From positions 124,001-188,000 of IMG/VR virus record IMGVR_UViG_3300046804_003518: 64,000 bases of DNA. One strand, written 5' to 3'. The notes below the pieces were generated by a model. It did not search any database. It was not told the origin of the DNA and saw nothing but the letters and a program-made list of their open reading frames with translations. Made by a program: the position numbers and the translations under genes. Below are positions 1-64,000 of the stretch, piece by piece. Within the stretch, counting starts at the first letter, position 1; each line of letters opens with the position of its first letter. The DNA comes from a virus.

Positions 1-1
1 A

Positions 2-70
2 GATGAGGACCTAGAAGTAGAGCCATTCTGGGATAACGACGAAGATTATACAGATCTATTTGACAAATAA
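2..70 (+). CDS. C-terminal end of an unidentified protein (partial)
   Basis: An open frame enters from the left edge and stops with TAA at 68-70. It encodes a very acidic tail ending DEDYTDLFDK. A T4-like late promoter follows at once, so this is probably the last gene of a preceding unit. There is too little sequence to name it. Confidence 0.6.
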   Translation, partial: DEDLEVEPFWDNDEDYTDLFDK

Positions 71-78
71 CAAGTTCT

Positions 79-86
79 TATAAATA
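79..86 (+). promoter_or_regulatory. T4-type late promoter TATAAATA
   Basis: Exact match to the T4 late promoter element read by the gp55 sigma factor. It lies 43 bases before the start at 130, which has a GAGG ribosome site. The same octamer recurs before several other genes in the window. Confidence 0.75.
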
Positions 87-129
87 TTCCGTACAAGGTT
101 AGGGTACGCCAACCCCTTGAGGAATATCG

Positions 130-2376
130 ATGAAAAAGAGACTCAGTCTACAAGAATTTGTGGTTACGCGCCAAGCTGCAGCAGCTATGGCCAGCCAAGA
201 TGCAGCAGCCGATTCTGATGCTGCTGATCCAAAAGCAAAAGCTCCAAAAAAGAAAGACGAAAAAAGGGCTAAGGGCACCACTGATACTGGTATGCCTAAG
301 AATGAGATTGAGCTAAATCCACAGCTCGATACAACCCAAACAATGTATGAAGAGAAAGAAAAGCATGTGGTGTTTGCTTTTGGTAGAATGAACCCACCAA
401 CTGTTGGCCACGAAAAGCTAGTTGATGCTATTAAGGCACATGCTGAGAAGGTTGGTGGCGAAGCCCATATCTACCTATCCAAGTCTCACGACAAAAAGAA
501 GAATCCACTAGATTACGAAACAAAGCATGCATTTGCCAAGAAGGCATTTGGTGATGTTGTAAAGCATACGCCAGAAGGCCACTCTAGTATTTTTGGTATT
601 CTTCAGCATCTTCATAACCAAGGGTTCACCCACGCAACTTTAATTGCTGGTGATGATAGAGTAGAAGATTATAGAAGAATTGCTAACACCTATAATGGTC
701 CAGGAAAGGATTTCAACTTCAAGAAGATTGAAGTTAAGTCAGCTGGCGCCAGAGATCCAGATGCAGAAGGTGTAGAGGGAATGTCAGCCTCTAAGATGAG
801 ATCATTGGCATCTGCTGGTAAGCATAAGGAATTTAAAGAAGGTCTACCAAAGAATCTTCAGAAGCACCATAAAGAAGTAATGAATACATTACGCACTGCT
901 CTCCATGAAGAAGTATCACCAGAAGACTTGATGGAAGTAGTGAGCGTACAATCAAGAATTAAGAAAGCTGCTAAAGCAAGATCAATGAAAAGTCGTCTTG
1001 CATTTGGTAGAAAGAGAGCACTAAGAAGAAAGGCATCAAAGTCTGTCTTGCAAAGAAGAGCTCAAAGAGTAGCTCGTAAGTTTATGAGAGCAAGAATACT
1101 AAGAGGCCAAAAATATTCTAGCCTATCATACGGTGCAAGAGTAGCTCTGGACAAAAGACTAAAGCTAAAATCAAAGTCAGTAAATAGATTAGCTCAAAAA
1201 CTTCTACCAAGAATATCATCAGCTGAGCAAAGAAGAAAGCTAGGAGCTGGCTTTAAGGCACCAAGAGGTCTAGGGGCAGCAGCAGGTGTACCAGGTATCA
1301 GAGAGGCTCTAGATTTAATTATTAGAGAGCAACCATTAGCAACAGCCATCATTCAATCTTTACAAAAGAAATCAAACGAGCATAGTATTCCGTACGAGGT
1401 ACTAGAGACTGTATACTACCGTGGTCTTGCTGATTATGCAGCTGGCCACAGACCAACTCTAACTGCTCAGCAATGGGCATTCAATAGAGTTAATTCCTAT
1501 ATTCACGAAGGTCTAACATACCACACAGCTGATAAAGATTTAGCTGAAGCCGCCATGGATGTTAAGAGAGCACAGAAAGCCGCCCTTCAACTACACAAGA
1601 AAGGCAAGAAGACTGTAGAGGAAGAAAAAGTTACTGGTACCAATTGTGCTAATTGTAAGTGGTGGTGTGAAGAAACAGAGAAGCCAGTTGGCAAAGATGA
1701 ACTCAATGCAAATGGTGGCTTGAAGGCACCAAACAAAGAATACGTTGCAATGTCAAAGAGAGTTGATCTTGTTAGCCTACCAGGTGAAGCAACATCATCC
1801 ATCAAGGCAATGTATGAGCACGAAGAAATCAACGATTGGGTTACCGAGAGAATGTGTTGCGCCAAGTGGGATGCAGTTGGAGTTGTAAGAGACTACAAGG
1901 GTGAGTCTCCTCTAATGGCAGAAGAAGGTGGCGCTGGTTTAATTGGCACACCACAACTAACGGATGTATATAAGAATGCAACTCCTGGCCAGGGCAAGAA
2001 GTTATCATTTAAGAACTTTGTTAAGGAAGCAATTGAAGCTCCTTACGATCCACACCGAAGCAATAAGCTGGACATTATGCAAGCTGAGCAGATTAGAAAG
2101 GCAAGAGCACCATCATGGGATATGATTCAAGGTCATCACCTATCAAAGAAGTTTGTGGGTAAGGACTATCTTGATATTGAGATGTTTACAAAAGAAGTAA
2201 ATAAGCTAGCTGTAAAGATGGATCACTTTCCAGAGATAAGCAATTTTTATAACGAAGCGACTGTCAAGCTAACCACAGTTGATGTTGAAGGGTTAACAGG
2301 GATTGATTTTGAAATGGCAGCAGAGATTGATACAATTGCTAGCATGATGGGGCTGGAGGGAAGCGTCGATGAATAA
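130..2376 (+). CDS. Large protein with N-terminal nucleotidyltransferase domain; probable virion-associated protein
   Basis: 748 residues. After a short start (MKKRLSLQEF) and a charged Ala/Lys linker, residues about 78-230 look like a cytidylyltransferase/NMN-adenylyltransferase fold: GRMNPPTVGH near residues 85-94 supplies the HxGH-like motif and SASKMR near 220 the closing motif. Residues about 275-390 are extremely basic (Arg/Lys runs), which suggests nucleic acid binding. A Cys-rich stretch (CANCKWWCE, then MCCAKW) could bind a metal. A second FKNFVKEAIE motif lies near residue 640. Similar cytidylyltransferase-containing proteins occur in marine T4-like phages; the substrate is unknown. 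It follows a late promoter, so late expression and packaging in the virion are inferred. Confidence 0.7.
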   Translation: MKKRLSLQEFVVTRQAAAAMASQDAAADSDAADPKAKAPKKKDEKRAKGTTDTGMPKNEIELNPQLDTTQTMYEEKEKHVVFAFGRMNPPTVGHEKLVDAIKAHAEKVGGEAHIYLSKSHDKKKNPLDYETKHAFAKKAFGDVVKHTPEGHSSIFGILQHLHNQGFTHATLIAGDDRVEDYRRIANTYNGPGKDFNFKKIEVKSAGARDPDAEGVEGMSASKMRSLASAGKHKEFKEGLPKNLQKHHKEVMNTLRTALHEEVSPEDLMEVVSVQSRIKKAAKARSMKSRLAFGRKRALRRKASKSVLQRRAQRVARKFMRARILRGQKYSSLSYGARVALDKRLKLKSKSVNRLAQKLLPRISSAEQRRKLGAGFKAPRGLGAAAGVPGIREALDLIIREQPLATAIIQSLQKKSNEHSIPYEVLETVYYRGLADYAAGHRPTLTAQQWAFNRVNSYIHEGLTYHTADKDLAEAAMDVKRAQKAALQLHKKGKKTVEEEKVTGTNCANCKWWCEETEKPVGKDELNANGGLKAPNKEYVAMSKRVDLVSLPGEATSSIKAMYEHEEINDWVTERMCCAKWDAVGVVRDYKGESPLMAEEGGAGLIGTPQLTDVYKNATPGQGKKLSFKNFVKEAIEAPYDPHRSNKLDIMQAEQIRKARAPSWDMIQGHHLSKKFVGKDYLDIEMFTKEVNKLAVKMDHFPEISNFYNEATVKLTTVDVEGLTGIDFEMAAEIDTIASMMGLEGSVDE

Positions 2377-3127
2377 AATAAACGAAATTAGTACTAAGCC
2401 ACCAAGTGCTGCCAAGAAGTTTAAGTACTTCTTGAAGACTCCTCGTCAGATTCCAGGCCCACCAGGTGGCCATCCTGTTCCTCCAGGATATGAAAGAGTC
2501 CACGATGTAATAAGTGGTGGACATGTTTTAAGAAAGAAGCGAGATATAAGCGAGAAGGTAGGATTGGGTACAGCATTTGGCGCGGGCCTAGGTGCTGGTG
2601 TAGGAGCAGCAATGGGTGCTCCATTGGTTGGTGCAGCAGCTGGTGCATTTGCAGCTCATAAGATTGGTCAGAAGTTAAAGAAGACTTTTGGTGCCAAGCC
2701 AACATCTCAGAAGGTAGGCCAGAAGGCCAGACCAGTTACACAGCCTCGTGGAGGATTGAGAGAAATGAAAACATTCAAAGACTTTGCTGACGAGATTGAC
2801 TTTGGATTTACCGAAGAGGAATTTGAAGTCACTGGTGAAGAGGTCTATGAGGACTGGAATGAGGTTGAGGAATTAGAGGAAGCTGAAAAGGGTGGCCGTA
2901 AGGTTAAGCTTGGCAAGCCATTCCTAACACCAGGTGGTCCAAAGAAGAGATCGGTTTATGTTAAGCATCCATCAACTGGTAATGTTGTCAAGGTAAACTT
3001 TGGTGACCCTAACATGAGAATTAAGAAGAGTGATCCAGAAAGAAGAAGATCATTCAGAGCAAGACACAATTGTGAGAACCCTGGCCCAAGACATAAGGCA
3101 AGATACTGGTCTTGCAAGGCGTGGTAA
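2369..3127 (+). CDS. Conserved phage structural-type protein with Gly/Ala hydrophobic segment
   Basis: 252 residues, overlapping the previous gene by 8 bases. Residues about 67-98 are a Gly/Ala-rich hydrophobic segment that could insert in a membrane. MKTFKDFADEIDF repeats the short motif seen in neighbouring genes. The C-terminus (RRRSFRARHNC, ARYWSCKAW) matches a basic, Cys/Trp-containing end that I recognise from T4-like marine phage head-region proteins. Function is unproven; the order beside other late genes suggests a capsid-interior or prohead role. Confidence 0.65.
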   Translation: MNKINEISTKPPSAAKKFKYFLKTPRQIPGPPGGHPVPPGYERVHDVISGGHVLRKKRDISEKVGLGTAFGAGLGAGVGAAMGAPLVGAAAGAFAAHKIGQKLKKTFGAKPTSQKVGQKARPVTQPRGGLREMKTFKDFADEIDFGFTEEEFEVTGEEVYEDWNEVEELEEAEKGGRKVKLGKPFLTPGGPKKRSVYVKHPSTGNVVKVNFGDPNMRIKKSDPERRRSFRARHNCENPGPRHKARYWSCKAW

Positions 3128-3128
3128 G

Positions 3129-3545
3129 ATGTTAAGGTTTAAGCAACTTATTCTTGAAGACCTAGCCCACGAACAGATGGTCCAAGGCCACGTTGATGAC
3201 TTCATGGGTCACGCAAAAGAACATTTGGGACTACAAGAACTACCTAGAGTAGAGCTTGTAAACAATAAAAGAGTTGCTCAAGAGAATGCTAGCTTTGGTG
3301 GATATTATCCAGCAGAGAAGACAATTAGAGTAAACATTGCTGGTAGACATCCAGTTGATATTCTAAGAACTCTAGCGCATGAGATGGTTCATTATAGACA
3401 GGACCTAAACGGAGAGCTAGAAGATGTAGCAATGGCTGGTGAGACTGGTAGCACATGTGAGAATGAGGCTAATAGTGAAGCTGGTATTATGATGAGAAAC
3501 TACGGAAGGGCTAAGCCATCAATCTATGAGAGTTACAGAAAATAA
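3129..3545 (+). CDS. Small zinc metallopeptidase-like protein (HEMVH)
   Basis: 138 residues. The start at 3129 (MLRFKQLILED) is preferred over upstream starts lying inside the previous gene. HEMVHYRQ gives the HExxH zinc site and the downstream ENEAN stretch can give the third ligand (Glu). This pattern recurs in two other genes in the window (49160 and 50781). Such small HExxH proteins are common near phage head genes; a role in processing or peptidoglycan/protein cleavage is inferred only. Confidence 0.65.
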   Translation: MLRFKQLILEDLAHEQMVQGHVDDFMGHAKEHLGLQELPRVELVNNKRVAQENASFGGYYPAEKTIRVNIAGRHPVDILRTLAHEMVHYRQDLNGELEDVAMAGETGSTCENEANSEAGIMMRNYGRAKPSIYESYRK

Positions 3546-4149
3546 GTTTAGTAGATATCTAGGGCTTGCTCTAGGCCTACACGAAGATGATTACTATAAC
3601 CTATCAATGGATTTTTTTGATAGAGATGGGTTTGAGTTGAATGAATTGGAGCAAGCATTATATAGACGCAATATGATTAATATTGGCGAGCAGCATTTAA
3701 ACCATACTGCAAACCATGTTAGTTGGATAGAGCATGATACAAATGATGATCCAAGAATTATGATAGATCATAGTTGCCTACAACAGCGACATGATTATGT
3801 TGGCGAAGGTAGAGAATTATTACAAATAGCTTCTAATTATAGACCTGAACTAAAGAAGCTATTGGCAATAGTTCCCAAATGGGGAATAGATTTTAATGTG
3901 GATTACGTTGGTGAGACTGTTATGGAGCTATTCCATATAGAGGTTGATAGACGTAATTACGAAGAGATTTTGGATCAAAAGTACCTAGCTGAAAGGCTAA
4001 TACTTAGGACTGACTGGGTAAATGTTGCCAACATCTTCCATAAAAAGAGGGATCAGTGGGAACATTTATCAGCAGATGATCAGATTGAATGGAAAGTTAA
4101 CTACCTAGGATGGCCTAGGGTATATGACACTAGAAAAGTGTTCATATAA
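3526..4149 (+). CDS. Hypothetical protein
   Basis: 207 residues, overlapping the metallopeptidase by 20 bases, which suggests coupled translation. Soluble, rich in Asp, Tyr and Trp, with no motif I recognise. It ends just at a TATAAATA element that serves the next gene. It could be another late accessory protein. Confidence 0.55.
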   Translation: MRVTENKFSRYLGLALGLHEDDYYNLSMDFFDRDGFELNELEQALYRRNMINIGEQHLNHTANHVSWIEHDTNDDPRIMIDHSCLQQRHDYVGEGRELLQIASNYRPELKKLLAIVPKWGIDFNVDYVGETVMELFHIEVDRRNYEEILDQKYLAERLILRTDWVNVANIFHKKRDQWEHLSADDQIEWKVNYLGWPRVYDTRKVFI

Positions 4150-4152
4150 ATA
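4145..4152 (+). promoter_or_regulatory. T4-type late promoter TATAAATA
   Basis: Exact octamer overlapping the stop codon of the preceding gene, 24 bases before the next start at 4177 (site TTTGGAG). Confidence 0.7.
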
Positions 4153-4176
4153 TTTTGAATAGATTTGGAGTAATCC

Positions 4177-5235
4177 ATGACAGATAAAGAGATTTTTGAG
4201 GAAGTTAAGCAACGTTTCACAGATCCAAAAGTAATGGATCTGTTACGCAATGGCTTAGCAACTCCTGAAGAAATGGAATTGATGAAAAGAGCAATACGTT
4301 ATGGTGATGCTTCAATGAACATTCCATCTCTCAGAGATGCGCTTTACAAGTTATTCGACCGTTTGTTGAATGTTGTAAAGGATGATAGTACAACAAGACA
4401 AATGGTTAAACAAGATTTAAGAAAACTACAAAAGGGAGACTCAGACATGAGCGAAGATCTAAACACAGCTAACGTAGCCAAGGCAGTTAAGCACGATTGT
4501 GCCAAACATGTTGTCCACGAGACATGGGGCAAGGGCCAATGCATTCCTGAAGAACACACTCTTCTAGATGATGGCACAGTAACCCACTATGATGTTATGT
4601 TTGATCATGGCATCGAGCAAGACGTGCCAGTAGAAGATCTAACAATTGTCGTATCTGAGTCCCACATGCACGCTTCTAAAAAGAAGAAGCCAATGATGGA
4701 AACAGCTGCAAGCGATTCCCTAAAGGGCGAAGGTTCAGCTCCTCCTAAGCTAGCGGATGTTACACCACAACAAGGTGGCGGCGAAGATACATCTAAGGCT
4801 TCTAAGAAGGGTAAGCCAGAAATGCCAATGGAGAAGCTAAAGGCAATTATGGAAAAGAAGAAGTCCAAGGCCTACCTAGCAATGTTAAAGTCACAAGGCA
4901 AGATGGAAGAAGAGACAGAGATTGAAGAGAAGACTCTAACAAAGGCAGAAATGAAGAAGCGCGAAGAAGTTGCTAAGGCAATCGAGCGTGATCAGCCAGG
5001 TATGCCAATGGGCAAGAAGATGGCAATTGCCACAGCGACAGCCAAGAAAGTTGCTGAAGCAAAGGCACATACAGTTCCAAAGACACCAAAGGAAAAGAGC
5101 CTAGCAGCTCTAGCTCCTCCACACGATAAGATCACTCATGCCGATGTTATGGTTGGTCGCGGTGTAGGTAAGAAGAAGACAATGAAAGAGTTTGTTGAGC
5201 AACTAGCAGAGTCTCTATCACCAAAGGCAGAGTAA
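4177..5235 (+). CDS. Conserved T4-like marine phage protein, probable head-interior/prohead core type
   Basis: 352 residues. The N-terminal 90 residues are helical. Residues about 105-165 form a compact domain (CAKHVVHETWGKGQC, LLDDGTVTHYDVMFDHG) seen in marine T4-like phages. The rest is Lys/Glu/Ala-rich low complexity, including AEMKKREEVAKAIE and a C-terminal MKEFVEQLAESL motif like those in the flanking genes. Low complexity with repeated short motifs fits a prohead core or capsid-ejected protein processed by a protease; this is inferred from context. An internal ATG (MSEDLN, residue 92) could give a shorter product. Confidence 0.6.
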   Translation: MTDKEIFEEVKQRFTDPKVMDLLRNGLATPEEMELMKRAIRYGDASMNIPSLRDALYKLFDRLLNVVKDDSTTRQMVKQDLRKLQKGDSDMSEDLNTANVAKAVKHDCAKHVVHETWGKGQCIPEEHTLLDDGTVTHYDVMFDHGIEQDVPVEDLTIVVSESHMHASKKKKPMMETAASDSLKGEGSAPPKLADVTPQQGGGEDTSKASKKGKPEMPMEKLKAIMEKKKSKAYLAMLKSQGKMEEETEIEEKTLTKAEMKKREEVAKAIERDQPGMPMGKKMAIATATAKKVAEAKAHTVPKTPKEKSLAALAPPHDKITHADVMVGRGVGKKKTMKEFVEQLAESLSPKAE

Positions 5236-5236
5236 T

Positions 5237-6691
5237 ATGAAAAAGTTCTCAGAAGCAGTTCTTGCGCCAAATAAACATATGGCCAAAAAGGCTAGCCCTT
5301 ACCACCCTCACAGTCAGGGTTTAGTCTACACTCCTAAGGGTAAAGAAGAGGTTAGACCTATTGACACAGCTGATGCTGGGTATGGTGGCGAAACTGTTGC
5401 TGATGCTGAAGGGGGTGACGCTAATCCAGGTATTGCTTCTAAGAAAGCAGTATCTCCTATGCCAATGCAAACATTGGTTAAGCCTGGTTTAGATAAGGCT
5501 AAGAAAGCCAAAACAAATGAAGAGACAGAGCGCGAAAGACTAATCAAGCTAAGATCATTTGCCGCTAAGAACCGTGTAGCCGGACTAGGCAAGGCAATGG
5601 TTGAAGAAGAACAGATTGATGAACTAAAGAAGTCAACTCTTGCCTCATATGCTAAGAAAGCAACAGACGATGTTAGCTACCACTCATTTATGGCCGGTAC
5701 AATGTCATCCAAAGATCCAGAGCGTCTAACTCAAGACAAAAAGGCAATGAAGAGACAAGCTGGTGTTATTAAAGCTGTTAATAAATTAGCTAAAGAAGAA
5801 GCTGAAGTTGTTGGAGAGGCTACTGGTGTAACTAATTACAATCCAAAAAGCCAAGGTGGCACAAGAGCTGAGCTACTAGCTAAGCTAGCAAAATCAAAGA
5901 ACCCAGGACATGCTACAGCAGCAAGAAAGGCTGGCGCTACTCAGAGCGAACTTAAAGCTGCCATGATGAAAGAGGAAAACGATGGTACCGAGGCTGACCA
6001 AGGCGAGTACGGATACGAAGGTGACATGGCAATGTCACAGTTAAAGTCTATTATCCGCAATGCCCAATCTCTTCACGATCATATGGAACCACAAACGGAT
6101 CTTCCTGAGTGGCTTCAAGCAAAGATAACATTGGCCTCTGATTATATTCAGACAGCAGCTGATTACTGGAAGTCTGAAAAGGAAGAAGTCAGTGAAGGTA
6201 AGATGAAAGACATTGCCACAGATAAAGCTGAAAACGAAAGACTAGCTGCCCAAGATGTTCTTGGGGGTCCAGTCAGAAAGAAACCAGAAGGTCCAAAAGG
6301 TAAGCTGCCGCTTGGTTTTAGATTAGCACGATCAGCTGCTAAGAAGGCAATGAAGTCTGTGTCTGAAGAACAGATTGATGAGCTAATGGGTCCAGATCTA
6401 AGATCCCAACAAGCCAAAGAAAACGATGCTCATTTTAAGAAGCAGCCACCACGTATGCAGACAGCTATCAGATATCATTTGAAGAATAGAAAATCCTATA
6501 AGGATGCTGTCTCGGCTGCAGAAAAAGATGTAGCAACAATGCACGAAGAAGTTTGGGATAAGCCAATGCCAGATTCTAAGAAGCAGGGTTCTCTTTCACC
6601 AGAACAAAAAGCAAAAGCTAAGGCAAGAGCTGAAAGAGCCGGTAGAAGCTATCCAAACATGATTGATAATATGTGGGCTTCCAAACAATAA
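5237..6691 (+). CDS. Low-complexity head-interior-like protein with internal repeats
   Basis: 484 residues starting MKKFSEAVL, one base after the previous stop. It contains repeated EEEQIDEL / SEEQIDEL motifs (near residues 122 and 376), KSTLASYAKKA, and a domain around residues 250-320 (MSQLKSIIRNAQSLHDHM). The composition is Lys/Ala/Glu-rich with little predicted globular structure. I recognise these motifs from proteins in the head gene region of T4-like marine phages. Probably packaged in the capsid or part of the prohead core; no enzyme motif is seen. Confidence 0.6.
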   Translation: MKKFSEAVLAPNKHMAKKASPYHPHSQGLVYTPKGKEEVRPIDTADAGYGGETVADAEGGDANPGIASKKAVSPMPMQTLVKPGLDKAKKAKTNEETERERLIKLRSFAAKNRVAGLGKAMVEEEQIDELKKSTLASYAKKATDDVSYHSFMAGTMSSKDPERLTQDKKAMKRQAGVIKAVNKLAKEEAEVVGEATGVTNYNPKSQGGTRAELLAKLAKSKNPGHATAARKAGATQSELKAAMMKEENDGTEADQGEYGYEGDMAMSQLKSIIRNAQSLHDHMEPQTDLPEWLQAKITLASDYIQTAADYWKSEKEEVSEGKMKDIATDKAENERLAAQDVLGGPVRKKPEGPKGKLPLGFRLARSAAKKAMKSVSEEQIDELMGPDLRSQQAKENDAHFKKQPPRMQTAIRYHLKNRKSYKDAVSAAEKDVATMHEEVWDKPMPDSKKQGSLSPEQKAKAKARAERAGRSYPNMIDNMWASKQ

Positions 6692-6708
6692 GGTCAATAA
6701 ATAGTTAC

Positions 6709-6963
6709 ATGGGTATTGTAGCAGGAAAATTTATAACTGGTTCAGCTGTGGTTTATGAAAAGCCAGTAGCTGAAGTGCCTAGGATACCAGCTCGCAACGC
6801 GATAGCAATTAGGTCATTAGCTGAGCTGAGAACTTCCAATAAAGTGGAAGTTAAAGAAGATGCAGAGGGTAATAGAGAAATTGTACCAGTTGATAAAAGA
6901 CTTTCGAGCTACTTTTTAGTAAATAAAGAATCTGATTATCTAGATCATAACAAGAAAACTTAA
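6709..6963 (+). CDS. Hypothetical protein
   Basis: 84 residues if it starts at 6709 (MGIVAGKFITGS), where CAATAAATAG, a weak late-promoter-like sequence, lies just upstream. An alternative start at 6673 would overlap the previous gene by 19 bases. No recognised motif. It directly precedes a structural protein gene. Confidence 0.5.
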   Translation: MGIVAGKFITGSAVVYEKPVAEVPRIPARNAIAIRSLAELRTSNKVEVKEDAEGNREIVPVDKRLSSYFLVNKESDYLDHNKKT

Positions 6964-6977
6964 CAGGAGATAGAGAT

Positions 6978-7544
6978 ATGGCACTTTGGGGAAAAACAGA
7001 CGCAGCAGCAAGCGCACCAAAATTTACGGGCTTGGCCTCAAATGGTGCCATTGCTAACACACTTTTTGGTGGAGCAAAGACAGGTGTATTTGGTGTAGAC
7101 GCAGCAGAATCACAATATGCTCGCGCAACAACAAAGAAGCCAGTTGCACAGGGTTGGGTTCTACAGCAATACGGTACTGGTCCAGTACTAACAATTGCAA
7201 AGAACAACGGTGGTTCAAGCTATGTTAACACACAGGTAGTTACACTATCAAATGGTGTGGTTAATGCAACAGCTACAATCACAACAAACTCAACTGGTGG
7301 TGTTACAGCTCTAACATTAACAAATGCTGGCTCAGGTTTTGCTAATGCATCACACATCGTGATTCAAGTTGCAAATACAACTGCTCCATCAAACTCAACA
7401 AACGGTAACACATCACTAGGTACAGGTCTAACATTGACCCTAACTTTTGGTGGTCGTGCAGGTCGTGTTAATAGAGAAACACTAGTTGCTATGACAGCAT
7501 ATCCAAATAACGATGCATCGGATGATACACAGTTCCCAGAATAA
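6978..7544 (+). CDS. Probable virion structural protein (beta-rich, Gly/Thr/Asn-rich)
   Basis: 188 residues starting MALWGKTDAAAS, with a strong AGGAG site. The start resembles a family of marine T4-like structural proteins that begin MALWG. The middle is rich in Thr, Asn and Gly with alternating hydrophobic residues, typical of beta structure. It sits between late genes, so a head decoration or similar role is likely. Confidence 0.6.
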   Translation: MALWGKTDAAASAPKFTGLASNGAIANTLFGGAKTGVFGVDAAESQYARATTKKPVAQGWVLQQYGTGPVLTIAKNNGGSSYVNTQVVTLSNGVVNATATITTNSTGGVTALTLTNAGSGFANASHIVIQVANTTAPSNSTNGNTSLGTGLTLTLTFGGRAGRVNRETLVAMTAYPNNDASDDTQFPE

Positions 7545-7562
7545 TAGGACTGCATTTTATTA

Positions 7563-7970
7563 ATGAATAATGAGAAATTGACTGAAGAAAACTTTTTGTT
7601 ATTTGCAGCAAGACATTATGATAATCCATCATGTATAGACGTGACGGAGTTTGAGGATGATCTTAATACACTAAAGTATATTAAGAGGCTGCTAACAAGG
7701 TACCAAGAATCAGGTGAGTTGAAGGAGAGATTAATCCTCAACCACCTGAACTTGTTAAACAATTTATTTGGCCCTGAAGCAACAGTGAAGATGTGTTTAC
7801 TAAAGATGCAGGGTCAGTGGCATGTCCTAAAGCCATTTTTGGTTTACTTAGGATACATGCCAGATGTTGTCTATAATGTGGGTGAGGACCAAGTCATTAG
7901 AAATAGTGATATTCCGCTTGATACAAATGTTGTAAAGAAACTAAGAGAGTTCCATGAAGGATCTAGTTGA
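7563..7970 (+). CDS. Conserved T4-like phage protein of unknown function
   Basis: 135 residues. The motif FAARHYDNPSC, followed by KRLLTRYQESGELKERLI and HLNLLNNLFG, matches a family widely conserved next to head genes in marine T4-like phages. Soluble and helical. No catalytic motif. It overlaps the next gene by 17 bases. Confidence 0.6.
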   Translation: MNNEKLTEENFLLFAARHYDNPSCIDVTEFEDDLNTLKYIKRLLTRYQESGELKERLILNHLNLLNNLFGPEATVKMCLLKMQGQWHVLKPFLVYLGYMPDVVYNVGEDQVIRNSDIPLDTNVVKKLREFHEGSS

Positions 7971-8484
7971 TTTAGCGATCACATACAAGTTCTTGAAGAA
8001 CCTTGTCACTCCTTTTGATAGGTGGCCAGCATATAAGCTTGGGCTAATAGACAAGGATGGCAACATCATCAAACAAAGAAGAGAGAGACTAAAGCAAGAA
8101 GAAAAAGATGCTCTAGGCTACTTTGATGTTGTTACTCTCAATCTAAGAAAACTATTAGGTAAGCTACCAGGCGGTAAGTCTGCTATTGCAACATACGCAG
8201 CTGCTTACCTTTTGATGAAAGAGTATCCAAAGAAGAATTTAAAAGAAGGGTTTGAACCTTCAGAACAACAAGTCGCCTTTATGCTACAAGAAGCCATAAA
8301 GGAGATTGAAGAGATGGAAGGAATGCCAACTAATAATACAGGTGGTATTGCTGGCCTAAAACCAGATTCAGTTGGTGTACCAAAGAAGGCAATGATTAGA
8401 TATAAAAAGTCTAATCAAAAGCTAGCACCATCGAGAATAGGTAAGAGATTTATTAACATAGTAACCGAAGAGGAAAAACAATGA
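7954..8484 (+). CDS. Conserved T4-like phage protein of unknown function
   Basis: 176 residues (MKDLVDLAITYKFLKNLVTPF, then GKLPGGKSAIATYAAAYLLMKE). It matches a family I know from marine T4-like genomes, where it accompanies the preceding protein. The tail from about residue 125 is basic and Gly-containing. It overlaps the upstream gene by 17 bases and the downstream lipoprotein gene by 4. Confidence 0.55.
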   Translation: MKDLVDLAITYKFLKNLVTPFDRWPAYKLGLIDKDGNIIKQRRERLKQEEKDALGYFDVVTLNLRKLLGKLPGGKSAIATYAAAYLLMKEYPKKNLKEGFEPSEQQVAFMLQEAIKEIEEMEGMPTNNTGGIAGLKPDSVGVPKKAMIRYKKSNQKLAPSRIGKRFINIVTEEEKQ

Positions 8485-8744
8485 AAGCTGTATTAGTAGC
8501 ACTTTCATTATTATTGGTTGCTGGTTGTGGCGATCATTATAGATACCCTTGCCAAGATCCAGCAAATTGGAAAAAGAAAGAATGTAACCGTCCTCTATGT
8601 GAAGCTGACGGTATGTGCTGGGATAAACTATCTGGGGTGGATCCAAAAGAGTTAGAAAATAAGCCAGCAGAGGAACAATCTGCTGCGGACGTAACAGAAC
8701 CTGCACATGATGCAGCTACACATGAAGAGCATACTGGAGAATAA
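8481..8744 (+). CDS. Small lipoprotein
   Basis: 87 residues. The N-terminus MKAVLVALSLLLVAGCG is a signal peptide with a lipobox (LVAGC) for lipidation at Cys16. The mature part has further Cys residues and an acidic tail. It starts with ATGA overlap and is followed two bases later by a holin-like gene and then the endolysin, so a role in lysis or the envelope is likely. Confidence 0.65.
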   Translation: MKAVLVALSLLLVAGCGDHYRYPCQDPANWKKKECNRPLCEADGMCWDKLSGVDPKELENKPAEEQSAADVTEPAHDAATHEEHTGE

Positions 8745-8746
8745 TT

Positions 8747-9058
8747 ATGTTTAATGGTCAAAAATATACAAGCGATGAGTTGATGACACGCCTAAAGGTA
8801 TTTGTTGGCGCAATGCTAGCAATCACTTTAACAGGTATTGTCTTTGTTGTTCTTTATTCATTGATCTTTGTCACACAGCCAATGCAGCAGTCACCAAATG
8901 ATGCAAAGTTCTTTGAATTGATTACACCAATTGCAACTTTCTTAACTGGTATTCTATCAGGCATTATGCTTGGCAAGAATGAAGAAAAGAAAGAAGAGCC
9001 ACCACAAGCACCACCAGCCCCTGAAGCACCAGCTGAGCCAGAAGATCATATTGCCTGA
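8747..9058 (+). CDS. Two-segment membrane protein, holin candidate
   Basis: 103 residues with two hydrophobic segments (about 20-45 and 62-82) and a charged, Pro-rich tail (QAPPAPEAPAEP). Size and topology fit a holin, and it lies 8 bases upstream of the endolysin gene. A second holin-like gene exists at 14954, so which one times lysis cannot be decided from sequence. Confidence 0.55.
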   Translation: MFNGQKYTSDELMTRLKVFVGAMLAITLTGIVFVVLYSLIFVTQPMQQSPNDAKFFELITPIATFLTGILSGIMLGKNEEKKEEPPQAPPAPEAPAEPEDHIA

Positions 9059-9066
9059 GGTAGAAA

Positions 9067-10227
9067 ATGAGTATTGAAAATTTTTGTAAAAGGATTGGCG
9101 TAGCACCAGATCCTAAGTTTGGTACAGAGACACTAAAAGCCGCAATGGCTTATTATAAGATGACGCCTGAAAGGGCCGCTCATTTCTTTGCCCAAACAAA
9201 TCACGAGTCTGGTGGGTTTGCCAAGTTTACAGAAAACTTAAACTATGGTGCAAAAGGCCTACGCGGTATCTTTGGTAAGTATTTTCCAACAGACGCTATG
9301 GCTGTTGCATATGAGAGAAAGCCAGAAAAGATTGCTAACAAAGTCTATGCAAGCAGAATGGGCAATGGCCCAGAATCTTCTGGTGATGGTTGGAAGTATA
9401 GAGGCCGCGGTGCCCTCCAGCTAACCGGTAAGGACAACTACCAAGCTCTAGCAACATATCTTGGCAAGCCAGAGATTATGTCAAACCCTGACTTAGTTGC
9501 TACAGATTACATCTTTGAATCAGCTATTTGGTTCTTTGATAAGAATAAGCTATGGGCAATTTGCGATCAAGGTGTTACAGATGCTACTATTCTTTCTATC
9601 ACAAAGAAGATTAACGGTGGTACCCACGGTCTAGATGATAGATCAACAAAGACAAAGAAGTACTATAATCTTCTCAAGGGTACTTCTGTTGCTGTAACTC
9701 TAGCAGCAGCTCCAGCACCAGCTCCTAAGCCAGTATCAACTGGTGTAATTAAGCCTGGTAATCTATCAGAACATTTCTCTCTAAAGGAAATGACAAGATC
9801 AGAGACAGCCACAAGAAAGGGTATTGATAATACCCCAAACCCAGAACATCTCCATAACCTAACCCTAGTATGTAAGAACATTCTAGAGCCTGTTAGAAAT
9901 CATTTTGGTAAGCCAGTGCAAATTAATTCTGCATATAGAGGTCCAAAACTAAATGCAGCTGTAGGCGGATCATCCAAGTCGCAACATTGCAATGGCGAGG
10001 CTGTAGACTTTGAGATTGATGGATTACCAAACCCAGAATTAGCAAAATGGGTTACAGAGAATTGTGATTTTGACCAGGTCATCTTAGAATTTTATGACCC
10101 TAAAGAAGGTCCTAACAGCGGCTGGGTCCATGCTAGCTATTCATCCACTGGCAAGCAAAGAAGACAAATCCTTACTGCAGTGATGGAGAAAGGAAAAACA
10201 GTTTACAAGCCAGGGTTTGTAATTTAA
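9067..10227 (+). CDS. Endolysin, GH19 muramidase/chitinase-like plus M15 peptidase
   Basis: 386 residues. Residues about 1-200 are a GH19-type glycosidase: NHESGGF with Glu47, and WKYRGRGALQLTGKDNY. An Ala/Pro linker (about 210-225) leads to a C-terminal peptidase M15 domain (about 232-386) with SQHCNGEAVDFEI (SxHxxGxAxD) and GWVHASY supplying the zinc ligands and catalytic residues. The enzyme would cut both glycan strands and stem-peptide cross-links. The Rbs TGAGGTAGAAA is strong. Two lytic domains in one protein is known in phages but not the commonest layout. Confidence 0.85.
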   Translation: MSIENFCKRIGVAPDPKFGTETLKAAMAYYKMTPERAAHFFAQTNHESGGFAKFTENLNYGAKGLRGIFGKYFPTDAMAVAYERKPEKIANKVYASRMGNGPESSGDGWKYRGRGALQLTGKDNYQALATYLGKPEIMSNPDLVATDYIFESAIWFFDKNKLWAICDQGVTDATILSITKKINGGTHGLDDRSTKTKKYYNLLKGTSVAVTLAAAPAPAPKPVSTGVIKPGNLSEHFSLKEMTRSETATRKGIDNTPNPEHLHNLTLVCKNILEPVRNHFGKPVQINSAYRGPKLNAAVGGSSKSQHCNGEAVDFEIDGLPNPELAKWVTENCDFDQVILEFYDPKEGPNSGWVHASYSSTGKQRRQILTAVMEKGKTVYKPGFVI

Positions 10228-10231
10228 GGAT

Positions 10232-10239
10232 TATAAATA
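10232..10239 (+). promoter_or_regulatory. T4-type late promoter TATAAATA
   Basis: Exact octamer just after the endolysin stop, 82 bases before the next start. The leader between contains a small inverted repeat (TGTTAAACATAACA) and an AGGAG site. Confidence 0.7.
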
Positions 10240-10321
10240 AAAGTATAATTTATTTGCGTTACTTGCTGAAACTAAATTATGTTTTTGGTAATGTTAAACA
10301 TAACAGCTTTCAGGAGTAAAC

Positions 10322-11692
10322 ATGAAGAAGGTACTATTTGCGCTACTGTTAGCAGTAAGCGCTGTTCAAGCGTATGGCCAAACTACGACCACAACTACAT
10401 CTACTGTTAACACCACTTCAGATGTAAATACGACGTCAAATTCTACATCGACTTCTACGTCGACCAATACCAACACGAATGTTAACACAAATAATAACAT
10501 TCAGTCAGGTACAGCTACCAATATTAATCAGAACACGAATACCTCTACTTCAACTTCTGATAATACAAATACAAACATAAACACAAATACGTCGACTTCT
10601 ACTTCGACAAATGTGAATACTAATGTTAATACCAACAATAATATTAACAGTGGTACAGTAAATTACAACAATAATAACACCTCTACCAGCACTGCAACTA
10701 ACAACAACAATAATAATTCGGTTGTTAATAGCACCAATCTAAACACGAATGTTAACACAAATAATAACATTCAATCTGGTACAGTGACAAATAATAACAA
10801 CAATACAAATAACACAACCAGTGTGAATACAAACAATAACAATAACAACACTGTTTCTGTTAATACAAATAACAATAACAATGTTAGCACATCCACAAGT
10901 ACTAATACTAACTTTAACAATAACAACACTACTTCAACCAACACAAACAATAACAACAATAACATGTCGGGTGAAGTGACCTATAATAACAATAACAAAA
11001 ATGATACAAACATTAATTCAACCAATGTTAATACCAACAATAACAACTCAGTGTCTGTAAACACAAATAACAACAATAACATATCTACAAGCACTAATGT
11101 TAATAAAAACGATAGCACTAGCGTAAATACAAACAATAACAATAATGTAAGCGTAAGCACATCAACAGCTGTAAACAAAAACGAGAATGTAAACAAGTCA
11201 GAAAGCACAAGCCAAAGTAACGTAAAGACTGAGAACACAAATACAAATATTAACCGTAACGAAAACTACACAAAGGTGGAACAGGATATCAAGTCACCAC
11301 CTGCTAGTGCTATCGCTCCTATGATTTCAACATACTCTCAAGATGTTTGTGTATCAGGTGTTTCTGGTGCTGTTCAAACTCAGGTCATTGGTCTATCAGC
11401 TGGTAAAGCAGTTCGCGATATGAACTGCGAGCGCCTCAAGCTATCCAAGACTCTATACGACATGGGTATGAAGGTTGCTGCTGTATCAATGATGTGTCAA
11501 GACGAGCGCGTCTTTAAGGCTATGGAAATGGCAGGCACACCTTGCCCATATATGGGTAAGATTGGTAAAGATGCAACTGATCAATGGTCACAAAATAAGC
11601 AAGAGCGCCCAGACCACAAGAAGAAGTGGTGGGAAGTTTGGAAGAAACAAACAACTGAAGACCTACCTGCTGCAAAACCAGCTGGTGAATAA
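10322..11692 (+). CDS. Secreted Asn/Thr/Ser-rich low-complexity protein
   Basis: 456 residues. Signal peptide MKKVLFALLLAVSAVQAYG. Residues about 20-315 consist almost wholly of Asn, Thr and Ser with Val/Ile, in short units such as NTNVNTNNNI and STSTNTN repeated with variation. Residues about 325-456 form a distinct domain with four or five Cys and a Trp-rich, basic end (KKKWWEVWKK). The alternating pattern could form a beta-helix or amyloid-like fibre at the cell surface; this is inference. The DNA is correspondingly AAC/AAT/ACA-rich. It follows a late promoter and is translationally coupled (TAATG) to the next secreted protein. Confidence 0.8.
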   Translation: MKKVLFALLLAVSAVQAYGQTTTTTTSTVNTTSDVNTTSNSTSTSTSTNTNTNVNTNNNIQSGTATNINQNTNTSTSTSDNTNTNINTNTSTSTSTNVNTNVNTNNNINSGTVNYNNNNTSTSTATNNNNNNSVVNSTNLNTNVNTNNNIQSGTVTNNNNNTNNTTSVNTNNNNNNTVSVNTNNNNNVSTSTSTNTNFNNNNTTSTNTNNNNNNMSGEVTYNNNNKNDTNINSTNVNTNNNNSVSVNTNNNNNISTSTNVNKNDSTSVNTNNNNNVSVSTSTAVNKNENVNKSESTSQSNVKTENTNTNINRNENYTKVEQDIKSPPASAIAPMISTYSQDVCVSGVSGAVQTQVIGLSAGKAVRDMNCERLKLSKTLYDMGMKVAAVSMMCQDERVFKAMEMAGTPCPYMGKIGKDATDQWSQNKQERPDHKKKWWEVWKKQTTEDLPAAKPAGE

Positions 11693-14103
11693 TGAAGCGC
11701 CTACTTGCTTTATTACTGTTACTGTCAAGCCCTGCGCTCTATGCGCAGCAGCTAGATTGGACCAATGCTGTTAATGTTCCAAACATTGTTGTAAATCCAA
11801 CAATGGATAATTGTGCTGCTGGTCAACCAACATGCGGTGCCTGGAAAGAAGCGGGGTTTCCTCTTGGTGACTGGGTCCCATCGGGTGGTGGAAAATTATA
11901 CACGTTCAGTTATCTTCAAGGCACATTGTATCAAGATATTGATCTTTCCCAATACGAAACAAACCTATTTAATTTTACATTCTCATTTGATTTGAATAAT
12001 TCTTGTCGTAATTTTATTGGTGGATCTTGCTCTAGTATTAATGGTCCTATTGATCCATTTTCTGTAACTCTAAAGTTCTATGATACAAGTGGATTAAATA
12101 ATTCCTTTACATTTTTAAGTGGTACACCGTCTACCGCAAATATTGGTTGTGTTGGTGGTGTTGAAATCCTTGGTTTATGTTTACTTGGACAAGAAGCGCA
12201 AAGTGCCTGGCAAAGTTTTGGTTGGTATAGTCATGTTCAATCAAATAGTTTATTCACGAGCGCAAGATTAGAATTTACTGGCAGAGATGCTGGCTTCTGG
12301 GCTGGATTGTATGGTCCAAGTATTGATAATCCAATGCTACAAATCAATTATATGCCACCTCCATTACCAACCTCTGGTGGTCTTGCTGGTATGAATGTCA
12401 GTGCTCCTGGTAGTGATTACATTTTCATCTATAAGGGAAATGATCCTATATTGTTTAGCCAGCTTGCTATAAAGGGTGAAGATCTTGTTGGTTGGACTGC
12501 AGTGAGTTCTAGTGGCGAAGCATTAAAAATTACTTCTATTGAAAGACCAGATTCAGATTATCTATTCCTTTATACAGAGGGCATTCCAACTTCTGGAAGA
12601 TATTATAGTTTTCAGGAAGCAGCACCAATCACTACTGTTGACTGTGCTCTTTCTCCATATGACCCATCGTGTGTTATCGATACTCTAGGTATTGATGATG
12701 GTACTATTGATTACACAGACCCACAGCAAGTTTTAGCAGCATCAGAAACCACATCTGAGATGACCACTGGTTCTGACGATGGATCCGACGATGGTTCATC
12801 AGATGGTACTGAAGTTGTTGCTGAAGAAGAAGAAACTGTAGTTGCTGATAATACGGCAACTGAGGATACAACCTCTGATGATTCAACAGATGAAGAACAA
12901 AGTGATGAAGAAGAAAAGGTTGTAGTAGCAGAAACAGCTACAACTACGACCACTCTTGAGTCAACAGCTGTGGCAGCATACCGTGAATTAAGCGACGAAG
13001 AAAAAGCAGCTATTCTAGCTGACGCAATATCTAAAAATGTTCTAGAGGGTGCTTTGTCAATTGCAGCAGAAGCAACAAGTGCAGCATCAAATGCGGGTGG
13101 CAGTGTAGCAACAACTTCAGATACTACATCTACTAGAACAACCACTAATACATCTACGTCCGACATTATAGCAATTGCTCAAGACAATTCACAAGGACCA
13201 ACAAATAATGAAGAAGCAAAACAGGAAGGGTCTGATTCTTCATCAAATGGTTTAGATGTCCTTGAAACAGGGCGCCAGATAGGTATTAATGCTTTAACTA
13301 CAATACTTGCCGATAGTGCAACATCTGCAAGCGATTCAATGACTCAGGCAGAATCAATTGCAGCAACCTCATCCGAATCTTCATTCGTATCTAATGATGT
13401 CACCCAGTTAAGAACAGATACTGTTATTGCAGATATTAATATTGAAGTTGATACATCAATAGTAAATATTGATACATCAGGTGCAATAGAAGATACAACT
13501 GCTGCAGTAACTCTTGCTGCTACAAATAACACTGTTGAGGATTCCACTCAAGCTGATACATTTGCAGATATTATGCAACTTGATATTAAGCCAGATACAG
13601 GTGAAGTTAAGGATAAGGACCTAGAGTTTGTACAACAAATTGTTGCTGCATCACAAGAACAAAAACAAGATGAAGTAAATAATACTGGCTTCTCAGAAGA
13701 TGAGAAAGTTACTATTAATTTTGACCCAGCTCTGGCTAATGCATTTAACGTTGCACCAAATATTACTAACCTAGAAGTAGCTGGTGTATTAAATAATAAG
13801 CAGGAAGAAAAGTCGGATGCTGAAAAGGCAGCAGATAAAGTCGTAGCGGCAAACAAAGAACAACAAGAAGAAATCAACAAAAATTATATGGATGCAGATC
13901 AATCAGGCATCGTAGCTGCAATTGGTGCAGATACAGATGTTACATCATACCGTACTGCAATGATACGTGACAACAACGTTTGGTATAAGCCAGAAGATAT
14001 TTACAAGAATGTTATCTATAAAGATAATGTTCGTGGAGCATACTTCTTAGAAAAAGGAAACACAGACACTTATAAAAAGATGGTCGAGGAGCAATACAAA
14101 TGA
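11692..14103 (+). CDS. Large secreted protein of unknown function
   Basis: 803 residues with a signal peptide (MKRLLALLLLLSSPALYAQ). Residues about 20-220 have Cys pairs and a beta-rich, jelly-roll-like pattern. Residues about 350-420 are Asp/Glu/Ser/Thr-rich. The remainder is Ala/Thr/Asp-rich and helical or disordered. It begins at a TAATG overlap with the Asn-rich gene and ends in ATGA overlap with the coiled-coil membrane protein, so the three are likely made together. It could be a virion fibre or a surface protein of the infected cell. Confidence 0.65.
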   Translation: MKRLLALLLLLSSPALYAQQLDWTNAVNVPNIVVNPTMDNCAAGQPTCGAWKEAGFPLGDWVPSGGGKLYTFSYLQGTLYQDIDLSQYETNLFNFTFSFDLNNSCRNFIGGSCSSINGPIDPFSVTLKFYDTSGLNNSFTFLSGTPSTANIGCVGGVEILGLCLLGQEAQSAWQSFGWYSHVQSNSLFTSARLEFTGRDAGFWAGLYGPSIDNPMLQINYMPPPLPTSGGLAGMNVSAPGSDYIFIYKGNDPILFSQLAIKGEDLVGWTAVSSSGEALKITSIERPDSDYLFLYTEGIPTSGRYYSFQEAAPITTVDCALSPYDPSCVIDTLGIDDGTIDYTDPQQVLAASETTSEMTTGSDDGSDDGSSDGTEVVAEEEETVVADNTATEDTTSDDSTDEEQSDEEEKVVVAETATTTTTLESTAVAAYRELSDEEKAAILADAISKNVLEGALSIAAEATSAASNAGGSVATTSDTTSTRTTTNTSTSDIIAIAQDNSQGPTNNEEAKQEGSDSSSNGLDVLETGRQIGINALTTILADSATSASDSMTQAESIAATSSESSFVSNDVTQLRTDTVIADINIEVDTSIVNIDTSGAIEDTTAAVTLAATNNTVEDSTQADTFADIMQLDIKPDTGEVKDKDLEFVQQIVAASQEQKQDEVNNTGFSEDEKVTINFDPALANAFNVAPNITNLEVAGVLNNKQEEKSDAEKAADKVVAANKEQQEEINKNYMDADQSGIVAAIGADTDVTSYRTAMIRDNNVWYKPEDIYKNVIYKDNVRGAYFLEKGNTDTYKKMVEEQYK

Positions 14104-14654
14104 GTACAGATGTAGATAAGAAAGTAGAAGATTTAGAAGCTGCTAAAGAGCAGTATATGAGCGAGAATACTGTTATTAGTATTGGTGGTTATAGCTTTAC
14201 ACCAGCCAAACTAATGATTGCTGCTGGTATTGTTTCTTCAATATTGGGTGGTCTTTATGGTGCATTTGAAATCTATAAAGATTATATGGATATGAAAAAG
14301 CAAATCCAAGAATATGTTGCACCAGATTTATCAGCAATTAATGAACGCATTAGCAAGATTGAAGAACGTATGGAAAAGGTTCAGGCTCTAGCTGGCGAAT
14401 CTAATGATATGATCCGTGATGTTAGATCGGATCTGAAGGGCGACATTGATGCACTACAGGGCGATGTTGATGCCGGGGAAAAGCGTAACCGTGAGCTAGA
14501 TAAGGATGTGCGTGGATTTGTTAATGTTACAGACCGCGATATGTCAGCAAGACTACGTCAGATTGAACGTGAAACTGACCAAAAGTTAAAAGAGCTAGAA
14601 AAGAAGGTTGACGAGAAGATTCAGAAGGCTTGGGAAAATCCGTTGGCTAAATAA
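14100..14654 (+). CDS. Membrane-anchored coiled-coil protein
   Basis: 184 residues: a short N-terminal part, one hydrophobic segment (about 37-60, AKLMIAAGIVSSILGGLYGAF by composition) and a long charged coiled coil to the end. No enzyme motif. It is coupled to the preceding secreted protein by ATGA. It may tether or organise the secreted pair at the membrane. Confidence 0.6.
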   Translation: MSTDVDKKVEDLEAAKEQYMSENTVISIGGYSFTPAKLMIAAGIVSSILGGLYGAFEIYKDYMDMKKQIQEYVAPDLSAINERISKIEERMEKVQALAGESNDMIRDVRSDLKGDIDALQGDVDAGEKRNRELDKDVRGFVNVTDRDMSARLRQIERETDQKLKELEKKVDEKIQKAWENPLAK

Positions 14655-14830
14655 TGATGGAGACGTTAGTTTTACCGCTTTCTGATAAGCGATTTGTTGT
14701 TTCTAATAAGAATAAAATCATATTGGTAACTTACAATCGTCGCAGCGCAGAAATGTTGAACAATTTAATAACTAAAAATGACTATCCAGGATCATATGTT
14801 CTTGCAGTCGAAAAACCATCGAAGATGTGA
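14654..14830 (+). CDS. Small hypothetical protein
   Basis: 58 residues (MMETLVLPLSDKRFVV...), starting in TAATG overlap with the preceding stop. Soluble and mixed alpha/beta in character, with no known motif. Its tight overlap and full-length open frame support translation. Confidence 0.5.
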   Translation: MMETLVLPLSDKRFVVSNKNKIILVTYNRRSAEMLNNLITKNDYPGSYVLAVEKPSKM

Positions 14831-14953
14831 CCGTTGTCTTTTAGTTAGGAAATCAAGTAAAATAACAGATGGAATTTATTATACCTTTCTGATAGTGTTG
14901 CCGGCGTTTGTTATTATTCATACTATTATAATAAGTCTATAAGGAGACGAAGT

Positions 14954-15178
14954 ATGGGTATCCTAGCAAACTTAAAGTCAATGGTAGCAGATGGTGTAGA
15001 TGGATCAATCTCATCAAAGAGAGTAATTACATGCATGGCAACATTCCTAGTAGCTCTAGCATTCGTGCTAAATCTATTTTGGGATCTAGATGTTGATCAA
15101 AACATGTATGACTCAATGATGATGATTGTAATAGCAGGTCTTGGTACAACTGTAGCAGAAAAGTTTGCCAAGAAATAA
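14954..15178 (+). CDS. Small membrane protein, holin-like
   Basis: 74 residues with two hydrophobic segments (about 24-44 and 54-68) and a Lys-rich end (AEKFAKK). It has an AAGGAG site. The region 14831-14953 before it holds a possible weak promoter (TTGCCG, 17 bases, TACTAT). Size and neighbours (spanins, lipoprotein) make it a second holin candidate. Confidence 0.5.
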   Translation: MGILANLKSMVADGVDGSISSKRVITCMATFLVALAFVLNLFWDLDVDQNMYDSMMMIVIAGLGTTVAEKFAKK

Positions 15179-15202
15179 TTTTCAACTAACGGAGTATATT
15201 AA

Positions 15203-15385
15203 ATGAAGAAGTTTATTGCATTATCTGTTCTAGCCCTAGCCCTAACTGGTTGCGCCGCCAAGGAAGAGGCAGCACCAGCCGCCGAAGCAGCCCCAGCCGC
15301 TGAGGCTCCAGCTGCCGAAGCAGCCCCAGCAGCAGATGCAGCTGCTCCAGCCGAGGCACCAGCCGAAGCACCAGCAGCACAGTAA
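15203..15385 (+). CDS. Small Ala/Pro/Glu-repeat lipoprotein
   Basis: 60 residues. Signal peptide with lipobox LTGC, lipidated at about Cys18. The mature part is made almost only of EAAPAAEAP-type repeats. It probably sits in the outer membrane as a short flexible spike. A strong terminator follows directly. Confidence 0.65.
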   Translation: MKKFIALSVLALALTGCAAKEEAAPAAEAAPAAEAPAAEAAPAADAAAPAEAPAEAPAAQ

Positions 15386-15398
15386 TAAAACTGTGAAT

Positions 15399-15428
15399 GG
15401 GGCGAGGGTAACCTCGCCCCAACTTTTT
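15399..15428 (+). terminator. Intrinsic terminator
   Basis: A 9-bp perfect stem (GGGGCGAGG / CCTCGCCCC) with a GTAA (GNRA) loop followed by AACTTTTT. It separates the lipoprotein from the thermonuclease gene. Confidence 0.85.
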
Positions 15429-15438
15429 GAGGTGACCT

Positions 15439-15855
15439 ATGAAAAAGATTTTATTTCTCTTAGCAGTAATCCCAACAACAGCTCTAGCCAATCCATATGA
15501 TTGGAAAGTAACAAGAGTCCTTGATGGGGATACAGTAGAATTTGAAGCCAAGTTCCTTCCAGCTGAACTTGGTGATAAGTTAAAGATCAGAGTACTTGGT
15601 GTTGATACACCAGAGAAGGCTCCAAGAGCCAAGTGTGATAAAGAAGCAGCAGCAGGATTAGCTGCAACAGAATTTACAAAGAAAGCTGTCAACGAAGCCA
15701 AAAAAGTTCAGATTGAAATTAAAGAATGGGATAAGTTTGGTGGCCGAGTTTTAGGTGATGTAATCATTGATGGCAAAAAGCTAAGTGAAGAATTAATCAA
15801 AAAGAACTTGGCAAGACCATACTTTGGGGAAGCTAAGAAATCGTGGTGTGAATGA
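15439..15855 (+). CDS. Secreted thermonuclease-like protein (SNase family)
   Basis: 138 residues. Signal peptide MKKILFLLAVIPTTALA. The mature domain has the staphylococcal nuclease pattern: DWKVTRVLDGDTVEF, KIRVLGVDTPEK and a later EWDKFGGRVLGDV. It would cut nucleic acid in the periplasm or outside the cell. It has a strong GAGGTGA site after the terminator. Possible roles are destroying competing DNA at the envelope (superinfection exclusion) or host debris use; both are inference. Confidence 0.8.
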   Translation: MKKILFLLAVIPTTALANPYDWKVTRVLDGDTVEFEAKFLPAELGDKLKIRVLGVDTPEKAPRAKCDKEAAAGLAATEFTKKAVNEAKKVQIEIKEWDKFGGRVLGDVIIDGKKLSEELIKKNLARPYFGEAKKSWCE

Positions 15856-15863
15856 GGTAACTT

Positions 15864-16421
15864 ATGTTAAGTATTATACCATTGCCATATAGAATTTTAT
15901 TGTTTGCTATGATTGTTGGCGGCGCATTTGCTGCTGGCTTCAAGAAGGGTGGTGAGCATGGGGAACAAGAACTTGCTCGAGCATCAACAGAGGCTGAAAA
16001 TCTTCGCCACCAATTAGAACTAGAACAACAGAGAATTCGAGAAGTAGTCAAGGTAGAATACGTTGACAGAATTACTAAGATTAAAGAAAAAGAAACTAAG
16101 ATTGTTGAAGCAGCGGCTCAAACAGTTCCTGGACAGTATGATATGTCTAACGGTTGGGTACACGCACACAACGCTGCAGCTTCTCCTAAGATTGATCTCG
16201 ATTTAAACCTAGCCGCAGATGGTACGAGCTCATTTGTTAAAGATAATGTTGCATTGCAAACAGTCGTAGAGAATTACTCAATCTGTTTACAAAATGCTCA
16301 GCAGCTAACTTCTCTTCAAAAGTATTTGATTGAAGTTAATAAAAAGATTGATGAAGAAAACAAGAATCGTGGTATTGATATTAAACTACCTGACTTGCCT
16401 TGGAAAAAGAAAGAGGGCTAA
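15864..16421 (+). CDS. Inner-membrane spanin-like protein (Rz type)
   Basis: 185 residues: one N-terminal membrane segment (about 5-25), then a long charged coiled coil (about 33-75) and a second helical part. A lipoprotein gene of Rz1 character follows two bases later. This order and architecture fit an i-spanin that joins inner and outer membranes at lysis. Sequence identity to known Rz is not evident, so the call rests on architecture. Confidence 0.6.
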   Translation: MLSIIPLPYRILLFAMIVGGAFAAGFKKGGEHGEQELARASTEAENLRHQLELEQQRIREVVKVEYVDRITKIKEKETKIVEAAAQTVPGQYDMSNGWVHAHNAAASPKIDLDLNLAADGTSSFVKDNVALQTVVENYSICLQNAQQLTSLQKYLIEVNKKIDEENKNRGIDIKLPDLPWKKKEG

Positions 16422-16423
16422 TT

Positions 16424-16651
16424 ATGAAACACCTTCTAGTAATTGTTATTGCTCTAATGCTTGGTGGCTGCGGTAAAGGTCTAACAAGATTAATGCCTAA
16501 GGTAGAAAAGATTAGTTTACCAGAAGAGTTAATGAAACCACCTCAGGATTTGAAAATAATTGTCAAGCCTGATCCGCCTCCTATTAATGATGATAAGAAT
16601 GCAAGCAACCCACAAGCGGAGATAGCAAGAGATGTCATCACACCTAAATGA
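16424..16651 (+). CDS. Outer-membrane lipoprotein, o-spanin candidate (Rz1-like)
   Basis: 75 residues starting MKHLLVIVIALMLGGCG; an earlier in-frame start at 16400 would spoil the signal peptide. The lipobox is LGGC. The short mature part is Pro-rich (KPDPPPINDD), as in Rz1. Directly behind the coiled-coil membrane protein, it makes a plausible spanin pair. Confidence 0.65.
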   Translation: MKHLLVIVIALMLGGCGKGLTRLMPKVEKISLPEELMKPPQDLKIIVKPDPPPINDDKNASNPQAEIARDVITPK

Positions 16652-16922
16652 AACCGGAATGGGATACTTTAGCCACCTAGCAAGAGCTTGGAAGTGGGCG
16701 TTTATGCTTATAGTCCACGGATTGTTTCCAAATATTTGGAAGACAAAGGTAAGCGATCAAATATGTGTCAACAGAGAAGTTGATAGTGCCACTCGCAGGT
16801 ATCTTTTAAAAACAATGTGGAATATTAAAGAGAGAGATCCCGACAATAAGCCAAGTGTATTTTCAAGATTAACAGATAGTGAGGTTGTCGCAAGACGTCT
16901 ATATTATAGTTCTGATAAATAA
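16632..16922 (+). CDS. DUF6356-like small membrane protein
   Basis: 96 residues. The pattern HLNETGMGYFSHLARAWKWA followed by a hydrophobic stretch and HGLFP matches a small membrane family (DUF6356) seen in bacteria and phages. It overlaps the lipoprotein gene by 20 bases. Function unknown. Confidence 0.55.
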   Translation: MSSHLNETGMGYFSHLARAWKWAFMLIVHGLFPNIWKTKVSDQICVNREVDSATRRYLLKTMWNIKERDPDNKPSVFSRLTDSEVVARRLYYSSDK

Positions 16923-16949
16923 CCTTGCATTAACTGTTAGGAGACTTTC

Positions 16950-17294
16950 ATGGTTGATTTTGAGGCTCGACTTTCCAGAATAGAAACAGATGTGGCAGCC
17001 ATGAAAGAGAAGGTTAGCTTCTTCTCTGTCATCTACGAAAAATTTGATAGAACCCTAGACAAACTTGACGAACGTCAGGTTGAAGACCGTAAAGAAATTA
17101 ATTTAATGATGGACCAGCTTCAATCCACTATCATGCAAGAGATTAAAGCACTCAGAGATGATATGGCCAAGCAGCATATTGTCGAAAGACAAAAAATTGA
17201 GGACTTAAATAAATGGCGTTGGATCGTAGTTGGAGCCGCAGCGCTCGTCGCCTGGGTAGTATCGACGTTTTCCAAAACTATGTTTGGAAAGTGA
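16950..17294 (+). CDS. Coiled-coil protein with C-terminal membrane anchor
   Basis: 114 residues: a long coiled coil (about 1-88) and a C-terminal hydrophobic segment (about 91-108). TTAGGAG site. It is coupled to the next gene through a GTGA overlap. Such tail-anchored coiled coils are common in phage envelope gene groups; the function is unknown. Confidence 0.55.
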   Translation: MVDFEARLSRIETDVAAMKEKVSFFSVIYEKFDRTLDKLDERQVEDRKEINLMMDQLQSTIMQEIKALRDDMAKQHIVERQKIEDLNKWRWIVVGAAALVAWVVSTFSKTMFGK

Positions 17295-17479
17295 GACCAG
17301 TTGAATCAACCAGTGATGCCAGTTGGCAAGTATATCAGGATGACATAAAAAGAAGATTACAGCAGACTAGGAATAACAATGTTCCTGATAATAGTTTGTT
17401 GGCCACATCCCCAGAAGAAATCAAACGTCAGATTGAACAATTTAGAGAACAACAGGAACGAATCCATATAGTTGTATAA
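17291..17479 (+). CDS. Small hypothetical protein
   Basis: 62 residues if translated from GTG at 17291, which overlaps the preceding stop (GTGA) and has GGAAA upstream. An ATG at 17213 in the same frame would give 88 residues, but with an 82-base overlap of the membrane segment in another frame. Charged, Gln/Arg-rich, with no recognised motif. Confidence 0.45.
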   Translation: MRPVESTSDASWQVYQDDIKRRLQQTRNNNVPDNSLLATSPEEIKRQIEQFREQQERIHIVV

Positions 17480-17487
17480 GTTATATT

Positions 17488-18228
17488 ATGGATGAACAAT
17501 ATATTAATAAGTATGATCAATTTAGTTTTAGTAATGAAGTTATATTCATGAATGATGGATATGTTCAGCTAGATCAAAAATTCTTACCAATAAACATCAC
17601 CCCCTTTAAGCTAAATTCCAAAAACAAACTTTTTGCATATCAAGCTCACCTATATTATAAAGCCCTAAAAGAAGGTGACTGCTTCACAGGAACATATCTA
17701 GATCTCAGTTGTGGCCGTGGTGGCGGTGTGGATCTAGCAAGAGATAATTTTTCTTTCAGTAGAGTTATTGGTGTTGACCCAAATCAAAAACAAATAGAGT
17801 TTTGTAAGAGCTGGTGTAGGGATATTGAGTTCTATGTTGGTAGTGCAATAGATATACCAATTGAAGATAACAGTATTAATGTTATTACATCTATTGAAGC
17901 CAGTGGATACTATGTTCCTCGAGAAACCTTTTTAAAGGAATGTTGTAGAATTCTAAAGGTAGGAGGCAAACTGATAGTTGCGGGACGAAAGAGTCCCTCA
18001 GAAAAGGTCAAGGTCCCCGAATCAATTAATAGCATGATGAAACTTACAAAGATTGTTGACATTACAAATAATGTAAATATATCATGTGCAATCCTCAAAT
18101 ATGCTTTACCCTTAAATTTAAAGGATAGTGATTCAAAGCTTCAGACAAAGTCAGTGTTATTTAACGATGAAAGAAAGTATATTAGTGGTCAAGAAAAGTA
18201 TTTAATATCTGTATACGAAAGGTTATGA
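17488..18228 (+). CDS. SAM-dependent methyltransferase
   Basis: 246 residues. A class I methyltransferase core at about 70-175: YLDLSCGRGGGVDLA (motif I), GVDPNQKQIEFC (motif II), then IPIEDNSINVITSIEA and a PGG-like KVGGKLIVAGRK. This is the Methyltransf_11 pattern of small-molecule enzymes. The substrate is unknown. It overlaps the next small gene by 4 bases. Confidence 0.8.
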   Translation: MDEQYINKYDQFSFSNEVIFMNDGYVQLDQKFLPINITPFKLNSKNKLFAYQAHLYYKALKEGDCFTGTYLDLSCGRGGGVDLARDNFSFSRVIGVDPNQKQIEFCKSWCRDIEFYVGSAIDIPIEDNSINVITSIEASGYYVPRETFLKECCRILKVGGKLIVAGRKSPSEKVKVPESINSMMKLTKIVDITNNVNISCAILKYALPLNLKDSDSKLQTKSVLFNDERKYISGQEKYLISVYERL

Positions 18229-18416
18229 GATTCAAGCAATTCCTAGAAAACTTTATGGACGGTCGTAACCCTCAAGATAGGGGTGATATGGCTCGCCACG
18301 GTTTGAAAGGCAAATCAATTACTCAGTTAAGAAAGATAAGATCATCTAGTACTGCCTCACCTAGAAAGAAGCAGCTTGCACATTGGTTTATTAATATGCA
18401 TAGTAAAAGAAAATGA
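18225..18416 (+). CDS. Small conserved phage protein
   Basis: 63 residues starting MRFKQFLENF, again the short F-x-x-F start seen in head-region genes. The end (RKIRSSSTASPRKKQLAHW) matches a small basic family that I know from marine phage genomes. Function unknown; possibly packaged with DNA. Confidence 0.55.
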   Translation: MRFKQFLENFMDGRNPQDRGDMARHGLKGKSITQLRKIRSSSTASPRKKQLAHWFINMHSKRK

Positions 18417-18919
18417 ATAAACAATTAGTCCTTGAACCAATGCCAGTTAAGTCTCTTGCTCCTGTAATGAGTAAGGCAACAATAGACTATCACCATGGGA
18501 CATTAGCTAAAGGCTATGTTGACCGTTTCAACAAAGGTGAAGGTGACCCAATCTTCAATAAGGCTGGCGCCTTCCTCCACAACATCTACTTCCCACAGTT
18601 CACATATCCATCGCAGACGAATAAACCATTTGGTAAGAGTCTACAAGTTATTCAAGATAAGTTTGGTTCCTATGCTGAATTCAAACGTGACCTAAAAGAT
18701 GTAGCAATGAAGATCCAGGGGTCTGGTTGGGTATATCTTTCGTTGAATGGTGAGATTAAAACTATTCCTAACCACCAAGAACGAAAGGATATTGCTCTAC
18801 TAATTGATTGGTGGGAACATGCTTGGGCTTTAGACTATCAAGCAGATAAAGCCAAGTATCTAGAAAACATCTGGTCTATCATTAACTGGCAAGTAATCAA
18901 CGATAGATTGAACAGTTGA
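18413..18919 (+). CDS. Fe/Mn superoxide dismutase
   Basis: 168 residues. It keeps all four metal ligands of the family: His27 in DYHHGT, His56 in AGAFLHNIYF, and Asp132 and His136 in DWWEHAWALDY; GSGWVYL also matches. It would convert superoxide to hydrogen peroxide in the cytoplasm. It is shorter than the usual 190-210 residues, mainly by a reduced helical hairpin, and the second His-rich stretch after the first ligand is altered. Metal choice cannot be read from sequence. ATGA overlap with the upstream gene. An AhpC/AhpD pair lies at 29-31 kb. Confidence 0.85.
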   Translation: MNKQLVLEPMPVKSLAPVMSKATIDYHHGTLAKGYVDRFNKGEGDPIFNKAGAFLHNIYFPQFTYPSQTNKPFGKSLQVIQDKFGSYAEFKRDLKDVAMKIQGSGWVYLSLNGEIKTIPNHQERKDIALLIDWWEHAWALDYQADKAKYLENIWSIINWQVINDRLNS

Positions 18920-18944
18920 CATTTTAACGCCCTCTCTGTATAAT
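18916..18944 (+). promoter_or_regulatory. Sigma70-like promoter before the primase gene
   Basis: TTGACA (18916-18921), 17 bases, TATAAT (18939-18944): a consensus promoter. It overlaps the end of the dismutase gene and leaves a leader of about 25 bases with TAGGGTT before the primase start. Confidence 0.85.
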
Positions 18945-18976
18945 CAGCGTGTCGCCATTCTGATTAGGGTTATAGT

Positions 18977-20023
18977 ATGCTCTGGATTGATATTAAGTAC
19001 GCTAACCTTGCCTCCAGCAAGTTCCCCCGTTATAAGGTAAAAAAGCAGAAGCCGTTCCAAGCTAACTTCCGCTGCGTGTACTGCGGCGACTCTAAGAACA
19101 ATAAATACAAGACCAGAGGTTACCTCTTAGAGAACACTAAGGGGTATGTGGTGTATCATTGCCACAACTGTGGTGTGTCTACGAGCTTCGACAGTGCTCT
19201 AAAATTTGTCGATCCAGTTCTACATAAGGAATATGTTCTCGAGAAGTATAAGGAGAGAGCAACGCAAGTCGTTACCTCCACAGTTTCTGCGAACGTATTT
19301 CAGCCCGATATGTCTAAGTTTGCTAAGAGGAGATTTGAAAAGTTTGAACCATTGAAAGAGCTAAAGAAGGTCTCCCAGCTACAACCAGATCATATAGCAA
19401 AGAAGTATGTGGTCAGTAGACAGATCCCTTCTAATAAGCACTATATGCTTTACTACTGCCCTAAGTTCAAAGAGTTTACCAATAAGTTGATTCCTGGTAA
19501 GTTTGAGAACACAGACCATGATAGTGGTAGGCTTTTGATTCCACTGATTGACCGTGAAGGTACAATGTTTGGGTATCAGGGTAGAGCTCTCTCAAATGAT
19601 AAGATTAGATACATAACCATCGTTTTGGATGAAACAAAGCCAAGAGTGTTTGGATTAGACACACTTGATATAAACCAAGATGTGATTGTTGTAGAAGGTC
19701 CTATCGATTCATTATTCTTACCTAATGCTATTGCCATGGCTGGTGGTGACAATGGAGATGTTGAGAAGTTAGGACTAGATAGTAAACTTATTTTCTGCTT
19801 TGATAATGAACCACGTAACGTGGACACTGTCAAGCGTATGAAGAAGATGATAGATAAAGGATATAGAGTAACTTTTTGGCCAAGCCACATACAACAGAAG
19901 GATGTTAATGATATGGTCCTAAATGGGTTGAGCCAAGAAGAGATTTCAGGTATAGTATACAGAAATGCAAAGAAGGGCATAGAAGCTCTTCTAGAATTAC
20001 AAAAATGGAAGAAAGTGCAATGA
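18977..20023 (+). CDS. DNA primase (T4 gp61-like)
   Basis: 348 residues. An N-terminal CHC2-like zinc ribbon (CVYCGDS near 35, CHNCG near 63) is followed by a Toprim-type core: IVVEGPIDSLF near residue 237 gives the acidic motif and FCFDNEPRN near 275 the DxD-like motif. The protein would make RNA primers for lagging-strand synthesis with a helicase encoded elsewhere. It follows a strong sigma70-like promoter, so it is early. ATGA overlap with the next small gene. Confidence 0.85.
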   Translation: MLWIDIKYANLASSKFPRYKVKKQKPFQANFRCVYCGDSKNNKYKTRGYLLENTKGYVVYHCHNCGVSTSFDSALKFVDPVLHKEYVLEKYKERATQVVTSTVSANVFQPDMSKFAKRRFEKFEPLKELKKVSQLQPDHIAKKYVVSRQIPSNKHYMLYYCPKFKEFTNKLIPGKFENTDHDSGRLLIPLIDREGTMFGYQGRALSNDKIRYITIVLDETKPRVFGLDTLDINQDVIVVEGPIDSLFLPNAIAMAGGDNGDVEKLGLDSKLIFCFDNEPRNVDTVKRMKKMIDKGYRVTFWPSHIQQKDVNDMVLNGLSQEEISGIVYRNAKKGIEALLELQKWKKVQ

Positions 20024-20211
20024 CTGAAACAAGCGATACAAAAGTGTGGACTACGGAAGTAGTCGAAGATGAGAACAGTGATACAGTTCTATTATTTCCG
20101 CCTGACTTTTTAAGTCGTGTTGGATGGAAAGAGGGTGATACTTTAGCATGGGTAGTATCTGATGATGGTATGTCATGCTATATTCGTAAACTACAAACAC
20201 CCGAGGGCTGA
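20020..20211 (+). CDS. Small AbrB/SpoVT-like protein
   Basis: 63 residues from the ATGA-overlapping start at 20020. The stretch LLFPPDFLSRVGWKEGDTLAW resembles the AbrB fold found in small DNA-binding antitoxin-like or transition regulators. It lies between primase and nrdA and ends one base before nrdA. A regulator role is a guess. Confidence 0.5.
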   Translation: MTETSDTKVWTTEVVEDENSDTVLLFPPDFLSRVGWKEGDTLAWVVSDDGMSCYIRKLQTPEG

Positions 20212-20212
20212 A

Positions 20213-21994
20213 ATGAAATATCTAGACATCAACATCGACTTATCAAGAGACGAACTATTTGACGATCATGGCATGAAGAGAATGAAAGACTCTTATATGC
20301 GTGACGATGAAACGTCTCCACAACATCGCTTTGCCTTTGTATCAAAGGCATTTGGTACTGATGAAAAGCATGCACAGAGATTGTATGACTATTCATCTAA
20401 GCATTGGTTGTCTTATTCCACACCTATTCTTTCTTATGGTAGGACATCTAAGGGATTGCCTATCTCTTGCTTCCTCAACTACATGGACGACTCATCTCAG
20501 GGTCTTGTAGATACACTTTCTGAAACTAATTGGCTATCAATGCTTGGTGGTGGTGTTGGCATTGGTCTAGGTATTAGATCAGCTGACGAAAAGTCTACTG
20601 GCATTATGCCTCACCTAAAGATCTATGATGCTTCTTGCTTGGCCTACCGCCAAGGTAGAACTCGTAGGGGTTCTTATGCTGCCTATCTTGATATTGGCCA
20701 CCCAGATATTATTCCATTCTTGGAAATGAGAAAGCCAACTGGTGATCAGAATATTCGTTGTTTGAATCTTCATCACGGTATTAATATTCCTGATAAATTT
20801 ATGCAGATCATTGAGAAATGCATGACAGATCCAACAGCCGATGATACCTGGGAACTTGTTGACCCAGCATCTGGTGAAGTGAAGGAGAAGGTCTCGGCAA
20901 GAGAGCTTTGGCAAAAGATTCTAGAACTTAGAATGATGACAGGCGAACCATATCTTCACTTTGTTGATACTTCCAACAAGTATCTACCAAAGTGGCTAAA
21001 GGATAAGGGGCTAACAGTTAGGCAGTCAAACCTTTGTTCTGAGATCATTTTGCCAACAGATAAGAAGAGGACAGCTGTCTGCTGCCTATCGTCTGTTAAT
21101 CTTGAGTATTATGATGAGTGGAAGGATGATAAGAAATTCCTTCGTGATGTAGCTGAGATGCTAGACAATGTTCTTCAACACTTCATCGACAATGCACCAA
21201 AGCCAGTTCATAGAGCTGTCTATTCTGCCACTCGTGAAAGATCAATTGGTGTTGGTGCATTAGGGTTTCATGCCTATCTTCAAAAGAATATGATGCCATT
21301 TGAATCAGCAATGGCTAAGTCTGCCAACATGAGAATGTTTAAGAACATAAGAGAAAAATTAAATGAGGCTAATAAACAGCTTGGAAAGGAACGAGGTGAA
21401 GCCCTTGATGCAGAAGGCACTGGGTTGCGTTTTAGTCACCTTATGGCTGTTGCTCCAAACGCTAGTAGTTCAATTATTATGGGTAACACTAGCCCATCAA
21501 TCGAACCTTATAGAGCAAATGGATTCCGCCAGGACACATTATCCGGCGCCTATTTCTATAAGAACAAATACCTCAACAAACTATTAATGTCTAAGGTTAA
21601 GGAAGATGAACTACCTGAGATCTGGTCTTCCATTATTGCTAATGATGGTTCTGTCCAGCATCTAGATTTTCTCGATGAATATGAAAGGGATGTCTTTAAG
21701 ACTTCGATGGAGATTGATCAACGTTGGATTGTTGAGCATGCTGCCGACCGTCAGCAATTTATTGACCAGGGTCAGTCAGTCAATCTATTCTTTAGACCTA
21801 ATGTTAATATCAAGTATCTTCATGCTGTACACTTTTTGGCATGGAAGCATGAACTAAAGACACTCTACTATTGCCGTTCTGAAAAGATTGGTAAGGCAGA
21901 TAAGGTTGCCAAGAAAATTGAGCGTGAGATCATTCAAGAGATTGATATCAAGGCTCTAACAGAGGGTACTGAATGCTTGGCGTGTGAGGGTTAA
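20213..21994 (+). CDS. nrdA: Ribonucleoside-diphosphate reductase, class Ia large subunit
   Basis: 593 residues starting MKYLDINIDL. It lacks the N-terminal ATP-cone, so overall dATP inhibition may be absent. Catalytic features are in place: Cys86 in LPISCF, SNLCSEI (radical Cys and Glu), a second CCLSSVN Cys, and the C-terminal redox pair ECLACEG. It reduces ribonucleotides to deoxyribonucleotides with NrdB, encoded one gene downstream. The intervening gene is an oxygenase, an unusual guest in an nrdAB unit but seen in marine phages. Confidence 0.95.
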   Translation: MKYLDINIDLSRDELFDDHGMKRMKDSYMRDDETSPQHRFAFVSKAFGTDEKHAQRLYDYSSKHWLSYSTPILSYGRTSKGLPISCFLNYMDDSSQGLVDTLSETNWLSMLGGGVGIGLGIRSADEKSTGIMPHLKIYDASCLAYRQGRTRRGSYAAYLDIGHPDIIPFLEMRKPTGDQNIRCLNLHHGINIPDKFMQIIEKCMTDPTADDTWELVDPASGEVKEKVSARELWQKILELRMMTGEPYLHFVDTSNKYLPKWLKDKGLTVRQSNLCSEIILPTDKKRTAVCCLSSVNLEYYDEWKDDKKFLRDVAEMLDNVLQHFIDNAPKPVHRAVYSATRERSIGVGALGFHAYLQKNMMPFESAMAKSANMRMFKNIREKLNEANKQLGKERGEALDAEGTGLRFSHLMAVAPNASSSIIMGNTSPSIEPYRANGFRQDTLSGAYFYKNKYLNKLLMSKVKEDELPEIWSSIIANDGSVQHLDFLDEYERDVFKTSMEIDQRWIVEHAADRQQFIDQGQSVNLFFRPNVNIKYLHAVHFLAWKHELKTLYYCRSEKIGKADKVAKKIEREIIQEIDIKALTEGTECLACEG

Positions 21995-21995
21995 C

Positions 21996-22625
21996 ATGAA
22001 GTTCGAAATCAGAGATGACTTCATTGGTGTATTTGACCAAGCATACTCCCAAAAGCAATGTGATGATTACATTCGGTTCTTCAAGAATGCTGAAAAGGCA
22101 GGTCTAGTTGTCAATAGACAATCGAGCGAAAATGTTTCACCATTTAGCAAAAATGATCTTTCCACAACGGCAAATGGATTGCATGTTTCTCAGTTCATGC
22201 TGGATAAAAATCCAGAACTTGCTGAAGTCTATATGCACTCCAATGAGTTTTCAAAAGTCTTAATGGAACAATGCTTGAAGGAATATTGTAGAGTATATCC
22301 AGGATTAGCTGGATTTCCTGATGCTGAAAAGAAATTATCAATTCAAGATTCTAAGGTTCAGAAAACAGTACCAGGTCAAGGATACCACGTATGGCATCAC
22401 GAGCATGGTTTTGGTGGTAGAGCCCATAGACGTTTATTAGCCTTTTCTCTTTATTTGAATGATGTGGCTGAAGGTGGCGAAACAGAATTTCTATACCAAA
22501 GAGTAAGATTTAAACCAGTAATGGGTCAGATGTTAATTTGGCCAGCATACTTCACACATGCCCATAGAGGCAACCAGCCACTTAGTGGCGAGAAATATAT
22601 TGTAACAGGGTGGATCGAAAAATGA
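21996..22625 (+). CDS. 2-oxoglutarate/Fe(II) oxygenase, prolyl-hydroxylase-like
   Basis: 209 residues from the ATG at 21996 with GAGGGTT upstream. The double-stranded beta-helix signature is GYHVWHHEHG for the first metal pair (HxE in place of HxD), then YLNDVAEGGETEF, THAHRG for the second His and KYIVTGW at the end. This matches the prolyl 4-hydroxylase-like superfamily. The substrate is unknown. It lies between nrdA and nrdB, overlapping nrdB by 4 bases. Confidence 0.8.
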   Translation: MKFEIRDDFIGVFDQAYSQKQCDDYIRFFKNAEKAGLVVNRQSSENVSPFSKNDLSTTANGLHVSQFMLDKNPELAEVYMHSNEFSKVLMEQCLKEYCRVYPGLAGFPDAEKKLSIQDSKVQKTVPGQGYHVWHHEHGFGGRAHRRLLAFSLYLNDVAEGGETEFLYQRVRFKPVMGQMLIWPAYFTHAHRGNQPLSGEKYIVTGWIEK

Positions 22626-23602
22626 CAACAAAACAACAACTAATACTAACAGATGAAAGAAGCTACTTCAAGCCATTCAATTATCCATGGGCCTATGATG
22701 CTTGGCTAAAGCATGAGCAGAGTCATTGGCTACATACAGAAGTGCCAATGAATGAAGATATGAAGGACTGGAAGAATAAACTCAATGACAATGAGAAGAG
22801 TTTCCTAACTCAGATCTTTAGATTCTTCACCCAGGGGGACATTGATGTTGCTGGTGGTTATATTAAGACCTACCTTCCATTCTTCCCACAACCTGAAGTT
22901 AGAATGATGTTGGCTGGCTTTGCTGCTCGCGAGGCATTACACGTTGCTGCTTATTCTCATTTGATTGAAACTTTAGGTATGCCGGAAGATACATACAATC
23001 AGTTCCTAGAATATCAGGCAATGAAGGATAAGCATGACTATCTAGCAAAGTTTACAAAGAGTGATAAGAAGAGAATTGCACAGAACATTGCTGCATTCTC
23101 TGCCTTCACAGAAGGTATGCAATTGTTTAGTTCATTTATTATGCTACTTAACTTTCCACGACATGGCAAGATGAAGGGAATGGGCCAGATCATTACCTGG
23201 AGTATTGTTGATGAAACTCAACATGCTGAGGCAATGATTAAATTATTCAGAACCTATATCGAAGAGAATAGGGAGCTGTGGAATGATGAACTTAAATCTG
23301 AAATATATACTATTGCGACTAAGATGGTGGAACTCGAAGATCAATTTATTGATTTGGCGTTCCAGGTCGGGCCGATGGAGGATCTTACTTCAGAAGACGT
23401 CAAGAAGTATATCCGATACATCGCTGATCGCCGTCTCATATCACTAGGTATGAAGGGTATCTTTAAGGTCAAGAAGAATCCATTGCTGTGGGTTGAGGAG
23501 ATGATTAATGCTCCTACCCATACCAACTTCTTTGAGAATAGAGCCACTGATTATGCTAAGGGTGCGTTGAGTGGAACGTGGGAAGATGTTTGGGCAGATT
23601 AA
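22622..23602 (+). CDS. nrdB: Ribonucleoside-diphosphate reductase, class Ia small subunit
   Basis: 326 residues starting in ATGA overlap. The diiron ligands are visible: Asp in TQGDIDVAGGY, Glu/His in REALHVAAY, Glu in TEGMQLF, and Glu/His in DETQHAEAM. A Tyr in HVAAYSHL is placed as the radical tyrosine. It pairs with the nrdA product to generate and store the tyrosyl radical. Confidence 0.95.
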   Translation: MTTKQQLILTDERSYFKPFNYPWAYDAWLKHEQSHWLHTEVPMNEDMKDWKNKLNDNEKSFLTQIFRFFTQGDIDVAGGYIKTYLPFFPQPEVRMMLAGFAAREALHVAAYSHLIETLGMPEDTYNQFLEYQAMKDKHDYLAKFTKSDKKRIAQNIAAFSAFTEGMQLFSSFIMLLNFPRHGKMKGMGQIITWSIVDETQHAEAMIKLFRTYIEENRELWNDELKSEIYTIATKMVELEDQFIDLAFQVGPMEDLTSEDVKKYIRYIADRRLISLGMKGIFKVKKNPLLWVEEMINAPTHTNFFENRATDYAKGALSGTWEDVWAD

Positions 23603-24149
23603 AGTCTTTGATAACTATGTTCCTAACTTTGTAACAGAAACAATTACAAAGATTGTTGTTGGTTCAAAAACATTAACCAATGAAACAACCAATGCCAACG
23701 GAAAGTTATCTTTCTTTTTAAAGATTGATGGTACTAGCCCCGGAATGGTAAGCCTGGCCTCTCCAATATTTGACGTTGGAGCGGAAAGTAATAATTTTGA
23801 GCTCAGAAAGACCATACACAAACTTGCAACTGAAAATATATTAGCCCACCCTCTACTCACTGGCTTTAAACCATACAGAGCCAGAATATATTTTCAGTTT
23901 CCAATGGCTGTAGATCATGACCACAAGAGCCCTCATGTTAATATGAGAGGTCCTCATCTAGTGGCGTTGCTCTATCTTAATGATAGCGATGGTACAACTG
24001 CTTTTTATAATGATGATGAATCTTTACGAATGGAAGTTGAGCCAAAGAAAAATAGACTAGTAATATTTGATGGTTGTATAAAGCACGGAGTTGGTATTCC
24101 AAAACACTCACCACGTATGGTATTAACATACGACCTTATTGCAGAATAA
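23586..24149 (+). CDS. 2-oxoglutarate/Fe(II) oxygenase-like protein with altered metal site
   Basis: 187 residues from ATG at 23586 (GGGAAG site), overlapping nrdB by 17 bases. The fold signature is PHLVALLYLNDSDGTTAF, then LVIFDGCIKHGVG and PRMVLTYDL. The place of the HxD metal motif reads SPHVNMRG, with Asn instead of Asp, so iron binding may be weakened or changed. The enzymes at 61138, 62412 and 63052 share the LYY/LLY-N-D-S-D-G signature but keep HxD. Confidence 0.65.
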   Translation: MFGQIKVFDNYVPNFVTETITKIVVGSKTLTNETTNANGKLSFFLKIDGTSPGMVSLASPIFDVGAESNNFELRKTIHKLATENILAHPLLTGFKPYRARIYFQFPMAVDHDHKSPHVNMRGPHLVALLYLNDSDGTTAFYNDDESLRMEVEPKKNRLVIFDGCIKHGVGIPKHSPRMVLTYDLIAE

Positions 24150-24152
24150 TTT

Positions 24153-24959
24153 ATGGGCTCAGTAATTGTTAAAGGTCATAAAATAAAAGGCGAAAAAGTT
24201 GTTGGTGGGAATAGTATGGAATTAGATAGAACCAATCATAAGGCAATGGGTGACACTGGTAAGATTCGTCACGCATATATCATCTATATTAATAGGCCTG
24301 AATCTATTCAATATGCAAACGAATGTGCTAGGTCTTGCGAACAATATGGTTTACCATATACGCTTTGGGAAGGCGTTAATATGGAAACAACAAGAGGTGA
24401 GGATCTAGAGAAGGTTACTGGATTCATCTGGACATCAAGAACCCCTGAAATGGGATGTACGGCAAGTCATCTTAAACTTTGGAGAACACTTGCTGAACAG
24501 CCACATGCTTGCTGTGTGTTTGAACATGATGCAATACTAAAAGATAAAATCTACGATACAGAGATACCAGATAATAAACTTGTTATGCTTGGGTATAGAG
24601 TATTAAAAGCTGAAGATTATGAAAGACCAGATGACCCAGTTACATTTATGGATATCAATAAGTTTGAAGGGACTCATGCCTATGCAATAACACCTGCTAT
24701 GGCAAGGCATATGATCGAAAGAATGGAAGGGTTTTATACAAAAGAATTTGGTGGTGTTAATACAACAATTGATGGTATTCTTTCCATCCATGATAATTTT
24801 GGAATAGCAAGATGTGTCATGGACCCACCACCTGTGGTGTGTGTAGTTGGTGATAGGATATCAACTATTCAAGGTAGGCCAGCTGCCTACAATGCCAGCG
24901 TGTCCCCTGGTTTTATGAAAGGATTGAAAGCTGAACCTTTGAGGATCACTGCTAGCTGA
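24153..24959 (+). CDS. Glycosyltransferase, family 25-like
   Basis: 268 residues. The motif GCTASHLKLWRTL followed by VFEHDAILKD resembles GT25 enzymes of LPS-type glycan synthesis, in which the acidic pair binds the nucleotide sugar. Later THAYAITPAMARHMI fits the same family. It starts three bases after the oxygenase. Likely to glycosylate a surface or phage component. Confidence 0.7.
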   Translation: MGSVIVKGHKIKGEKVVGGNSMELDRTNHKAMGDTGKIRHAYIIYINRPESIQYANECARSCEQYGLPYTLWEGVNMETTRGEDLEKVTGFIWTSRTPEMGCTASHLKLWRTLAEQPHACCVFEHDAILKDKIYDTEIPDNKLVMLGYRVLKAEDYERPDDPVTFMDINKFEGTHAYAITPAMARHMIERMEGFYTKEFGGVNTTIDGILSIHDNFGIARCVMDPPPVVCVVGDRISTIQGRPAAYNASVSPGFMKGLKAEPLRITAS

Positions 24960-24966
24960 TACATAA

Positions 24967-24984
24967 ATATACCAAGAGGTATAT
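24967..24984 (+). promoter_or_regulatory. Hairpin that covers a ribosome binding site
   Basis: ATATACC, loop AAGA, GGTATAT: a 7-bp stem immediately before the ATG at 24986. The Shine-Dalgarno AAGAGGT lies in the loop and 3' arm, so folding would hide it. A CATAAATA element, one base off the late octamer, partly overlaps it. It may limit translation from long transcripts. Confidence 0.5.
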
Positions 24985-24985
24985 T

Positions 24986-25381
24986 ATGTGGCTATACAAT
25001 GATAAAGAACTTACGGATGAAGACACCAAAGGGTACTATGGTTTCATCTATGAGATTGAGTGCTTAGTTAATGGTAAGCTCTATCTAGGCCGTAAGTATT
25101 TTACTAAGGCTGGTACCAAACAAGTAAAGGGTAAAAAAAGAAAGACACGTAAGGAGTCTGATTGGAAAGACTATTACGGGTCCTCTCCTCGTTTATTAGA
25201 GGATGTAGAGAAGTTAGGTAGAGATAAGTTTGTAAGAAGAATTGTTCGTCTCTGTAAGACAAGAGGTGAAACAAACTATTGGGAGGCTAAGCTTCAGTTT
25301 GCCAATGAAGTGTTGGAGTCAGACAAATATTATAACGACAACATCCTGGTGAAATTCACAAGGAGGAATATTGGATTATGA
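24986..25381 (+). CDS. GIY-YIG-like conserved phage protein
   Basis: 131 residues. YGFIYEIECLVNGKLYLGRK at residues 17-36 resembles the GIY-YIG nuclease core start. DWKDYYGSS and NYWEAKLQFANEVL match a conserved family in T4-like phages. It lacks the DNA-binding modules of homing enzymes, so it may be a resident repair or recombination nuclease. Its start codon is preceded by an RBS-masking hairpin, and it overlaps the next gene by 4 bases. Confidence 0.65.
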   Translation: MWLYNDKELTDEDTKGYYGFIYEIECLVNGKLYLGRKYFTKAGTKQVKGKKRKTRKESDWKDYYGSSPRLLEDVEKLGRDKFVRRIVRLCKTRGETNYWEAKLQFANEVLESDKYYNDNILVKFTRRNIGL

Positions 25382-25821
25382 AAGTAGGATTCACTTGTTC
25401 GACGTTTGATTTGTTTCATGCTGGTCATGTGATCATGTTGAAGGAAGCAAAGACGCAATGTGACTATTTAATTGTTGGTCTACAGACAGATCCAACAATT
25501 GATAGAAAGGAAAAGAATAAACCAGTACAAAGTATTTTTGAACGATATGTCCAGTTACAGGCTTGCAAGTATGTGGATGAAATTGTTGTGTATGCTACTG
25601 AGAAGGACTTAGTGGATATTCTCCTAGCCTATCCAATTAATGTTCGTATTCTAGGTAATGAATATGAGCATAGAGATTTTACAGGTCGTGACCAATGTAT
25701 TGAAAGGGGCATTAAGTTCTACTTTAACAAAAGAGAACATACATTTTCTACTACCGAACTTCGCCAAAGGGTTGTGGAAGCAGAAGCAGAAAAGACGGTA
25801 AAACAGTACGGGTTGCCGTAA
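25378..25821 (+). CDS. Cytidylyltransferase, TagD/HldE-C-like
   Basis: 147 residues. TFDLFHAGHVIMLKEAK gives the HxGH nucleotide-binding motif, and STTELRQR the closing ISTT-x-x-R motif. Length equals glycerol-3-phosphate cytidylyltransferases. It would couple CTP or ATP to a phosphorylated polyol or sugar, feeding the nearby glycosyltransferases. ATGA overlap upstream. Confidence 0.8.
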   Translation: MKVGFTCSTFDLFHAGHVIMLKEAKTQCDYLIVGLQTDPTIDRKEKNKPVQSIFERYVQLQACKYVDEIVVYATEKDLVDILLAYPINVRILGNEYEHRDFTGRDQCIERGIKFYFNKREHTFSTTELRQRVVEAEAEKTVKQYGLP

Positions 25822-25849
25822 CCTGTTGATTTTATTAGGAATTTAGTTG

Positions 25850-25878
25850 TTGACAAGTTGACCGGATGTGCGTATAAT
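25850..25878 (+). promoter_or_regulatory. Consensus sigma70-like promoter, probably giving a leaderless mRNA
   Basis: TTGACA (25850-25855), 17 bases, TATAAT (25873-25878). Only seven bases (GGACCTC) separate the -10 box from the ATG at 25886, so transcription would start at or beside the start codon. Confidence 0.8.
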
Positions 25879-25885
25879 GGACCTC

Positions 25886-26266
25886 ATGTTAGTATACACT
25901 CGTGCTCGCTTCAAGCCTAAAAAGAAGCGCAAAGTTCGTGGCGTCATTGCAACTAAGTATGATGCCAAGAAATATGCTGATACGAAATCAACATACATTC
26001 CTACCTATACCGGGCGCTCCCTTCGTCCTGGTAGCGAGACCGCAATGCAGGCTCAATCACTACAAACTAACGCATGCTTTACAACTAAGCATTCTGTAAT
26101 GGATGCTGCCATGTTAGCAAGAGAGCCAGAGCATGTTCGTGAGGCAATCATTGCTAAGAGTAAGCGGATTGCTATTGCCTACAATAAGGGTGCCTACCAA
26201 TATGTTACAGACGACACTGATCCTAAAACTATTGGCAGTGGTGAGAGGTTGAGACGCGGTGGCTAA
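25886..26266 (+). CDS. Hypothetical basic protein
   Basis: 126 residues from the ATG at 25886 (MLVYTRARF). An ATG at 25868 lies inside the promoter spacer and cannot be the start. The N-terminus is very basic (KPKKKRKVRG). Codon use (CGT, CGC, GCT) differs from the AGA/CTA-rich neighbours, as in the other early promoter-proximal genes. No domain recognised. Overlaps the next gene by 8 bases. Confidence 0.55.
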   Translation: MLVYTRARFKPKKKRKVRGVIATKYDAKKYADTKSTYIPTYTGRSLRPGSETAMQAQSLQTNACFTTKHSVMDAAMLAREPEHVREAIIAKSKRIAIAYNKGAYQYVTDDTDPKTIGSGERLRRGG

Positions 26267-27104
26267 TGCATTAGTTGTTTTTACACCTAGAAGCGGAAGC
26301 ACCATTGTTGGCGACCTTCTTGCCCATAAGTACGATGCTGTAAATCTGGATGAGGCACTAGGTGGTCAGATTAGAGGACCACTAATTAAAAGAATTCCTC
26401 CAGATGTAAAACATTGTCTTGACCAGTTCAATGTCCTCAAACGAGGCTCAAAGGTTCTTGAAATTGGTCCTGATAGTGCAAAGATTGCATGGGGTGAAGC
26501 AGTACAATTTTATGACGATGGTCTAGCATGCTTTGATCAAATAGCAGCAAAGCATTCGATTGTGGTTAAATGTTATCCTACTATCGGCATACCTGGTGTA
26601 AAAATTATCAACTGGGCAATCAAAAATAACTTTGAGTTGTATTTCACATATAGAAGAAATTTTGAGGAACAACTCTATAGCTACACCTTAGCAGAATGTA
26701 GAGAGAAGTTTTATAATAATATTGCTAAAGCTGGCAAACTAAAAATGCCACCTTATGCCGGCTTCTTGAATACAAAGGGTAGCACTAGAGTGGAGTTTCC
26801 ACCTGTAGAGTATCCTATTCAATTGGCAATGCCTCTAATTATCAGGTTGTGTGGAATAAGAAGTCTATGGTCTTCGTATTATAGAACATACGGTAGATAT
26901 GGTAAGGTGTTGTGTTACGAGGACACCATACAAAAAAATGATTTCAGTGCTCTTGGTATTACTGCCGAGCAATTTAAAGAATATTCCGATAAAGATTCAT
27001 CTTTAAGACCATCCAATGAGTATGTATTGGGAAAGCAAATTAAAAATTGGGAACAAATTGTAAACATAGCCCGCAACTATCATATCGAGCAAGACGATGA
27101 ATAA
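26259..27104 (+). CDS. Sulfotransferase-like protein 1
   Basis: 281 residues from GTG at 26259. PRSGSTIVGDLL at residues about 10-21 matches the 5'-phosphosulfate-binding loop (PxSGST) of sulfotransferases, and YFTYRRNFEEQLYSY resembles the 3'-phosphate-binding strand and helix. It would move sulfate from PAPS to an unknown acceptor. A related gene follows with 8 bases of overlap. Confidence 0.65.
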   Translation: MANALVVFTPRSGSTIVGDLLAHKYDAVNLDEALGGQIRGPLIKRIPPDVKHCLDQFNVLKRGSKVLEIGPDSAKIAWGEAVQFYDDGLACFDQIAAKHSIVVKCYPTIGIPGVKIINWAIKNNFELYFTYRRNFEEQLYSYTLAECREKFYNNIAKAGKLKMPPYAGFLNTKGSTRVEFPPVEYPIQLAMPLIIRLCGIRSLWSSYYRTYGRYGKVLCYEDTIQKNDFSALGITAEQFKEYSDKDSSLRPSNEYVLGKQIKNWEQIVNIARNYHIEQDDE

Positions 27105-27918
27105 CCTTATTCTTTTTACCAATAGATCAGGTAGTACCGTTCTATGTGATATGATAACATACGCAAATGAAACAATGAATCTTGGTGAGGCTACCCACTC
27201 AACCATTCGTAAATACAATTACAATAAACCAGAATATAGGCAAACAGATCTTTATAAAGCCCTTACAGATGATAATCTTACATTCAAGTATCATAGTTTA
27301 GAAACTAGAGGATCTGATCATGTTGGCTTTGTCAAAGCTAAGTCAAAAAGACTTGAACTAATTAAACAAACTTCTATACCATGGACTGCTAAAGAGAACA
27401 CTGAAAAACAAACAATTGATTTTGATTTTGTGGATTACTGCATTAATAATAAAAATATTAATGTCTACATGACCCACAGAGAAAATATTGTCGATCAGTT
27501 TATATCAACTATCAACGCAAGATATAGAACAGAGATTGCAAAGTCAGGTACTTTCATTTATACGAATCAGCAGACCCAGCGTCCATATGAAACAATGGAA
27601 GTAAAATTTAGCTGGTTATATCTCTATCTCAATGTGTTTATTGACCAGCTGTTGATGTGGAGATTTTTATACGATAAGTATAAACCACATATCAAACTCG
27701 TATCATACGAGAAAGAAATCAAACCAATGAAGTTTGAAAATATTGGAATTAGTTCAAGTATTGTTGACAAATACAAAAAGGAAACGCAGTACCTAGTGCC
27801 TACACCATACAACACATCAAAGGTAATAGTTACTGATGACCACCCAAAACCAATTGTTGGTGCTTGGGAGCAATCATTATATTACGTTGAAAAATTTAAA
27901 CATCTAGTGGAGATTTAA
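27097..27918 (+). CDS. Sulfotransferase-like protein 2
   Basis: 273 residues, paralogous in layout to the preceding gene: NRSGSTVLCDMI at the N-terminus and VYMTHRENIVDQFIS as the second substrate motif. The C-terminal SYEKEI has the same position as CYEDTI in gene 1. Probably PAPS-dependent. It directly precedes an APS-kinase-like gene that could help supply PAPS. Confidence 0.65.
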   Translation: MNNLILFTNRSGSTVLCDMITYANETMNLGEATHSTIRKYNYNKPEYRQTDLYKALTDDNLTFKYHSLETRGSDHVGFVKAKSKRLELIKQTSIPWTAKENTEKQTIDFDFVDYCINNKNINVYMTHRENIVDQFISTINARYRTEIAKSGTFIYTNQQTQRPYETMEVKFSWLYLYLNVFIDQLLMWRFLYDKYKPHIKLVSYEKEIKPMKFENIGISSSIVDKYKKETQYLVPTPYNTSKVIVTDDHPKPIVGAWEQSLYYVEKFKHLVEI

Positions 27919-27919
27919 T

Positions 27920-28690
27920 ATGGCATGTACAATATTAGTAATGGGCTTACCAGGCTCTGGTAAAACCACATTTGCAGAAAAGCTGGCAGCGCTACTCGGC
28001 GATAATGTTGATTGGTATAATGCTGACAAAGTAAGACAGCTTCATAACGATTGGGACTTCTCGCCAGAAGGTAGAATGCGTCAAGCAAAAAGAATGAAGG
28101 ATCTTGCTACAGCATCTAATAAACAAGGTCGTTATGCTATTTGTGATTTTGTATGTCCAACATATGAAACCCAGTCATTGTTTGCCAGCGATATTATTAT
28201 CTGGATGGATACAATCAAAGAAGGTAGATTTGAAGATACTAATAAGATCTTCCAAAGACCACAAGAGTTCATGTTCTGGATCGATAGCTGGGACTATGAA
28301 GATGAGCTTCTTGATATTGCCTATATGATTGTAAGTGAGCATTTTGATTGGACAAAGCCAACTGTTCAGATGATGGGCCGCTATCAGCCATTCCATGATG
28401 GTCATAAGGCTTTGTTTGAAGAGGCTCTAAAGAAGACTGGTCAGGTTGCTATCTTTATCAGGAAGATGCCTGAGGACGAAAAAAATCCATTTGGTCATAG
28501 AGAAACAGAAACTTATATCTTAAAGAAGTTGTCAAACTATCTTGGTAAGTTTCAAATTGTTTGGGTACCTAACATTGTTGACATTTCCTATGGACGTGAT
28601 GTAGGATATACTATTAGTAAGATTGAATTACCCGAAGACATTCAGGCCATCTCAGCAACAAAGATCAGGAAAGAGATGGGAATTGGTTAA
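27920..28690 (+). CDS. APS-kinase-like P-loop domain fused to a nucleotidyltransferase domain
   Basis: 256 residues. Residues about 1-145: GLPGSGKTTFAEKLA (P-loop), WYNADKVRQL, DFSPEGRMRQAKRM and ICDFVCPT, the order found in adenylylsulfate kinases (CysC). Residues about 150-256: MGRYQPFHDGHKALF and ISATKIRKEM, a HxGH nucleotidyltransferase closer to NMN adenylyltransferase than to ATP sulfurylase. One base after the second sulfotransferase. It could make PAPS or another nucleotide intermediate; the substrate of the second half is uncertain. Confidence 0.75.
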   Translation: MACTILVMGLPGSGKTTFAEKLAALLGDNVDWYNADKVRQLHNDWDFSPEGRMRQAKRMKDLATASNKQGRYAICDFVCPTYETQSLFASDIIIWMDTIKEGRFEDTNKIFQRPQEFMFWIDSWDYEDELLDIAYMIVSEHFDWTKPTVQMMGRYQPFHDGHKALFEEALKKTGQVAIFIRKMPEDEKNPFGHRETETYILKKLSNYLGKFQIVWVPNIVDISYGRDVGYTISKIELPEDIQAISATKIRKEMGIG

Positions 28691-28781
28691 TAGTTTTTAA
28701 CTATTGAGGTAACAGAAACTATGCATTGAATAAACTGTTAAATTTTGATACACTTTAAATACATATATGAGGTAATACATT

Positions 28782-29084
28782 ATGAAAAAGACAGTTTTAA
28801 GTCGGCATGTAGAATGGCCAAGTAAGAATGGTAATGTTGCTATTTGTAATATGACAGATAGTCACATTAAGTTTACGATTAACAATCTTTACTTCTACGC
28901 TGAAGATAGAACAGGTTATGGTATAGATGGCATGGATACAAATGTTAGCTATACTGGTTTTACTATTCGTGAGTGGATTCACGCACTTCAGCGTGAGCAG
29001 AAACAAAGAAAAAGGGAAGTCAAAAAGGCTCGCTCAATCCAGCGAGGATTGGCTGCCAGCAAAAAAAGAAGGAGCTTTAAATGA
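28782..29084 (+). CDS. Hypothetical basic protein
   Basis: 100 residues. A globular N-terminal part and a highly basic C-terminal helix (QREQKQRKREVKKARS). The leader 28691-28781 has TTGAAT, 17 bases, TACACT as a weak promoter and a GAGGTAA site. The leader shares the 14-mer TAAACTGTTAAATT with the leader at 49713. ATGA overlap with the peroxiredoxin gene. Confidence 0.5.
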   Translation: MKKTVLSRHVEWPSKNGNVAICNMTDSHIKFTINNLYFYAEDRTGYGIDGMDTNVSYTGFTIREWIHALQREQKQRKREVKKARSIQRGLAASKKRRSFK

Positions 29085-29656
29085 AAACAGTAGGTGATAA
29101 GTTAAATCCGTTTGTAATTACGGGCGTCAAGCCTGGTGCTTTGGTACCAGAAGGTGCTTTTGAAGATATTACAGAAAAGTCTTTCGAAGGTAAGTGGAAG
29201 GTAATTGTTTACTATCCAAAGGACTTCACATTCGTTTGCCCAACAGAGATTGTGGCTTACGATAAGCTAAATAAAGACTTCGCTGATAGAGATGCAGTTC
29301 TTCTAATTGGTTCTACAGACAATGAGTTCTGTAAGCTAGCATGGAAGAATGCACATGAGGGCTTGAAGAAGACAACTTCTTGGTTCTTTGCTGACACGAA
29401 GCGTGAACCAGCTGACTATGGTGTAGAAAACCTAAGTCTTGTTTCAGACCTTGGCGTGTTCTTTAACCCAGCGGGTGCAGCTCTCAGAGCAACATTTATT
29501 GTTGATCCTGAGAACGTAATTCAGCATGTTACAGTTAACAGCTTAGCTGTTGGCCGTAATGCTGATGAAACGCTTCGCATTCTTGATGCATTGCAGACTG
29601 GTGAGCTTTGCCAGTGTAATCGTCAAGTAGGCGAGGCAACATTAAACGCGGCCTAA
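29081..29656 (+). CDS. Peroxiredoxin, AhpC type
   Basis: 191 residues. DFTFVCPTE gives the peroxidatic Cys53. The C-terminus ELCQCNR gives a CxC pair (Cys177/Cys179), the arrangement known from mycobacterial AhpC, which is reduced by AhpD. It would reduce hydrogen or organic peroxides in the cytoplasm. An AhpD homologue is four genes downstream, which supports the reductant pairing. Confidence 0.9.
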   Translation: MKTVGDKLNPFVITGVKPGALVPEGAFEDITEKSFEGKWKVIVYYPKDFTFVCPTEIVAYDKLNKDFADRDAVLLIGSTDNEFCKLAWKNAHEGLKKTTSWFFADTKREPADYGVENLSLVSDLGVFFNPAGAALRATFIVDPENVIQHVTVNSLAVGRNADETLRILDALQTGELCQCNRQVGEATLNAA

Positions 29657-29805
29657 TGGAAGCAGAAGCAAAACTTCCATTCAGAGAAGTCATTTGGCAC
29701 TTCTTGTGCTCCCAGTGTAAGCTCTGGTGGAGTTTTGCTACTGACGACAATTGGAAACCAAAGACATGGTATTGCCCACATTGTGGACATAAAAAAGAAA
29801 TATGA
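29656..29805 (+). CDS. Small zinc-ribbon protein
   Basis: 49 residues, TAATG overlap with the peroxiredoxin and ATGA overlap with the next gene. Two CxxC pairs (CSQC and CPHC) about 23 residues apart form a zinc ribbon. It may bind nucleic acid or protein. Confidence 0.65.
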   Translation: MEAEAKLPFREVIWHFLCSQCKLWWSFATDDNWKPKTWYCPHCGHKKEI

Positions 29806-30197
29806 TTGAATGTTTAATTTTAGGTGACAGTATTGCTGTGGGCACAGGGTTGTATCGTCCCGAGTGTAAGGTGTTAGTTCAACAGGGCATAACTAGTAAA
29901 GGCTGGAATATGTCTAATGTTAAGTCAACATTGGACGCAAATACTGTCATTATTAGTTTAGGTAGCAATGACTATGCTCAAATTGATTCTTTAGAAGAAC
30001 TGACTAAGTTACGGAAAAGAATTCATGCTGAAAAGGTATATTGGATTATGCCTGCTATCAAACCTGTTGTACAAGACATTATTGAAAACATTGCTCACGA
30101 AAACGGTGATTGGATAATCCAAATACCATATCTTTCTAATGACGGTGTGCATCCAACGATGCAAGGTTATAGGAAAATAGCAGAAATTACAAAATGA
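29802..30197 (+). CDS. SGNH/GDSL hydrolase-like protein
   Basis: 131 residues. GDSIAVG (nucleophile Ser), LGSNDY (Asn) and DGVHPT (catalytic Asp/His) are in the correct order, so all blocks of a minimal SGNH esterase/lipase fold are present. Substrate unknown: acyl or acetyl groups on glycans or lipids are typical. ATGA overlaps on both sides. Confidence 0.75.
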   Translation: MIECLILGDSIAVGTGLYRPECKVLVQQGITSKGWNMSNVKSTLDANTVIISLGSNDYAQIDSLEELTKLRKRIHAEKVYWIMPAIKPVVQDIIENIAHENGDWIIQIPYLSNDGVHPTMQGYRKIAEITK

Positions 30198-30301
30198 AGA
30201 ACGGTCTCGAGTTTATAAAAGAGTGGGGTTTACTTTTTGTTCCTTTTATAGTTCTAGGCATATTTTGGTTGTTTATACATTATACAAACTTACTTTACTA
30301 G
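30194..30301 (+). CDS. Very small membrane protein
   Basis: 35 residues with one hydrophobic segment (about 11-30), ATGA overlap with the preceding gene and a stop just before the next ribosome site. Short but tightly packed, so likely translated. Confidence 0.5.
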   Translation: MKNGLEFIKEWGLLFVPFIVLGIFWLFIHYTNLLY

Positions 30302-30312
30302 AGGAAACACAA

Positions 30313-30561
30313 ATGAAGAAATTAATTCTCGCTCTTGCTCTCGCATCAACACCAGCATTGGCAGTTGACCGAGTCGCACAATATGACTTTGACAAGGATG
30401 GCAAAGTTTCTTTTGAAGAAGTTGGCCGTGTTTGCAACATTTCAAAGTCACTCTTTGAAAAAGCAGATAAGAACGGTGATGGCTTTTTAAGCAATGCAGA
30501 AATGAGTATAGCAAGACGTTACATTTTTGATCGTTGCAGGAATACAACAAAGGCTGCTTAA
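30313..30561 (+). CDS. Secreted EF-hand protein
   Basis: 82 residues from ATG at 30313 with GAGGAAA. Signal peptide MKKLILALALASTPALA. Two EF-hand loops: DFDKDGKVSFEE and DKNGDGFLSNAE, each with Asp at positions 1, 3, 5 and Glu at 12. It should bind calcium in the periplasm. Rare in phages; function unknown. Confidence 0.8.
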   Translation: MKKLILALALASTPALAVDRVAQYDFDKDGKVSFEEVGRVCNISKSLFEKADKNGDGFLSNAEMSIARRYIFDRCRNTTKAA

Positions 30562-30562
30562 T

Positions 30563-31072
30563 ATGAACCTAGTTGATGAAATAAAGAAATCTATTGCAAG
30601 CTACGCAAAGGATGCAAGTCTTAATCTAGATAACGTCATCAACCGTAGTACACTTGATGAGGTCACTGTCAAGGGAGTGGCTTTGGCCTCAGCTTTTGCT
30701 GCCGGTAACATGGATCTTGTTAATATTATTAAGCCATATCTACTAGAAGAGGATCGCCAAGCTGCTCTAACAGCTGCTTCTCTCATGGCTATGAATAATG
30801 TTTGGTATCCATACGTTGAGATGACTGGGGACTCAGCACTAAGGGGTCTACCAGCTCAGCTTCGTATGAATGCGTATGCTAATCATGGTGGCACAACAAA
30901 GGCTAAGTTTGAATCTTATGCCCTCGCTGCTTCCATTGTTGGTAAGTGTCACTTCTGCGTAAAGTCACATTATGACACATTGCAAAAGGAAGGGTTGACC
31001 GTTGAACAACTTCGTGATATTGGTCGCATTGCAGCAGTTGTTACTGCTGTTGCTAGGGCTATGACTGCATAA
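30563..31072 (+). CDS. AhpD-like alkylhydroperoxidase
   Basis: 169 residues. GKCHFCVKSH gives the CxxC redox pair Cys129/Cys132 and His136, with Glu117 upstream, matching the Glu118/Cys130/Cys133/His137 set of mycobacterial AhpD with an offset of one; the proton-relay His between the cysteines is shifted by one residue. It should recycle AhpC using lipoyl-type electrons. It starts two bases after the EF-hand gene. Confidence 0.85.
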   Translation: MNLVDEIKKSIASYAKDASLNLDNVINRSTLDEVTVKGVALASAFAAGNMDLVNIIKPYLLEEDRQAALTAASLMAMNNVWYPYVEMTGDSALRGLPAQLRMNAYANHGGTTKAKFESYALAASIVGKCHFCVKSHYDTLQKEGLTVEQLRDIGRIAAVVTAVARAMTA

Positions 31073-31081
31073 TTCACGCTG

Positions 31082-31110
31082 TTGACTTGACCATTTGAAT
31101 ACTGTATAAT
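31082..31110 (+). promoter_or_regulatory. Sigma70-like promoter before the small gene and tmRNA
   Basis: TTGACT (31082-31087), 17 bases, TATAAT (31105-31110), followed by CATAAATA, close to the late octamer. It probably drives the 54-residue gene and the tmRNA locus behind it. Confidence 0.75.
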
Positions 31111-31142
31111 CATAAATATTTGGTAATGTAGAGGTTGAACAA

Positions 31143-31307
31143 ATGGATCTTCCGATCACTTTAGATGAACTTAGAACAGTTGTTGTTGCACTTCAAGCTG
31201 CTAACCAACAGGAACTCGCAGACAGGCTCAAGCTCGTCTGCCTCTTGGTTGAAGAAGGAAAGCCATACAAGAAGATCTTGAGAGAAGAGTATGGAATGGT
31301 TGCCTGA
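31143..31307 (+). CDS. Small hypothetical protein before the tmRNA
   Basis: 54 residues (MDLPITLDELRTVVVAL..., ending GMVA). Helical and amphipathic with a GAGG site upstream. It lies between the promoter and the tmRNA acceptor piece. No known domain. Confidence 0.5.
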   Translation: MDLPITLDELRTVVVALQAANQQELADRLKLVCLLVEEGKPYKKILREEYGMVA

Positions 31308-31349
31308 TTGGTACTGGCTTCTTGGTATTAGTATTTGGTGCAACTACAT

Positions 31350-31683
31350 TTATAGGTTCATTAAAAATTAATGGTAGTAAACTGACGACTAAAGGTGTTC
31401 TGGACGGGGTTTCAATACCCCCATCTCCACCAAATTTAACGTGTGTGTCACACTTTACCAGAGTTGACGACTCTGGCACGGACTACGGGGATGACAGGTT
31501 TCGACAGGGCAAGTAATAAACCGACGGCTACCAGTGAGGCGACTGACTTAATCAGCGCAAACAAAGTAAACGCAAACGATGATGTTTACAACATGGCTCT
31601 AGCTGCCTAAGGCACTAGATTACCAGAGTTGACCGCTTGGTAACAGAAAGGTCGGAGGCGGCAGCTTTCGCTGCCGCCTTTTT
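31350..31683 (+). ncRNA. ssrA: Two-piece permuted tmRNA (acceptor piece, spacer, coding piece)
   Basis: The acceptor piece ends at 31432 with T-arm-like sequence (GGGG, TTCAAT, CCCC), CATCTCC, A and CCA. The coding piece begins at 31487 with GGGGATG, which pairs with CATCTCC over 7 bp including G3:U70, the alanine identity pair. GGTAGT (31373-31378) pairs with GCTACC (31527-31532) as part of helix P2. The tag frame (31572-31610) reads ANDDVYNMALAA then TAA. The 54-base spacer 31433-31486, with a CCAGAGT/ACTCTGG hairpin, would be removed. The 3' piece thus precedes the 5' piece, as in alphaproteobacterial permuted tmRNA. The 5' boundary of the acceptor piece is approximate. Confidence 0.9.
31657..31683 (+). 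terminator. Intrinsic terminator of the tmRNA
   Basis: GGCGGCAG / CTGCCGCC 8-bp stem with loop CTTTCG followed by five T. Confidence 0.85.
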
Positions 31684-31712
31684 CTTCCAACTGCATAAAT
31701 GGAGGTAACAAC

Positions 31713-32339
31713 ATGAAAGCAGTAGAAATATTTAATCGCATTGAAGCATACTTTGATAGAAACCATAATCTGTTCATTAAGTTTGGTGGTCTTTTTGCAG
31801 CATTGTTCTTTTTCTTATATGTGCCATTTGCAATGCACTTTCAAACAATGCATAGACTCGAAGCTGAGCAGGAACGAAATGTTTATCTGCTATCCCAAAT
31901 GGAGGATATGAACCATCGCATGGAGTTCCTTGAGCTTTCTTTTGACAAGAAGCAAAAGGTTATGCGAGAGGTTGAATGTCTTGCCAAAAACATTTATTAT
32001 GAAGCTGGTTCAGAGCCTCGTAATGGTAAACTTGCAGTTGCTCAAGTAACAATGAATAGAGTTAAGAGTAACGAATTCCCAAGATCTGTTTGCGGTGTTG
32101 TTTACCAAAAATCAAAGGGCGTTTGCCAATTCTCTTGGGTGTGTGAAAAAGACCTCCATCCTCGTTATGGTAAAGAGTGGAAGGAATCCTTGAAGATTGC
32201 TGAAAGTATCTTGATTAACAAGAAGTCGTATAACGTCGTTGGTACTGCAAAATATTTCCACGCAACCTATGTTGACCCAGCTTGGTCAAATACAAAGAAC
32301 ATGGTTGCACAAATTGGTAACCACATCTTCTATCACTAG
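31713..32339 (+). CDS. Membrane-anchored SleB-type cell wall hydrolase
   Basis: 208 residues. One N-terminal membrane segment (about 22-42), a short coiled coil, and a C-terminal Hydrolase_2/SleB domain (about 88-208): CLAKNIYYEAGSEPRNGK with the catalytic Glu, AVAQVTMNRV, CQFSW, and HATYVDPAW. It would cut peptidoglycan from the periplasmic face of the inner membrane. With the endolysin at 9067 it is a second lytic enzyme; it might act in DNA entry or controlled wall opening instead. Confidence 0.8.
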   Translation: MKAVEIFNRIEAYFDRNHNLFIKFGGLFAALFFFLYVPFAMHFQTMHRLEAEQERNVYLLSQMEDMNHRMEFLELSFDKKQKVMREVECLAKNIYYEAGSEPRNGKLAVAQVTMNRVKSNEFPRSVCGVVYQKSKGVCQFSWVCEKDLHPRYGKEWKESLKIAESILINKKSYNVVGTAKYFHATYVDPAWSNTKNMVAQIGNHIFYH

Positions 32340-32397
32340 TTGTCTTTCTATTGTTATCATGTGATACTACTACTGTAGTTTTGTTATGAGGTGACTT

Positions 32398-32595
32398 ATG
32401 TCCGAAGGTGATTTTGAAGTGATGCCGCGAGGCACAATGGAAGAAATTAAGGCTCTAAGAGCTTTTGCTAAGTCTATCATTGATCTAGATGGTAAGTATG
32501 GAATCAATACTCCTCAAGTTCTTAGAGAGGAGATTCATAAGATCCATACGTTCTATGTTAGCCACGTTGAACGGTATCCCTCCAATGGACTCTGA
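32398..32595 (+). CDS. Small hypothetical protein
   Basis: 65 residues, GAGGTGA site. Helical and soluble, no motif recognised. Upstream (32340-32397) there is a possible weak promoter and a small ACTAC/GTAGT hairpin. Overlaps the next gene by 8 bases. Confidence 0.45.
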   Translation: MSEGDFEVMPRGTMEEIKALRAFAKSIIDLDGKYGINTPQVLREEIHKIHTFYVSHVERYPSNGL

Positions 32596-32836
32596 TGAAT
32601 CTATCCTCTATGTGTTAGAGCACGATATCGCCGACACTGCTAACTTGTTAGATGCTGGCCACGATGTTAATGTAATCTGTGCAGCCAAGCTTCGGAACGT
32701 CTTAATGATCTATAAGACAACTTTGTCAGATAGTGATTTCAAAAACATGATGGAATATGTTATGTCAGCCCTTGATGATGTTCCTAATCTCAAGGACTAT
32801 GCTAAACAGATCAATTCTAAATTGGGAATGCACTAA
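32588..32836 (+). CDS. Small hypothetical protein
   Basis: 82 residues from ATG at 32588 (MDSDESILYVLEHD). All-helical. It overlaps upstream by 8 bases and the PurA homologue by one (TAATG), so it is part of the same translation unit. Confidence 0.45.
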   Translation, partial: DSDESILYVLEHDIADTANLLDAGHDVNVICAAKLRNVLMIYKTTLSDSDFKNMMEYVMSALDDVPNLKDYAKQINSKLGMH

Positions 32837-33825
32837 TGGTTAATTTTTGTGATGCCGTAGTAGACCTCCAGTCAGGTGATACTGGGAAAGGTAAGGTTAC
32901 TCATTCTTTACTAAGTAGTGGAGAGTACGACCTAGTTCTCCGATATAATGGTGGCTCGAATGCTGGACATACTATCTACCACAATGGTGAGAAGATTGTC
33001 ACACATCAAGTGCCAGCTGGAGTTCTCTACGGCATCCGATCTTTGATTGGTCTTGGTTGTGTTGTTAATGTTAGAAAGCTCGAGGATGAGATTCGATACC
33101 TTAACGACAAAGGCTTTAAGACGGATGGTTTGTTATATGTTGACAAGAGAGCTCATGTTGTTATGCAAGAGCATCTTGATGAAGATAATAATGATACAGC
33201 GATTGGCACAACTAAGCAAGGAATAGGCCCAGCCTATAGAGACAAATATGAGCGAACTGGTACTCGGATTGGTGATATGTGCTCTGGCAATTTCTACTTT
33301 AATATCATTGACAGTCTGGATATTCTTTCTGGCGCTAATGTACTCGCTGAAGGTGCTCAGGGTTTTAGTTTGGATATTGATTGGGGCGACTATCCTTACG
33401 TTACTAGCTCCCATTGTACTATTGGTTCTGTTATTTTAAACGGCGTATCACCAAGAAAGATTAAAAAGGTCTATGGTGTCGCAAAGGCGTATGAGACTTA
33501 TGTTGGAACAAAAGACTTCGGAATGGATTGTGGAGAGCTCGAAAGGATCCAGGAGCTTGGGCAAGAATTTGGAGCAACCACTGGTCGTCCTAGAAAGTGT
33601 AATTGGATTAATCTTGATAACCTTGCTTATGCTGCAAGAGTTAATGATATTAGCCACTTGATTGTTAATAAAATTGATATTTTAGATCAAGTTAATGTAT
33701 ACAAATATATTAGGCAAAACAAAAAATATGATGCAGGCAGTCGTCTTGGATTAATCGATGCGATCGTCAATGCATTACCAAATAATGTTAGAGTAGTGTT
33801 TTCAGATACGCCACATTCGATATAA
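32836..33825 (+). CDS. Adenylosuccinate synthetase homologue (PurA/PurZ family)
   Basis: 329 residues against about 430 in bacteria. Family motifs: SGDTGKGK (usual WGDEGKGK), RYNGGSNAGHT with catalytic His45, TTKQGIGPAY, AEGAQGFSLDIDWGDYPYVTSS and FGATTGRPRKCNW (aspartate-binding loop), and NKIDIL. The catalytic Asp13 of E. coli PurA is kept (Asp15 here), whereas PurZ of Z-genome phages is described as replacing it; Glu14 is replaced by Thr. Missing length lies in the middle and at the C-terminus. It makes adenylosuccinate or an analogue from a purine nucleotide, Asp and GTP/ATP. Confidence 0.85.
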   Translation: MVNFCDAVVDLQSGDTGKGKVTHSLLSSGEYDLVLRYNGGSNAGHTIYHNGEKIVTHQVPAGVLYGIRSLIGLGCVVNVRKLEDEIRYLNDKGFKTDGLLYVDKRAHVVMQEHLDEDNNDTAIGTTKQGIGPAYRDKYERTGTRIGDMCSGNFYFNIIDSLDILSGANVLAEGAQGFSLDIDWGDYPYVTSSHCTIGSVILNGVSPRKIKKVYGVAKAYETYVGTKDFGMDCGELERIQELGQEFGATTGRPRKCNWINLDNLAYAARVNDISHLIVNKIDILDQVNVYKYIRQNKKYDAGSRLGLIDAIVNALPNNVRVVFSDTPHSI

Positions 33826-33828
33826 ATA
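33821..33828 (+). promoter_or_regulatory. T4-type late promoter TATAAATA
   Basis: Exact octamer overlapping the stop of the PurA homologue, 24 bases before the secreted protein gene at 33853 with an AGGAG site. Confidence 0.7.
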
Positions 33829-33852
33829 TCTCTGCTATTGCAGGAGATAGAA

Positions 33853-34074
33853 ATGGAAAGTTTAGTGTTAGTTGTGCTATACATTTTAGCCTCGGGTGAT
33901 GCTAAAGAATATACTAACTTTCGCTATAGTAAAGAATGGGAATCTTACAAAAGAGAATGTGAAAAGGAAATACCAAAATACTATTCCAACATGCAAAGTC
34001 CTAGATATCGTGATATGCAGAAGAACAAGTGTGCTCGCAACAAGTCCCGCAAATATCAGGAAACTCAAATATGA
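33853..34074 (+). CDS. Small secreted or membrane-anchored protein
   Basis: 73 residues from ATG at 33853; a TTG at 33838 is less likely. The hydrophobic N-terminus (MESLVLVVLYILASG) may be a signal peptide. The rest is highly charged with two Cys. Late promoter upstream; ATGA overlap with the next secreted protein. Confidence 0.5.
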   Translation: MESLVLVVLYILASGDAKEYTNFRYSKEWESYKRECEKEIPKYYSNMQSPRYRDMQKNKCARNKSRKYQETQI

Positions 34075-34478
34075 AAAAGTTAGCCCTTTTATGTCTATTA
34101 GTTTTAACCCCTATGGCTTATGCTGACCAGGAAGATGAAAAAATTCTTGGTGCTATTGCTGGAGGTTACCTTGGGTCCACTATCGGAGGCGGTGACGGCA
34201 AAAAGGCAGCAACAGTATTAGGAGCAATCATAGGATATAGAGTTGGTCCCCAGGTATTGGGTAGCAATCAAGGATACACTTACGGATACCAGGATAGACG
34301 ATGGAGACAGCCAAGATATAGACAAGCAGACATATACAAAATTTGTGACCATAGAAACCCATATACAAGGGATTCGAGATTATATTGGTCATACAATAGG
34401 GGATGTGTTCAGCGTCTAAGCGATGAAATGAGAGAACTGGAGCAACAAGCATATGAACAGGGTTACCAAGGACAATGA
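34071..34478 (+). CDS. Secreted glycine-zipper protein
   Basis: 135 residues from ATG at 34071. Signal peptide MKKLALLCLLVLTPMAYA. Then a glycine-zipper 2TM segment: GAIAGGYLGSTIGGG ... TVLGAIIGYRVG, as in Rickettsia 17-kDa antigen-like envelope proteins. The C-terminal half has Arg/Tyr-rich sequence and two Cys. Likely in the outer membrane or periplasm of the infected cell. Confidence 0.7.
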   Translation: MKKLALLCLLVLTPMAYADQEDEKILGAIAGGYLGSTIGGGDGKKAATVLGAIIGYRVGPQVLGSNQGYTYGYQDRRWRQPRYRQADIYKICDHRNPYTRDSRLYWSYNRGCVQRLSDEMRELEQQAYEQGYQGQ

Positions 34479-34641
34479 TGTTGAACTGTACGCCAAACTT
34501 ATTCAGAAACTCGATGTCCCAGCTGATAGAAAAGCAGCGACACCACTGAATGCAAGATGGTTCATAAGAACAGGGTACGTTCAAAACAGAAACAATCCAA
34601 TGGCGGATCAAGTATTGGATCTAGCCAGAAAGCTCGCCTAG
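34453..34641 (+). CDS. Small hypothetical protein
   Basis: 62 residues, overlapping the glycine-zipper gene by 26 bases. Basic, helical, no motif recognised. Confidence 0.4.
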   Translation: MNRVTKDNDVELYAKLIQKLDVPADRKAATPLNARWFIRTGYVQNRNNPMADQVLDLARKLA

Positions 34642-34652
34642 GGAGTAATATC

Positions 34653-34865
34653 ATGTATAGCGAAAGTGTATTGAAGACTCGTCCACGAATCAATTTTGAT
34701 CCCTCTAATAAGGATCATGTTCAGGATTATGCTAATTTTATAAAGCATTCTAATTGGAAAACAGGATGCAAATATTTGCTTGAACAACCATTTCAAGACA
34801 TCCCTACAATGATCAACTACAAATTAATTAGACATTTTCTCACACCCTATATGAAGAAGGACTAA
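34653..34865 (+). CDS. Small conserved phage protein
   Basis: 70 residues from ATG at 34653 with GGGAG. The pattern RPRINFDPSNKDHVQDYANF and the following GCKYLLEQPF resemble a small family conserved in T4-like phages. Unknown function. Confidence 0.55.
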   Translation: MYSESVLKTRPRINFDPSNKDHVQDYANFIKHSNWKTGCKYLLEQPFQDIPTMINYKLIRHFLTPYMKKD

Positions 34866-34901
34866 ATATATCATTGGTTATTTCTTCAGTAGGATTTGAA
34901 A

Positions 34902-35693
34902 ATGAATAAATTAGAAGAGTATGTTTTGAGATATCAGGGCATTCATCATGGAACTGATCAGTTCCTCGCCCTAGATGGTAAGTTGCATTCTAATGAGCAA
35001 GATCCAAGTAACGGTAAAGTACTATTTGATGGGTCTCAGCTAGGTAAAAAGTTTCCAACATACATTCAACATTTTATTAACTCTAAAAATAGGGCAGTAA
35101 CATTGTTGGATTATGGTTGTGGTAAGGCTATCCACACGTATATACCATTGCCTATTCATGGCAACAAAACATTACTCGGTAGATTCAATGGCATGATTCA
35201 ATGCTATTATTCTTATGACCCAGCTGTCAAACACTACTCTATCAAACCACCATCGGGTATGGTATTTGATGTTACTTGTTGTGCTGATGTAATGGAGCAT
35301 ATTCCTGAAGAGTTTGTTCCAGAAATTCTAACAGAGATTGGTAACTATACCAAGGATGATGGCGCCATGATATTTTCTATATCTGGTAACCCAGCTAAAA
35401 AAATGTTTAAGGATGGTGAGAATCTCCATGCCACAATCAAATCATTGGAGTGGTGGATTGAGGCAATACAGAAGTATTGTGGTGATAAGTCGTTTGTATT
35501 AATTTACAATGATGACTCGAAAATGATTCCGGCAACAGGGGCCCCACCAAAGGTTGACAACAAAGGTGTCGTAAAACAAACAATCTGTAATACATTAATT
35601 AGATACTACAACTCTCCAGCTCTTAATATTTGGGAGCAGAGTTTTGTGCAGAATGCTTATTACGCTAGCTGTAATGTTGAGGAAGTGAAGTGA
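34902..35693 (+). CDS. SAM-dependent methyltransferase
   Basis: 263 residues. TLLDYGCGKAIH at about 68-79 is the SAM-binding motif I; VTCCADVMEHIPEEFV is the post-motif typical of this class. The start at 34902 has AGGATTTG upstream. Substrate unknown; the neighbours are glycosyltransferases, so a glycan is possible. GTGA overlap with the next gene. Confidence 0.75.
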   Translation: MNKLEEYVLRYQGIHHGTDQFLALDGKLHSNEQDPSNGKVLFDGSQLGKKFPTYIQHFINSKNRAVTLLDYGCGKAIHTYIPLPIHGNKTLLGRFNGMIQCYYSYDPAVKHYSIKPPSGMVFDVTCCADVMEHIPEEFVPEILTEIGNYTKDDGAMIFSISGNPAKKMFKDGENLHATIKSLEWWIEAIQKYCGDKSFVLIYNDDSKMIPATGAPPKVDNKGVVKQTICNTLIRYYNSPALNIWEQSFVQNAYYASCNVEEVK

Positions 35694-36382
35694 AAGAGCG
35701 CGTTAAGTTATTCATAGGGCATGATGTTAAGCAAACATCCATTTGTGATGCCTGCAGACTTTCAATTGAAGACCATTCGGAAATTAAGATTGAAACAATT
35801 CACCTCAATTCACTTGAAGGTAGAGGGTTGTTTTGGAGACACCAAGCTGAAGGTAGCACCGACTTTGCCTTCACTAGATTCTTAACACCATATCTCAAAG
35901 GCTTTTATGGTTATGCTATCTTTTGTGATAGTGATTTTATTTGGAATTGTGACCCACTAGAGTTATTAGACCAGATAGATCGAAACAAGGCTGTTAGTGT
36001 TGTTAAGCATGACATTCATCCAAGTCAGATCAAGCCAACAAAAATGGATGGACAAAAGCAAAGTTGGTATCCAAGAAAAAACTGGTCTTCATTAATGGTG
36101 TTCAATTGCGACCACCCATTTACTAAGAGACTAACGCCTCAAGTTGTATCCGAATCGCCTGCTGGCTATCTGCATGAGTTCAAATGGTGTGATGATACAA
36201 ACATTGGAACTATTCCACATACATATAACTATCTTGTAGGATACTATCACGATATCAAAGAACCAAAAGCTGTACATTACACAGACGGTGGTCCGTGGCA
36301 TCCTGGATATGAGAATGTTGAGTTTGCTGATAGATTTAATTTCTATAAAGAAAAAGTTATTCAGAAGTATGGAAGATTCTGA
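35690..36382 (+). CDS. Glycosyltransferase, GT-A fold (GT8-like)
   Basis: 230 residues from GTG at 35690. AIFCDSDFIW near residues 75-84 gives the DxD metal and nucleotide-sugar site; TRFLTPYL precedes it, as in GT8. VHYTDGGPWHPGY near 205 fits the C-terminal His motif. It abuts the next glycosyltransferase by a one-base overlap. Confidence 0.75.
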   Translation: MKERVKLFIGHDVKQTSICDACRLSIEDHSEIKIETIHLNSLEGRGLFWRHQAEGSTDFAFTRFLTPYLKGFYGYAIFCDSDFIWNCDPLELLDQIDRNKAVSVVKHDIHPSQIKPTKMDGQKQSWYPRKNWSSLMVFNCDHPFTKRLTPQVVSESPAGYLHEFKWCDDTNIGTIPHTYNYLVGYYHDIKEPKAVHYTDGGPWHPGYENVEFADRFNFYKEKVIQKYGRF

Positions 36383-37257
36383 TGTGGAATAAAAGACTAA
36401 ACGATAAGTTTGAAAACAGATTGATTGGTTATTGCCAAGACAAGAGAGTTCTTGTTGTTGGTAACTCCATATCCCTGTTTAATAAACCATATGGTGAATT
36501 CATTGATAGTTTCGATGTTGTAGTGAGAATGGGTAAAGGATATCCCTGGCCAGAGTTTAAAGAACATTTGGGCAGTAAGACAGATGTGTGGGTACTCTCG
36601 ATGCTCAGAGCTAACCACTACGTTGAATTTAAAGATGCAGCATATAAAGTGCTTAATATATCTCAGATATCACTTTATGATAGTGAGAGAACAACTACAT
36701 CAATTTCCAAACATTTCTACGACACGGATTTTCAAATTTATAGAGATTACTTTTTGATGGGTGATGCTGCACAGACAAAGGCTTTAATTAAAAAAGCATA
36801 TGGCAGTATAAATGTTAATGAGAGAGCATCCCAAGGTGCTCTTACATTATCTTACTTTACTAATATAGTTAGATCATATAAAGAGCTTCATGTAATTGGA
36901 TTTGACTTCTTTGAAGGTAGAGTTCAATATGAGCTGATGGGTGCCGTAAATGAGGTAAGTAGCTTTCACCTACCTGTACCTTCTGTGAAGGGTACAAACT
37001 CTAACCCCCATGCAGGCCTTTACACAAAAGAGCACATGGACAAAAAGTATATCCTTTCTTTAAAAGATCAAGGAAAGATAATCTTTCACGAAATGGATAA
37101 AGTAGAAAACACTCCTCGTGAAAAAATAGATTTAATGATGGCAAGATTTAGAAAGCATGGTACATTTATCAAGAACGAAACCATGGTTGCAAAGGATCTG
37201 CCAGATAATCCAGAAATAACTAAAGACGAGAGCTCAAACAATGAATCTAGTGATTGA
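36382..37257 (+). CDS. Sialyltransferase-like glycosyltransferase (GT29-like)
   Basis: 291 residues. VLVVGNSISLFNKPYG and FDVVVRMGKGYP resemble the first motif of GT29 sialyltransferase-like proteins; LHVIGFDFFEG matches a later motif. Such genes are known in marine phages. Donor and acceptor unknown. The acidic, Asn/Ser-rich tail overlaps the next gene by 17 bases. Confidence 0.65.
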   Translation: MWNKRLNDKFENRLIGYCQDKRVLVVGNSISLFNKPYGEFIDSFDVVVRMGKGYPWPEFKEHLGSKTDVWVLSMLRANHYVEFKDAAYKVLNISQISLYDSERTTTSISKHFYDTDFQIYRDYFLMGDAAQTKALIKKAYGSINVNERASQGALTLSYFTNIVRSYKELHVIGFDFFEGRVQYELMGAVNEVSSFHLPVPSVKGTNSNPHAGLYTKEHMDKKYILSLKDQGKIIFHEMDKVENTPREKIDLMMARFRKHGTFIKNETMVAKDLPDNPEITKDESSNNESSD

Positions 37258-38185
37258 AAGAAACGAAACAAATAAAAACTCTAAGGGTGGCACTGAGCTA
37301 ATGGCTGAGGGTCTGGAGAAGCATGTTGATAAAGAGCTTCTAAGTAAGTTTCAAATTATCCCTTCAAGAGTTAGGGAGATTAATCCCGATAAGATTCCCA
37401 TCCTCTGGCTACATGATCTACCATGGGACCCAGAGTCTGCTAAACTGAAAGACCCAGAATATAGAAAGCAATTTAAAAAGATTGTATTTGTGTCTCATTG
37501 GCAGCAACAGATGTATCATACAGTTCTTGGTGTACCTTATTCAGAAGGTATTGTAATCAAGAATGCTATTAATCCAATTCCATCAGAGTTGATCAATAAG
37601 GAAAGTGAAGATGGAAAGATTAGACTAATCTATCACCCTACTCCTCACCGTGGCCTTGAAATTCTTGTGCCAGTGGTTAAGGAGATGTTAAAGTATCATC
37701 CTGATATTCACCTTGATGTATACTCCAGCTTTAAGCTATATGGTTGGGCAGAGAGGGATAAGCCATACCAAGAGTTGTTTGATGAAATCAAAGAGCACCC
37801 AAGTATGACATATCATGGTTCAGTATCTCAAGACGAGTTGAGAGCTGCCATTGGTAAAGCTCATATCTTTGCTTATCCTTCTATTTGGCAGGAGACAAGT
37901 TGTCTTTGTGCCCTTGAAGCAATGTCAGCTCAGTGCTTGACGGTCACCTCCTCTCTTGCAGCATTACCAGAGACCTGTGCCAATTATGCTCTGATGTATA
38001 ATTACACAGAGGATATTAATGAACATGCAAACACTTTCTTCAAAGTACTTCACCATGCTATTGATGTTGCTAAGAAGGGTAGTGCCGCAAATTATCTAAG
38101 AGCCCAGAAGGAATACTTTGATAGAAATTATGATTGGAACTTGAGGAAAGATGAATGGACATTCCTGCTAAATTCATTAATGTAA
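37241..38185 (+). CDS. Glycosyltransferase, GT-B fold (GT4-like)
   Basis: 314 residues. IYHPTPHRGLEILV and the C-terminal IFAYPSIWQETSCLCALEAM (with the GT4 E-x7-E motif) mark a family 4 transferase; IVFVSHWQQ is typical of the acceptor half. It completes a set of three glycosyltransferases in a row. Overlaps the next gene by 31 bases. Confidence 0.8.
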   Translation: MNLVIERNETNKNSKGGTELMAEGLEKHVDKELLSKFQIIPSRVREINPDKIPILWLHDLPWDPESAKLKDPEYRKQFKKIVFVSHWQQQMYHTVLGVPYSEGIVIKNAINPIPSELINKESEDGKIRLIYHPTPHRGLEILVPVVKEMLKYHPDIHLDVYSSFKLYGWAERDKPYQELFDEIKEHPSMTYHGSVSQDELRAAIGKAHIFAYPSIWQETSCLCALEAMSAQCLTVTSSLAALPETCANYALMYNYTEDINEHANTFFKVLHHAIDVAKKGSAANYLRAQKEYFDRNYDWNLRKDEWTFLLNSLM

Positions 38186-38847
38186 AGCCATACGTTGAAG
38201 AGTTATTTGAGAACTTTGCCTGGCGAAAGCATCCTCTTTTACCAGAACTCGAATTCTTTTGTCTAAAGCAAAAAGATGATGAGGTAAAGAAACAACTTCA
38301 AGACGGTCACCATTCGTGGCAATGGCCCTACCTTTGGGAATGTGGTGTTGCTCTAGGTAGATGGGTTCTTGATAATCCAGATGTTGTTAGAGACAAAGTA
38401 ATCTACGATGTAGGTACCGGCCAGGGTACAGTTGCAGTTGCAGCAAAAAGAGCAGGAGCAAAAATATCTATTGGTGTTGACTGTTGTGTGTTTAGTGAAT
38501 TTGCTGTTGCCGTTAACAGTGATCGTAATAATGTAATTGTAACATCATACATTAAAGATCTCTTCAAGGCGAAGATTGCTGAGCAGTCTGTTATCTTCGC
38601 TTCTGATCTTATCTATGGTCAGAAGACAAGCGATGACCTTTTAAACTATCTAGCCGATCTTGGTCAGACATCTACCGTCATCATTGCCCAGTCAGGTCGT
38701 CAGAATCCACCATATGAAATCAAGCACGAAGCATTCCACCATCTTATGTCTTACGATGTTCCATGCTTTACACCAGGCCTAGAAATCATCGAAACCATGC
38801 CAGTTTCCCTATGGACTACTAACTCCTTGATTCTACAGGATTTGTAA
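38155..38847 (+). CDS. Methyltransferase, Methyltransf_16/protein-lysine type
   Basis: 230 residues. WPYLWECGVALGRWV and IYDVGTGQGTVAVAAKRAGA (motif I), then FASDLIYG, match the METTL20/ETF-beta lysine methyltransferase group and PrmA relatives. A protein target is therefore more likely than a small molecule. Its 3' end overlaps the first copy of a repeated regulatory motif (38820). Confidence 0.75.
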   Translation: MDIPAKFINVKPYVEELFENFAWRKHPLLPELEFFCLKQKDDEVKKQLQDGHHSWQWPYLWECGVALGRWVLDNPDVVRDKVIYDVGTGQGTVAVAAKRAGAKISIGVDCCVFSEFAVAVNSDRNNVIVTSYIKDLFKAKIAEQSVIFASDLIYGQKTSDDLLNYLADLGQTSTVIIAQSGRQNPPYEIKHEAFHHLMSYDVPCFTPGLEIIETMPVSLWTTNSLILQDL

Positions 38848-38902
38848 CTCCCTGATTCTACAGGACTTTTTAAGGCTCTTGTAACTCCTTGATTCTAAAG
38901 GA
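38820..38902 (+). repeat. Three direct copies of TAACTCCYTGATTCTAMAGG
   Basis: Copies at 38820-38839, 38844-38863 and 38882-38901 differ by one or two bases. They precede the promoter at 38913. Inverted and direct copies of the same motif lie at 54197-54440 before another early promoter, so it is probably an operator. Confidence 0.75.
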
Positions 38903-38912
38903 GCCGTTGCTG

Positions 38913-38940
38913 TTGCATCTATTGACCAACAGTGTATAAT
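38913..38940 (+). promoter_or_regulatory. Sigma70-like promoter, probably leaderless
   Basis: TTGCAT (38913-38918), 16 bases, TATAAT (38935-38940). The ATG at 38948 follows the -10 box after seven bases (GGACGGC), the same geometry as at 25873. Confidence 0.7.
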
Positions 38941-38947
38941 GGACGGC

Positions 38948-39217
38948 ATGGAAAGCAAACAACAAGTACGAATCGGTGACGTCGTCAAGAGCCTTGACTT
39001 CGTTGGTATCAGTGACTGCTACTATGTCGGCCTCATCGTCGGCATTAATGAGATGGATAGCACGTTCCGTGCTAAGACGATTAAGCGTGTGTGGCAGGGT
39101 CAGGCTGACAAGAAGCCGCTCTCTGACTACTTCACTGCTCCTCTTCCTGGTCACGAGTTCTTCGACGACCTTGCCGAAGAGCGTGGAACCGAACCCCGCA
39201 TCCAGGTGCTTGCCTAA
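38948..39217 (+). CDS. Hypothetical early protein
   Basis: 89 residues. The ATG at 38939 overlaps the -10 box, so 38948 (MESKQQVRIGD) is taken as the start. No ribosome site exists, consistent with a leaderless message. Mixed alpha/beta; no motif recognised. Codons are richer in G/C at position three than in late genes. Confidence 0.55.
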   Translation: MESKQQVRIGDVVKSLDFVGISDCYYVGLIVGINEMDSTFRAKTIKRVWQGQADKKPLSDYFTAPLPGHEFFDDLAEERGTEPRIQVLA

Positions 39218-39516
39218 TGAACATCGCTAAGACTATTCTCTCTCAGATCAAGACGATCGACGCTTGGGCGCTCAGCGCTTGGGGCGCCAAGGACTTGGTC
39301 GCCATGGAAGATGGCTTGAAGTTCAAGACTTCAGGGATGACTCCTTGGAAGGGCTACGTGTACGTTAAGTACAATCCTGTTCCTGACCTCTATGAGGTTC
39401 AGTTCTTCCGTCTTCGCAAGATGCGTGTCGAGGGCCATGAGGTCATTGTTGACAACATTGTCAAGGATGTCTACGCTCCCGAACTCGTTAGCGTGATTGA
39501 TAAGTTTGTAGGCTAA
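39217..39516 (+). CDS. Small conserved phage protein
   Basis: 99 residues. AWGAKDLVAMEDGLKFKTSG followed by YVYVKYNPVPDLYEVQFFRL resembles a small domain widespread in phages and plasmids (unknown function). Starts in TAATG overlap. Early-type codon use. Confidence 0.55.
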   Translation: MNIAKTILSQIKTIDAWALSAWGAKDLVAMEDGLKFKTSGMTPWKGYVYVKYNPVPDLYEVQFFRLRKMRVEGHEVIVDNIVKDVYAPELVSVIDKFVG

Positions 39517-39517
39517 G

Positions 39518-39928
39518 ATGCAGATCCCAGCTATCGGTTCTCTTGTTAGGGTGACGACTCGTTACCCGAGCAACCTTTTAGGCAAGGAATTTGATGACAA
39601 TACTACTGTTGGTAGGGTCGTTCCAATTCCGGTCTACTGGAAGCACGAGACCGGTAACACATTTGCAGTAGAGACTGGTAAGTCGTATCATCCTATCTCG
39701 CTGATCTATGCTCATAGGGTCATTGACCTTGAGATCATAGAGGGTAAGGCCCTCAACAAGACTGAGTTCAGTAGATTACTAACTATTCAGGCGACTGTTG
39801 CCGGCAGCAAGGGTAACATGTATAATGTCACCTCTACTGGTGGTGTTTGGAGTTGCACTTGTACTGGCTTTCAGTTCCGTAATCAATGTAAGCATATTGC
39901 ACAGGTAAAGACTAAAATTTATGGCTAA
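39518..39928 (+). CDS. SWIM zinc-finger protein
   Basis: 136 residues. The C-terminal motif WSCTCTGFQFRNQCKHIAQV has the SWIM spacing CxC-xn-CxH for zinc and could bind DNA or protein. The N-terminal 80 residues are beta-rich. Overlaps the next gene by 8 bases. Confidence 0.75.
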   Translation: MQIPAIGSLVRVTTRYPSNLLGKEFDDNTTVGRVVPIPVYWKHETGNTFAVETGKSYHPISLIYAHRVIDLEIIEGKALNKTEFSRLLTIQATVAGSKGNMYNVTSTGGVWSCTCTGFQFRNQCKHIAQVKTKIYG

Positions 39929-40970
39929 GAATAACGTACTCGCTCGTGCTATTGGTGGTGAACCTTTGTTCACTGAACCGACTAAGGCTGCGCTTTGCGA
40001 TGCTCTTAATTGGTACAATTACAATAGCAATGAGTCTGACTATAAGGGTTGGTTGAAGACCTATATGGTTCAGAACAAGTATTCGAAGACTGATATCTCC
40101 AAGGCTACTGAGAACACTCCTCCTCGTGCAATGGCTGCTGTTGCTCGAATGGAATCTCGTGGTGTTAACACTGGTGTTAAGGACCGTGTCGATTCCTATA
40201 TTGCCGAGACGATTGCTGCATCTAAGCATGTGGAAGTTGTCGAGGAAGATACTGGTGTTGTCATTTCGATTCGTGACCGTATGAAGGAGGCTTGCGCTCC
40301 TCATATGAATTGGATCGACGAGCAAATCGATAACTTCGTCCTTGGTAAGCCATACAGCGATGAGCTATATGAGTACCTCAATGGTCGTGGCTGTAAGGCT
40401 GGCCATGCTCGAGTTATCCGTGAGGAGTTCCAAACGTACTTTGATGCTGCCGCTGCTCTCAAGGCTGGTGATCCAGTTGTGATGGAACATTATGAGCATT
40501 ATGGCAAGAAGGGTATCAAAGCTGTCATTGCGTTCTACGAGAAGCTCGAGAGTGACCTTGACCAGCTTGAGCAGACTAAGAAGGCTGCTCGTGTCCGTAA
40601 GGTCAGGAAGCCTAACGTCGAGAAGATGTTGTCCAAGGTCAAGTACCTGAAGGAGTCGACCGAGTTCAAGGTTGGTTCAATTCATCCTCAGAAGGTTCTT
40701 GGTTGTGAACAGCTCTGGGTCTTCAACACTAAGACTCGTCAGCTTGGTCGCTACGTTGGTAGCAACATTCAGTTCAAGCGTTCTTCTCTTGTTAATGTTG
40801 ACCTCGATGAATGCGTTAGCAAGAAGCTTCGCAAGCCTGAGGACTTCCTCAAGGTTGTAATGAATGCATCTAAGCCTCAGTTGAACAAGCAGTTCGATGC
40901 CATCAAGGCTGTTGCTAAGCCGATGAATGGTCGACTGAACGAGTTTACTGTCCTGCTGCGAGTGTGGTAA
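39921..40970 (+). CDS. Hypothetical protein
   Basis: 349 residues, helical, with a coiled coil around 190-225 (EKLESDLDQLEQTKKAARVRK) and a basic middle. The C-terminal 100 residues are beta-rich. I do not recognise a named domain. Part of the early operon from 38913. Codon use (CTC, CGT, GTC) is unlike the late genes. Confidence 0.55.
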   Translation: MAKNNVLARAIGGEPLFTEPTKAALCDALNWYNYNSNESDYKGWLKTYMVQNKYSKTDISKATENTPPRAMAAVARMESRGVNTGVKDRVDSYIAETIAASKHVEVVEEDTGVVISIRDRMKEACAPHMNWIDEQIDNFVLGKPYSDELYEYLNGRGCKAGHARVIREEFQTYFDAAAALKAGDPVVMEHYEHYGKKGIKAVIAFYEKLESDLDQLEQTKKAARVRKVRKPNVEKMLSKVKYLKESTEFKVGSIHPQKVLGCEQLWVFNTKTRQLGRYVGSNIQFKRSSLVNVDLDECVSKKLRKPEDFLKVVMNASKPQLNKQFDAIKAVAKPMNGRLNEFTVLLRVW

Positions 40971-41059
40971 TGAAAAGGTTTTTGATTGCTCTAGTTGTTA
41001 TTGCTCTTGCCCCTTGGATCATTGGTTTCATTATAGGATTTACACATGGCTTCCAATAA
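40970..41059 (+). CDS. Very small membrane protein
   Basis: 29 residues in TAATG overlap with the preceding gene and 14-base overlap with the next. One hydrophobic segment covers most of it. Short, so translation is likely but unproven. Confidence 0.4.
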   Translation: MKRFLIALVVIALAPWIIGFIIGFTHGFQ

Positions 41060-41255
41060 GTATTCGATCTTTGTTAAGAACGCTGATGGTGGTATTGTTG
41101 AGTTTTTCGACCTCAGTAAGATGGAGGCAATCAACCTTCTGAAGGAAATGAAAGACGAAGGGTTTACGGAACTTGATATGGTTCCTACCTATAGCACTCC
41201 TCTGTTCACCGACACATTGGTTGCTCGAGAAGAGGAAGATGAGCAACTCGAATAA
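41046..41255 (+). CDS. Small hypothetical protein
   Basis: 69 residues (MASNKYSIFVKNADGG...), acidic C-terminus EEEDEQLE. No motif. Overlaps both neighbours. Confidence 0.5.
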   Translation: MASNKYSIFVKNADGGIVEFFDLSKMEAINLLKEMKDEGFTELDMVPTYSTPLFTDTLVAREEEDEQLE

Positions 41256-41625
41256 CAACAATGTTATTAGCATGGCTGAGTTCCGACAAAGGAAGAACGC
41301 GCCAAAGCTAGAACAATCAGCAAACCTCAGAGGGTTTGTTGAGGCCTACCACGAGGCCGGCCCTGAGACGTTGAGCATATTTAACGAGGCTATGCACCTC
41401 TTAGAGGCATATGGTTTTGACCCTGAGGGATTTGACAGAAGGGATGTTCTGCTGTTGAGGGAAGCCTTGTTTTCCATTATAATAAGGTATAGGGGTGAGT
41501 TCCATCCTCTCCATACTATGGCAGATGAATTCGATAAATACTTTAATAAACTTGAATTTTTCCTGGATACCGAATGGCAAAATGCCGATGAAGATCCAGA
41601 CGATGAAGGACCAGAAAGAGCATGA
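41239..41625 (+). CDS. Hypothetical protein
   Basis: 128 residues from ATG at 41239, which has GAAGAGGAAG upstream. The N-terminus has an Asn run (MSNSNNNNV); the rest is helical and acidic. Overlaps the RNase H gene by 4 bases. Confidence 0.5.
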   Translation: MSNSNNNNVISMAEFRQRKNAPKLEQSANLRGFVEAYHEAGPETLSIFNEAMHLLEAYGFDPEGFDRRDVLLLREALFSIIIRYRGEFHPLHTMADEFDKYFNKLEFFLDTEWQNADEDPDDEGPERA

Positions 41626-42488
41626 TACTTGTTGACTTAAACCAGGTAATGATTTCTAACCTGATGATGCAACTTGGTAACCATACGGATGCCAAGATTG
41701 AAGAGGGCCTTGTACGACACATGGTCTTGAACGCCATCCGTTCCTACAAACAAAAGTTTGGGGAGGAATATGGCGAGATCGTTATTGCATGTGACGATAA
41801 GAACTATTGGCGTAGAAAGATCTACCCATACTATAAAGCCAACCGAAAGAAGGCTAGAGAAGAATCGGAGATTGATTGGGCTACTATATTCGAATGCTTC
41901 AACAAGATCCGAGAGGAGCTAAAGGAATACTTTCCGTACAGAGTGCTGAAGGTAGAAACAGCAGAAGCAGATGACATCATCTCTACACTTGTTCACCATA
42001 ATGGTGCATTGCTAATGACAGGCAGTGCCGAAAAGATTCTTATCCTATCAGGAGATAAGGACTTCATCCAGCTTCAAAAGTTTGTCAACGTAAGACAGTA
42101 TGACCCTGTCCGTAAGAAGTTTATCTCCCACAACAACCCTGATGTCTACTTGAGGGAACATATCCTCAAGGGCGACTCTGGTGACGGAGTTCCTAACTTC
42201 CTATCTCCTGACGATGTATTCATTTCAGGCGGTCGTCAAAAGCCGGTACGCCAGAAGAGCCTTGACCAGTGGGTCAAGCAGGCTCCGGAAGAGTTTTGTG
42301 ACCAGAACATGCTTCGTGGCTATAAGAGAAACGAAGCGCTTGTAGACCTATCTAAGATTCCAGCTGATGTCTACAACACTATCCTTGCTCAATACAATGA
42401 GCAGGATGGTAAGAAGAAAGGTGACTTGTTTAACTACTTCATTAAGTTCAAGCTGAAGAACTTGATGGAACATATTGGAGAGTTCTAA
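41622..42488 (+). CDS. rnh: RNase H / 5'-3' exonuclease (T4 Rnh, FEN family)
   Basis: 288 residues. The N-terminal MILVDLNQVM and CDDKNYWRRKIYPYYK place the first acidic residue and the helical arch. EADDIISTLV and ILSGDKDFIQLQ give the central acidic cluster, and GDSGDGVPNF the H3TH region. It removes RNA primers and flaps during lagging-strand maturation. One-base overlap with the next gene. Confidence 0.9.
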   Translation: MILVDLNQVMISNLMMQLGNHTDAKIEEGLVRHMVLNAIRSYKQKFGEEYGEIVIACDDKNYWRRKIYPYYKANRKKAREESEIDWATIFECFNKIREELKEYFPYRVLKVETAEADDIISTLVHHNGALLMTGSAEKILILSGDKDFIQLQKFVNVRQYDPVRKKFISHNNPDVYLREHILKGDSGDGVPNFLSPDDVFISGGRQKPVRQKSLDQWVKQAPEEFCDQNMLRGYKRNEALVDLSKIPADVYNTILAQYNEQDGKKKGDLFNYFIKFKLKNLMEHIGEF

Positions 42489-42928
42489 TGAATAGTAATG
42501 TATGTGATGTATTTGAAATTGCCTGCCGTTATAAGACAAAGCAGGAAAGGGCTGATGTCCTAAAGGCTAACGATTCGTTTGCTCTGAAGAGTGTTCTTCA
42601 GCTTGCGTTTCATCCTAATGTTGTGGCAGCATTGCCAGAGGGTGCTCCACCATATAAGAAAGTGGACCCAATTCAAAACGATTACCATCGTGGTTATCTC
42701 CATGCTGAGTCTCGTAAGTTTGGTTACTTGGTTGAACAGCCTGGTCAAAACTTAAATAGAATGAAGAGAGAAAATATCTTCATTACAATTCTCGAATCGC
42801 TTCCTGGCCCTGAAGCAGATATGTTAATTGCTGCCAAGGACAAGAAACTACATAAGCTGTATAAGGGAATCACAGCTGATGTTGCTAAGTTAGCATTCCC
42901 TGATATCCTACCGGATGATGTTAAGTAA
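42488..42928 (+). CDS. Conserved T4-like phage protein (DUF6433-like)
   Basis: 146 residues. The pattern LPEGAPPYKKVDPIQNDYHR, then NRMKRENIFITILESLPGPE and AAKDKKLHKLYKGIT with a closing LAFPDILP, matches a family conserved beside replication genes in T4-like marine phages. Function unknown. Confidence 0.65.
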   Translation: MNSNVCDVFEIACRYKTKQERADVLKANDSFALKSVLQLAFHPNVVAALPEGAPPYKKVDPIQNDYHRGYLHAESRKFGYLVEQPGQNLNRMKRENIFITILESLPGPEADMLIAAKDKKLHKLYKGITADVAKLAFPDILPDDVK

Positions 42929-42943
42929 GAGGTTTATAGTTCC

Positions 42944-43141
42944 ATGACGATCAAGAAGTATTCTCGCAACCAACGTTTTGATGATTACGAGGACCGCCCA
43001 TCAAAGCCTAAGCAGAGGGATCGCTCTGAAAAGCGATTACGTAATGCCTTGAGAACAAATGACTATGAAGTTCTTTCGAAGTTACACGATGAGGATCTTG
43101 ATCTTGACGAAGAATTTTTTGACGACGATGATCGAAGGTAA
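42944..43141 (+). CDS. Small acidic/basic hypothetical protein
   Basis: 65 residues: a basic first half and a very acidic end (DEDLDLDEEFFDDDDRR). No motif recognised. Confidence 0.45.
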   Translation: MTIKKYSRNQRFDDYEDRPSKPKQRDRSEKRLRNALRTNDYEVLSKLHDEDLDLDEEFFDDDDRR

Positions 43142-43146
43142 TATTA

Positions 43147-43359
43147 ATGTATGAATTATACATATACCACATAACGTGGTTTATTCTAAGCTCTGCTTTT
43201 GGATACTGGATGTATACAAGAGGAGCAACGCTTGGAGTCAAGGCTGGTGTTAAGGCCGCTTCCCTATACCTTGTATTAAATGGACAAGAAAAAGATGTTC
43301 CTGCCCTACTAGATTTCGTAAATGATCTAAGTGGTGGAAACATTGAGAAGTATAAATAA
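43147..43359 (+). CDS. Small membrane protein
   Basis: 70 residues with an N-terminal membrane segment (about 5-24) and a helical, soluble tail. No motif. It ends inside a late promoter. Confidence 0.5.
   Translation: MYELYIYHITWFILSSAFGYWMYTRGATLGVKAGVKAASLYLVLNGQEKDVPALLDFVNDLSGGNIEKYK
43351..43358 (+). promoter_or_regulatory. T4-type late promoter TATAAATA
   Basis: Exact octamer, overlapping the end of the small membrane protein gene and about 52 bases before the HNH gene start. Confidence 0.65.
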
Positions 43360-43409
43360 AACATATGCCAAAATATCCAGAATACTAAATATATAGGTAG
43401 CCTATACAT

Positions 43410-43859
43410 TTGGAAATAAACGTGGATATACAAACTAATCAAAGACTTCCTTCAGTTAAGAAAGGATACTATACTAAAACCAAGAATCCTGTTGACACAT
43501 ACCTAAAGTCAGTGTTTAGTCAACAAAAATATGACTCAGATAAAAATCATAGAGACATAGTTTGGACACTGTCATTTGACGAATGGAAAGAAATAGCTCA
43601 GCAGAATTGTTATACGTGTGGTGCCGCACCGGAAATGAGACAAGGCAAGTTTCACTCCAAACGGGGCAAGCAAGTTCCTATAAATGGTTTAGATAGGTTT
43701 GATAGTTCCAAGGGATACACGAAGCAAAATGTTAGACCTTGCTGTTCAAGATGTAATTATATGAAGCATAAAATGACACACGAAATTTTTCTTGAACACA
43801 TTGAGAAAATTTTAGACTTTCAAAAAAAGGATAAATCCCTTGCCAACATACACATTTGA
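43410..43859 (+). CDS. HNH endonuclease
   Basis: 149 residues from TTG at 43410 (or GTG at 43422). CYTCGAAP and CCSRCNYMK form the zinc-binding pairs. NGLDRFDSSKGYTKQNV is the core of a phage HNH family in which the first His is replaced. It has the look of a homing endonuclease inserted between host-phage genes. Its end overlaps the start of the next gene by 20 bases. Confidence 0.75.
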   Translation: MEINVDIQTNQRLPSVKKGYYTKTKNPVDTYLKSVFSQQKYDSDKNHRDIVWTLSFDEWKEIAQQNCYTCGAAPEMRQGKFHSKRGKQVPINGLDRFDSSKGYTKQNVRPCCSRCNYMKHKMTHEIFLEHIEKILDFQKKDKSLANIHI

Positions 43860-44076
43860 AAACACCCTAACGGGTGAAGTCATTGAGGAGTTTATGTCGA
43901 TCTCCGCGCGAGACGAGTACCTCGCTGCCAACCCTCACCTCAAGACTATTATCACACAGGCTCCGCCTATAGGAGATCCACACCGCCTCGGTCTTAAAAA
44001 GCCAGATGCTGGGTTCCGTGACGTCCTTAAAAATATTAAATCCCATCATAAGAGATCAAATATTAATACTTGGTAG
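43840..44076 (+). CDS. Small conserved phage protein
   Basis: 78 residues from a TTG start at 43840 with AAAGGAT upstream. MPTYTFENTLTGEVIEEFM resembles the N-terminus of FmdB-like small proteins of phages but lacks the Cys pairs. The TTG start, inside the HNH gene, may reflect the insertion of that gene. The 3' end overlaps the oppositely oriented GIY-YIG gene by 14 bases. Confidence 0.5.
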   Translation: MPTYTFENTLTGEVIEEFMSISARDEYLAANPHLKTIITQAPPIGDPHRLGLKKPDAGFRDVLKNIKSHHKRSNINTW

Positions 44077-44671
44077 ATAAAAATTCCCACCGCCAGGAGC
44101 CATCGTTGTTATACACACGCCGTCTTCTAGAAGCTGAATCTGATAGGAGTTTTTTTGTTGACTCTTCGACAATTCTACCCTTCTGTTTATTCCTCTTGGC
44201 CTGCTTAGCACTTTCAGGACACACCTTACCCTTATTTGGACTAGGCTTACCCTTTCGAGCCTCCGACATTTTTTTCTTAGTTTCGTCTGAGAGCTTTCTA
44301 CCTTTTAGTTTGCTACCTTGCATAGCATACCTCTTTTTTAATGATGAACGCGTACGCTCCAATGATTCTTCTGTGTGCACAATACCACCTCGTACATTCT
44401 GGTTTAGCCAGTCAGTTTTTTTGCATACGTTTAATCTTTCTAGTACTCTGCCTTCCCATTCAACAGCTTGCTCTGGTGTTTCAAACACCCGCCTGATTTC
44501 GTATTCAAAGGATTTGGGCCCGTATTCTTCAATTAAGGAATGTACGGCTCTAGAGGAGGTAAAATAATTTTGCCATAAATCATCAGGGTGACAATCTTTA
44601 GCAAACTTTACACCATAATATTTCTTGCCTGTTGGTTTATGTCTCAAGTAATAAGTGAATGGAGTGGTCAT
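44063..44671 (-). CDS. GIY-YIG homing endonuclease with NUMOD-type repeats
   Basis: 202 residues, the only supported protein gene on the - strand. YYLRHKPTGKKYYGVKF is the GIY-YIG core. DETKKKMSEARKGKPSPNKG is a NUMOD3-like DNA-binding repeat, and the end (RVYNNDGSWRW) is another short recognition module. It has its own late promoter on the - strand. Typical selfish homing gene inserted between two phage genes. Confidence 0.85.
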   Translation of the reverse strand: MTTPFTYYLRHKPTGKKYYGVKFAKDCHPDDLWQNYFTSSRAVHSLIEEYGPKSFEYEIRRVFETPEQAVEWEGRVLERLNVCKKTDWLNQNVRGGIVHTEESLERTRSSLKKRYAMQGSKLKGRKLSDETKKKMSEARKGKPSPNKGKVCPESAKQAKRNKQKGRIVEESTKKLLSDSASRRRRVYNNDGSWRWEFLSTKY

Positions 44672-44698
44672 TTTGGCTACTGTATGGCTATGATGTTA

Positions 44699-44706
44699 TA
44701 TTTATA
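44699..44706 (-). promoter_or_regulatory. T4-type late promoter TATAAATA on the - strand
   Basis: The + strand reads TATTTATA, so the - strand carries the exact late octamer, 27 bases before the start of the reverse GIY-YIG gene. It shows the homing gene is transcribed independently and late. Confidence 0.75.
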
Positions 44707-44743
44707 ATTTCTTTCAACACATGGTAACAAAGGGTAGTACTCG

Positions 44744-45454
44744 ATGCCAAACAAAGCTAAGAAGAAACTTCGTCTAGTCGCAAACGGCAATCAACATCAG
44801 CAAGGAGTAAAGCTACATCAAATATATCCAATAACAAAAGCACAGCAAAAAGTATTCGAATCATTCTATAAATCACATTTGCTGTTACATGGTATCGCAG
44901 GCACAGGAAAGACATTCGTCAGCCTCTACCTCGCTCTAAAAGAAGTATTAGAGCACAAAGGTTTCAAACGTATAGCAATTGTTCGCAGTTGCGTTCCAAC
45001 AAGAGAGATTGGCTTCATGCCAGGTACACTTGAAGAGAAGTTAAGTGTATATGAACAACCATATAAAGAAATTGTTAACTGTCTAACTCAGAGAGCAGAT
45101 GGGTATGACCTACTCAAAGATGCTGGAGTGATTGAGTTTATGTCAACATCCTATATAAGGGGTCTGACATTAGACAATACAATTATCCTTGTAGATGAAA
45201 TTCAAAACATGACATTTGGTGAACTTGATTCGGTCATTACGAGAGTTGGTGACTATTCTAAGATTATCTTTTGTGGTGACTATAGACAAACAGACCTTCA
45301 ATCATCTAGAGATAAATCTGGTTTACAAGACTTTATGAAGATCCTAAACACCGTAGCAGATGTTGACTATATTGAGTTTTTAGTGGATGATATTGTGAGA
45401 TCAGGATTTGTTAAGAAATACATCATCGCTAAGATGGAGTTAGGAATTGGATAG
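44744..45454 (+). CDS. phoH: PhoH-like ATPase
   Basis: 236 residues. LLHGIAGTGKTFVSLYLAL is the Walker A region, IILVDEIQNMT the Walker B, and IFCGDYRQTD the following motif, as in PhoH of T4-like and other marine phages. Probably an RNA-dependent ATPase; its role in infection is not established. One-base overlap with the next gene. Confidence 0.9.
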   Translation: MPNKAKKKLRLVANGNQHQQGVKLHQIYPITKAQQKVFESFYKSHLLLHGIAGTGKTFVSLYLALKEVLEHKGFKRIAIVRSCVPTREIGFMPGTLEEKLSVYEQPYKEIVNCLTQRADGYDLLKDAGVIEFMSTSYIRGLTLDNTIILVDEIQNMTFGELDSVITRVGDYSKIIFCGDYRQTDLQSSRDKSGLQDFMKILNTVADVDYIEFLVDDIVRSGFVKKYIIAKMELGIG

Positions 45455-46173
45455 TGCTATACGCTTTAGGTGATAGTTTTACCTACGGTTTTAATTTTAA
45501 GAATAAGCGAGAGAGGGTAGAGTCAGTTTGGCCTACCCATCTCGCTAACTTACTTTCCGTACCTTGTAAAAACTTAGCACTACCTGGTGCCAGCAACTGG
45601 CGAATGGCCCGGCAACTATTGTCATTGCCTCTTACAAAAGATGACATTGTTGTAGCTGCACTTACAACGTATGTAAGGTTTGAGTTTGGAGTTAATAAAA
45701 AGCATAAGATGCCTCCAGCCAACCTTCCAGGAGATATCAATGAAGTAGATGGGGATATGATAACAAAAAGATTCTTCCCCCAACTAACTGAAAGAACAAC
45801 ATGCGAGGCAACAAAGACCTTTAACACATTGGCATTTGATACATTTTGTAACGAGCTTTGGTTTGGACAAATGCACCACGTAATGTGTAGTGCGATTGCC
45901 TATCGTTTACAAGCTGTTGGTTGTAGAGGTATCCTGTTTAATGCGTGGTCAGATCACAACCCAATAGTTGATGTGCCCTACTTTCTCTTGCCAGGAACAA
46001 CAATGCATAAGGCAATAGAACTACCTGAGTTAGCTGGAACTCCAATCCAGTATTGGTCAAAACAACAGCATCAGTCAATTGCAGATATCTTATATAGACA
46101 TCTCAATGGTGAGCAAATTGAATCACCAATTAACAATTATAACGCATCTACAGACTTGGATAATTTTTACTAA
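45454..46173 (+). CDS. SGNH-hydrolase-like protein
   Basis: 239 residues from GTG at 45454. YALGDSFTYG is block I with the nucleophile Ser; LPGASNWRMA resembles block II; FNAWSDHNP lies where the later blocks would be, but a clear DxxH is not seen, so catalysis is uncertain. Overlaps both neighbours by one base. Confidence 0.6.
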   Translation: MLYALGDSFTYGFNFKNKRERVESVWPTHLANLLSVPCKNLALPGASNWRMARQLLSLPLTKDDIVVAALTTYVRFEFGVNKKHKMPPANLPGDINEVDGDMITKRFFPQLTERTTCEATKTFNTLAFDTFCNELWFGQMHHVMCSAIAYRLQAVGCRGILFNAWSDHNPIVDVPYFLLPGTTMHKAIELPELAGTPIQYWSKQQHQSIADILYRHLNGEQIESPINNYNASTDLDNFY

Positions 46174-46862
46174 TGATACCATCAAATTTTAATTTAAGAA
46201 TTAACGAATATCAATTCTCAAAACTTGAGAGAATTGATGGTGAACCTAGACGGTATGTTTTACCAGATGGAGGCCAAGTTCCTTCTGTAACATCTGTAAC
46301 AGGCCTAACAACCAAGGATGGAATTCTTAAATGGAGACAAAAGGTTGGGGAACAAGAAGCAAATAGAATATCCAAAAAGGCTTCCGGTAGAGGAACAGTT
46401 GTTCACAACCTAACAGAAAAATATATTCTAAACGATAGTAAATTTAAAGAATCTTATGATAAGGCAATGCCTGACGCCAAAGATCTTTTTAGAAAGCTTC
46501 AGTCGGTCCTAAATCAATATGTGACTGAAATTAGGGCATTGGAAACCCCAATATGGTCTTCCTATCTAAAGGTTGCTGGTACCGTAGATTGTATTGGTAT
46601 GTTTGAGGGCAAACTTAGCGTCATTGATTTTAAAACTGCAAGTAAGACAAAAGAGGAGCGGTATATAGATCACTACTTCATGCAAACATCAGCTTATGCA
46701 TGCGCTTGGTATGAACTTACTGGAGAACCGATAAATAACTTAGTAGTTTTGATTGCTAATGATGAGGATATCAGACCTCAAATATTCAGAAAAACTACAT
46801 ATCAATACCTAACTATGTTCAAGCAGGCTAGGGATAGTTTTTACCAACAATACGGGTTTTAA
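46173..46862 (+). CDS. PD-(D/E)XK exonuclease
   Basis: 229 residues. GTVDCIGMFEGKLSVIDFKT gives the D-x(n)-D-x-K core, with an upstream GRGTVVH (His motif) and a Gln/Tyr motif in FMQTSAYACAWYEL. This is the pattern of Cas4/RecB/MGME1-like single-strand exonucleases. It probably processes DNA ends in recombination or repair. Confidence 0.8.
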   Translation: MIPSNFNLRINEYQFSKLERIDGEPRRYVLPDGGQVPSVTSVTGLTTKDGILKWRQKVGEQEANRISKKASGRGTVVHNLTEKYILNDSKFKESYDKAMPDAKDLFRKLQSVLNQYVTEIRALETPIWSSYLKVAGTVDCIGMFEGKLSVIDFKTASKTKEERYIDHYFMQTSAYACAWYELTGEPINNLVVLIANDEDIRPQIFRKTTYQYLTMFKQARDSFYQQYGF

Positions 46863-46863
46863 A

Positions 46864-47037
46864 ATGTCAGAAAGTAATACAGAAACCGGTACAGTTGTTA
46901 TGTCGGTGGAGTTGCCAGAAGGCGATCTCAAAACATACAAGAATAATTTTGCGGCTAATATCATATACACAAGCACGGCGTCAAACACTGTAGTACTTCA
47001 TGTCAATACACAGGCTAAAACAGGAGAGTATCTATGA
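46864..47037 (+). CDS. Small hypothetical protein
   Basis: 57 residues starting one base after the nuclease stop, ending in ATGA overlap with the next gene. Beta-rich, no motif. First of a group of small beta-rich genes. Confidence 0.5.
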   Translation: MSESNTETGTVVMSVELPEGDLKTYKNNFAANIIYTSTASNTVVLHVNTQAKTGEYL

Positions 47038-47465
47038 GCTTTTATGGCGCAAAAACATTTAGAGGTTTATTTTCCGCCCACAAACAACGTCTAGCAGGAA
47101 ACGCAAGTTATCGTTTTGGTGGAGCACATCATCAAGTCGCCTACGATACAGTCAGTGGTGCTGAAGTACCTGTAACTCTACACAGCTCAGGCGTTAATGT
47201 AATTGCAGCTGGCGAGAATGATGTGGTATCAGTTGTGCTAATGGGATTAAGTCCAACAGCACCAGCAACGTTTTCTGACGTGTCCTTTTTAGATGTAAAT
47301 GGACCAGCTGTATTAGCAGCAAATCAATATGGTCTTGTATTGGAGGGCTCAGTTGCAGCTGGCGACGAAACCTTGGATGCTGAAACAGATATTCATCTTG
47401 TTCAGCCTGAGGCTTCTATCAGCGGTAATGCAAAGCTAGTTGTATTTGGTTACCAACAAAACTAA
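47034..47465 (+). CDS. Small beta-rich protein, tandem family member 1
   Basis: 143 residues. The last 50 residues (NQYGLVLEGSV, then SGNAKLVVFGY) share a pattern with the genes at 47478, 48191 and 48665. The alternating hydrophobic residues and Gly turns suggest a beta-sandwich or cupin-like fold. Possibly a virion decoration or fibre-associated protein. Confidence 0.5.
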   Translation: MSFYGAKTFRGLFSAHKQRLAGNASYRFGGAHHQVAYDTVSGAEVPVTLHSSGVNVIAAGENDVVSVVLMGLSPTAPATFSDVSFLDVNGPAVLAANQYGLVLEGSVAAGDETLDAETDIHLVQPEASISGNAKLVVFGYQQN

Positions 47466-47477
47466 TAGGGTAAACCG

Positions 47478-47978
47478 ATGAACTACGTTACCAAAGTATT
47501 TCCAGATTTTGTAGTTAGTAGATCACCACTACCAGCTGACAGTATAATTGCGTTTGATGTGAGTGTGGGTGACTTACTATACAGAACAAATGATGGTAGC
47601 GTTCTTACGTTCTTAGAAGGAACATCAAATACATCCCTTGTTGGTACAACTCTAAATCCAGACACCCTTTTGTCAATACCAAATGTATTTGGTCCAGGGC
47701 CTATCCGTTTTCTTACTGGTAACACACAACCATTTAGTTACACAGTTGTAGTTCTAAGAGATAAAAATGCTGTCAATCCTCAGCTAATTAATGTTAGCGA
47801 TTCATATACGGTTCCAGCCAATACCTTTGCTGTTCTTGTAGAGGGTACTATCACTGCACCAGTAGGTAATACAACTACGACAATGAATGTCGACGAAGAT
47901 ATTTACGCCATTGGCAAAAAGGAACAACAGTATACAGTAACTGGAAACGGAAAGTTAGTTATATTTGATATTAACTAA
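47478..47978 (+). CDS. Small beta-rich protein, tandem family member 2
   Basis: 166 residues. C-terminal TFAVLVEGTI and TGNGKLVIFDI align with member 1. No catalytic motif. Function unknown. Confidence 0.5.
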   Translation: MNYVTKVFPDFVVSRSPLPADSIIAFDVSVGDLLYRTNDGSVLTFLEGTSNTSLVGTTLNPDTLLSIPNVFGPGPIRFLTGNTQPFSYTVVVLRDKNAVNPQLINVSDSYTVPANTFAVLVEGTITAPVGNTTTTMNVDEDIYAIGKKEQQYTVTGNGKLVIFDIN

Positions 47979-47987
47979 AAACGTTTT

Positions 47988-48191
47988 ATGGATAATGAAC
48001 ATTTCGAAGAAGTGATCTATAAACCTCTAACAAAGCAAAAGGTTATAGGAACAATTAATGTTGTAACTGCTAGTGGCAAGGTATTGAAAAAGCCAATTAG
48101 GGAAATTACAATAGGGATATTCAATAAGCAGACAGATGACCTTATTGCTGAAATAAATTATCGTATTCATCATTTTGCTAAGCAGGTTTAA
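47988..48191 (+). CDS. Small hypothetical protein
   Basis: 67 residues, basic, with beta character (KVIGTINVVTASGKVLKK). Overlaps the next start by one base (TAATG). Confidence 0.45.
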   Translation: MDNEHFEEVIYKPLTKQKVIGTINVVTASGKVLKKPIREITIGIFNKQTDDLIAEINYRIHHFAKQV

Positions 48192-48661
48192 TGTATACCT
48201 TAAACATTGTAAGATATCCTGGATTTAGATTAGTCCAGCATCAACTGATTAAAAATACATTCGTAACATTTTCTGATCGAGTTGATTTTTCATTCTTTCC
48301 CCATTCGGGTGGTCCTACAGTAAGAAATATCAGTGGTGTGGACCACTACAACGGTATACGCTCTCCTGGTTCATATATGGATCTGAGGGAGATATCAAAG
48401 GGCACTCGTGAAGTTTTTGTAATTGAGACTGGTTATACTTGTTGCTTTACAGCAGTCGTTGGAGCAATAATGATGTCGTATAGTAGAGGTACGGAAACTA
48501 TACTGCCACCAAATACTATGGCTATTATTCTAAATGGTAGTGTTGAGTTCAATGATAGGGGAAAGATTAAGAAGGCCAATCAATACAATTTAATCGTCAA
48601 GCGGCCCTATGAAGTAACTCTTTTAGGTGAGGCCGAAATAGCACTTGCTGTGAAGGATTAG
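48191..48661 (+). CDS. Small beta-rich protein, tandem family member 3
   Basis: 156 residues. PPNTMAIILNGSVEFNDRGK and VTLLGEAEIALAVKD match the corresponding parts of the next gene closely, so they are recent duplicates. Cupin-like alternation of Gly and hydrophobic residues. Confidence 0.5.
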   Translation: MYTLNIVRYPGFRLVQHQLIKNTFVTFSDRVDFSFFPHSGGPTVRNISGVDHYNGIRSPGSYMDLREISKGTREVFVIETGYTCCFTAVVGAIMMSYSRGTETILPPNTMAIILNGSVEFNDRGKIKKANQYNLIVKRPYEVTLLGEAEIALAVKD

Positions 48662-48664
48662 GGT

Positions 48665-49147
48665 ATGCAGTATACAAACTTCATGTATTACTATGGTGAC
48701 TTTCATTTAATACAACAACAAGTGTTAAAGGGAACGTGTAGGGATTATGACGAGTCTGTGTTGTATACATGCCTACCAGCAGTCGGTGGCGCAACAGTCA
48801 GAATGCATACTGGAATGTTACAATTTGAGGGGCAAATTTACGGTCCTGGCACGTTTCTTGATCTTAAAGAGATTAGTGATTTGGGGGGAACGCGTAAAAT
48901 ACAAGTTTTAGATAGTGGAGTTGTATGTTGCCTAGATTCGCCAAAAAATAAAAATATACATATGGTATATACAAGCGGTGATAGTCATATATTGCCGCCC
49001 GACACAGCAGCGATAGTTATGAGTGGTAGTGTTAGTTTTAATGATAATGGTATTGTTAAACAAGCTGAACAATTTAATATGATTAAGAGACGACCTTATA
49101 GTATAAACTTAAACGGACAGGCAGAGCTGGTACTAGTAACAAAGTAG
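48665..49147 (+). CDS. Small beta-rich protein, tandem family member 4
   Basis: 160 residues. PPDTAAIVMSGSVSFNDNG and LNGQAELVLVTK parallel member 3 along the whole length (both have GPGTFLDLKEIS / SPGSYMDLREIS). Function unknown. Confidence 0.5.
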   Translation: MQYTNFMYYYGDFHLIQQQVLKGTCRDYDESVLYTCLPAVGGATVRMHTGMLQFEGQIYGPGTFLDLKEISDLGGTRKIQVLDSGVVCCLDSPKNKNIHMVYTSGDSHILPPDTAAIVMSGSVSFNDNGIVKQAEQFNMIKRRPYSINLNGQAELVLVTK

Positions 49148-49159
49148 TGGAGCTATCAA

Positions 49160-49657
49160 ATGAAACTACAGATTGAAGGTGGGTCAAAATTACACCACAA
49201 GCATTGTAGGCAGTTTGCTCGTTTCTTTTCCAATAGGTTCTTTTCTAAAGATCTTAACAAACAAATAAGTGTTAAATTAAAATTTATCAGGAAGGCAGAG
49301 ATTGCATACGGGGACGAATGTGCTTGTATGGAATGGATGGATAACAATAGGCAACCAAGAAAGTTCACAATCTATATCTACACGCCTCCAAAAGTTTCTT
49401 TAAAGTATGTCATTAGTACTCTTGCACATGAAATGGTTCATGTTAAACAGTATGTGAGAAACGAACTAGTTGATCTATCATCAACAGATTTCAACTCTTC
49501 TGTATTTAAGAATAAGAGATATAATCTTAATAGAGTAGACTATTATGACCAACCTTGGGAAATCGAGGCTTTCGGTCGTGAACGAGGTTTAACAAAAGAA
49601 TACCTCGAAAGGGTCAAGTTAGCTAAAAAATTATTGAAGCACCCTGTTGACTTCTAA
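49160..49657 (+). CDS. Small zinc metallopeptidase-like protein (HEMVH)
   Basis: 165 residues. TLAHEMVHVKQYVRNEL gives HExxH, and YDQPWEIEAFGRE a downstream Glu that can be the third ligand. Same architecture as the proteins at 3129 and 50781; SprT-like in overall pattern. Substrate unknown. Confidence 0.65.
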   Translation: MKLQIEGGSKLHHKHCRQFARFFSNRFFSKDLNKQISVKLKFIRKAEIAYGDECACMEWMDNNRQPRKFTIYIYTPPKVSLKYVISTLAHEMVHVKQYVRNELVDLSSTDFNSSVFKNKRYNLNRVDYYDQPWEIEAFGRERGLTKEYLERVKLAKKLLKHPVDF

Positions 49658-49675
49658 TTCAAGATGCCGTAATAT
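49647..49675 (+). promoter_or_regulatory. Sigma70-like promoter
   Basis: TTGACT (49647-49652), 17 bases, TAATAT (49670-49675), overlapping the end of the metallopeptidase gene. It leads to the small wHTH-like gene at 49739 through a leader of about 55 bases holding the shared 14-mer TAAACTGTTAAATT (49713-49726). Confidence 0.65.
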
Positions 49676-49738
49676 ATACCCTACTTGATGAGTGTGACAT
49701 TAAGTAATTTGTTAAACTGTTAAATTGATGGAGTTGTT

Positions 49739-50005
49739 ATGAATAAGCCTAATGTTGTTAAGGTTCTTGAGAAGGGTCCTAAGACCGTTGCCCAGCTTGT
49801 TGAAGCTGTTGGTACTGGTGCTCAGGCTCGTGTTAGCGAGGCTCGCTTTGCTGGCTTCTCAATCTACTCGAACCGTAAGACGTTTGCTAACGGCCGTACA
49901 ACGACTGTTTACCGTCTCGGTAAGCCTTCTAAGCGCTTCACGCGTAACATGAAGGCCGGTCGTACGCAGATCGCCGTTCGCTCGCTCTATACTCGCGCTG
50001 CCTAA
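49739..50005 (+). CDS. Small basic protein, winged-helix-like
   Basis: 88 residues. GPKTVAQLVEAVGTGAQARV resembles a helix-turn-helix, followed by a wing-like RTTTVYRLG and a basic tail. Codon use is host-like (CGT, CTT, GCT), as in other early genes. It has its own promoter and terminator, so it is a monocistronic early gene and may be a regulator. Confidence 0.6.
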   Translation: MNKPNVVKVLEKGPKTVAQLVEAVGTGAQARVSEARFAGFSIYSNRKTFANGRTTTVYRLGKPSKRFTRNMKAGRTQIAVRSLYTRAA

Positions 50006-50028
50006 TTCCCAATAGGCACAAAAGAGCC

Positions 50029-50066
50029 AAGAGGGGGCTGGAGTCTTCTAGCCTCCTCTTTTTTTA
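50029..50066 (+). terminator. Intrinsic terminator
   Basis: AGAGG-GGGCT / AGC-CTCCTCT stem with loop GGAGTCTTCT followed by seven T. It ends the early gene; the next gene starts at the end of the T-run. Confidence 0.8.
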
Positions 50067-50551
50067 TGACAACGATAGATTTACCCTTCTACTATCCATA
50101 TAGTGAACCTAATCCACAATTAAAGTGGCATTCGAGGTTCATAACTCTTGCTACCCATATTGCTGATTGGTCAAAGGACCCTTCAACAAAAGTTGGAGCT
50201 GTTATTGTCGATGATGAGCGAAGAGTAGTTTCTCTTGGCTATAATGGTCTACCGAGGGGTATGGTTGACCATGACTACATACTAAATAATAAAGAACTTA
50301 AACTTCAGGTTGTCAAGCATGCTGAAGAAAATGCTATCCTCAATTCGCTCCTTCGTCCAGCTGGCTGTACAATTTACGTTACTCATCATCCTTGTTCCAG
50401 TTGTGCTGGTAGCATCGTTCAGTCTGGTATTCGTCGTGTTGTCTTTCCTACCATTAATCTTGATAGTACGTTTCCTGACAGATGGCGACAATCAATATCA
50501 CTCGCACAGACGATATTTGAAGAAGCCGGAATAGAGGTTATAGAATTATGA
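50066..50551 (+). CDS. dCMP/cytidine deaminase
   Basis: 161 residues. VKHAEENAIL gives His and catalytic Glu; HHPCSSCAGSIVQSGI gives the zinc Cys pair. WSKDPSTKVGAVIVD is typical of dCMP deaminases. It would make dUMP for dTTP synthesis. The start at 50066 lies at the end of a terminator T-run with no clear ribosome site, so read-through or a later start is possible. Confidence 0.9.
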   Translation: MTTIDLPFYYPYSEPNPQLKWHSRFITLATHIADWSKDPSTKVGAVIVDDERRVVSLGYNGLPRGMVDHDYILNNKELKLQVVKHAEENAILNSLLRPAGCTIYVTHHPCSSCAGSIVQSGIRRVVFPTINLDSTFPDRWRQSISLAQTIFEEAGIEVIEL

Positions 50552-50784
50552 TAGAATTAGATAACAGAGTTACTGTTAATAACTTTCAGACAACGATTGA
50601 AAGTTGGGTCCACAGAAAGGGGATGGGTTATCTCGAAGCAATTATGTTTTATTGCGAACAGCACAATATTGAAATTGAAGCTGTTGCCTCTTTGATTAGA
50701 AAGTCAGAGGCTATCAAGGCTAAACTTGAAGCAGAGTGTGAGGACCAAAACATGATTTTAAAGCAACCTAAGTTACCAATATGA
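50548..50784 (+). CDS. Probable late transcription co-activator (gp33-like)
   Basis: 78 residues. The C-terminal half (MGYLEAIMFYCEQHNIEIEA, then KAKLEAECEDQNML-like end) resembles gp33 proteins of T4-like marine phages, which bridge RNA polymerase to the sliding clamp for late transcription. It fits the TATAAATA promoters present. The protein is short, so the call is moderate. ATGA overlaps on both sides. Confidence 0.55.
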   Translation: MIELDNRVTVNNFQTTIESWVHRKGMGYLEAIMFYCEQHNIEIEAVASLIRKSEAIKAKLEAECEDQNMILKQPKLPI

Positions 50785-51329
50785 AAATTACGTGTACCAA
50801 TAAACTAACACCAAAACTGCGTAAGCACGTAATTGCCATTACACGATTCACTGTTGAACAGATCTTTACGAAACGACAACGAGATAAGTTGCAATCTATT
50901 TCTATCAGAGTAGATAAGTCGTTAAATGATTCTACAATCCACAATGTGGGTGCTGTTCCATTAGCCTATATGGATGCTCACATTGACGACTATGGTGAAA
51001 ATCAAAGCCCAAGAAACTTTGTAATTTGGATTAATCCTTTCTTCACTAGGAAGAACCTCACGAGGTTTACAAAGTCAACATTCCTGGAAACCATTGTTCA
51101 CGAGACTGTCCACATTAAGCAAGCAATCAGTGGTCAGATGAAGCAAGTGTACAAAAATGGTAACATGATGATTAAGTTCCATAAGAAGTACTATAAGCTC
51201 GACTCAAACGACAAGTACTGGTTGTTCCCTTGGGAAGTTGAAGCAAGAGGGTATGAGAAAGGAATCATCAATCTTTATTGCATTAAGAACCAATGCTATA
51301 TGGAATTTCCTGACCATCAGCTGAAGTAA
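50781..51329 (+). CDS. Small zinc metallopeptidase-like protein (HETVH)
   Basis: 182 residues. TIVHETVHIKQAISGQM is the HExxH site and WLFPWEVEARGYEKG the downstream Glu, parallel to WEIEAFGRE in the protein at 49160. The third member of this family here. Function unknown. Confidence 0.65.
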   Translation: MKITCTNKLTPKLRKHVIAITRFTVEQIFTKRQRDKLQSISIRVDKSLNDSTIHNVGAVPLAYMDAHIDDYGENQSPRNFVIWINPFFTRKNLTRFTKSTFLETIVHETVHIKQAISGQMKQVYKNGNMMIKFHKKYYKLDSNDKYWLFPWEVEARGYEKGIINLYCIKNQCYMEFPDHQLK

Positions 51330-52327
51330 TGTATACGCTTGGTATTAATCTCTCACATCACTCATCTATAGCACTTCTTAAAGATAATGAAGTCATTCTC
51401 TTTCTACACGAAGAAAGAGCAAATAGAGAGAAGTATTATAGAGGTATTCCATACAAGTCGCTCGACTTGATTAAGAGCTACACAAACTCTATAGATAACG
51501 TAGTTCAGGTTAGTGGCTCTTTAAAAAATCTCCATACGATAGTAAAATACCTAGCTAGTAGAGGCGTGGGCGTCAAGCGCTCAGAATCTAGAAGTGACCT
51601 ACACCACATGGCACATGCTGCAGCTGGGTTCTATATGTCTCACTTCAATGAGGCAACAGTGGCTGTTGTTGATGGAGCAGGAGCAATGCACCGTCTTCCT
51701 GATTCCAATGTTAGGATATCAGAAACAACATCATTATACAAAGCAACATTTCCAAAAATTATTTGCACTGATAAGCACTTTGTTATTGGCTTATATGATA
51801 AGAAGCCATTAGCTTATACATCTGAAAGCAAAAGAAAGTTCAGAGAAAAGTTCAAAGGAACTAGACTCAGTATATCAGAAGCCCACGATATAGGTTGGAA
51901 ATATGCTGCGGTAACATCGCGTATTGGATTTGGGGTTTTTGGAGAAGGTAAGACAATGGGTCTGTCTGCATATGGCTACACACCCTCTACTGACTTAAAT
52001 ATCAAGAGAGCTTATAAAATTCAAAGACAGCTAGAGTCGTTTTTCCTAGAGTTAGCAGCTAAGGTCAAAACCTCTAATTTAGTTTTAAGTGGCGGCTGTG
52101 CATTGAACATCTTGGGTAATTCTCTAATTAAGAAAAATCACCCTCATTTAAATTTATTCATTGATCCAATTGCAGCAGACGGTACAGTTGCCTTGGGAGT
52201 GGCAGCTTATAGTTATTACGCTGTAACTAAAGATATAAATAAATTAGTATTTGGTCCATATCAGGGACCCAACTATTTGATTGAGAAGAATTACATTTAT
52301 GAATGTGCAAGAAAATATTCAATATAG
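51329..52327 (+). CDS. Carbamoyltransferase, N-terminal (Kae1-like) half, copy 1
   Basis: 332 residues. MYTLGINLSHHSSIALL, HHMAHAAAGFY, VDGAGA and LSGGCALNILGNS are the motifs of NodU/CmcH/TobZ N-terminal domains, which bind ATP and a metal and form carbamoyl-adenylate. Family members are normally single chains of about 550-600 residues; here the chain stops after the Kae1-like part and the second half is a separate gene overlapping by 29 bases in another frame (+1). Confidence 0.85.
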   Translation: MYTLGINLSHHSSIALLKDNEVILFLHEERANREKYYRGIPYKSLDLIKSYTNSIDNVVQVSGSLKNLHTIVKYLASRGVGVKRSESRSDLHHMAHAAAGFYMSHFNEATVAVVDGAGAMHRLPDSNVRISETTSLYKATFPKIICTDKHFVIGLYDKKPLAYTSESKRKFREKFKGTRLSISEAHDIGWKYAAVTSRIGFGVFGEGKTMGLSAYGYTPSTDLNIKRAYKIQRQLESFFLELAAKVKTSNLVLSGGCALNILGNSLIKKNHPHLNLFIDPIAADGTVALGVAAYSYYAVTKDINKLVFGPYQGPNYLIEKNYIYECARKYSI

Positions 52328-52856
52328 TGATGTTGCTAAACTCCTTGCCGATAAGAAGATTGTAGCTTTATTCCAAGGTAGGTCTGAGAGTGGTCCAAGG
52401 GCACTTGGCAATAGATCTATGTTATATACTCCTACCGACCCCAACGGTAGAGATTATGTTAACCAGGTTAAAGGAAGAGAATACTTTAGACCTCTTGCCG
52501 CCTCCATGTTACATGAATATGCTAACGACTGGTTTGATATGCTTGGGATTCCAGAATCTCCATATATGACATTCTCCTTTACTTGCAAAGAAGATAAAAA
52601 GAATATCATACCTTCTGTCATACATGTTGATGGTTCATGTAGAATACAAACTGTTACACAACAACAGAATTTTCATTACTATAATCTAATTAAAGCATTC
52701 AATAACATCACAGGCGTACCAATGGTACTTAATACATCTCTGAACCTTGGGGGTGAGCCATTAGTAGAAACAATTGATGACGCTTTCAAGACTTTTGCTA
52801 AGTCCAAAATAGATTACCTATACCTTCCAGAGTTAGAGTTGATTGTATCCAAATGA
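52299..52856 (+). CDS. Carbamoyltransferase, C-terminal half
   Basis: 185 residues from ATG at 52299. FQGRSESGPRALGNRSML is the hallmark of the C-terminal domain, with YFRPLAASML and VPMVLNTSLNLGGEP following. It could assemble with the preceding half and perhaps also with copy 2. Near the junction a +1 shift in AAGAAAATATTC would restore a single protein, so either a true split gene or a programmed or erroneous frameshift is possible. Confidence 0.8.
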   Translation: MNVQENIQYSDVAKLLADKKIVALFQGRSESGPRALGNRSMLYTPTDPNGRDYVNQVKGREYFRPLAASMLHEYANDWFDMLGIPESPYMTFSFTCKEDKKNIIPSVIHVDGSCRIQTVTQQQNFHYYNLIKAFNNITGVPMVLNTSLNLGGEPLVETIDDAFKTFAKSKIDYLYLPELELIVSK

Positions 52857-54046
52857 GTTACTACACTCTAGCCATTTCATCTTCCAATCACGACTCATCT
52901 ATTTGTTTGCTAAAGGATGATACAATCCTTGCAGCCTATTCTTGTGAAAGAACTAATAGAATGAAACATACACAGCGGATTGAACAATGTGACTTAGATA
53001 TAATTAAAAGATACACTAACACCATTGATAAACTTGTTCTTGTTAATGTGCTTGAACACTTAAATCAAACAACACCATCAATAAATGCATTCAATGTATC
53101 TGAACCAGTTGATTCAATAAAAAGAAAGCTTAGGTCAAGTGGCATACACTATAAAAACATAGTTGTCGATAATGCCAACCATCATTTGTATCACGCAGCA
53201 GCAGGATTCTATACATTAGGTGTAGAGGATGCTATTGTTATCATTATGGATGGATTTGGTTCTGTGCAACGATATCCAGACGCATCGTTCTCTGAAACGA
53301 CAACAATCTTTTATGCAAAGGATACAATAGACACATTACATAAAAACATACTATACAAGTCCTGTAGTGCAATTCAGGTTGGTTGGAATCCTGAGAAACT
53401 GAAGCAAAAGCAACAAGAGTATAACTTTCCTGTAACATTATCTTCTCATCTCGATATCGGCAAGATGTACGGTACTGTTACAAGATACATTGGATTCCGT
53501 ACTGTTGATGCTGGCAAGACGATGGGTCTTTCAGCATACGGTAAACCAAATAACTTACCACCAATGCTAGTGGATGATACTACTATTTCAAATAGTAACT
53601 TGTTTAGATATGATAGCCATATCGACACTCAATGCTATCCCCAACTAGAAAATCCTAATGACGAAATTAAAAAGAACATGGCCTACAATGTTCAAAGGGC
53701 TCTTGAAAAGATATTTGCTGAAAGAGTTGCATCTGCTTTAAAAATCAAGTATAGTGATAATGTAATTCTTGGTGGTGGTTGTGCACTTAACATCTTAGGC
53801 AACTCAGTTGTTAAAAGACACTTTCCTGACATTAACGTATATGCAGAACCGATTGCAGCTGATGCTGCTCAATCAGTTGGAGCGGCGTTACATCATTATA
53901 AGTTAGACTTTCCAAACACAAAGTTTAAGAAGATAGATAATTTATATTTTGGACCACATTACCAACTACTAACTGTTAAACAGAGACTTTTCGACCTAGT
54001 GGAGCGATACAACAATGAGTCTACTTTACAGAGCCTCAGCAACTAA
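52853..54046 (+). CDS. Carbamoyltransferase, N-terminal half, copy 2
   Basis: 397 residues. MSYYTLAISSSNHDSSICLL, HHLYHAAAGFY, IMDGFG, KTMGLSAYG and LGGGCALNILGNS give the same domain as copy 1. It ends without a C-terminal domain, and none follows. It may use the separate C-terminal half at 52299. ATGA overlap upstream; it overlaps the next small gene by 32 bases. Confidence 0.8.
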   Translation: MSYYTLAISSSNHDSSICLLKDDTILAAYSCERTNRMKHTQRIEQCDLDIIKRYTNTIDKLVLVNVLEHLNQTTPSINAFNVSEPVDSIKRKLRSSGIHYKNIVVDNANHHLYHAAAGFYTLGVEDAIVIIMDGFGSVQRYPDASFSETTTIFYAKDTIDTLHKNILYKSCSAIQVGWNPEKLKQKQQEYNFPVTLSSHLDIGKMYGTVTRYIGFRTVDAGKTMGLSAYGKPNNLPPMLVDDTTISNSNLFRYDSHIDTQCYPQLENPNDEIKKNMAYNVQRALEKIFAERVASALKIKYSDNVILGGGCALNILGNSVVKRHFPDINVYAEPIAADAAQSVGAALHHYKLDFPNTKFKKIDNLYFGPHYQLLTVKQRLFDLVERYNNESTLQSLSN

Positions 54047-54200
54047 TACGAAGGTAGCTGAGCTGGTTGTCAATAGCAACACGATCGTTTGCGTCCTAAC
54101 GGATAAGACGACTAAGACGGCTAAGACAATCATCTGTATGACTGTCCAGCAAGCCGAGAAGTTGATCGAGCAATTCCTACATCCTAAAAATCCCTACTAG
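54015..54200 (+). CDS. Small hypothetical protein
   Basis: 61 residues, beta-alpha in character (VAELVVNSNTIVCVLTDKT...). No motif. It ends at the first of the regulatory repeats. Confidence 0.45.
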   Translation: MSLLYRASATNTKVAELVVNSNTIVCVLTDKTTKTAKTIICMTVQQAEKLIEQFLHPKNPY

Positions 54201-54440
54201 AATCAATAAGTTACACTACCGTGTTTTTGGATGAAGAAAACACGTTTTCCTTTAGAATCAATGGGTTACACGTTTCGAGGTCGTCTAGAAGGTGTAGTAG
54301 TGTATGATTGGCGTGCTGCTAGCCCAATTTTCGTATATACGCGTCAAAATGCGCTCTTAAATTACTCAATAGAATCAACAAGTTATAACTCCTTGGAAAT
54401 CAAAGGGTTATGGTCAATTTTGTAACTCCTTGATTTTTGA
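54197..54440 (+). repeat. Cluster of inverted and direct operator-like repeats
   Basis: TAGAATCAANNNGTTA copies on the + strand at about 54199, 54253 and 54371, and the opposite orientation TAACTCCTTG(A/G) at about 54386 and 54423. The best copy (CCTTTAGAATCAATGGGTTA) is nearly the reverse complement of the copies at 38820-38902. The stretch 54201-54503 has no convincing gene; besides the repeats it holds the promoter and leader of the ATPase gene. Confidence 0.7.
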
Positions 54441-54442
54441 TG

Positions 54443-54470
54443 TTGTACTATTCTGCCATTCGCGTATAGT
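54443..54470 (+). promoter_or_regulatory. Sigma70-like promoter before the AAA ATPase gene
   Basis: TTGTAC (54443-54448), 16 bases, TATAGT (54465-54470). An ATG follows after six bases at 54477 and opens an 8-codon frame (MLNMNEVI) that stops at 54503, directly before the main start at 54504. GAGGTGATCTG supplies the ribosome site for the main gene. Confidence 0.65.
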
Positions 54471-54503
54471 GGCCGTATGTTGAATATGAATGAGGTGATC
54501 TGA

Positions 54504-55379
54504 ATGCCTAGAGGTGTTCCGAAGAACGGGTTCCGAATGACCAAACGTCGTCGGCAATCGCTTGGTAAGTCTGCAACCGTTGCTCTTACTCTTAATAAGA
54601 GTACTGAGTCAGTGGAACAGATCCAGGAGAAGCTGACTGAGCGTTTCAACGCTCTAGAGGTTCTTTCGGAAGCGACTGGTAAGGGTATCAACCGCTCTCT
54701 GATTGTATCAGGACCTGCTGGTCTTGGTAAGTCGTATACGGTTGAGCAGAAGATGCGACAGCTCGAGAATGCAGGTCACGTTGTGTCCTACATCAAGGGC
54801 TATGTTCGTCCGCTCGCGCTTTATCGGTTGCTATACAACGCTCGGTTTGAGCATTGTGTACTTGTGTTCGACGACTCGGACTCTATCTTCGCAGACGACG
54901 TCTCGATGAACCTTCTGAAGAGTGCGTGCGACTCAACTGAGAAGCGCAAACTCCACTGGTTGTCGCGATCTGTTGAGAGCTTAGAGGATGAGGATGGTGA
55001 ACCTGTTCCGGATAACTTTATCTTCGAAGGTTCTGTGATCTTTATTACGAACTACGACTTTGACGACCTCATTGCTCGTGGCTCGCGACTTGCTCCTCAC
55101 TTTGAGGCGCTGGTTTCGAGGTCTCATTACCTCGACCTTGCAATGAAGACGAAGCTCGACTATGTCGTTCGTATCAAGCAGGTTGTTGGTCAGGGGATGC
55201 TTCGTGATAAGCAGATTTCAGACTACGATGCTGGAATACTTGTAGACTTTGTAGAGAAGAACATGGATAATCTCCGTGAGCTGTCTCTCCGAATGGTCAT
55301 CAAGTTGGCCACGCTGATGAAGATGGACTATGTCAACTGGCAAAAGTTAGCAAAACAAACTTGTTTTCGTAGCCGTTGA
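54504..55379 (+). CDS. AAA-type ATPase, early phage protein
   Basis: 291 residues. N-terminal MPRGVPKNGFRMTKRRR is basic and AT-hook-like. SGPAGLGKSYT is Walker A, CVLVFDDSDS Walker B, and IFITNYDFDD the sensor region. Codon use is host-like, as in other early genes. Probably a DNA-associated ATPase; its exact role is unknown. It has a strong ribosome site and the operator-like repeats upstream, and its stop overlaps the promoter of the tRNA array. Confidence 0.75.
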   Translation: MPRGVPKNGFRMTKRRRQSLGKSATVALTLNKSTESVEQIQEKLTERFNALEVLSEATGKGINRSLIVSGPAGLGKSYTVEQKMRQLENAGHVVSYIKGYVRPLALYRLLYNARFEHCVLVFDDSDSIFADDVSMNLLKSACDSTEKRKLHWLSRSVESLEDEDGEPVPDNFIFEGSVIFITNYDFDDLIARGSRLAPHFEALVSRSHYLDLAMKTKLDYVVRIKQVVGQGMLRDKQISDYDAGILVDFVEKNMDNLRELSLRMVIKLATLMKMDYVNWQKLAKQTCFRSR

Positions 55380-55404
55380 CATATATAGTAGTCTAGCTGA
55401 TAAT
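55376..55404 (+). promoter_or_regulatory. Sigma70-like promoter of the tRNA array
   Basis: TTGACA (55376-55381), 17 bases, GATAAT (55399-55404). No gene follows for 350 bases; the first product is the structured leader and then tRNA-Glu. Confidence 0.75.
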
Positions 55405-55753
55405 GCTAGGCCTAGTCGAGTGACCATGAGCTTACTCGACTGCTCTTTAAAAACATGAATTCCAATTAGGTGCTTCGCGACCTGTCGGCAAACATTAGTC
55501 AATTTATTTAGACCGACTGGAGTGTTTCGACGCTCGGCTTCCGTTCAGGATGGCTTAACAGCGACCTTATTACTGGGTGCCCACCACCCCCTCGTTGTAG
55601 GTAGACTCATTTTAAACAGAGTCCGAGCCGTTTTGTTGTTGTAGCGGTGAAAAGAGTGGACCTTTTTTGCAGACTGCTACCTGACCTTCGTAGCAGCGTG
55701 GACTGTCACCACGGAGCATAGTGTGACGCCGGATCAGTAACCGGCACTTATTT
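55405..55753 (+). ncRNA. Structured non-coding leader before the tRNA array
   Basis: No open frame of interest. Many hairpins: GTCGAGT/ACTCGAC (55415-55440), GAGTGT-TTCG-ACGCTC near 55520, GACTC/GAGTC near 55605, CTGCTAC/GTAGCAG (55674-55696), GTCAC/GTGAC and GCCGG/CCGGC before ACTTATTTGG. The last 50 bases (GCATAGTGTGACG ... AACCGGCACTTATTT) resemble the leader before initiator tRNA at 59570-59622. Not recognised as RNase P, 6S or SRP RNA. Confidence 0.5.
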
Positions 55754-55829
55754 GGACCCATCGTCTAGAGGCCTAGGACGTGGCCCTTTCACGGCCGTAA
55801 CGTGAGTTCGAATCTCACTGGGTTCACCA
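55754..55829 (+). tRNA. tRNA-Glu (TTC)
   Basis: 76 bases with encoded CCA. Acceptor GGACCCA/TGGGTTC, anticodon loop CTTTCAC. Reads GAA/GAG. Confidence 0.95.
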
Positions 55830-55835
55830 CATTAT

Positions 55836-55911
55836 GGATCGTTAGCTCAGCTGGTAGAGCATTTGACTCTTAATCAACAGGTCGTAGGTTCGAACCCTAC
55901 ACGGTCCACCA
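55836..55911 (+). tRNA. tRNA-Lys (CTT)
   Basis: 76 bases with encoded CCA. Acceptor GGATCGT/ACGGTCC, loop CTCTTAA. Reads AAG. A second Lys tRNA (TTT) lies at 56953. Confidence 0.95.
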
Positions 55912-55916
55912 TTTTT

Positions 55917-55993
55917 GGCTCGGTAGTTCAGTTGGTTAGAATACTCGCCTGTCACGTGAGTGGTCATGGGTTCAAGTCCCATCCGAGTCGCCA
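55917..55993 (+). tRNA. tRNA-Asp (GTC)
   Basis: 77 bases with CCA. Acceptor GGCTCGG/CCGAGTC, loop CTGTCAC, discriminator G. Confidence 0.95.
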
Positions 55994-55997
55994 CATT

Positions 55998-56071
55998 GCC
56001 GGATTGGTATAACGGAATTACAGCGGTCTCCAAAACCGTTAACGGGGGTTCGACTCCCTCATCCGGTGCCA
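55998..56071 (+). tRNA. tRNA-Trp (CCA)
   Basis: 74 bases with CCA. Acceptor GCCGGAT/ATCCGGT, loop CTCCAAA. G1:U72 pair. Confidence 0.95.
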
Positions 56072-56085
56072 GCTATATAGTTTAT

Positions 56086-56160
56086 TGGCGAGTAGATCAG
56101 AGGTAGATCAGCTGACTGTTAATCAGCCTGTCGATGGTTCGATCCCATCCTCGCCAGCCA
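56086..56160 (+). tRNA. tRNA-Asn (GTT)
   Basis: 75 bases with CCA. Acceptor TGGCGAG/CTCGCCA, loop CTGTTAA. Confidence 0.95.
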
Positions 56161-56304
56161 TTTTGATGTCGCGACATCCCTATAGTGTAAGAGTTTGTCT
56201 GTATGGGTAGCACTATATGAATTATGAGAGCTAACAGAATGCATCCTTGCTGTGTGGGGGTAAGGTCTAAGAATGAACCTTAAATGGTAGCCCACACCTT
56301 ATTT
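56161..56304 (+). ncRNA. Structured leader before tRNA-Ala (repeat family copy)
   Basis: It contains GATGT/ACATC, then GTGTAAGAGTTTGTC...GGGTA, the core shared with 59524 and 56610, then GTGTGGG/CCCACAC enclosing TAAGGT/ACCTTA, and ends CCTTATTT at the tRNA. It resembles the leaders before tRNA-Glu, tRNA-Gln and initiator tRNA. Confidence 0.5.
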
Positions 56305-56379
56305 GGGGGATTAGTGCTAATGGGAACACGCCGCGTTTGCATCGCGGAGTTGAGAGTTCGATTCTCTCATCCTCCACCA
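56305..56379 (+). tRNA. tRNA-Ala (TGC)
   Basis: 75 bases with CCA. Acceptor GGGGGAT/ATCCTCC with G3:U70, the alanine identity pair. Loop TTTGCAT. Confidence 0.95.
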
Positions 56380-56382
56380 AAC

Positions 56383-56491
56383 TTGTCATTCGTAAGCCAT
56401 GGGTGATCGTAAAGCCCGAGTAACTGCGCCAACAGAAAACTTCAATTCTAGATACATGAAGGTGAGACGCAGCAGATAGTACGAATGACAA
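56383..56491 (+). ncRNA. Structured RNA closed by a 12-bp perfect stem
   Basis: TTGTCATTCGTA (56383-56394) pairs with TACGAATGACAA (56480-56491). Inside are CTTCA/TGAAG and a GCG/CGC pairing around it, giving a multibranched fold of about 109 bases. No tRNA features and no coding frame. It lies between tRNA-Ala and the hammerhead. Confidence 0.55.
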
Positions 56492-56539
56492 TCTTATTTG
56501 CCCGACACCTCTGCCTCGTGTACGTGTCGGCTGTCTTTT

Positions 56540-56588
56540 CTGTCTCTGATGAGTCCAAAGGGACGAAACGCTGTGAAGCGTCAGACAG
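56540..56588 (+). ncRNA. Type I hammerhead ribozyme
   Basis: Stem I CTGTCT (56540-56545) / AGACAG (56583-56588); core CTGATGA (56546-56552); stem II GTCC-AAAG-GGAC; GAAA (56565-56568); stem III ACGCT / AGCGT with GTGA tetraloop; cleavage site GTC with cut after C56582. All conserved core bases of the hammerhead are present and stems II and III are closed, so stem I is the open end. Predicted to self-cleave the tRNA-array transcript. Confidence 0.9.
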
Positions 56589-56772
56589 CAACTTACCTTA
56601 TGGTGTAAAGTTTGCAATGAGCGATAAAGAATAACAGGGGCATGCCATCTTATGCGAAGGGATGGAACAACATGTGTGACACTCGATCGCAGGTGCAGAG
56701 GTTAGAGTAATTCCAGCAAACCCGTAGTCGCATTACTGAGAGGCTGGCATCCAAAGCAAAACCATACTTATT
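56589..56772 (+). ncRNA. Structured leader before tRNA-Gln (repeat family copy, with pseudoknot)
   Basis: It starts CTTACCTTATGGTGTAAAGTTTG, matching the leader at 59508-59535. Then CCATC/GGATGG, and an H-type pseudoknot: AGTAAT (56706-56711)/ATTACT (56732-56737) crossed by CCAGC (56713-56717)/GCTGG (56743-56747). It ends ACTTATTT at the tRNA. No gene. Confidence 0.5.
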
Positions 56773-56846
56773 TGGGGGTTCGTCTAAAGGTAGGACGCAA
56801 GACTTTGACTCTTGCTATCGTGGTTCGAATCCATGACCCCCAACCA
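56773..56846 (+). tRNA. tRNA-Gln (TTG)
   Basis: 74 bases with CCA. Acceptor TGGGGGT/ACCCCCA, loop CTTTGAC. Confidence 0.95.
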
Positions 56847-56860
56847 GTTTATTTTTATGT

Positions 56861-56946
56861 GGGCGAGCGGTGAAGTTGGAGAGTCACATCAGACTGTAAA
56901 TCTGACGCCAATGGCTGAGTAGGTTCGAATCCTTCCTCTCCCACCA
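56861..56946 (+). tRNA. tRNA-Tyr (GTA)
   Basis: 86 bases with long variable arm and CCA. Acceptor GGGCGAG/CTCTCCC has one C:U mismatch. Loop CTGTAAA. Confidence 0.9.
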
Positions 56947-56952
56947 TATTTC

Positions 56953-57028
56953 GGGACTATAGCTCAGCTGGTAGAGCAAGATGCTTTTAACTTCGAGGTC
57001 GTGGGTTCGAGTCCCACTGGTCCCACCA
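56953..57028 (+). tRNA. tRNA-Lys (TTT) with weak anticodon stem
   Basis: 76 bases with CCA. Acceptor GGGACTA/TGGTCCC, loop CTTTTAA. The anticodon stem AGATG/CTTCG has mismatches at 27:43 (A:G) and 30:40 (U:U), while all other arms are sound. Confidence 0.85.
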
Positions 57029-57033
57029 ACTAA

Positions 57034-57109
57034 GGGCCTATAGCATAACGGTTAATGCAGAGGACTCATAATCCTTTGAGTCTAGGTTCAAATCCTAGTG
57101 GGCCCACCA
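57034..57109 (+). tRNA. tRNA with CAT anticodon, probably Ile2
   Basis: 76 bases with CCA. Acceptor GGGCCTA/TGGGCCC, loop CTCATAA. The body resembles bacterial tRNA-Ile2 (lysidine-modified, reads AUA) more than elongator Met, and separate initiator and elongator Met tRNAs occur at 59623 and 60706. Confidence 0.9.
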
Positions 57110-57124
57110 ACAGTGAGGTAGATA

Positions 57125-57529
57125 ATGGACACTAACGTAAGAACTTTAGCGAAGACTGCTACGTATAGAATAGCAACATTTGTCTTTACATTTGTTATAA
57201 CTTATTTACTTACAGGCCAGCAAAACACATCTGCTGGTCTAGCTGTGCTATCAATTACACTTGGAGCACTGACGTTTATTATTCATGAAAGGATTTGGAC
57301 TAGGGTCAAATGGGGTAACCTAGGTGGCTTTGACCGTAAGATTAGATCAGCCACTAAGACTGTTACCTATAGACTTTGGTCGCTGTTTATTGTCTTTATT
57401 CTTGGTCTAGCCTTTGGTCTAAAGGGCAACGAAGCGTTGACTCTTACTGTTGCATTGAATATAATGTACCTACTTACTCACTACACAAACGAAAGGTTGT
57501 GGAATAAGGTTAAGTGGGGAAAGAATTAA
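57125..57529 (+). CDS. DUF2061-type membrane protein
   Basis: 134 residues made of two similar halves: KTATYRIATFVFTFVITYLL with HERIWTRVKWG, then KTVTYRLWSLFIVFILGLAF with NERLWNKVKWG. This is two copies of the DUF2061 pattern, with about four membrane segments. GAGGTAG site. It lies between tRNA genes. Function unknown. Confidence 0.75.
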   Translation: MDTNVRTLAKTATYRIATFVFTFVITYLLTGQQNTSAGLAVLSITLGALTFIIHERIWTRVKWGNLGGFDRKIRSATKTVTYRLWSLFIVFILGLAFGLKGNEALTLTVALNIMYLLTHYTNERLWNKVKWGKN

Positions 57530-57546
57530 TTTCGGAATAAACATAT

Positions 57547-57622
57547 CAGGGTGTAGCTCAATTGGTAGAGCGCTACGTTTGGGACGTAGAAGTTGGAGGT
57601 TCGAGTCCTCTCACCTTGACCA
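57547..57622 (+). tRNA. tRNA-Pro (TGG)
   Basis: 76 bases with CCA. Acceptor CAGGGTG/CACCTTG, loop TTTGGGA. Fits the frequent CCA codons of the late genes. Confidence 0.95.
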
Positions 57623-57627
57623 TTTTT

Positions 57628-57712
57628 GCGATTGTGGTGGAATCGGTATACACAACAGACTTAAAATCTGTCGGCTTTGGCCATGTCGGTTCAAGTCCGA
57701 CCAGTCGCACCA
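57628..57712 (+). tRNA. tRNA-Leu (TAA)
   Basis: 85 bases with long variable arm and CCA. Acceptor GCGATTG/CAGTCGC, loop CTTAAAA. Confidence 0.95.
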
Positions 57713-57718
57713 TCTACT

Positions 57719-57795
57719 GGCCCCGTAGCTCAGCTGGATAGAGCATGAAGCTTCTACCTTCAATGTCGGGAGTTCGAATCTCTCCGGGGTCGCCA
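57719..57795 (+). tRNA. tRNA-Arg (TCT)
   Basis: 77 bases with CCA. Acceptor GGCCCCG/CGGGGTC, loop CTTCTAC. Reads AGA/AGG, the main Arg codons of the late genes. Confidence 0.95.
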
Positions 57796-57809
57796 TATTA
57801 GGGTAACAT

Positions 57810-58166
57810 ATGAACAACATTACACAACAGCTTATCCTTGGATCTTTGTTTGCTCTATTCTGTATTGTATCTGTGTATACAATGGTCGGGTGGAGAGCAA
57901 TTGCTGATTGTTACAGAAAGTTCTTTACAAAAGAATACTGGACCGACTACAATACTGTTGAATTGGCTAGCTGGCTTGCCAAGGCATTTATTATTGTTCC
58001 TGGTTTGATTTTTGGTATTCAGTTCTGGTGGTTATACATATTTACACTGTTTACTAGTCTTACATTAATCTGGGCTAGTAACAGAAAGCTGCTACCTACA
58101 TTGGTTGGTTTTAATACAATTTGGGTGTGGCTATCTTGTATGGCTATTGTGGGACACTTTGTATGA
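57810..58166 (+). CDS. Membrane protein of unknown function
   Basis: 118 residues with three or four hydrophobic segments. No motif recognised. It overlaps the halogenase gene by 4 bases (ATGA), so the two are probably co-translated. Confidence 0.55.
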   Translation: MNNITQQLILGSLFALFCIVSVYTMVGWRAIADCYRKFFTKEYWTDYNTVELASWLAKAFIIVPGLIFGIQFWWLYIFTLFTSLTLIWASNRKLLPTLVGFNTIWVWLSCMAIVGHFV

Positions 58167-59362
58167 CAAAAAGAATAGCAGTAATAGGAGCAGGAACAGC
58201 TGGTGCAATATCAGCTGGAATGTTCTTACGTCACTTTCCAGATGATGAAATACAATGGTATTTTGACTCAAGCATATCTCCCCAGGCAGTCGGCGAGGGG
58301 TCAAATCTAGGTGTTCCTAGAATGCTTCTTAACACAGTCAATTTTAGATACCAAGACTTATTTGCAATCCAAGGAACAATTAAGATGGGGATTGCAAAAT
58401 ATAATTGGGGCTCAAAGAACAATTACTTTTTTCACGACTTTGGTCCACCATTAGTTGGTTACCATTTCAATGCTGTTGGTTTACAACAACACATCTTATC
58501 TGTTATTAAAGACAAAGTAACTGTCATTGATAAGAATGTTACAAGAGATACGATTGATGCTGACTATGTTATTGATTGCTCTGGCAGACCAAAAACATTT
58601 GAAGATTACAATGTTCTAGATTGCATTCCTGTTAACTCAGTCCATGTTACACAATGCTTTTGGGATTATCCAAAGTTTGTCCACACATTGACAATTGCGA
58701 GGAAGCATGGTTGGGTATTTGGTATACCTTTACAGAATAGGTGTTCAATTGGATACCTATTCAACAACAATATTAGTAGTCTTGAGGATGTGAAAGAAGA
58801 TGTTAAGGAAGTGTTTGAGCAGTTTGGTCTCCAGCCAAGTGATACTACCAATACGTTTTCGTTTTCCTCATACTATAAAAAGGTAAACTACACTGACAGA
58901 GTTGCATTCAATGGCAACGCATCATTCTTTTCTGAGCCACTAGAGGCCACAACAATTGGAAATATGGTTGAGGTCAATTCAAGAATGGTTCATATAATTA
59001 ACAATAATCTTTCACCAGAAAAAGCCAACAAATTTTATAATGCCTTAAATAGGGGTGTCGGTGATATGATATCCCTACACTACTTTGCTGGCTCTACATT
59101 CAACACTCCATTTTGGAGCCATGCGTCAACATTGGCTACAGCTCAAATTAGGAAAGCGTGCCAGACAAGGACTTTCAGAAGAATGATTACAGCCGCAGTT
59201 GACCATATACTTGCAAACCAATCGTTTCCAAGTTTATTAGAGAAAGCAAAGACATTTCCAATTCCAGAGTGGGGAAGTTGGCCACTTGTGGCTTATTATA
59301 CTAATATTCAAGGACTAGGTATTGTTGAACAGTTGAAGCAAGTCCTAGATGAAACAAAATAA
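58163..59362 (+). CDS. Flavin-dependent halogenase-like protein (tryptophan halogenase family)
   Basis: 399 residues from ATG at 58163. IAVIGAGTAGAISAGMFL is the FAD-binding GxGxxG motif; VGEGSNLGVPRMLL corresponds to the GEAT/Lys region of tryptophan halogenases with the Lys not obvious; GWVFGIPLQNRCSIGYLF matches the WxWxIP region; FFSEPLEATTIG is the second FAD motif. Shorter than typical halogenases (about 520-540). Related genes occur in marine phages. The reaction may be halogenation or only flavin monooxygenation. Confidence 0.75.
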   Translation: MTKRIAVIGAGTAGAISAGMFLRHFPDDEIQWYFDSSISPQAVGEGSNLGVPRMLLNTVNFRYQDLFAIQGTIKMGIAKYNWGSKNNYFFHDFGPPLVGYHFNAVGLQQHILSVIKDKVTVIDKNVTRDTIDADYVIDCSGRPKTFEDYNVLDCIPVNSVHVTQCFWDYPKFVHTLTIARKHGWVFGIPLQNRCSIGYLFNNNISSLEDVKEDVKEVFEQFGLQPSDTTNTFSFSSYYKKVNYTDRVAFNGNASFFSEPLEATTIGNMVEVNSRMVHIINNNLSPEKANKFYNALNRGVGDMISLHYFAGSTFNTPFWSHASTLATAQIRKACQTRTFRRMITAAVDHILANQSFPSLLEKAKTFPIPEWGSWPLVAYYTNIQGLGIVEQLKQVLDETK

Positions 59363-59370
59363 GTTAGTTG

Positions 59371-59399
59371 TTGACTATATACATATCGTATAGTATTAT
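59371..59399 (+). promoter_or_regulatory. Sigma70-like promoter before tRNA-Thr
   Basis: TTGACT (59371-59376), 17 bases, TATTAT (59394-59399), starting 10 bases before the tRNA. Confidence 0.7.
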
Positions 59400-59409
59400 A
59401 TCCCAACAC

Positions 59410-59485
59410 GCTCCTTTAGCTCAGCCGGTAGAGCAGTCGCCTTGTAAGCGACAGGTCGTCTGTTCGATTCAGACAGGGAGCACCA
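59410..59485 (+). tRNA. tRNA-Thr (TGT)
   Basis: 76 bases with CCA. Acceptor GCTCCTT/AGGGAGC, loop CTTGTAA. Confidence 0.95.
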
Positions 59486-59622
59486 GTTTTAAGTTTTATA
59501 AATATGTCTTACCCGCCCTACCTTTCGGTGTAAGGTTTGTCGCATAGCGATGGGTATTTTTGTAAGTAGGAATCTAGGGCATAGTGCGCACTGTGTGACG
59601 ATAGATGAACCGAGACCTTTAT
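59486..59622 (+). ncRNA. Structured leader before initiator tRNA (repeat family copy)
   Basis: It contains a late octamer TATAAATA (59497-59504), then CTTACC...GGTGTAAGGTTTGTCGC, TCGC/GCGA, GGGTATTTTTGTAAG, and GCATAGTGCGCACTGTGTGACG with AACCGAGACCTTTATT next to the tRNA. The parts align with the leaders at 55700, 56185 and 56596. No gene. Confidence 0.5.
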
Positions 59623-59697
59623 TGCGGGGTAGAGAAGTGGAATCTCGTCAGCCTCATAAGCTGAAGATCGGTGGTTCAAATCCATCCCCCGCTACCA
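59623..59697 (+). tRNA. Initiator tRNA-fMet (CAT)
   Basis: 75 bases with CCA. U1 and U72 do not pair, the initiator hallmark; the body and T-arm (GGTGG-TTCAAAT) closely follow bacterial initiator tRNA. Anticodon stem TCAGC/GCTGA lacks the three canonical G:C pairs of most initiators. Loop CTCATAA. Confidence 0.9.
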
Positions 59698-59704
59698 ACT
59701 TATT

Positions 59705-59977
59705 ATGACACTAGACCAATTCAATAGCGTGTTTCCATTCGTGGCAAGTATTGCCATCATAATGAACATTCATAGACTATTGAGGGATAAAATAGTTAAG
59801 GGTATTCACCCATTCAGTCCTCTCATTGGATACGCTGGTCAGATCTCTGGAACTACTCTTCTCTATCATCTTGGTCAATACTACTCAGCAATAGCTGGTG
59901 CATGGTACACACTGTTGTCTTTGACGTGGTATTGTATGATGATATACTATAACTTTTATAAGAAAGCGCCTGGTTAG
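59705..59977 (+). CDS. Small membrane protein
   Basis: 90 residues with about three hydrophobic segments (9-25, 40-60, 62-80). No motif recognised, though the size and HPFSPLIGYAG-like turn recall small MtN3/PQ-loop units. It lies among tRNA genes and its 3' end overlaps a tRNA-like fragment. Confidence 0.5.
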   Translation: MTLDQFNSVFPFVASIAIIMNIHRLLRDKIVKGIHPFSPLIGYAGQISGTTLLYHLGQYYSAIAGAWYTLLSLTWYCMMIYYNFYKKAPG

Positions 59978-59990
59978 CTCAGCTGGTAAA
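59968..59990 (+). pseudogene. tRNA 5'-fragment
   Basis: GCCTGGT-TA-GCTC-AGCTGGTA is an acceptor strand plus D-arm start as in tRNA-Lys at 55836, but the D-stem does not close and no 3' half is found. The HNH gene and its late promoter follow. It looks like a tRNA cut by insertion of the homing gene. Confidence 0.55.
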
Positions 59991-60001
59991 ATGGTAGACC
60001 T

Positions 60002-60009
60002 TATAAATA
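60002..60009 (+). promoter_or_regulatory. T4-type late promoter TATAAATA
   Basis: Exact octamer just before the AGGAGGAGG ribosome site of the HNH gene at 60027; the spacing to the ATG is short (17 bases). Confidence 0.6.
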
Positions 60010-60026
60010 TAAGGAGGAGGTCTACT

Positions 60027-60449
60027 ATGAACACGTACAATTGTTTGCATTGCAATAAACAATGCAAGAAGGGATATAGCAAAAAGAATAAGTTTTGCAG
60101 CAACGCGTGCCAAGGGAAACACAAGTGGGTTTGCGAAACAGTTCCCAGAATAGAACGTGGTGAATGTAGCGAGGCTCCAACACTTGCCAAATATCTAATT
60201 GAACAGCATGGCAAAAGATGTAAGGGGTGCGGCATAGGCGATATATGGAATGGTAAGCCACTTACATTACAAGTGGACCATATCGATGGTAACAGTGACA
60301 ACAACCAAGTTATTAATCTAAGACTACTATGTCCCAATTGCCATACACAAACAGAAACATATGGTAGTAAAGGTCTAGGCAATAGGTACAGAAAAGGTAC
60401 TAGACGGAATACATACAAAAGAGATTATCATAAAGCACGGATGGTCTGA
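60027..60449 (+). CDS. HNH homing endonuclease
   Basis: 140 residues from ATG at 60027 with a consensus AGGAGG. A zinc-ribbon CLHCNKQC...FCSNACQGKH precedes the HNH core CKGCG...LQVDHIDGNSDNNQVINL and CPNCH. It sits inside the tRNA array; its last 15 bases overlap the 5' end of tRNA-Val. A typical mobile gene. Confidence 0.9.
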   Translation: MNTYNCLHCNKQCKKGYSKKNKFCSNACQGKHKWVCETVPRIERGECSEAPTLAKYLIEQHGKRCKGCGIGDIWNGKPLTLQVDHIDGNSDNNQVINLRLLCPNCHTQTETYGSKGLGNRYRKGTRRNTYKRDYHKARMV

Positions 60450-60510
60450 GAGGTCAAGCGTCACCTTTACACGGTGAATTATGTAGGTTCGAGTCCTACT
60501 CCGTGCACCA
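60435..60510 (+). tRNA. tRNA-Val (TAC)
   Basis: 76 bases with CCA. Acceptor GCACGGA/TCCGTGC, loop TTTACAC. Its first 15 bases also encode the end of the HNH protein. Confidence 0.95.
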
Positions 60511-60558
60511 ACCAATTAATAGCCTCGTACTGTTCAGGCAAGTGGGGCAAAGGCCGGT

Positions 60559-60605
60559 GGACTCGCGGCGCCAAGCACGAAAAAGGCCTTGGCCAACATG
60601 AGTCC
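60559..60605 (+). ncRNA. Stable two-stem RNA hairpin before tRNA-Ser
   Basis: GGACTC (60559-60564)/GAGTCC (60600-60605) encloses GCCAAG (60570-60575)/CTTGGC (60588-60593) with a purine-rich loop. It is not followed by a T-run, so not a classical terminator. It may shape or process the precursor of tRNA-Ser. Confidence 0.5.
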
Positions 60606-60616
60606 TTCTTTCTATT

Positions 60617-60704
60617 GGAAGGTTGCTAGAGAGGCCTATTAGCGCTCTTTGCTAAAGAGATGGATGTAACAGTCACGTAGGTTCGAATCCTACACCTTCC
60701 GCCA
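60617..60704 (+). tRNA. tRNA-Ser (GCT)
   Basis: 88 bases with long variable arm and CCA. Acceptor GGAAGGT/ACCTTCC, loop TTGCTAA. Confidence 0.95.
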
Positions 60705-60705
60705 T

Positions 60706-60781
60706 AGCAGTGTAGCATAGTGGCTAATGCGCCTCCTTCATACGGAGTCTATCGTCAGTTCGAGTCTGACCACTGCTACCA
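60706..60781 (+). tRNA. tRNA-Met elongator (CAT)
   Basis: 76 bases with CCA. Acceptor AGCAGTG/CACTGCT, loop TTCATAC. Full pairing at 1:72, so an elongator. Confidence 0.9.
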
Positions 60782-60786
60782 TTTTT

Positions 60787-60863
60787 ACCCTCTTAGTTCA
60801 GTGGATTAGAACGCAACGCTACGGACGTTGAGGTCGGGAGTTCAAGTCTCTCAGAGGGTGCCA
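60787..60863 (+). tRNA. tRNA-Arg (ACG)
   Basis: 77 bases with CCA. Acceptor ACCCTCT/AGAGGGT, loop CTACGGA. Reads CGN when A34 is deaminated. Confidence 0.95.
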
Positions 60864-60867
60864 GTAT

Positions 60868-60944
60868 GCGGGTAGATAGGACAAGGGGCGTCCAGCAGCC
60901 TTCCAAGCTGACAATGCGGAGTTCGACTCTCCCTACCCGCTCCA
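60868..60944 (+). tRNA. tRNA-Gly (TCC)
   Basis: 77 bases with CCA. Acceptor GCGGGTA/TACCCGC, loop CTTCCAA. The D-arm region is longer and less regular than usual. Confidence 0.9.
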
Positions 60945-60946
60945 AT

Positions 60947-61023
60947 GGTGGCTGTCGTCAAGTGGTTAAGACCATGGATTGTGATTCCATTATTCGTGGG
61001 TTCGAATCCCACCAGTCACCCCA
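60947..61023 (+). tRNA. tRNA-His (GTG)
   Basis: 77 bases including the G at -1 that pairs with C73, the His identity feature. Acceptor GTGGCTG/CAGTCAC, loop TTGTGAT. Confidence 0.95.
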
Positions 61024-61038
61024 TATACATATAAGATC

Positions 61039-61114
61039 GGGACCATAGCTCAGTTGGTAGAGCAAACGCTTGATAAGCGTTAGGTCACTGGTTCAAGCCC
61101 AGTTGGTCCCACCA
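61039..61114 (+). tRNA. tRNA-Ile (GAT)
   Basis: 76 bases with CCA. Acceptor GGGACCA/TGGTCCC, loop TTGATAA. Confidence 0.95.
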
Positions 61115-61137
61115 CCTTTAAGGTCTTACTATTTGCA

Positions 61138-61824
61138 ATGAACAGTATAAAAACATTTACAATTGATCAGCAACTAGCAGACCAGCTAGAGCAAGAAGTT
61201 ATAACGAGTAGTATACCAAAATACACTTACCTTAAAAGAACAGCTGAATATCCTTACAACAATAGAAGTCCTACAGCTGGTGGTATGAAAATAATACATG
61301 CCCAAGGATTCACCAACGGTGTCTATACAATGCATAGACACTTCCCCCTCCATGGTTCGTTTGAAGATATGCTAAAGAAAGACCCAACGAATACAGCTGT
61401 GGTCGCTCCTAGCATTGCCAATATAACTTTTCATCTGAGAGAAAGATTTTTAGATCCTTCATATGATGTCGTAAGAGTCTATGCTAATATTATGACAATT
61501 GGAGTAGAGTATGGGGTGCTTGATCCCCATCCAGACCTCAAGGATCCAGATGCAGTGACATTTCTTTACTATGTTATTGATAGTGATGGGGATACGTTTA
61601 TCTTTGATGAAAAAGAAGACAAAGTGGTCTCTAGGCATTCGCCTAAAAAGGGAACAGGAATAATGTACCCATCATCAACTATTCATGCTGCCTCTGTGCC
61701 AATGAAGCACGAAATCAGATCGGCATTGAATATCATATACGGTAAGAATTATTATAAAAGATTTGGTCAAAATGTTATAGATCAATATAACCAACACCGT
61801 GTGAAACAAACAAGACGACGCTAA
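61138..61824 (+). CDS. 2-oxoglutarate/Fe(II) oxygenase, array member 1
   Basis: 228 residues. DPHPDLKD supplies HxD, LYYVIDSDGDTFIF the central strands, PSSTIHAASVP the second His and EIRSALNIIY the Arg for 2-oxoglutarate. All Fe and co-substrate residues are present. Substrate unknown: a protein, nucleic acid base or small molecule. First of four related genes here, interrupted by a methyltransferase and a tRNA. Confidence 0.8.
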   Translation: MNSIKTFTIDQQLADQLEQEVITSSIPKYTYLKRTAEYPYNNRSPTAGGMKIIHAQGFTNGVYTMHRHFPLHGSFEDMLKKDPTNTAVVAPSIANITFHLRERFLDPSYDVVRVYANIMTIGVEYGVLDPHPDLKDPDAVTFLYYVIDSDGDTFIFDEKEDKVVSRHSPKKGTGIMYPSSTIHAASVPMKHEIRSALNIIYGKNYYKRFGQNVIDQYNQHRVKQTRRR

Positions 61825-61833
61825 GGAGTAGTT

Positions 61834-62415
61834 ATGGCATACCTACCAGAGTATTTGGCATTTGTAACAGAAGCAATTAGGCTCGAGTTCTTTCAGCCTA
61901 ATGGACTATGGATGTTTGAGCTTGGTAATCAAAGATTTATTGGTGGTCAGTTTACAACAGGCAAAGAACATTTTGAAAATCTTGGCATGGCCCACACATC
62001 AGTGGACTTGAATGGAGAGGATGGTGCCCTACCTCTTGATCTAAGATGTCCAGAAATGTTCTACAAATTTAGATGTAAGTATGATGTTCTTACCAACCTT
62101 GGTACCACAGAGCATGTGGAGCCAATTGAAAAGCAATACGAATGCTTTTCTATTGTCCACGACGTTGTCAAACCAGGTGGTATTATGATTCACATGGTTC
62201 CTGATGTCGAAGAGCTAGACAACTCAGGAGCATGGAATGGGCATTGTAATGTATACTATAGAAAAGAATTTTTTGATAAGTTAGCTGAGCATTGTGACTA
62301 TACAGTACTAGAGAATAAAGTTATATTTGGTTTAAGGTCTGTTGTCCTGAGAAAGGAAAATGCAATAGGATTTACTACTAACACTGATATCTTTAACCTA
62401 ATTGAATATCGATGA
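61834..62415 (+). CDS. SAM-dependent methyltransferase-like protein
   Basis: 193 residues. MFELGNQRFIGG is a degenerate motif I; DVLTNLGTTEHVEPIEKQY and VKPGGIMIHMVPD match the later motifs of Methyltransf_11-like enzymes. It sits within the oxygenase array, with AAGGAG upstream and ATGA overlap downstream, so it may act on the same substrate as the oxygenases. Confidence 0.65.
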   Translation: MAYLPEYLAFVTEAIRLEFFQPNGLWMFELGNQRFIGGQFTTGKEHFENLGMAHTSVDLNGEDGALPLDLRCPEMFYKFRCKYDVLTNLGTTEHVEPIEKQYECFSIVHDVVKPGGIMIHMVPDVEELDNSGAWNGHCNVYYRKEFFDKLAEHCDYTVLENKVIFGLRSVVLRKENAIGFTTNTDIFNLIEYR

Positions 62416-63050
62416 TGAAGCCTTTTACTGTACCCAATGAACTAGCCAATAAGTTAGAAAGTGATGCAATGCATCTACTTACTACAAACAAACCAGTATG
62501 GAGACTACTTACTGGAATGGAAAATTATAGTCCAATGGAATTAGCTAGACGTAAGGTACTTAGTGAGGCAGTAAATATACCACTGAAAGAACCAACGTGC
62601 CTCTTTGATCCAATTTATTATTCATCAAGAGACTATCAGTCGCATGGTACCTTTGAGCGGATGGTTAAAAAGGTACCTCCGGCTATTCCAAGTATTGTAA
62701 ATTTAGTTAATTATCTTCGTGATGCATATCTTGATCCTTCATATGATTTGTGTAGGCTATATGTTAACCTATTATCGAAGGCACCAAGAACTCTATTTCC
62801 TCCCCACATGGATTGGAATAAAGATGGTAGTTATACTTTCCTCTATTATATTATAGATAGTGATGGCGAGACATTTGTGTTTGATAAAGATACAAATCAA
62901 GTAGCAGGGCAGGCGTTGCCTAAGAAGGGGACAGGAATTTATTTCCCTTCATCAACTATCCACGCCGCATCAACACCAGTGGTCTCAGAAGTTCGTCTTG
63001 TAGCCAATGTTGTCTTTTGTAAAGACTTCTTCAAACAGAACAAGATGTAA
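62412..63050 (+). CDS. 2-oxoglutarate/Fe(II) oxygenase, array member 2
   Basis: 212 residues. FPPHMDWNKDG gives HxD, FLYYIIDSDGETFVF, PSSTIHAASTP and EVRLVANVVF follow in the same order as member 1, to which it is clearly paralogous. The N-terminal 60 residues differ most between members and may set the substrate. Confidence 0.8.
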   Translation: MMKPFTVPNELANKLESDAMHLLTTNKPVWRLLTGMENYSPMELARRKVLSEAVNIPLKEPTCLFDPIYYSSRDYQSHGTFERMVKKVPPAIPSIVNLVNYLRDAYLDPSYDLCRLYVNLLSKAPRTLFPPHMDWNKDGSYTFLYYIIDSDGETFVFDKDTNQVAGQALPKKGTGIYFPSSTIHAASTPVVSEVRLVANVVFCKDFFKQNKM

Positions 63051-63051
63051 T

Positions 63052-63612
63052 ATGGTAACTTTAGTAAACAATATACCTTCAGTTATATCTGATCGAGTAG
63101 AAGATTGGGTGACGGGAACAAAAATTCCATGGTTTTATTTTAACCACACTCTCGGTGTCAACCCTAAGGGAGCGTATAGCGTTGACCAGGACAAGTATAT
63201 CATCAAAGACCTTCCTAGGTTCACACACTACTTTTTTCCAAACTCAAAAACATTAGTAGAGGATAAGGCTGCTATTCAACCATTGACCGAATGGATAAAG
63301 GCTAACTATTTACCTAATTATGATGTGAAGAGGGTAATGGGTAACCTCACAACACAAATGGCTGATGCTAACAAATATTTAAACATACCGCATGTTGATT
63401 CAGATGCTGATACAATGTATACTTTTCTTTACTATGTAAATAGTAGCGATGGAAAGACAGTGTTCTTTAAAGACAGAAAAATTGATTGTGAGGTAGACCC
63501 TATAAAGGGAACTGGTGCTTTGTTTCCGTCAAATGTTATTCATGCCGGCCAAATTCCACATATAAATACAAGCAGGTATGTGATTAATATTATCTTTTCA
63601 AAGCGGGATTGA
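63052..63612 (+). CDS. 2-oxoglutarate/Fe(II) oxygenase, array member 3
   Basis: 186 residues from ATG at 63052, one base after the previous stop. NIPHVDSDAD gives HxD, FLYYVNSSDGKTVFF, PSNVIHAGQIP and SRYVINIIF the remaining motifs. The end of the gene (tga at 63610) overlaps the tRNA-Gly start by 10 bases. Confidence 0.8.
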   Translation: MVTLVNNIPSVISDRVEDWVTGTKIPWFYFNHTLGVNPKGAYSVDQDKYIIKDLPRFTHYFFPNSKTLVEDKAAIQPLTEWIKANYLPNYDVKRVMGNLTTQMADANKYLNIPHVDSDADTMYTFLYYVNSSDGKTVFFKDRKIDCEVDPIKGTGALFPSNVIHAGQIPHINTSRYVINIIFSKRD

Positions 63613-63676
63613 TGTAATGGTAGCCTGGAACCTTGCCAAGGTTCACGCGCGAGTTCGATTCTCGCATCCCGCTCCA
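63603..63676 (+). tRNA. tRNA-Gly (GCC)
   Basis: 74 bases with CCA. Acceptor GCGGGAT/ATCCCGC, loop TTGCCAA. Stands apart from the main array, between two oxygenase genes, and its 5' end lies within the previous gene. Confidence 0.95.
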
Positions 63677-63686
63677 GGAGCTTATA

Positions 63687-64000
63687 ATGGTTGAAGTTAT
63701 TACAGTGGATAAGGGGTTAGCAGATGAGGTGGAGGCTGAGTTGTACTCGCCACTCAAACCTCAGTGGGGATATTATAATATGACAACTGAGTTCTATCAT
63801 AAGAATGCTAACGATCAACAAAGAGCAGTGATCGATAAACATTCTCAGGCATACGGGCCCGTAATAGATACTCAGCGATTTACGTTTCCTATATACTCTC
63901 GTTTGCCAGAACCAAATAACCAACAATCATTTTTTCAAATTCGTAGTAACCCAAACTCATTATACAGAAAAAGATTTAAATTTCTACCAGACCTAATTGA
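63687..64000 (+). CDS. N-terminal part of a protein like the oxygenase array members (partial)
   Basis: 104 codons open to the right edge, from ATG at 63687 with AGGAGC upstream. The N-terminus (MVEVITVDKGLADEVEAELY) has the same layout as members 1-3 (short strand, then an ELADxxE helix, then a Trp/Tyr strand). The metal motifs would lie beyond the window, so the family is inferred. Confidence 0.5.
   Translation, partial: MVEVITVDKGLADEVEAELYSPLKPQWGYYNMTTEFYHKNANDQQRAVIDKHSQAYGPVIDTQRFTFPIYSRLPEPNNQQSFFQIRSNPNSLYRKRFKFLPDLI

Follow-up and report, generated by a model that had tools for sequence, protein, structure and literature searches.

HDV-like theta ribozymes fold into a nested double pseudoknot and cut at their own 5' end. 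In gut phages they have been proposed to cut the 3' trailer of tRNAs (PMC10879173); the word "hammerhead" is absent from that paper. HDV-like ribozymes near phage tRNAs had also been mentioned in the initial annotation of the present locus. Type I hammerheads of bacteria and prophages (RF00163) were described by Perreault et al. in 2011, who reported many such ribozymes from phages and bacteria without a clear role for them (PMC3088659). Those of prophages flank protein genes, e.g. ardA and integrase, and were proposed to act as cutters of long transcripts, and "tRNA" occurs in the text of that paper only in a reference title (PMC3088659). A variant hammerhead of PaP3 was tested in the same study (PMC3088659); PaP3 carries four tRNAs, and no hammerhead was detected in it by RF00163, Rfam or our own descriptor. 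A search of openly accessible journal papers yielded no description of a hammerhead within a phage tRNA array.

The hammerhead described here resembles the published bacterial and prophage examples in its canonical core, three stems, NUH site, open stem I and phage setting. Unlike the prophage hammerheads of PMC3088659, however, it lies in a tRNA array and forms the fixed front end of a conserved non-coding RNA (ncRNA), and it belongs to a known class of ribozyme whose arrangement here is new and conserved. Theta ribozymes and hammerheads are alike in being self-cleaving and tied to phage tRNAs, but their folds differ: no HDV-like Rfam match was obtained at 56540-56588, where the fold is that of a hammerhead. 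Theta ribozymes having been proposed for the 3' ends of tRNAs, hammerheads at 5' ends would be their complement.

The hammerhead and its place in the tRNA array

The window analysed here is a stretch of 64,000 nucleotides of viral DNA, positions 124,001-188,000 of IMG/VR record IMGVR_UViG_3300046804_003518; coordinates are given in window numbering, and L-numbers are labels of compared contigs or loci. For the primase of the virus, the closest sequences are from Stenotrophomonas phage DLP_6 (49%) and from T4-like cyanophages (about 45%), and its ribonucleotide reductase shares 63% identity with an unannotated contig of a faecal phage and 60% with that of an Alcaligenes phage. Within the window, 23 tRNAs form an array on the + strand, and the hammerhead sits between tRNA-Ala and tRNA-Gln of this array, as first annotated. 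The features are as follows, the parts of the ribozyme being assigned from sequence:

56305-56379, + strand: tRNA-Ala(TGC), upstream neighbour of the hammerhead
56540-56588, + strand: type I hammerhead ribozyme (sequence, Rfam match, minimum free energy (MFE) fold, stem III covariation)
56540-56545 and 56583-56588, + strand: stem I, CTGTCT/AGACAG, 6 bp
56546-56552, + strand: core CTGATGA
56553-56556 and 56561-56564, + strand: stem II, GTCC/GGAC, 4 bp, loop AAAG
56565-56568, + strand: GAAA
56568-56572 and 56577-56581, + strand: stem III, ACGCT/AGCGT, 5 bp, GTGA (GNRA) loop
Between 56582 and 56583, + strand: predicted cleavage site GTC^A, with C17 at 56582
56773-56846, + strand: tRNA-Gln(TTG), downstream neighbour, beginning 6 nt past the ncRNA

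Neither tRNA is adjacent to the ribozyme, which starts 160 nt past the end of tRNA-Ala; the cut falls 203 nt past this end and 190 nt before the start of tRNA-Gln. All parts of a type I hammerhead had been listed in the right order by the initial annotation, with which both the sequence and Rfam agree. The search of the Rfam hammerhead models that it had proposed returned Hammerhead_1 (RF00163), with the boundaries of the match at exactly 56540 and 56588; it scored 33.9 bits, the gathering score being 34 (E 9.1e-7, Rfam cmscan of 501 bases). A default Rfam gathering-threshold scan misses the hammerhead by 0.1 bit. In the whole IMG/VR record (188,323 bases) this is the sole RF00163 match (E 7.9e-8), and the remaining tRNAs of the array are without a hammerhead by this model.

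The features of RF00163 are present, namely the conserved core CUGANGA ... GAAA, three helices in the right order with stem I open and stems II and III closed by loops, the A15.1-U16.1 pair, and the NUH cleavage triplet (GUC, 56580-56582). The last A of GAAA is at the same time the first A of stem III (56568), and the hammerhead fold is the MFE structure of the isolated 49-mer. The hammerhead at 56540-56588 is confirmed as real and complete, with an intact core. By hammerhead chemistry, the upstream product would end in a 2',3'-cyclic phosphate and the downstream product would begin with a 5'-OH, the latter being predicted here at 56583. Stem I lacks an obvious distal loop, loop II is NNAG, and both loop II and stem I vary little or not at all. 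With no evident loop for the usual contact between stem I and loop II, cleavage may be slow.

A general hammerhead pattern was found at at least 120 phage loci, and the subfamily pattern CTGTCT-CTGANGA-GTCC..GGAC-GAAAC in 31 contigs. Among 12 distinct copies, standard pairs occupied 99.4% of the hammerhead pair cells and three pairs of stem III were changed on both sides; the covariation score was 0.203 compared to 0.073 for shuffled alignments, a value reached by 0/500 shuffles, with slid partners giving at most 0.05. Stem I and the C that follows it are near-invariant among the relatives. Stem II is compensated in L146 (GTTC/GAAC), and stem III carries long inserts in L130, L131, L137, L142 and L146, in which the closing helix and GTC^ or GTA^ are kept. 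The upstream tRNA often ends only a few bases before the hammerhead (tRNA-Trp in L134, tRNA-Asp in L041 and L123). Pattern matches in L145, L147 and L148 were rejected, as they are without a hammerhead, a nearby tRNA or the ncRNA.

A conserved structured RNA beginning at the cut

A type I hammerhead cuts itself close to its 3' end, so the cut defines where the following RNA begins. In the window the RNA that follows is a conserved structured ncRNA, absent from the initial annotation, which lies directly 3' of the cut here and in about 22 more contigs; 15 distinct sequences were aligned:

56583 to about 56766, + strand: conserved structured ncRNA (alignment, covariation)
56590-56594 and 56608-56612, + strand: stem P1
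Variable domain, + strand: P2
56692-56695 and 56748-56751, + strand: stem P3
56713-56717 and 56743-56747, + strand: stem P4
56599-56604, + strand: pseudoknot 5' strand TATGGT, a loop strand with its partner at 56761-56766
56761-56766, + strand: pseudoknot 3' strand ACCATA, at the 3' end of the ncRNA

From 5' to 3', the RNA consists of a stem around ACCTTRTGGTGTA, the variable domain, AGGTTAGA..ATCC, a hairpin and GGCRTCCAAAG..AAACCAYA. The pseudoknot is paired in 96.7% of cells over the 15 sequences, with two pairs changed on both sides, and its strands vary in step (TATGGT/ACCATA, TGTGGT/ACCACA and GGTGGT/ACCACC). Taken together, the pseudoknot, P3 and P4 gave a covariation score of 0.222 compared to 0.130 for shuffled alignments (reached by 0/500), although some members of the family keep certain pairs of P3 and P4 poorly. 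P1 fits the window, L143, L146 and L041, and was excluded from the covariation count because members of the GACC type need a shifted register.

The linkage of the two elements is constant in one direction. A scan with the 3' end of the ncRNA only, and thus independent of the hammerhead, returned 16 viral contigs. Fifteen of these are true members, each with the hammerhead; the sixteenth, L145, is a chance match in a different sequence context. The reverse does not apply, since about a dozen phages (L005, L032, L058, L099, L124, L127, L128, L132 and L138-L141) have a small ORF (MTKTERVLTALQ...) in place of the ncRNA downstream of the same hammerhead. In several of these small-ORF contigs, a GACAG/CTGTC helix could form at the 5' terminus of the 3' product, and stem I would then be disrupted once the cut has been made.

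The region 56583-56766 has no match of its own in Rfam, and no match to the hammerhead and ncRNA was found among the named phages of INPHARED, where a weak match in Klebsiella phage KpnP_VR702 (38 bases, E 0.9) was rejected as it lies inside an annotated CDS. What is newly exposed is a covarying, hammerhead-headed ncRNA in phage tRNA arrays, of which no earlier description was found.

The ncRNA shows a likeness to the COG2908 RNA (RF02939), listed in Rfam as cis-regulatory. As in that RNA, the 5' domain of the ncRNA is a stem enclosing ACCUUNNGGUGUA, with a loop that can pair with a 3' strand of the AACC type. The COG2908 RNA differs, however, in having no hammerhead, an Rfam model of only 45 nt and a different overall sequence. 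With E values up to 10 allowed, RF02939 (gathering score 58.7 bits) did not match 56583-56766; it matched the hammerhead-linked RNA weakly in L134 and L135 (15-19 bits, E about 0.002). A true COG2908 RNA occurs in a spacer of the same array (59511-59555, 70.7 bits), with a ACCTTTCGGTGTA hairpin and the same layout as the hammerhead-linked ncRNA. The two RNAs are treated here as probably related rather than as one family. The COG2908 spacer (59486-59622) sits between tRNA-Thr and tRNA-Met, and a possible pseudoknot between the hairpin loop and a downstream strand at the 3' end extends past the Rfam model (TCGGT/ACCGA in the window, TTCGGT/ACCGAA in L143).

GOLLD and ROOL are structured RNAs found near phage tRNAs; both are much larger than the ncRNA, and neither has an Rfam match in the window. 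The window also encodes a permuted, two-piece tmRNA gene (31321-31701, tag ANDDVYNMALAA, RF04321 135 bits), and a permuted tmRNA occurs in L130 as well.

Hammerheads at the 5' ends of tRNAs in other phages

One hammerhead descriptor and ARAGORN were applied to all loci, together with a targeted scan. Thirteen hammerheads of other phages are predicted to cut either directly at a tRNA 5' end (offset 0) or one base before it (offset -1), the tRNA being tRNA-Tyr in most cases:

L083, L087, L105, L088 (second), L151, L163, L171, L183: cut at the first base of tRNA-Tyr
L088 (first), L182 (second): cut at the first base of a Tyr-like tRNA with paired acceptor and CCA, where ARAGORN lists none
L045 and L158 (tRNA-His), L161 (tRNA-Gly): cut one base upstream of the tRNA

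The same design appears to be placed directly on tRNAs, with the cut predicted on the first base of the tRNA, and the 5' strand of the tRNA acceptor serves in all 13 as the 3' strand of stem I. L087 and L105 are near-identical loci, and the first Tyr-like tRNA of L088 has partial Rfam support. Both tRNA-His (L045, L158) have C73, which makes the extra base G-1, as RNase P would leave it; the tRNA-Gly of L161 keeps one extra U. At L045:1359-1580 the hammerhead is nested between tRNA-Gln and tRNA-His, and stem I is formed by the 3' GCCA of the preceding tRNA-Gln and the 5' end of tRNA-His, and the predicted cut leaves G-1.

No other annotated tRNA in the phage loci starts less than 40 nt downstream of a cut, and the same pattern, run on 84,980 bacterial and archaeal genomes, yielded 48 contigs and no exact tRNA 5'-end case. 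The only convincing case on a cellular contig is L197, from Microbacterium, with a hammerhead 15 nt before tRNA-Leu. INPHARED gave no match to the hammerhead-tRNA pair of L088, and matches at tRNA-Phe and tRNA-Ser/Glu were rejected because CTGANGAG lies in or beside the tRNA sequence and the hammerhead fold is absent. In an unselected sample of phage hammerheads, 13/133 lay within 200 nt of a tRNA on the same strand, where 6.0 would be expected if they were placed at random in these loci (P about 0.0005).

The view that hammerheads mature phage tRNAs, put forward with the initial annotation, is supported in other phages, by cuts predicted exactly at tRNA 5' ends; in the window the cut makes no tRNA end. 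If these predictions are true, the ribozyme product in several phages would be a mature tRNA 5' end with a 5'-OH, including the G-1 of tRNA-His, and tRNA 5' ends would then be matured by a ribozyme that is not RNase P. A broader reading, placed by us midway between doubtful and probable, is that hammerheads of phage arrays are a general, RNase P-independent means of setting 5' ends, those of tRNAs elsewhere and those of a new class of ncRNA in the lineage of the window. The sequences suggest that some phages may trim their own RNAs without host enzymes. The fixed ncRNA link and the exact tRNA 5'-end cuts would provide phage hammerheads with concrete, testable jobs, of which no description was found in the literature searched.

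The records of L088 and L151 contain RtcB, and that of L182 an Rnl1-type ligase beside a kinase-like domain; the presence of such RNA end-repair genes is suggestive only. Neither RtcB (PF01139) nor a T4 Rnl1-type ligase (PF09511) was found in the record of the window, and a kinase-like ORF (27920-28690) considered as an RNA kinase was rejected, as it looks like an APS-kinase/cytidylyltransferase fusion.

Readings of the cut and competing folds

In the window, the hammerhead probably serves as a 5' processing module that releases the conserved ncRNA from a long tRNA-array precursor. The array would be transcribed as a single long precursor, in which the hammerhead would fold and, given its intact core and conserved fold, cleave itself after C56582. 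This would free the ncRNA (56583 to about 56766) and give it a defined start with a 5'-OH, the 3' end probably arising when the host (RNase P) matures the 5' end of tRNA-Gln, six bases on. Splitting of the tRNA precursor would be an expected side effect of this release; the freed RNA presumably has a function, and tRNA maturation may benefit. The initial annotation had suggested that self-cleavage helps to process the tRNA precursor. The cut would indeed split this precursor, but the end it makes is the 5' end of the ncRNA and not that of a tRNA.

Whether tRNA maturation could nevertheless be the main purpose, with the hammerhead splitting the precursor and host RNases finishing tRNA-Ala and tRNA-Gln, is a question raised by its location within the 23-tRNA array and by the exact 5'-end hammerheads of other phages. 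The distances to both tRNAs, 190 and 203 nt, the coincidence of the cut with the start of the conserved ncRNA, and the other tRNAs of the array, which have no hammerhead, make this unlikely. The occurrence of the same cassette before the small ORF in L005, L032, L058, L099 and others, together with the assorted genes flanked by phage hammerheads (PMC3088659), would also be in line with a mobile cassette that cuts phage transcripts in general and has no special tie to the ncRNA. Such a general cutter is improbable in view of the hammerhead being at the same place in 15/15 independently found members of the ncRNA family.

A further alternative concerns the folding of this particular transcript, in which a decoy strand upstream of the ribozyme, found in this phage only, could capture the 3' strand of stem I:

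56500-56531, + strand: hairpin upstream of the ribozyme (hammerhead-constrained folds)
56530-56536, + strand: decoy strand GCTGTCT, able to pair with AGACAGC at 56583-56589 and replace stem I

With its natural flanks, the inactive fold of the window is predicted to be better by 4.8-7.3 kcal/mol, compared to an advantage of 0 to 2.3 kcal/mol when close relatives are folded. The hammerhead might consequently be silenced or switched by the decoy, either through decay or as a means of control. However, the energy model ignores the tertiary contacts of the hammerhead, and the upstream hairpin, whose 3' strand shares G56530-C56531 with the decoy, would form first and occupy part of it. Moreover, decay would not have preserved the core and stems, all of which are fully intact, and silencing or switching is judged very improbable. 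Activity of the hammerhead in the native transcript is uncertain, because the inactive fold is favoured in the predictions, but the upstream hairpin would form first and tertiary contacts are ignored. Finally, a functionless chance match, for which only the score 0.1 bit below the Rfam gathering score could speak, is refuted by the covariation of stem III and the conservation in 31 other contigs, alongside the E-value of 7.9e-8.

Several other elements of the array may also be recorded. A second structured spacer RNA (56383-56492) has a perfect 12-bp helix, TTGTCATTCGTA/TACGAATGACAA, that closes about 110 nt; it shows 93% identity over 118 nt to L134:8397-8514 and is conserved in L136 and L143. 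The spacer at 56161-56304 (CTATAGTGTA...GCACTATA) has a layout like that of the hammerhead-linked RNA and a 75% match over 88 nt to L134:7992-8074. A fragment resembling a tRNA 5' half (GGTTAGCTCAGCTGGTA) lies directly before an HNH endonuclease ORF in the array (59967-60449) and is perhaps a disrupted tRNA gene. A tryptophan halogenase-like ORF is located within the array (58121-59362), and past the array, at 61138-63612, there are three 2OG-Fe(II) oxygenase-like ORFs and a methyltransferase-like ORF.
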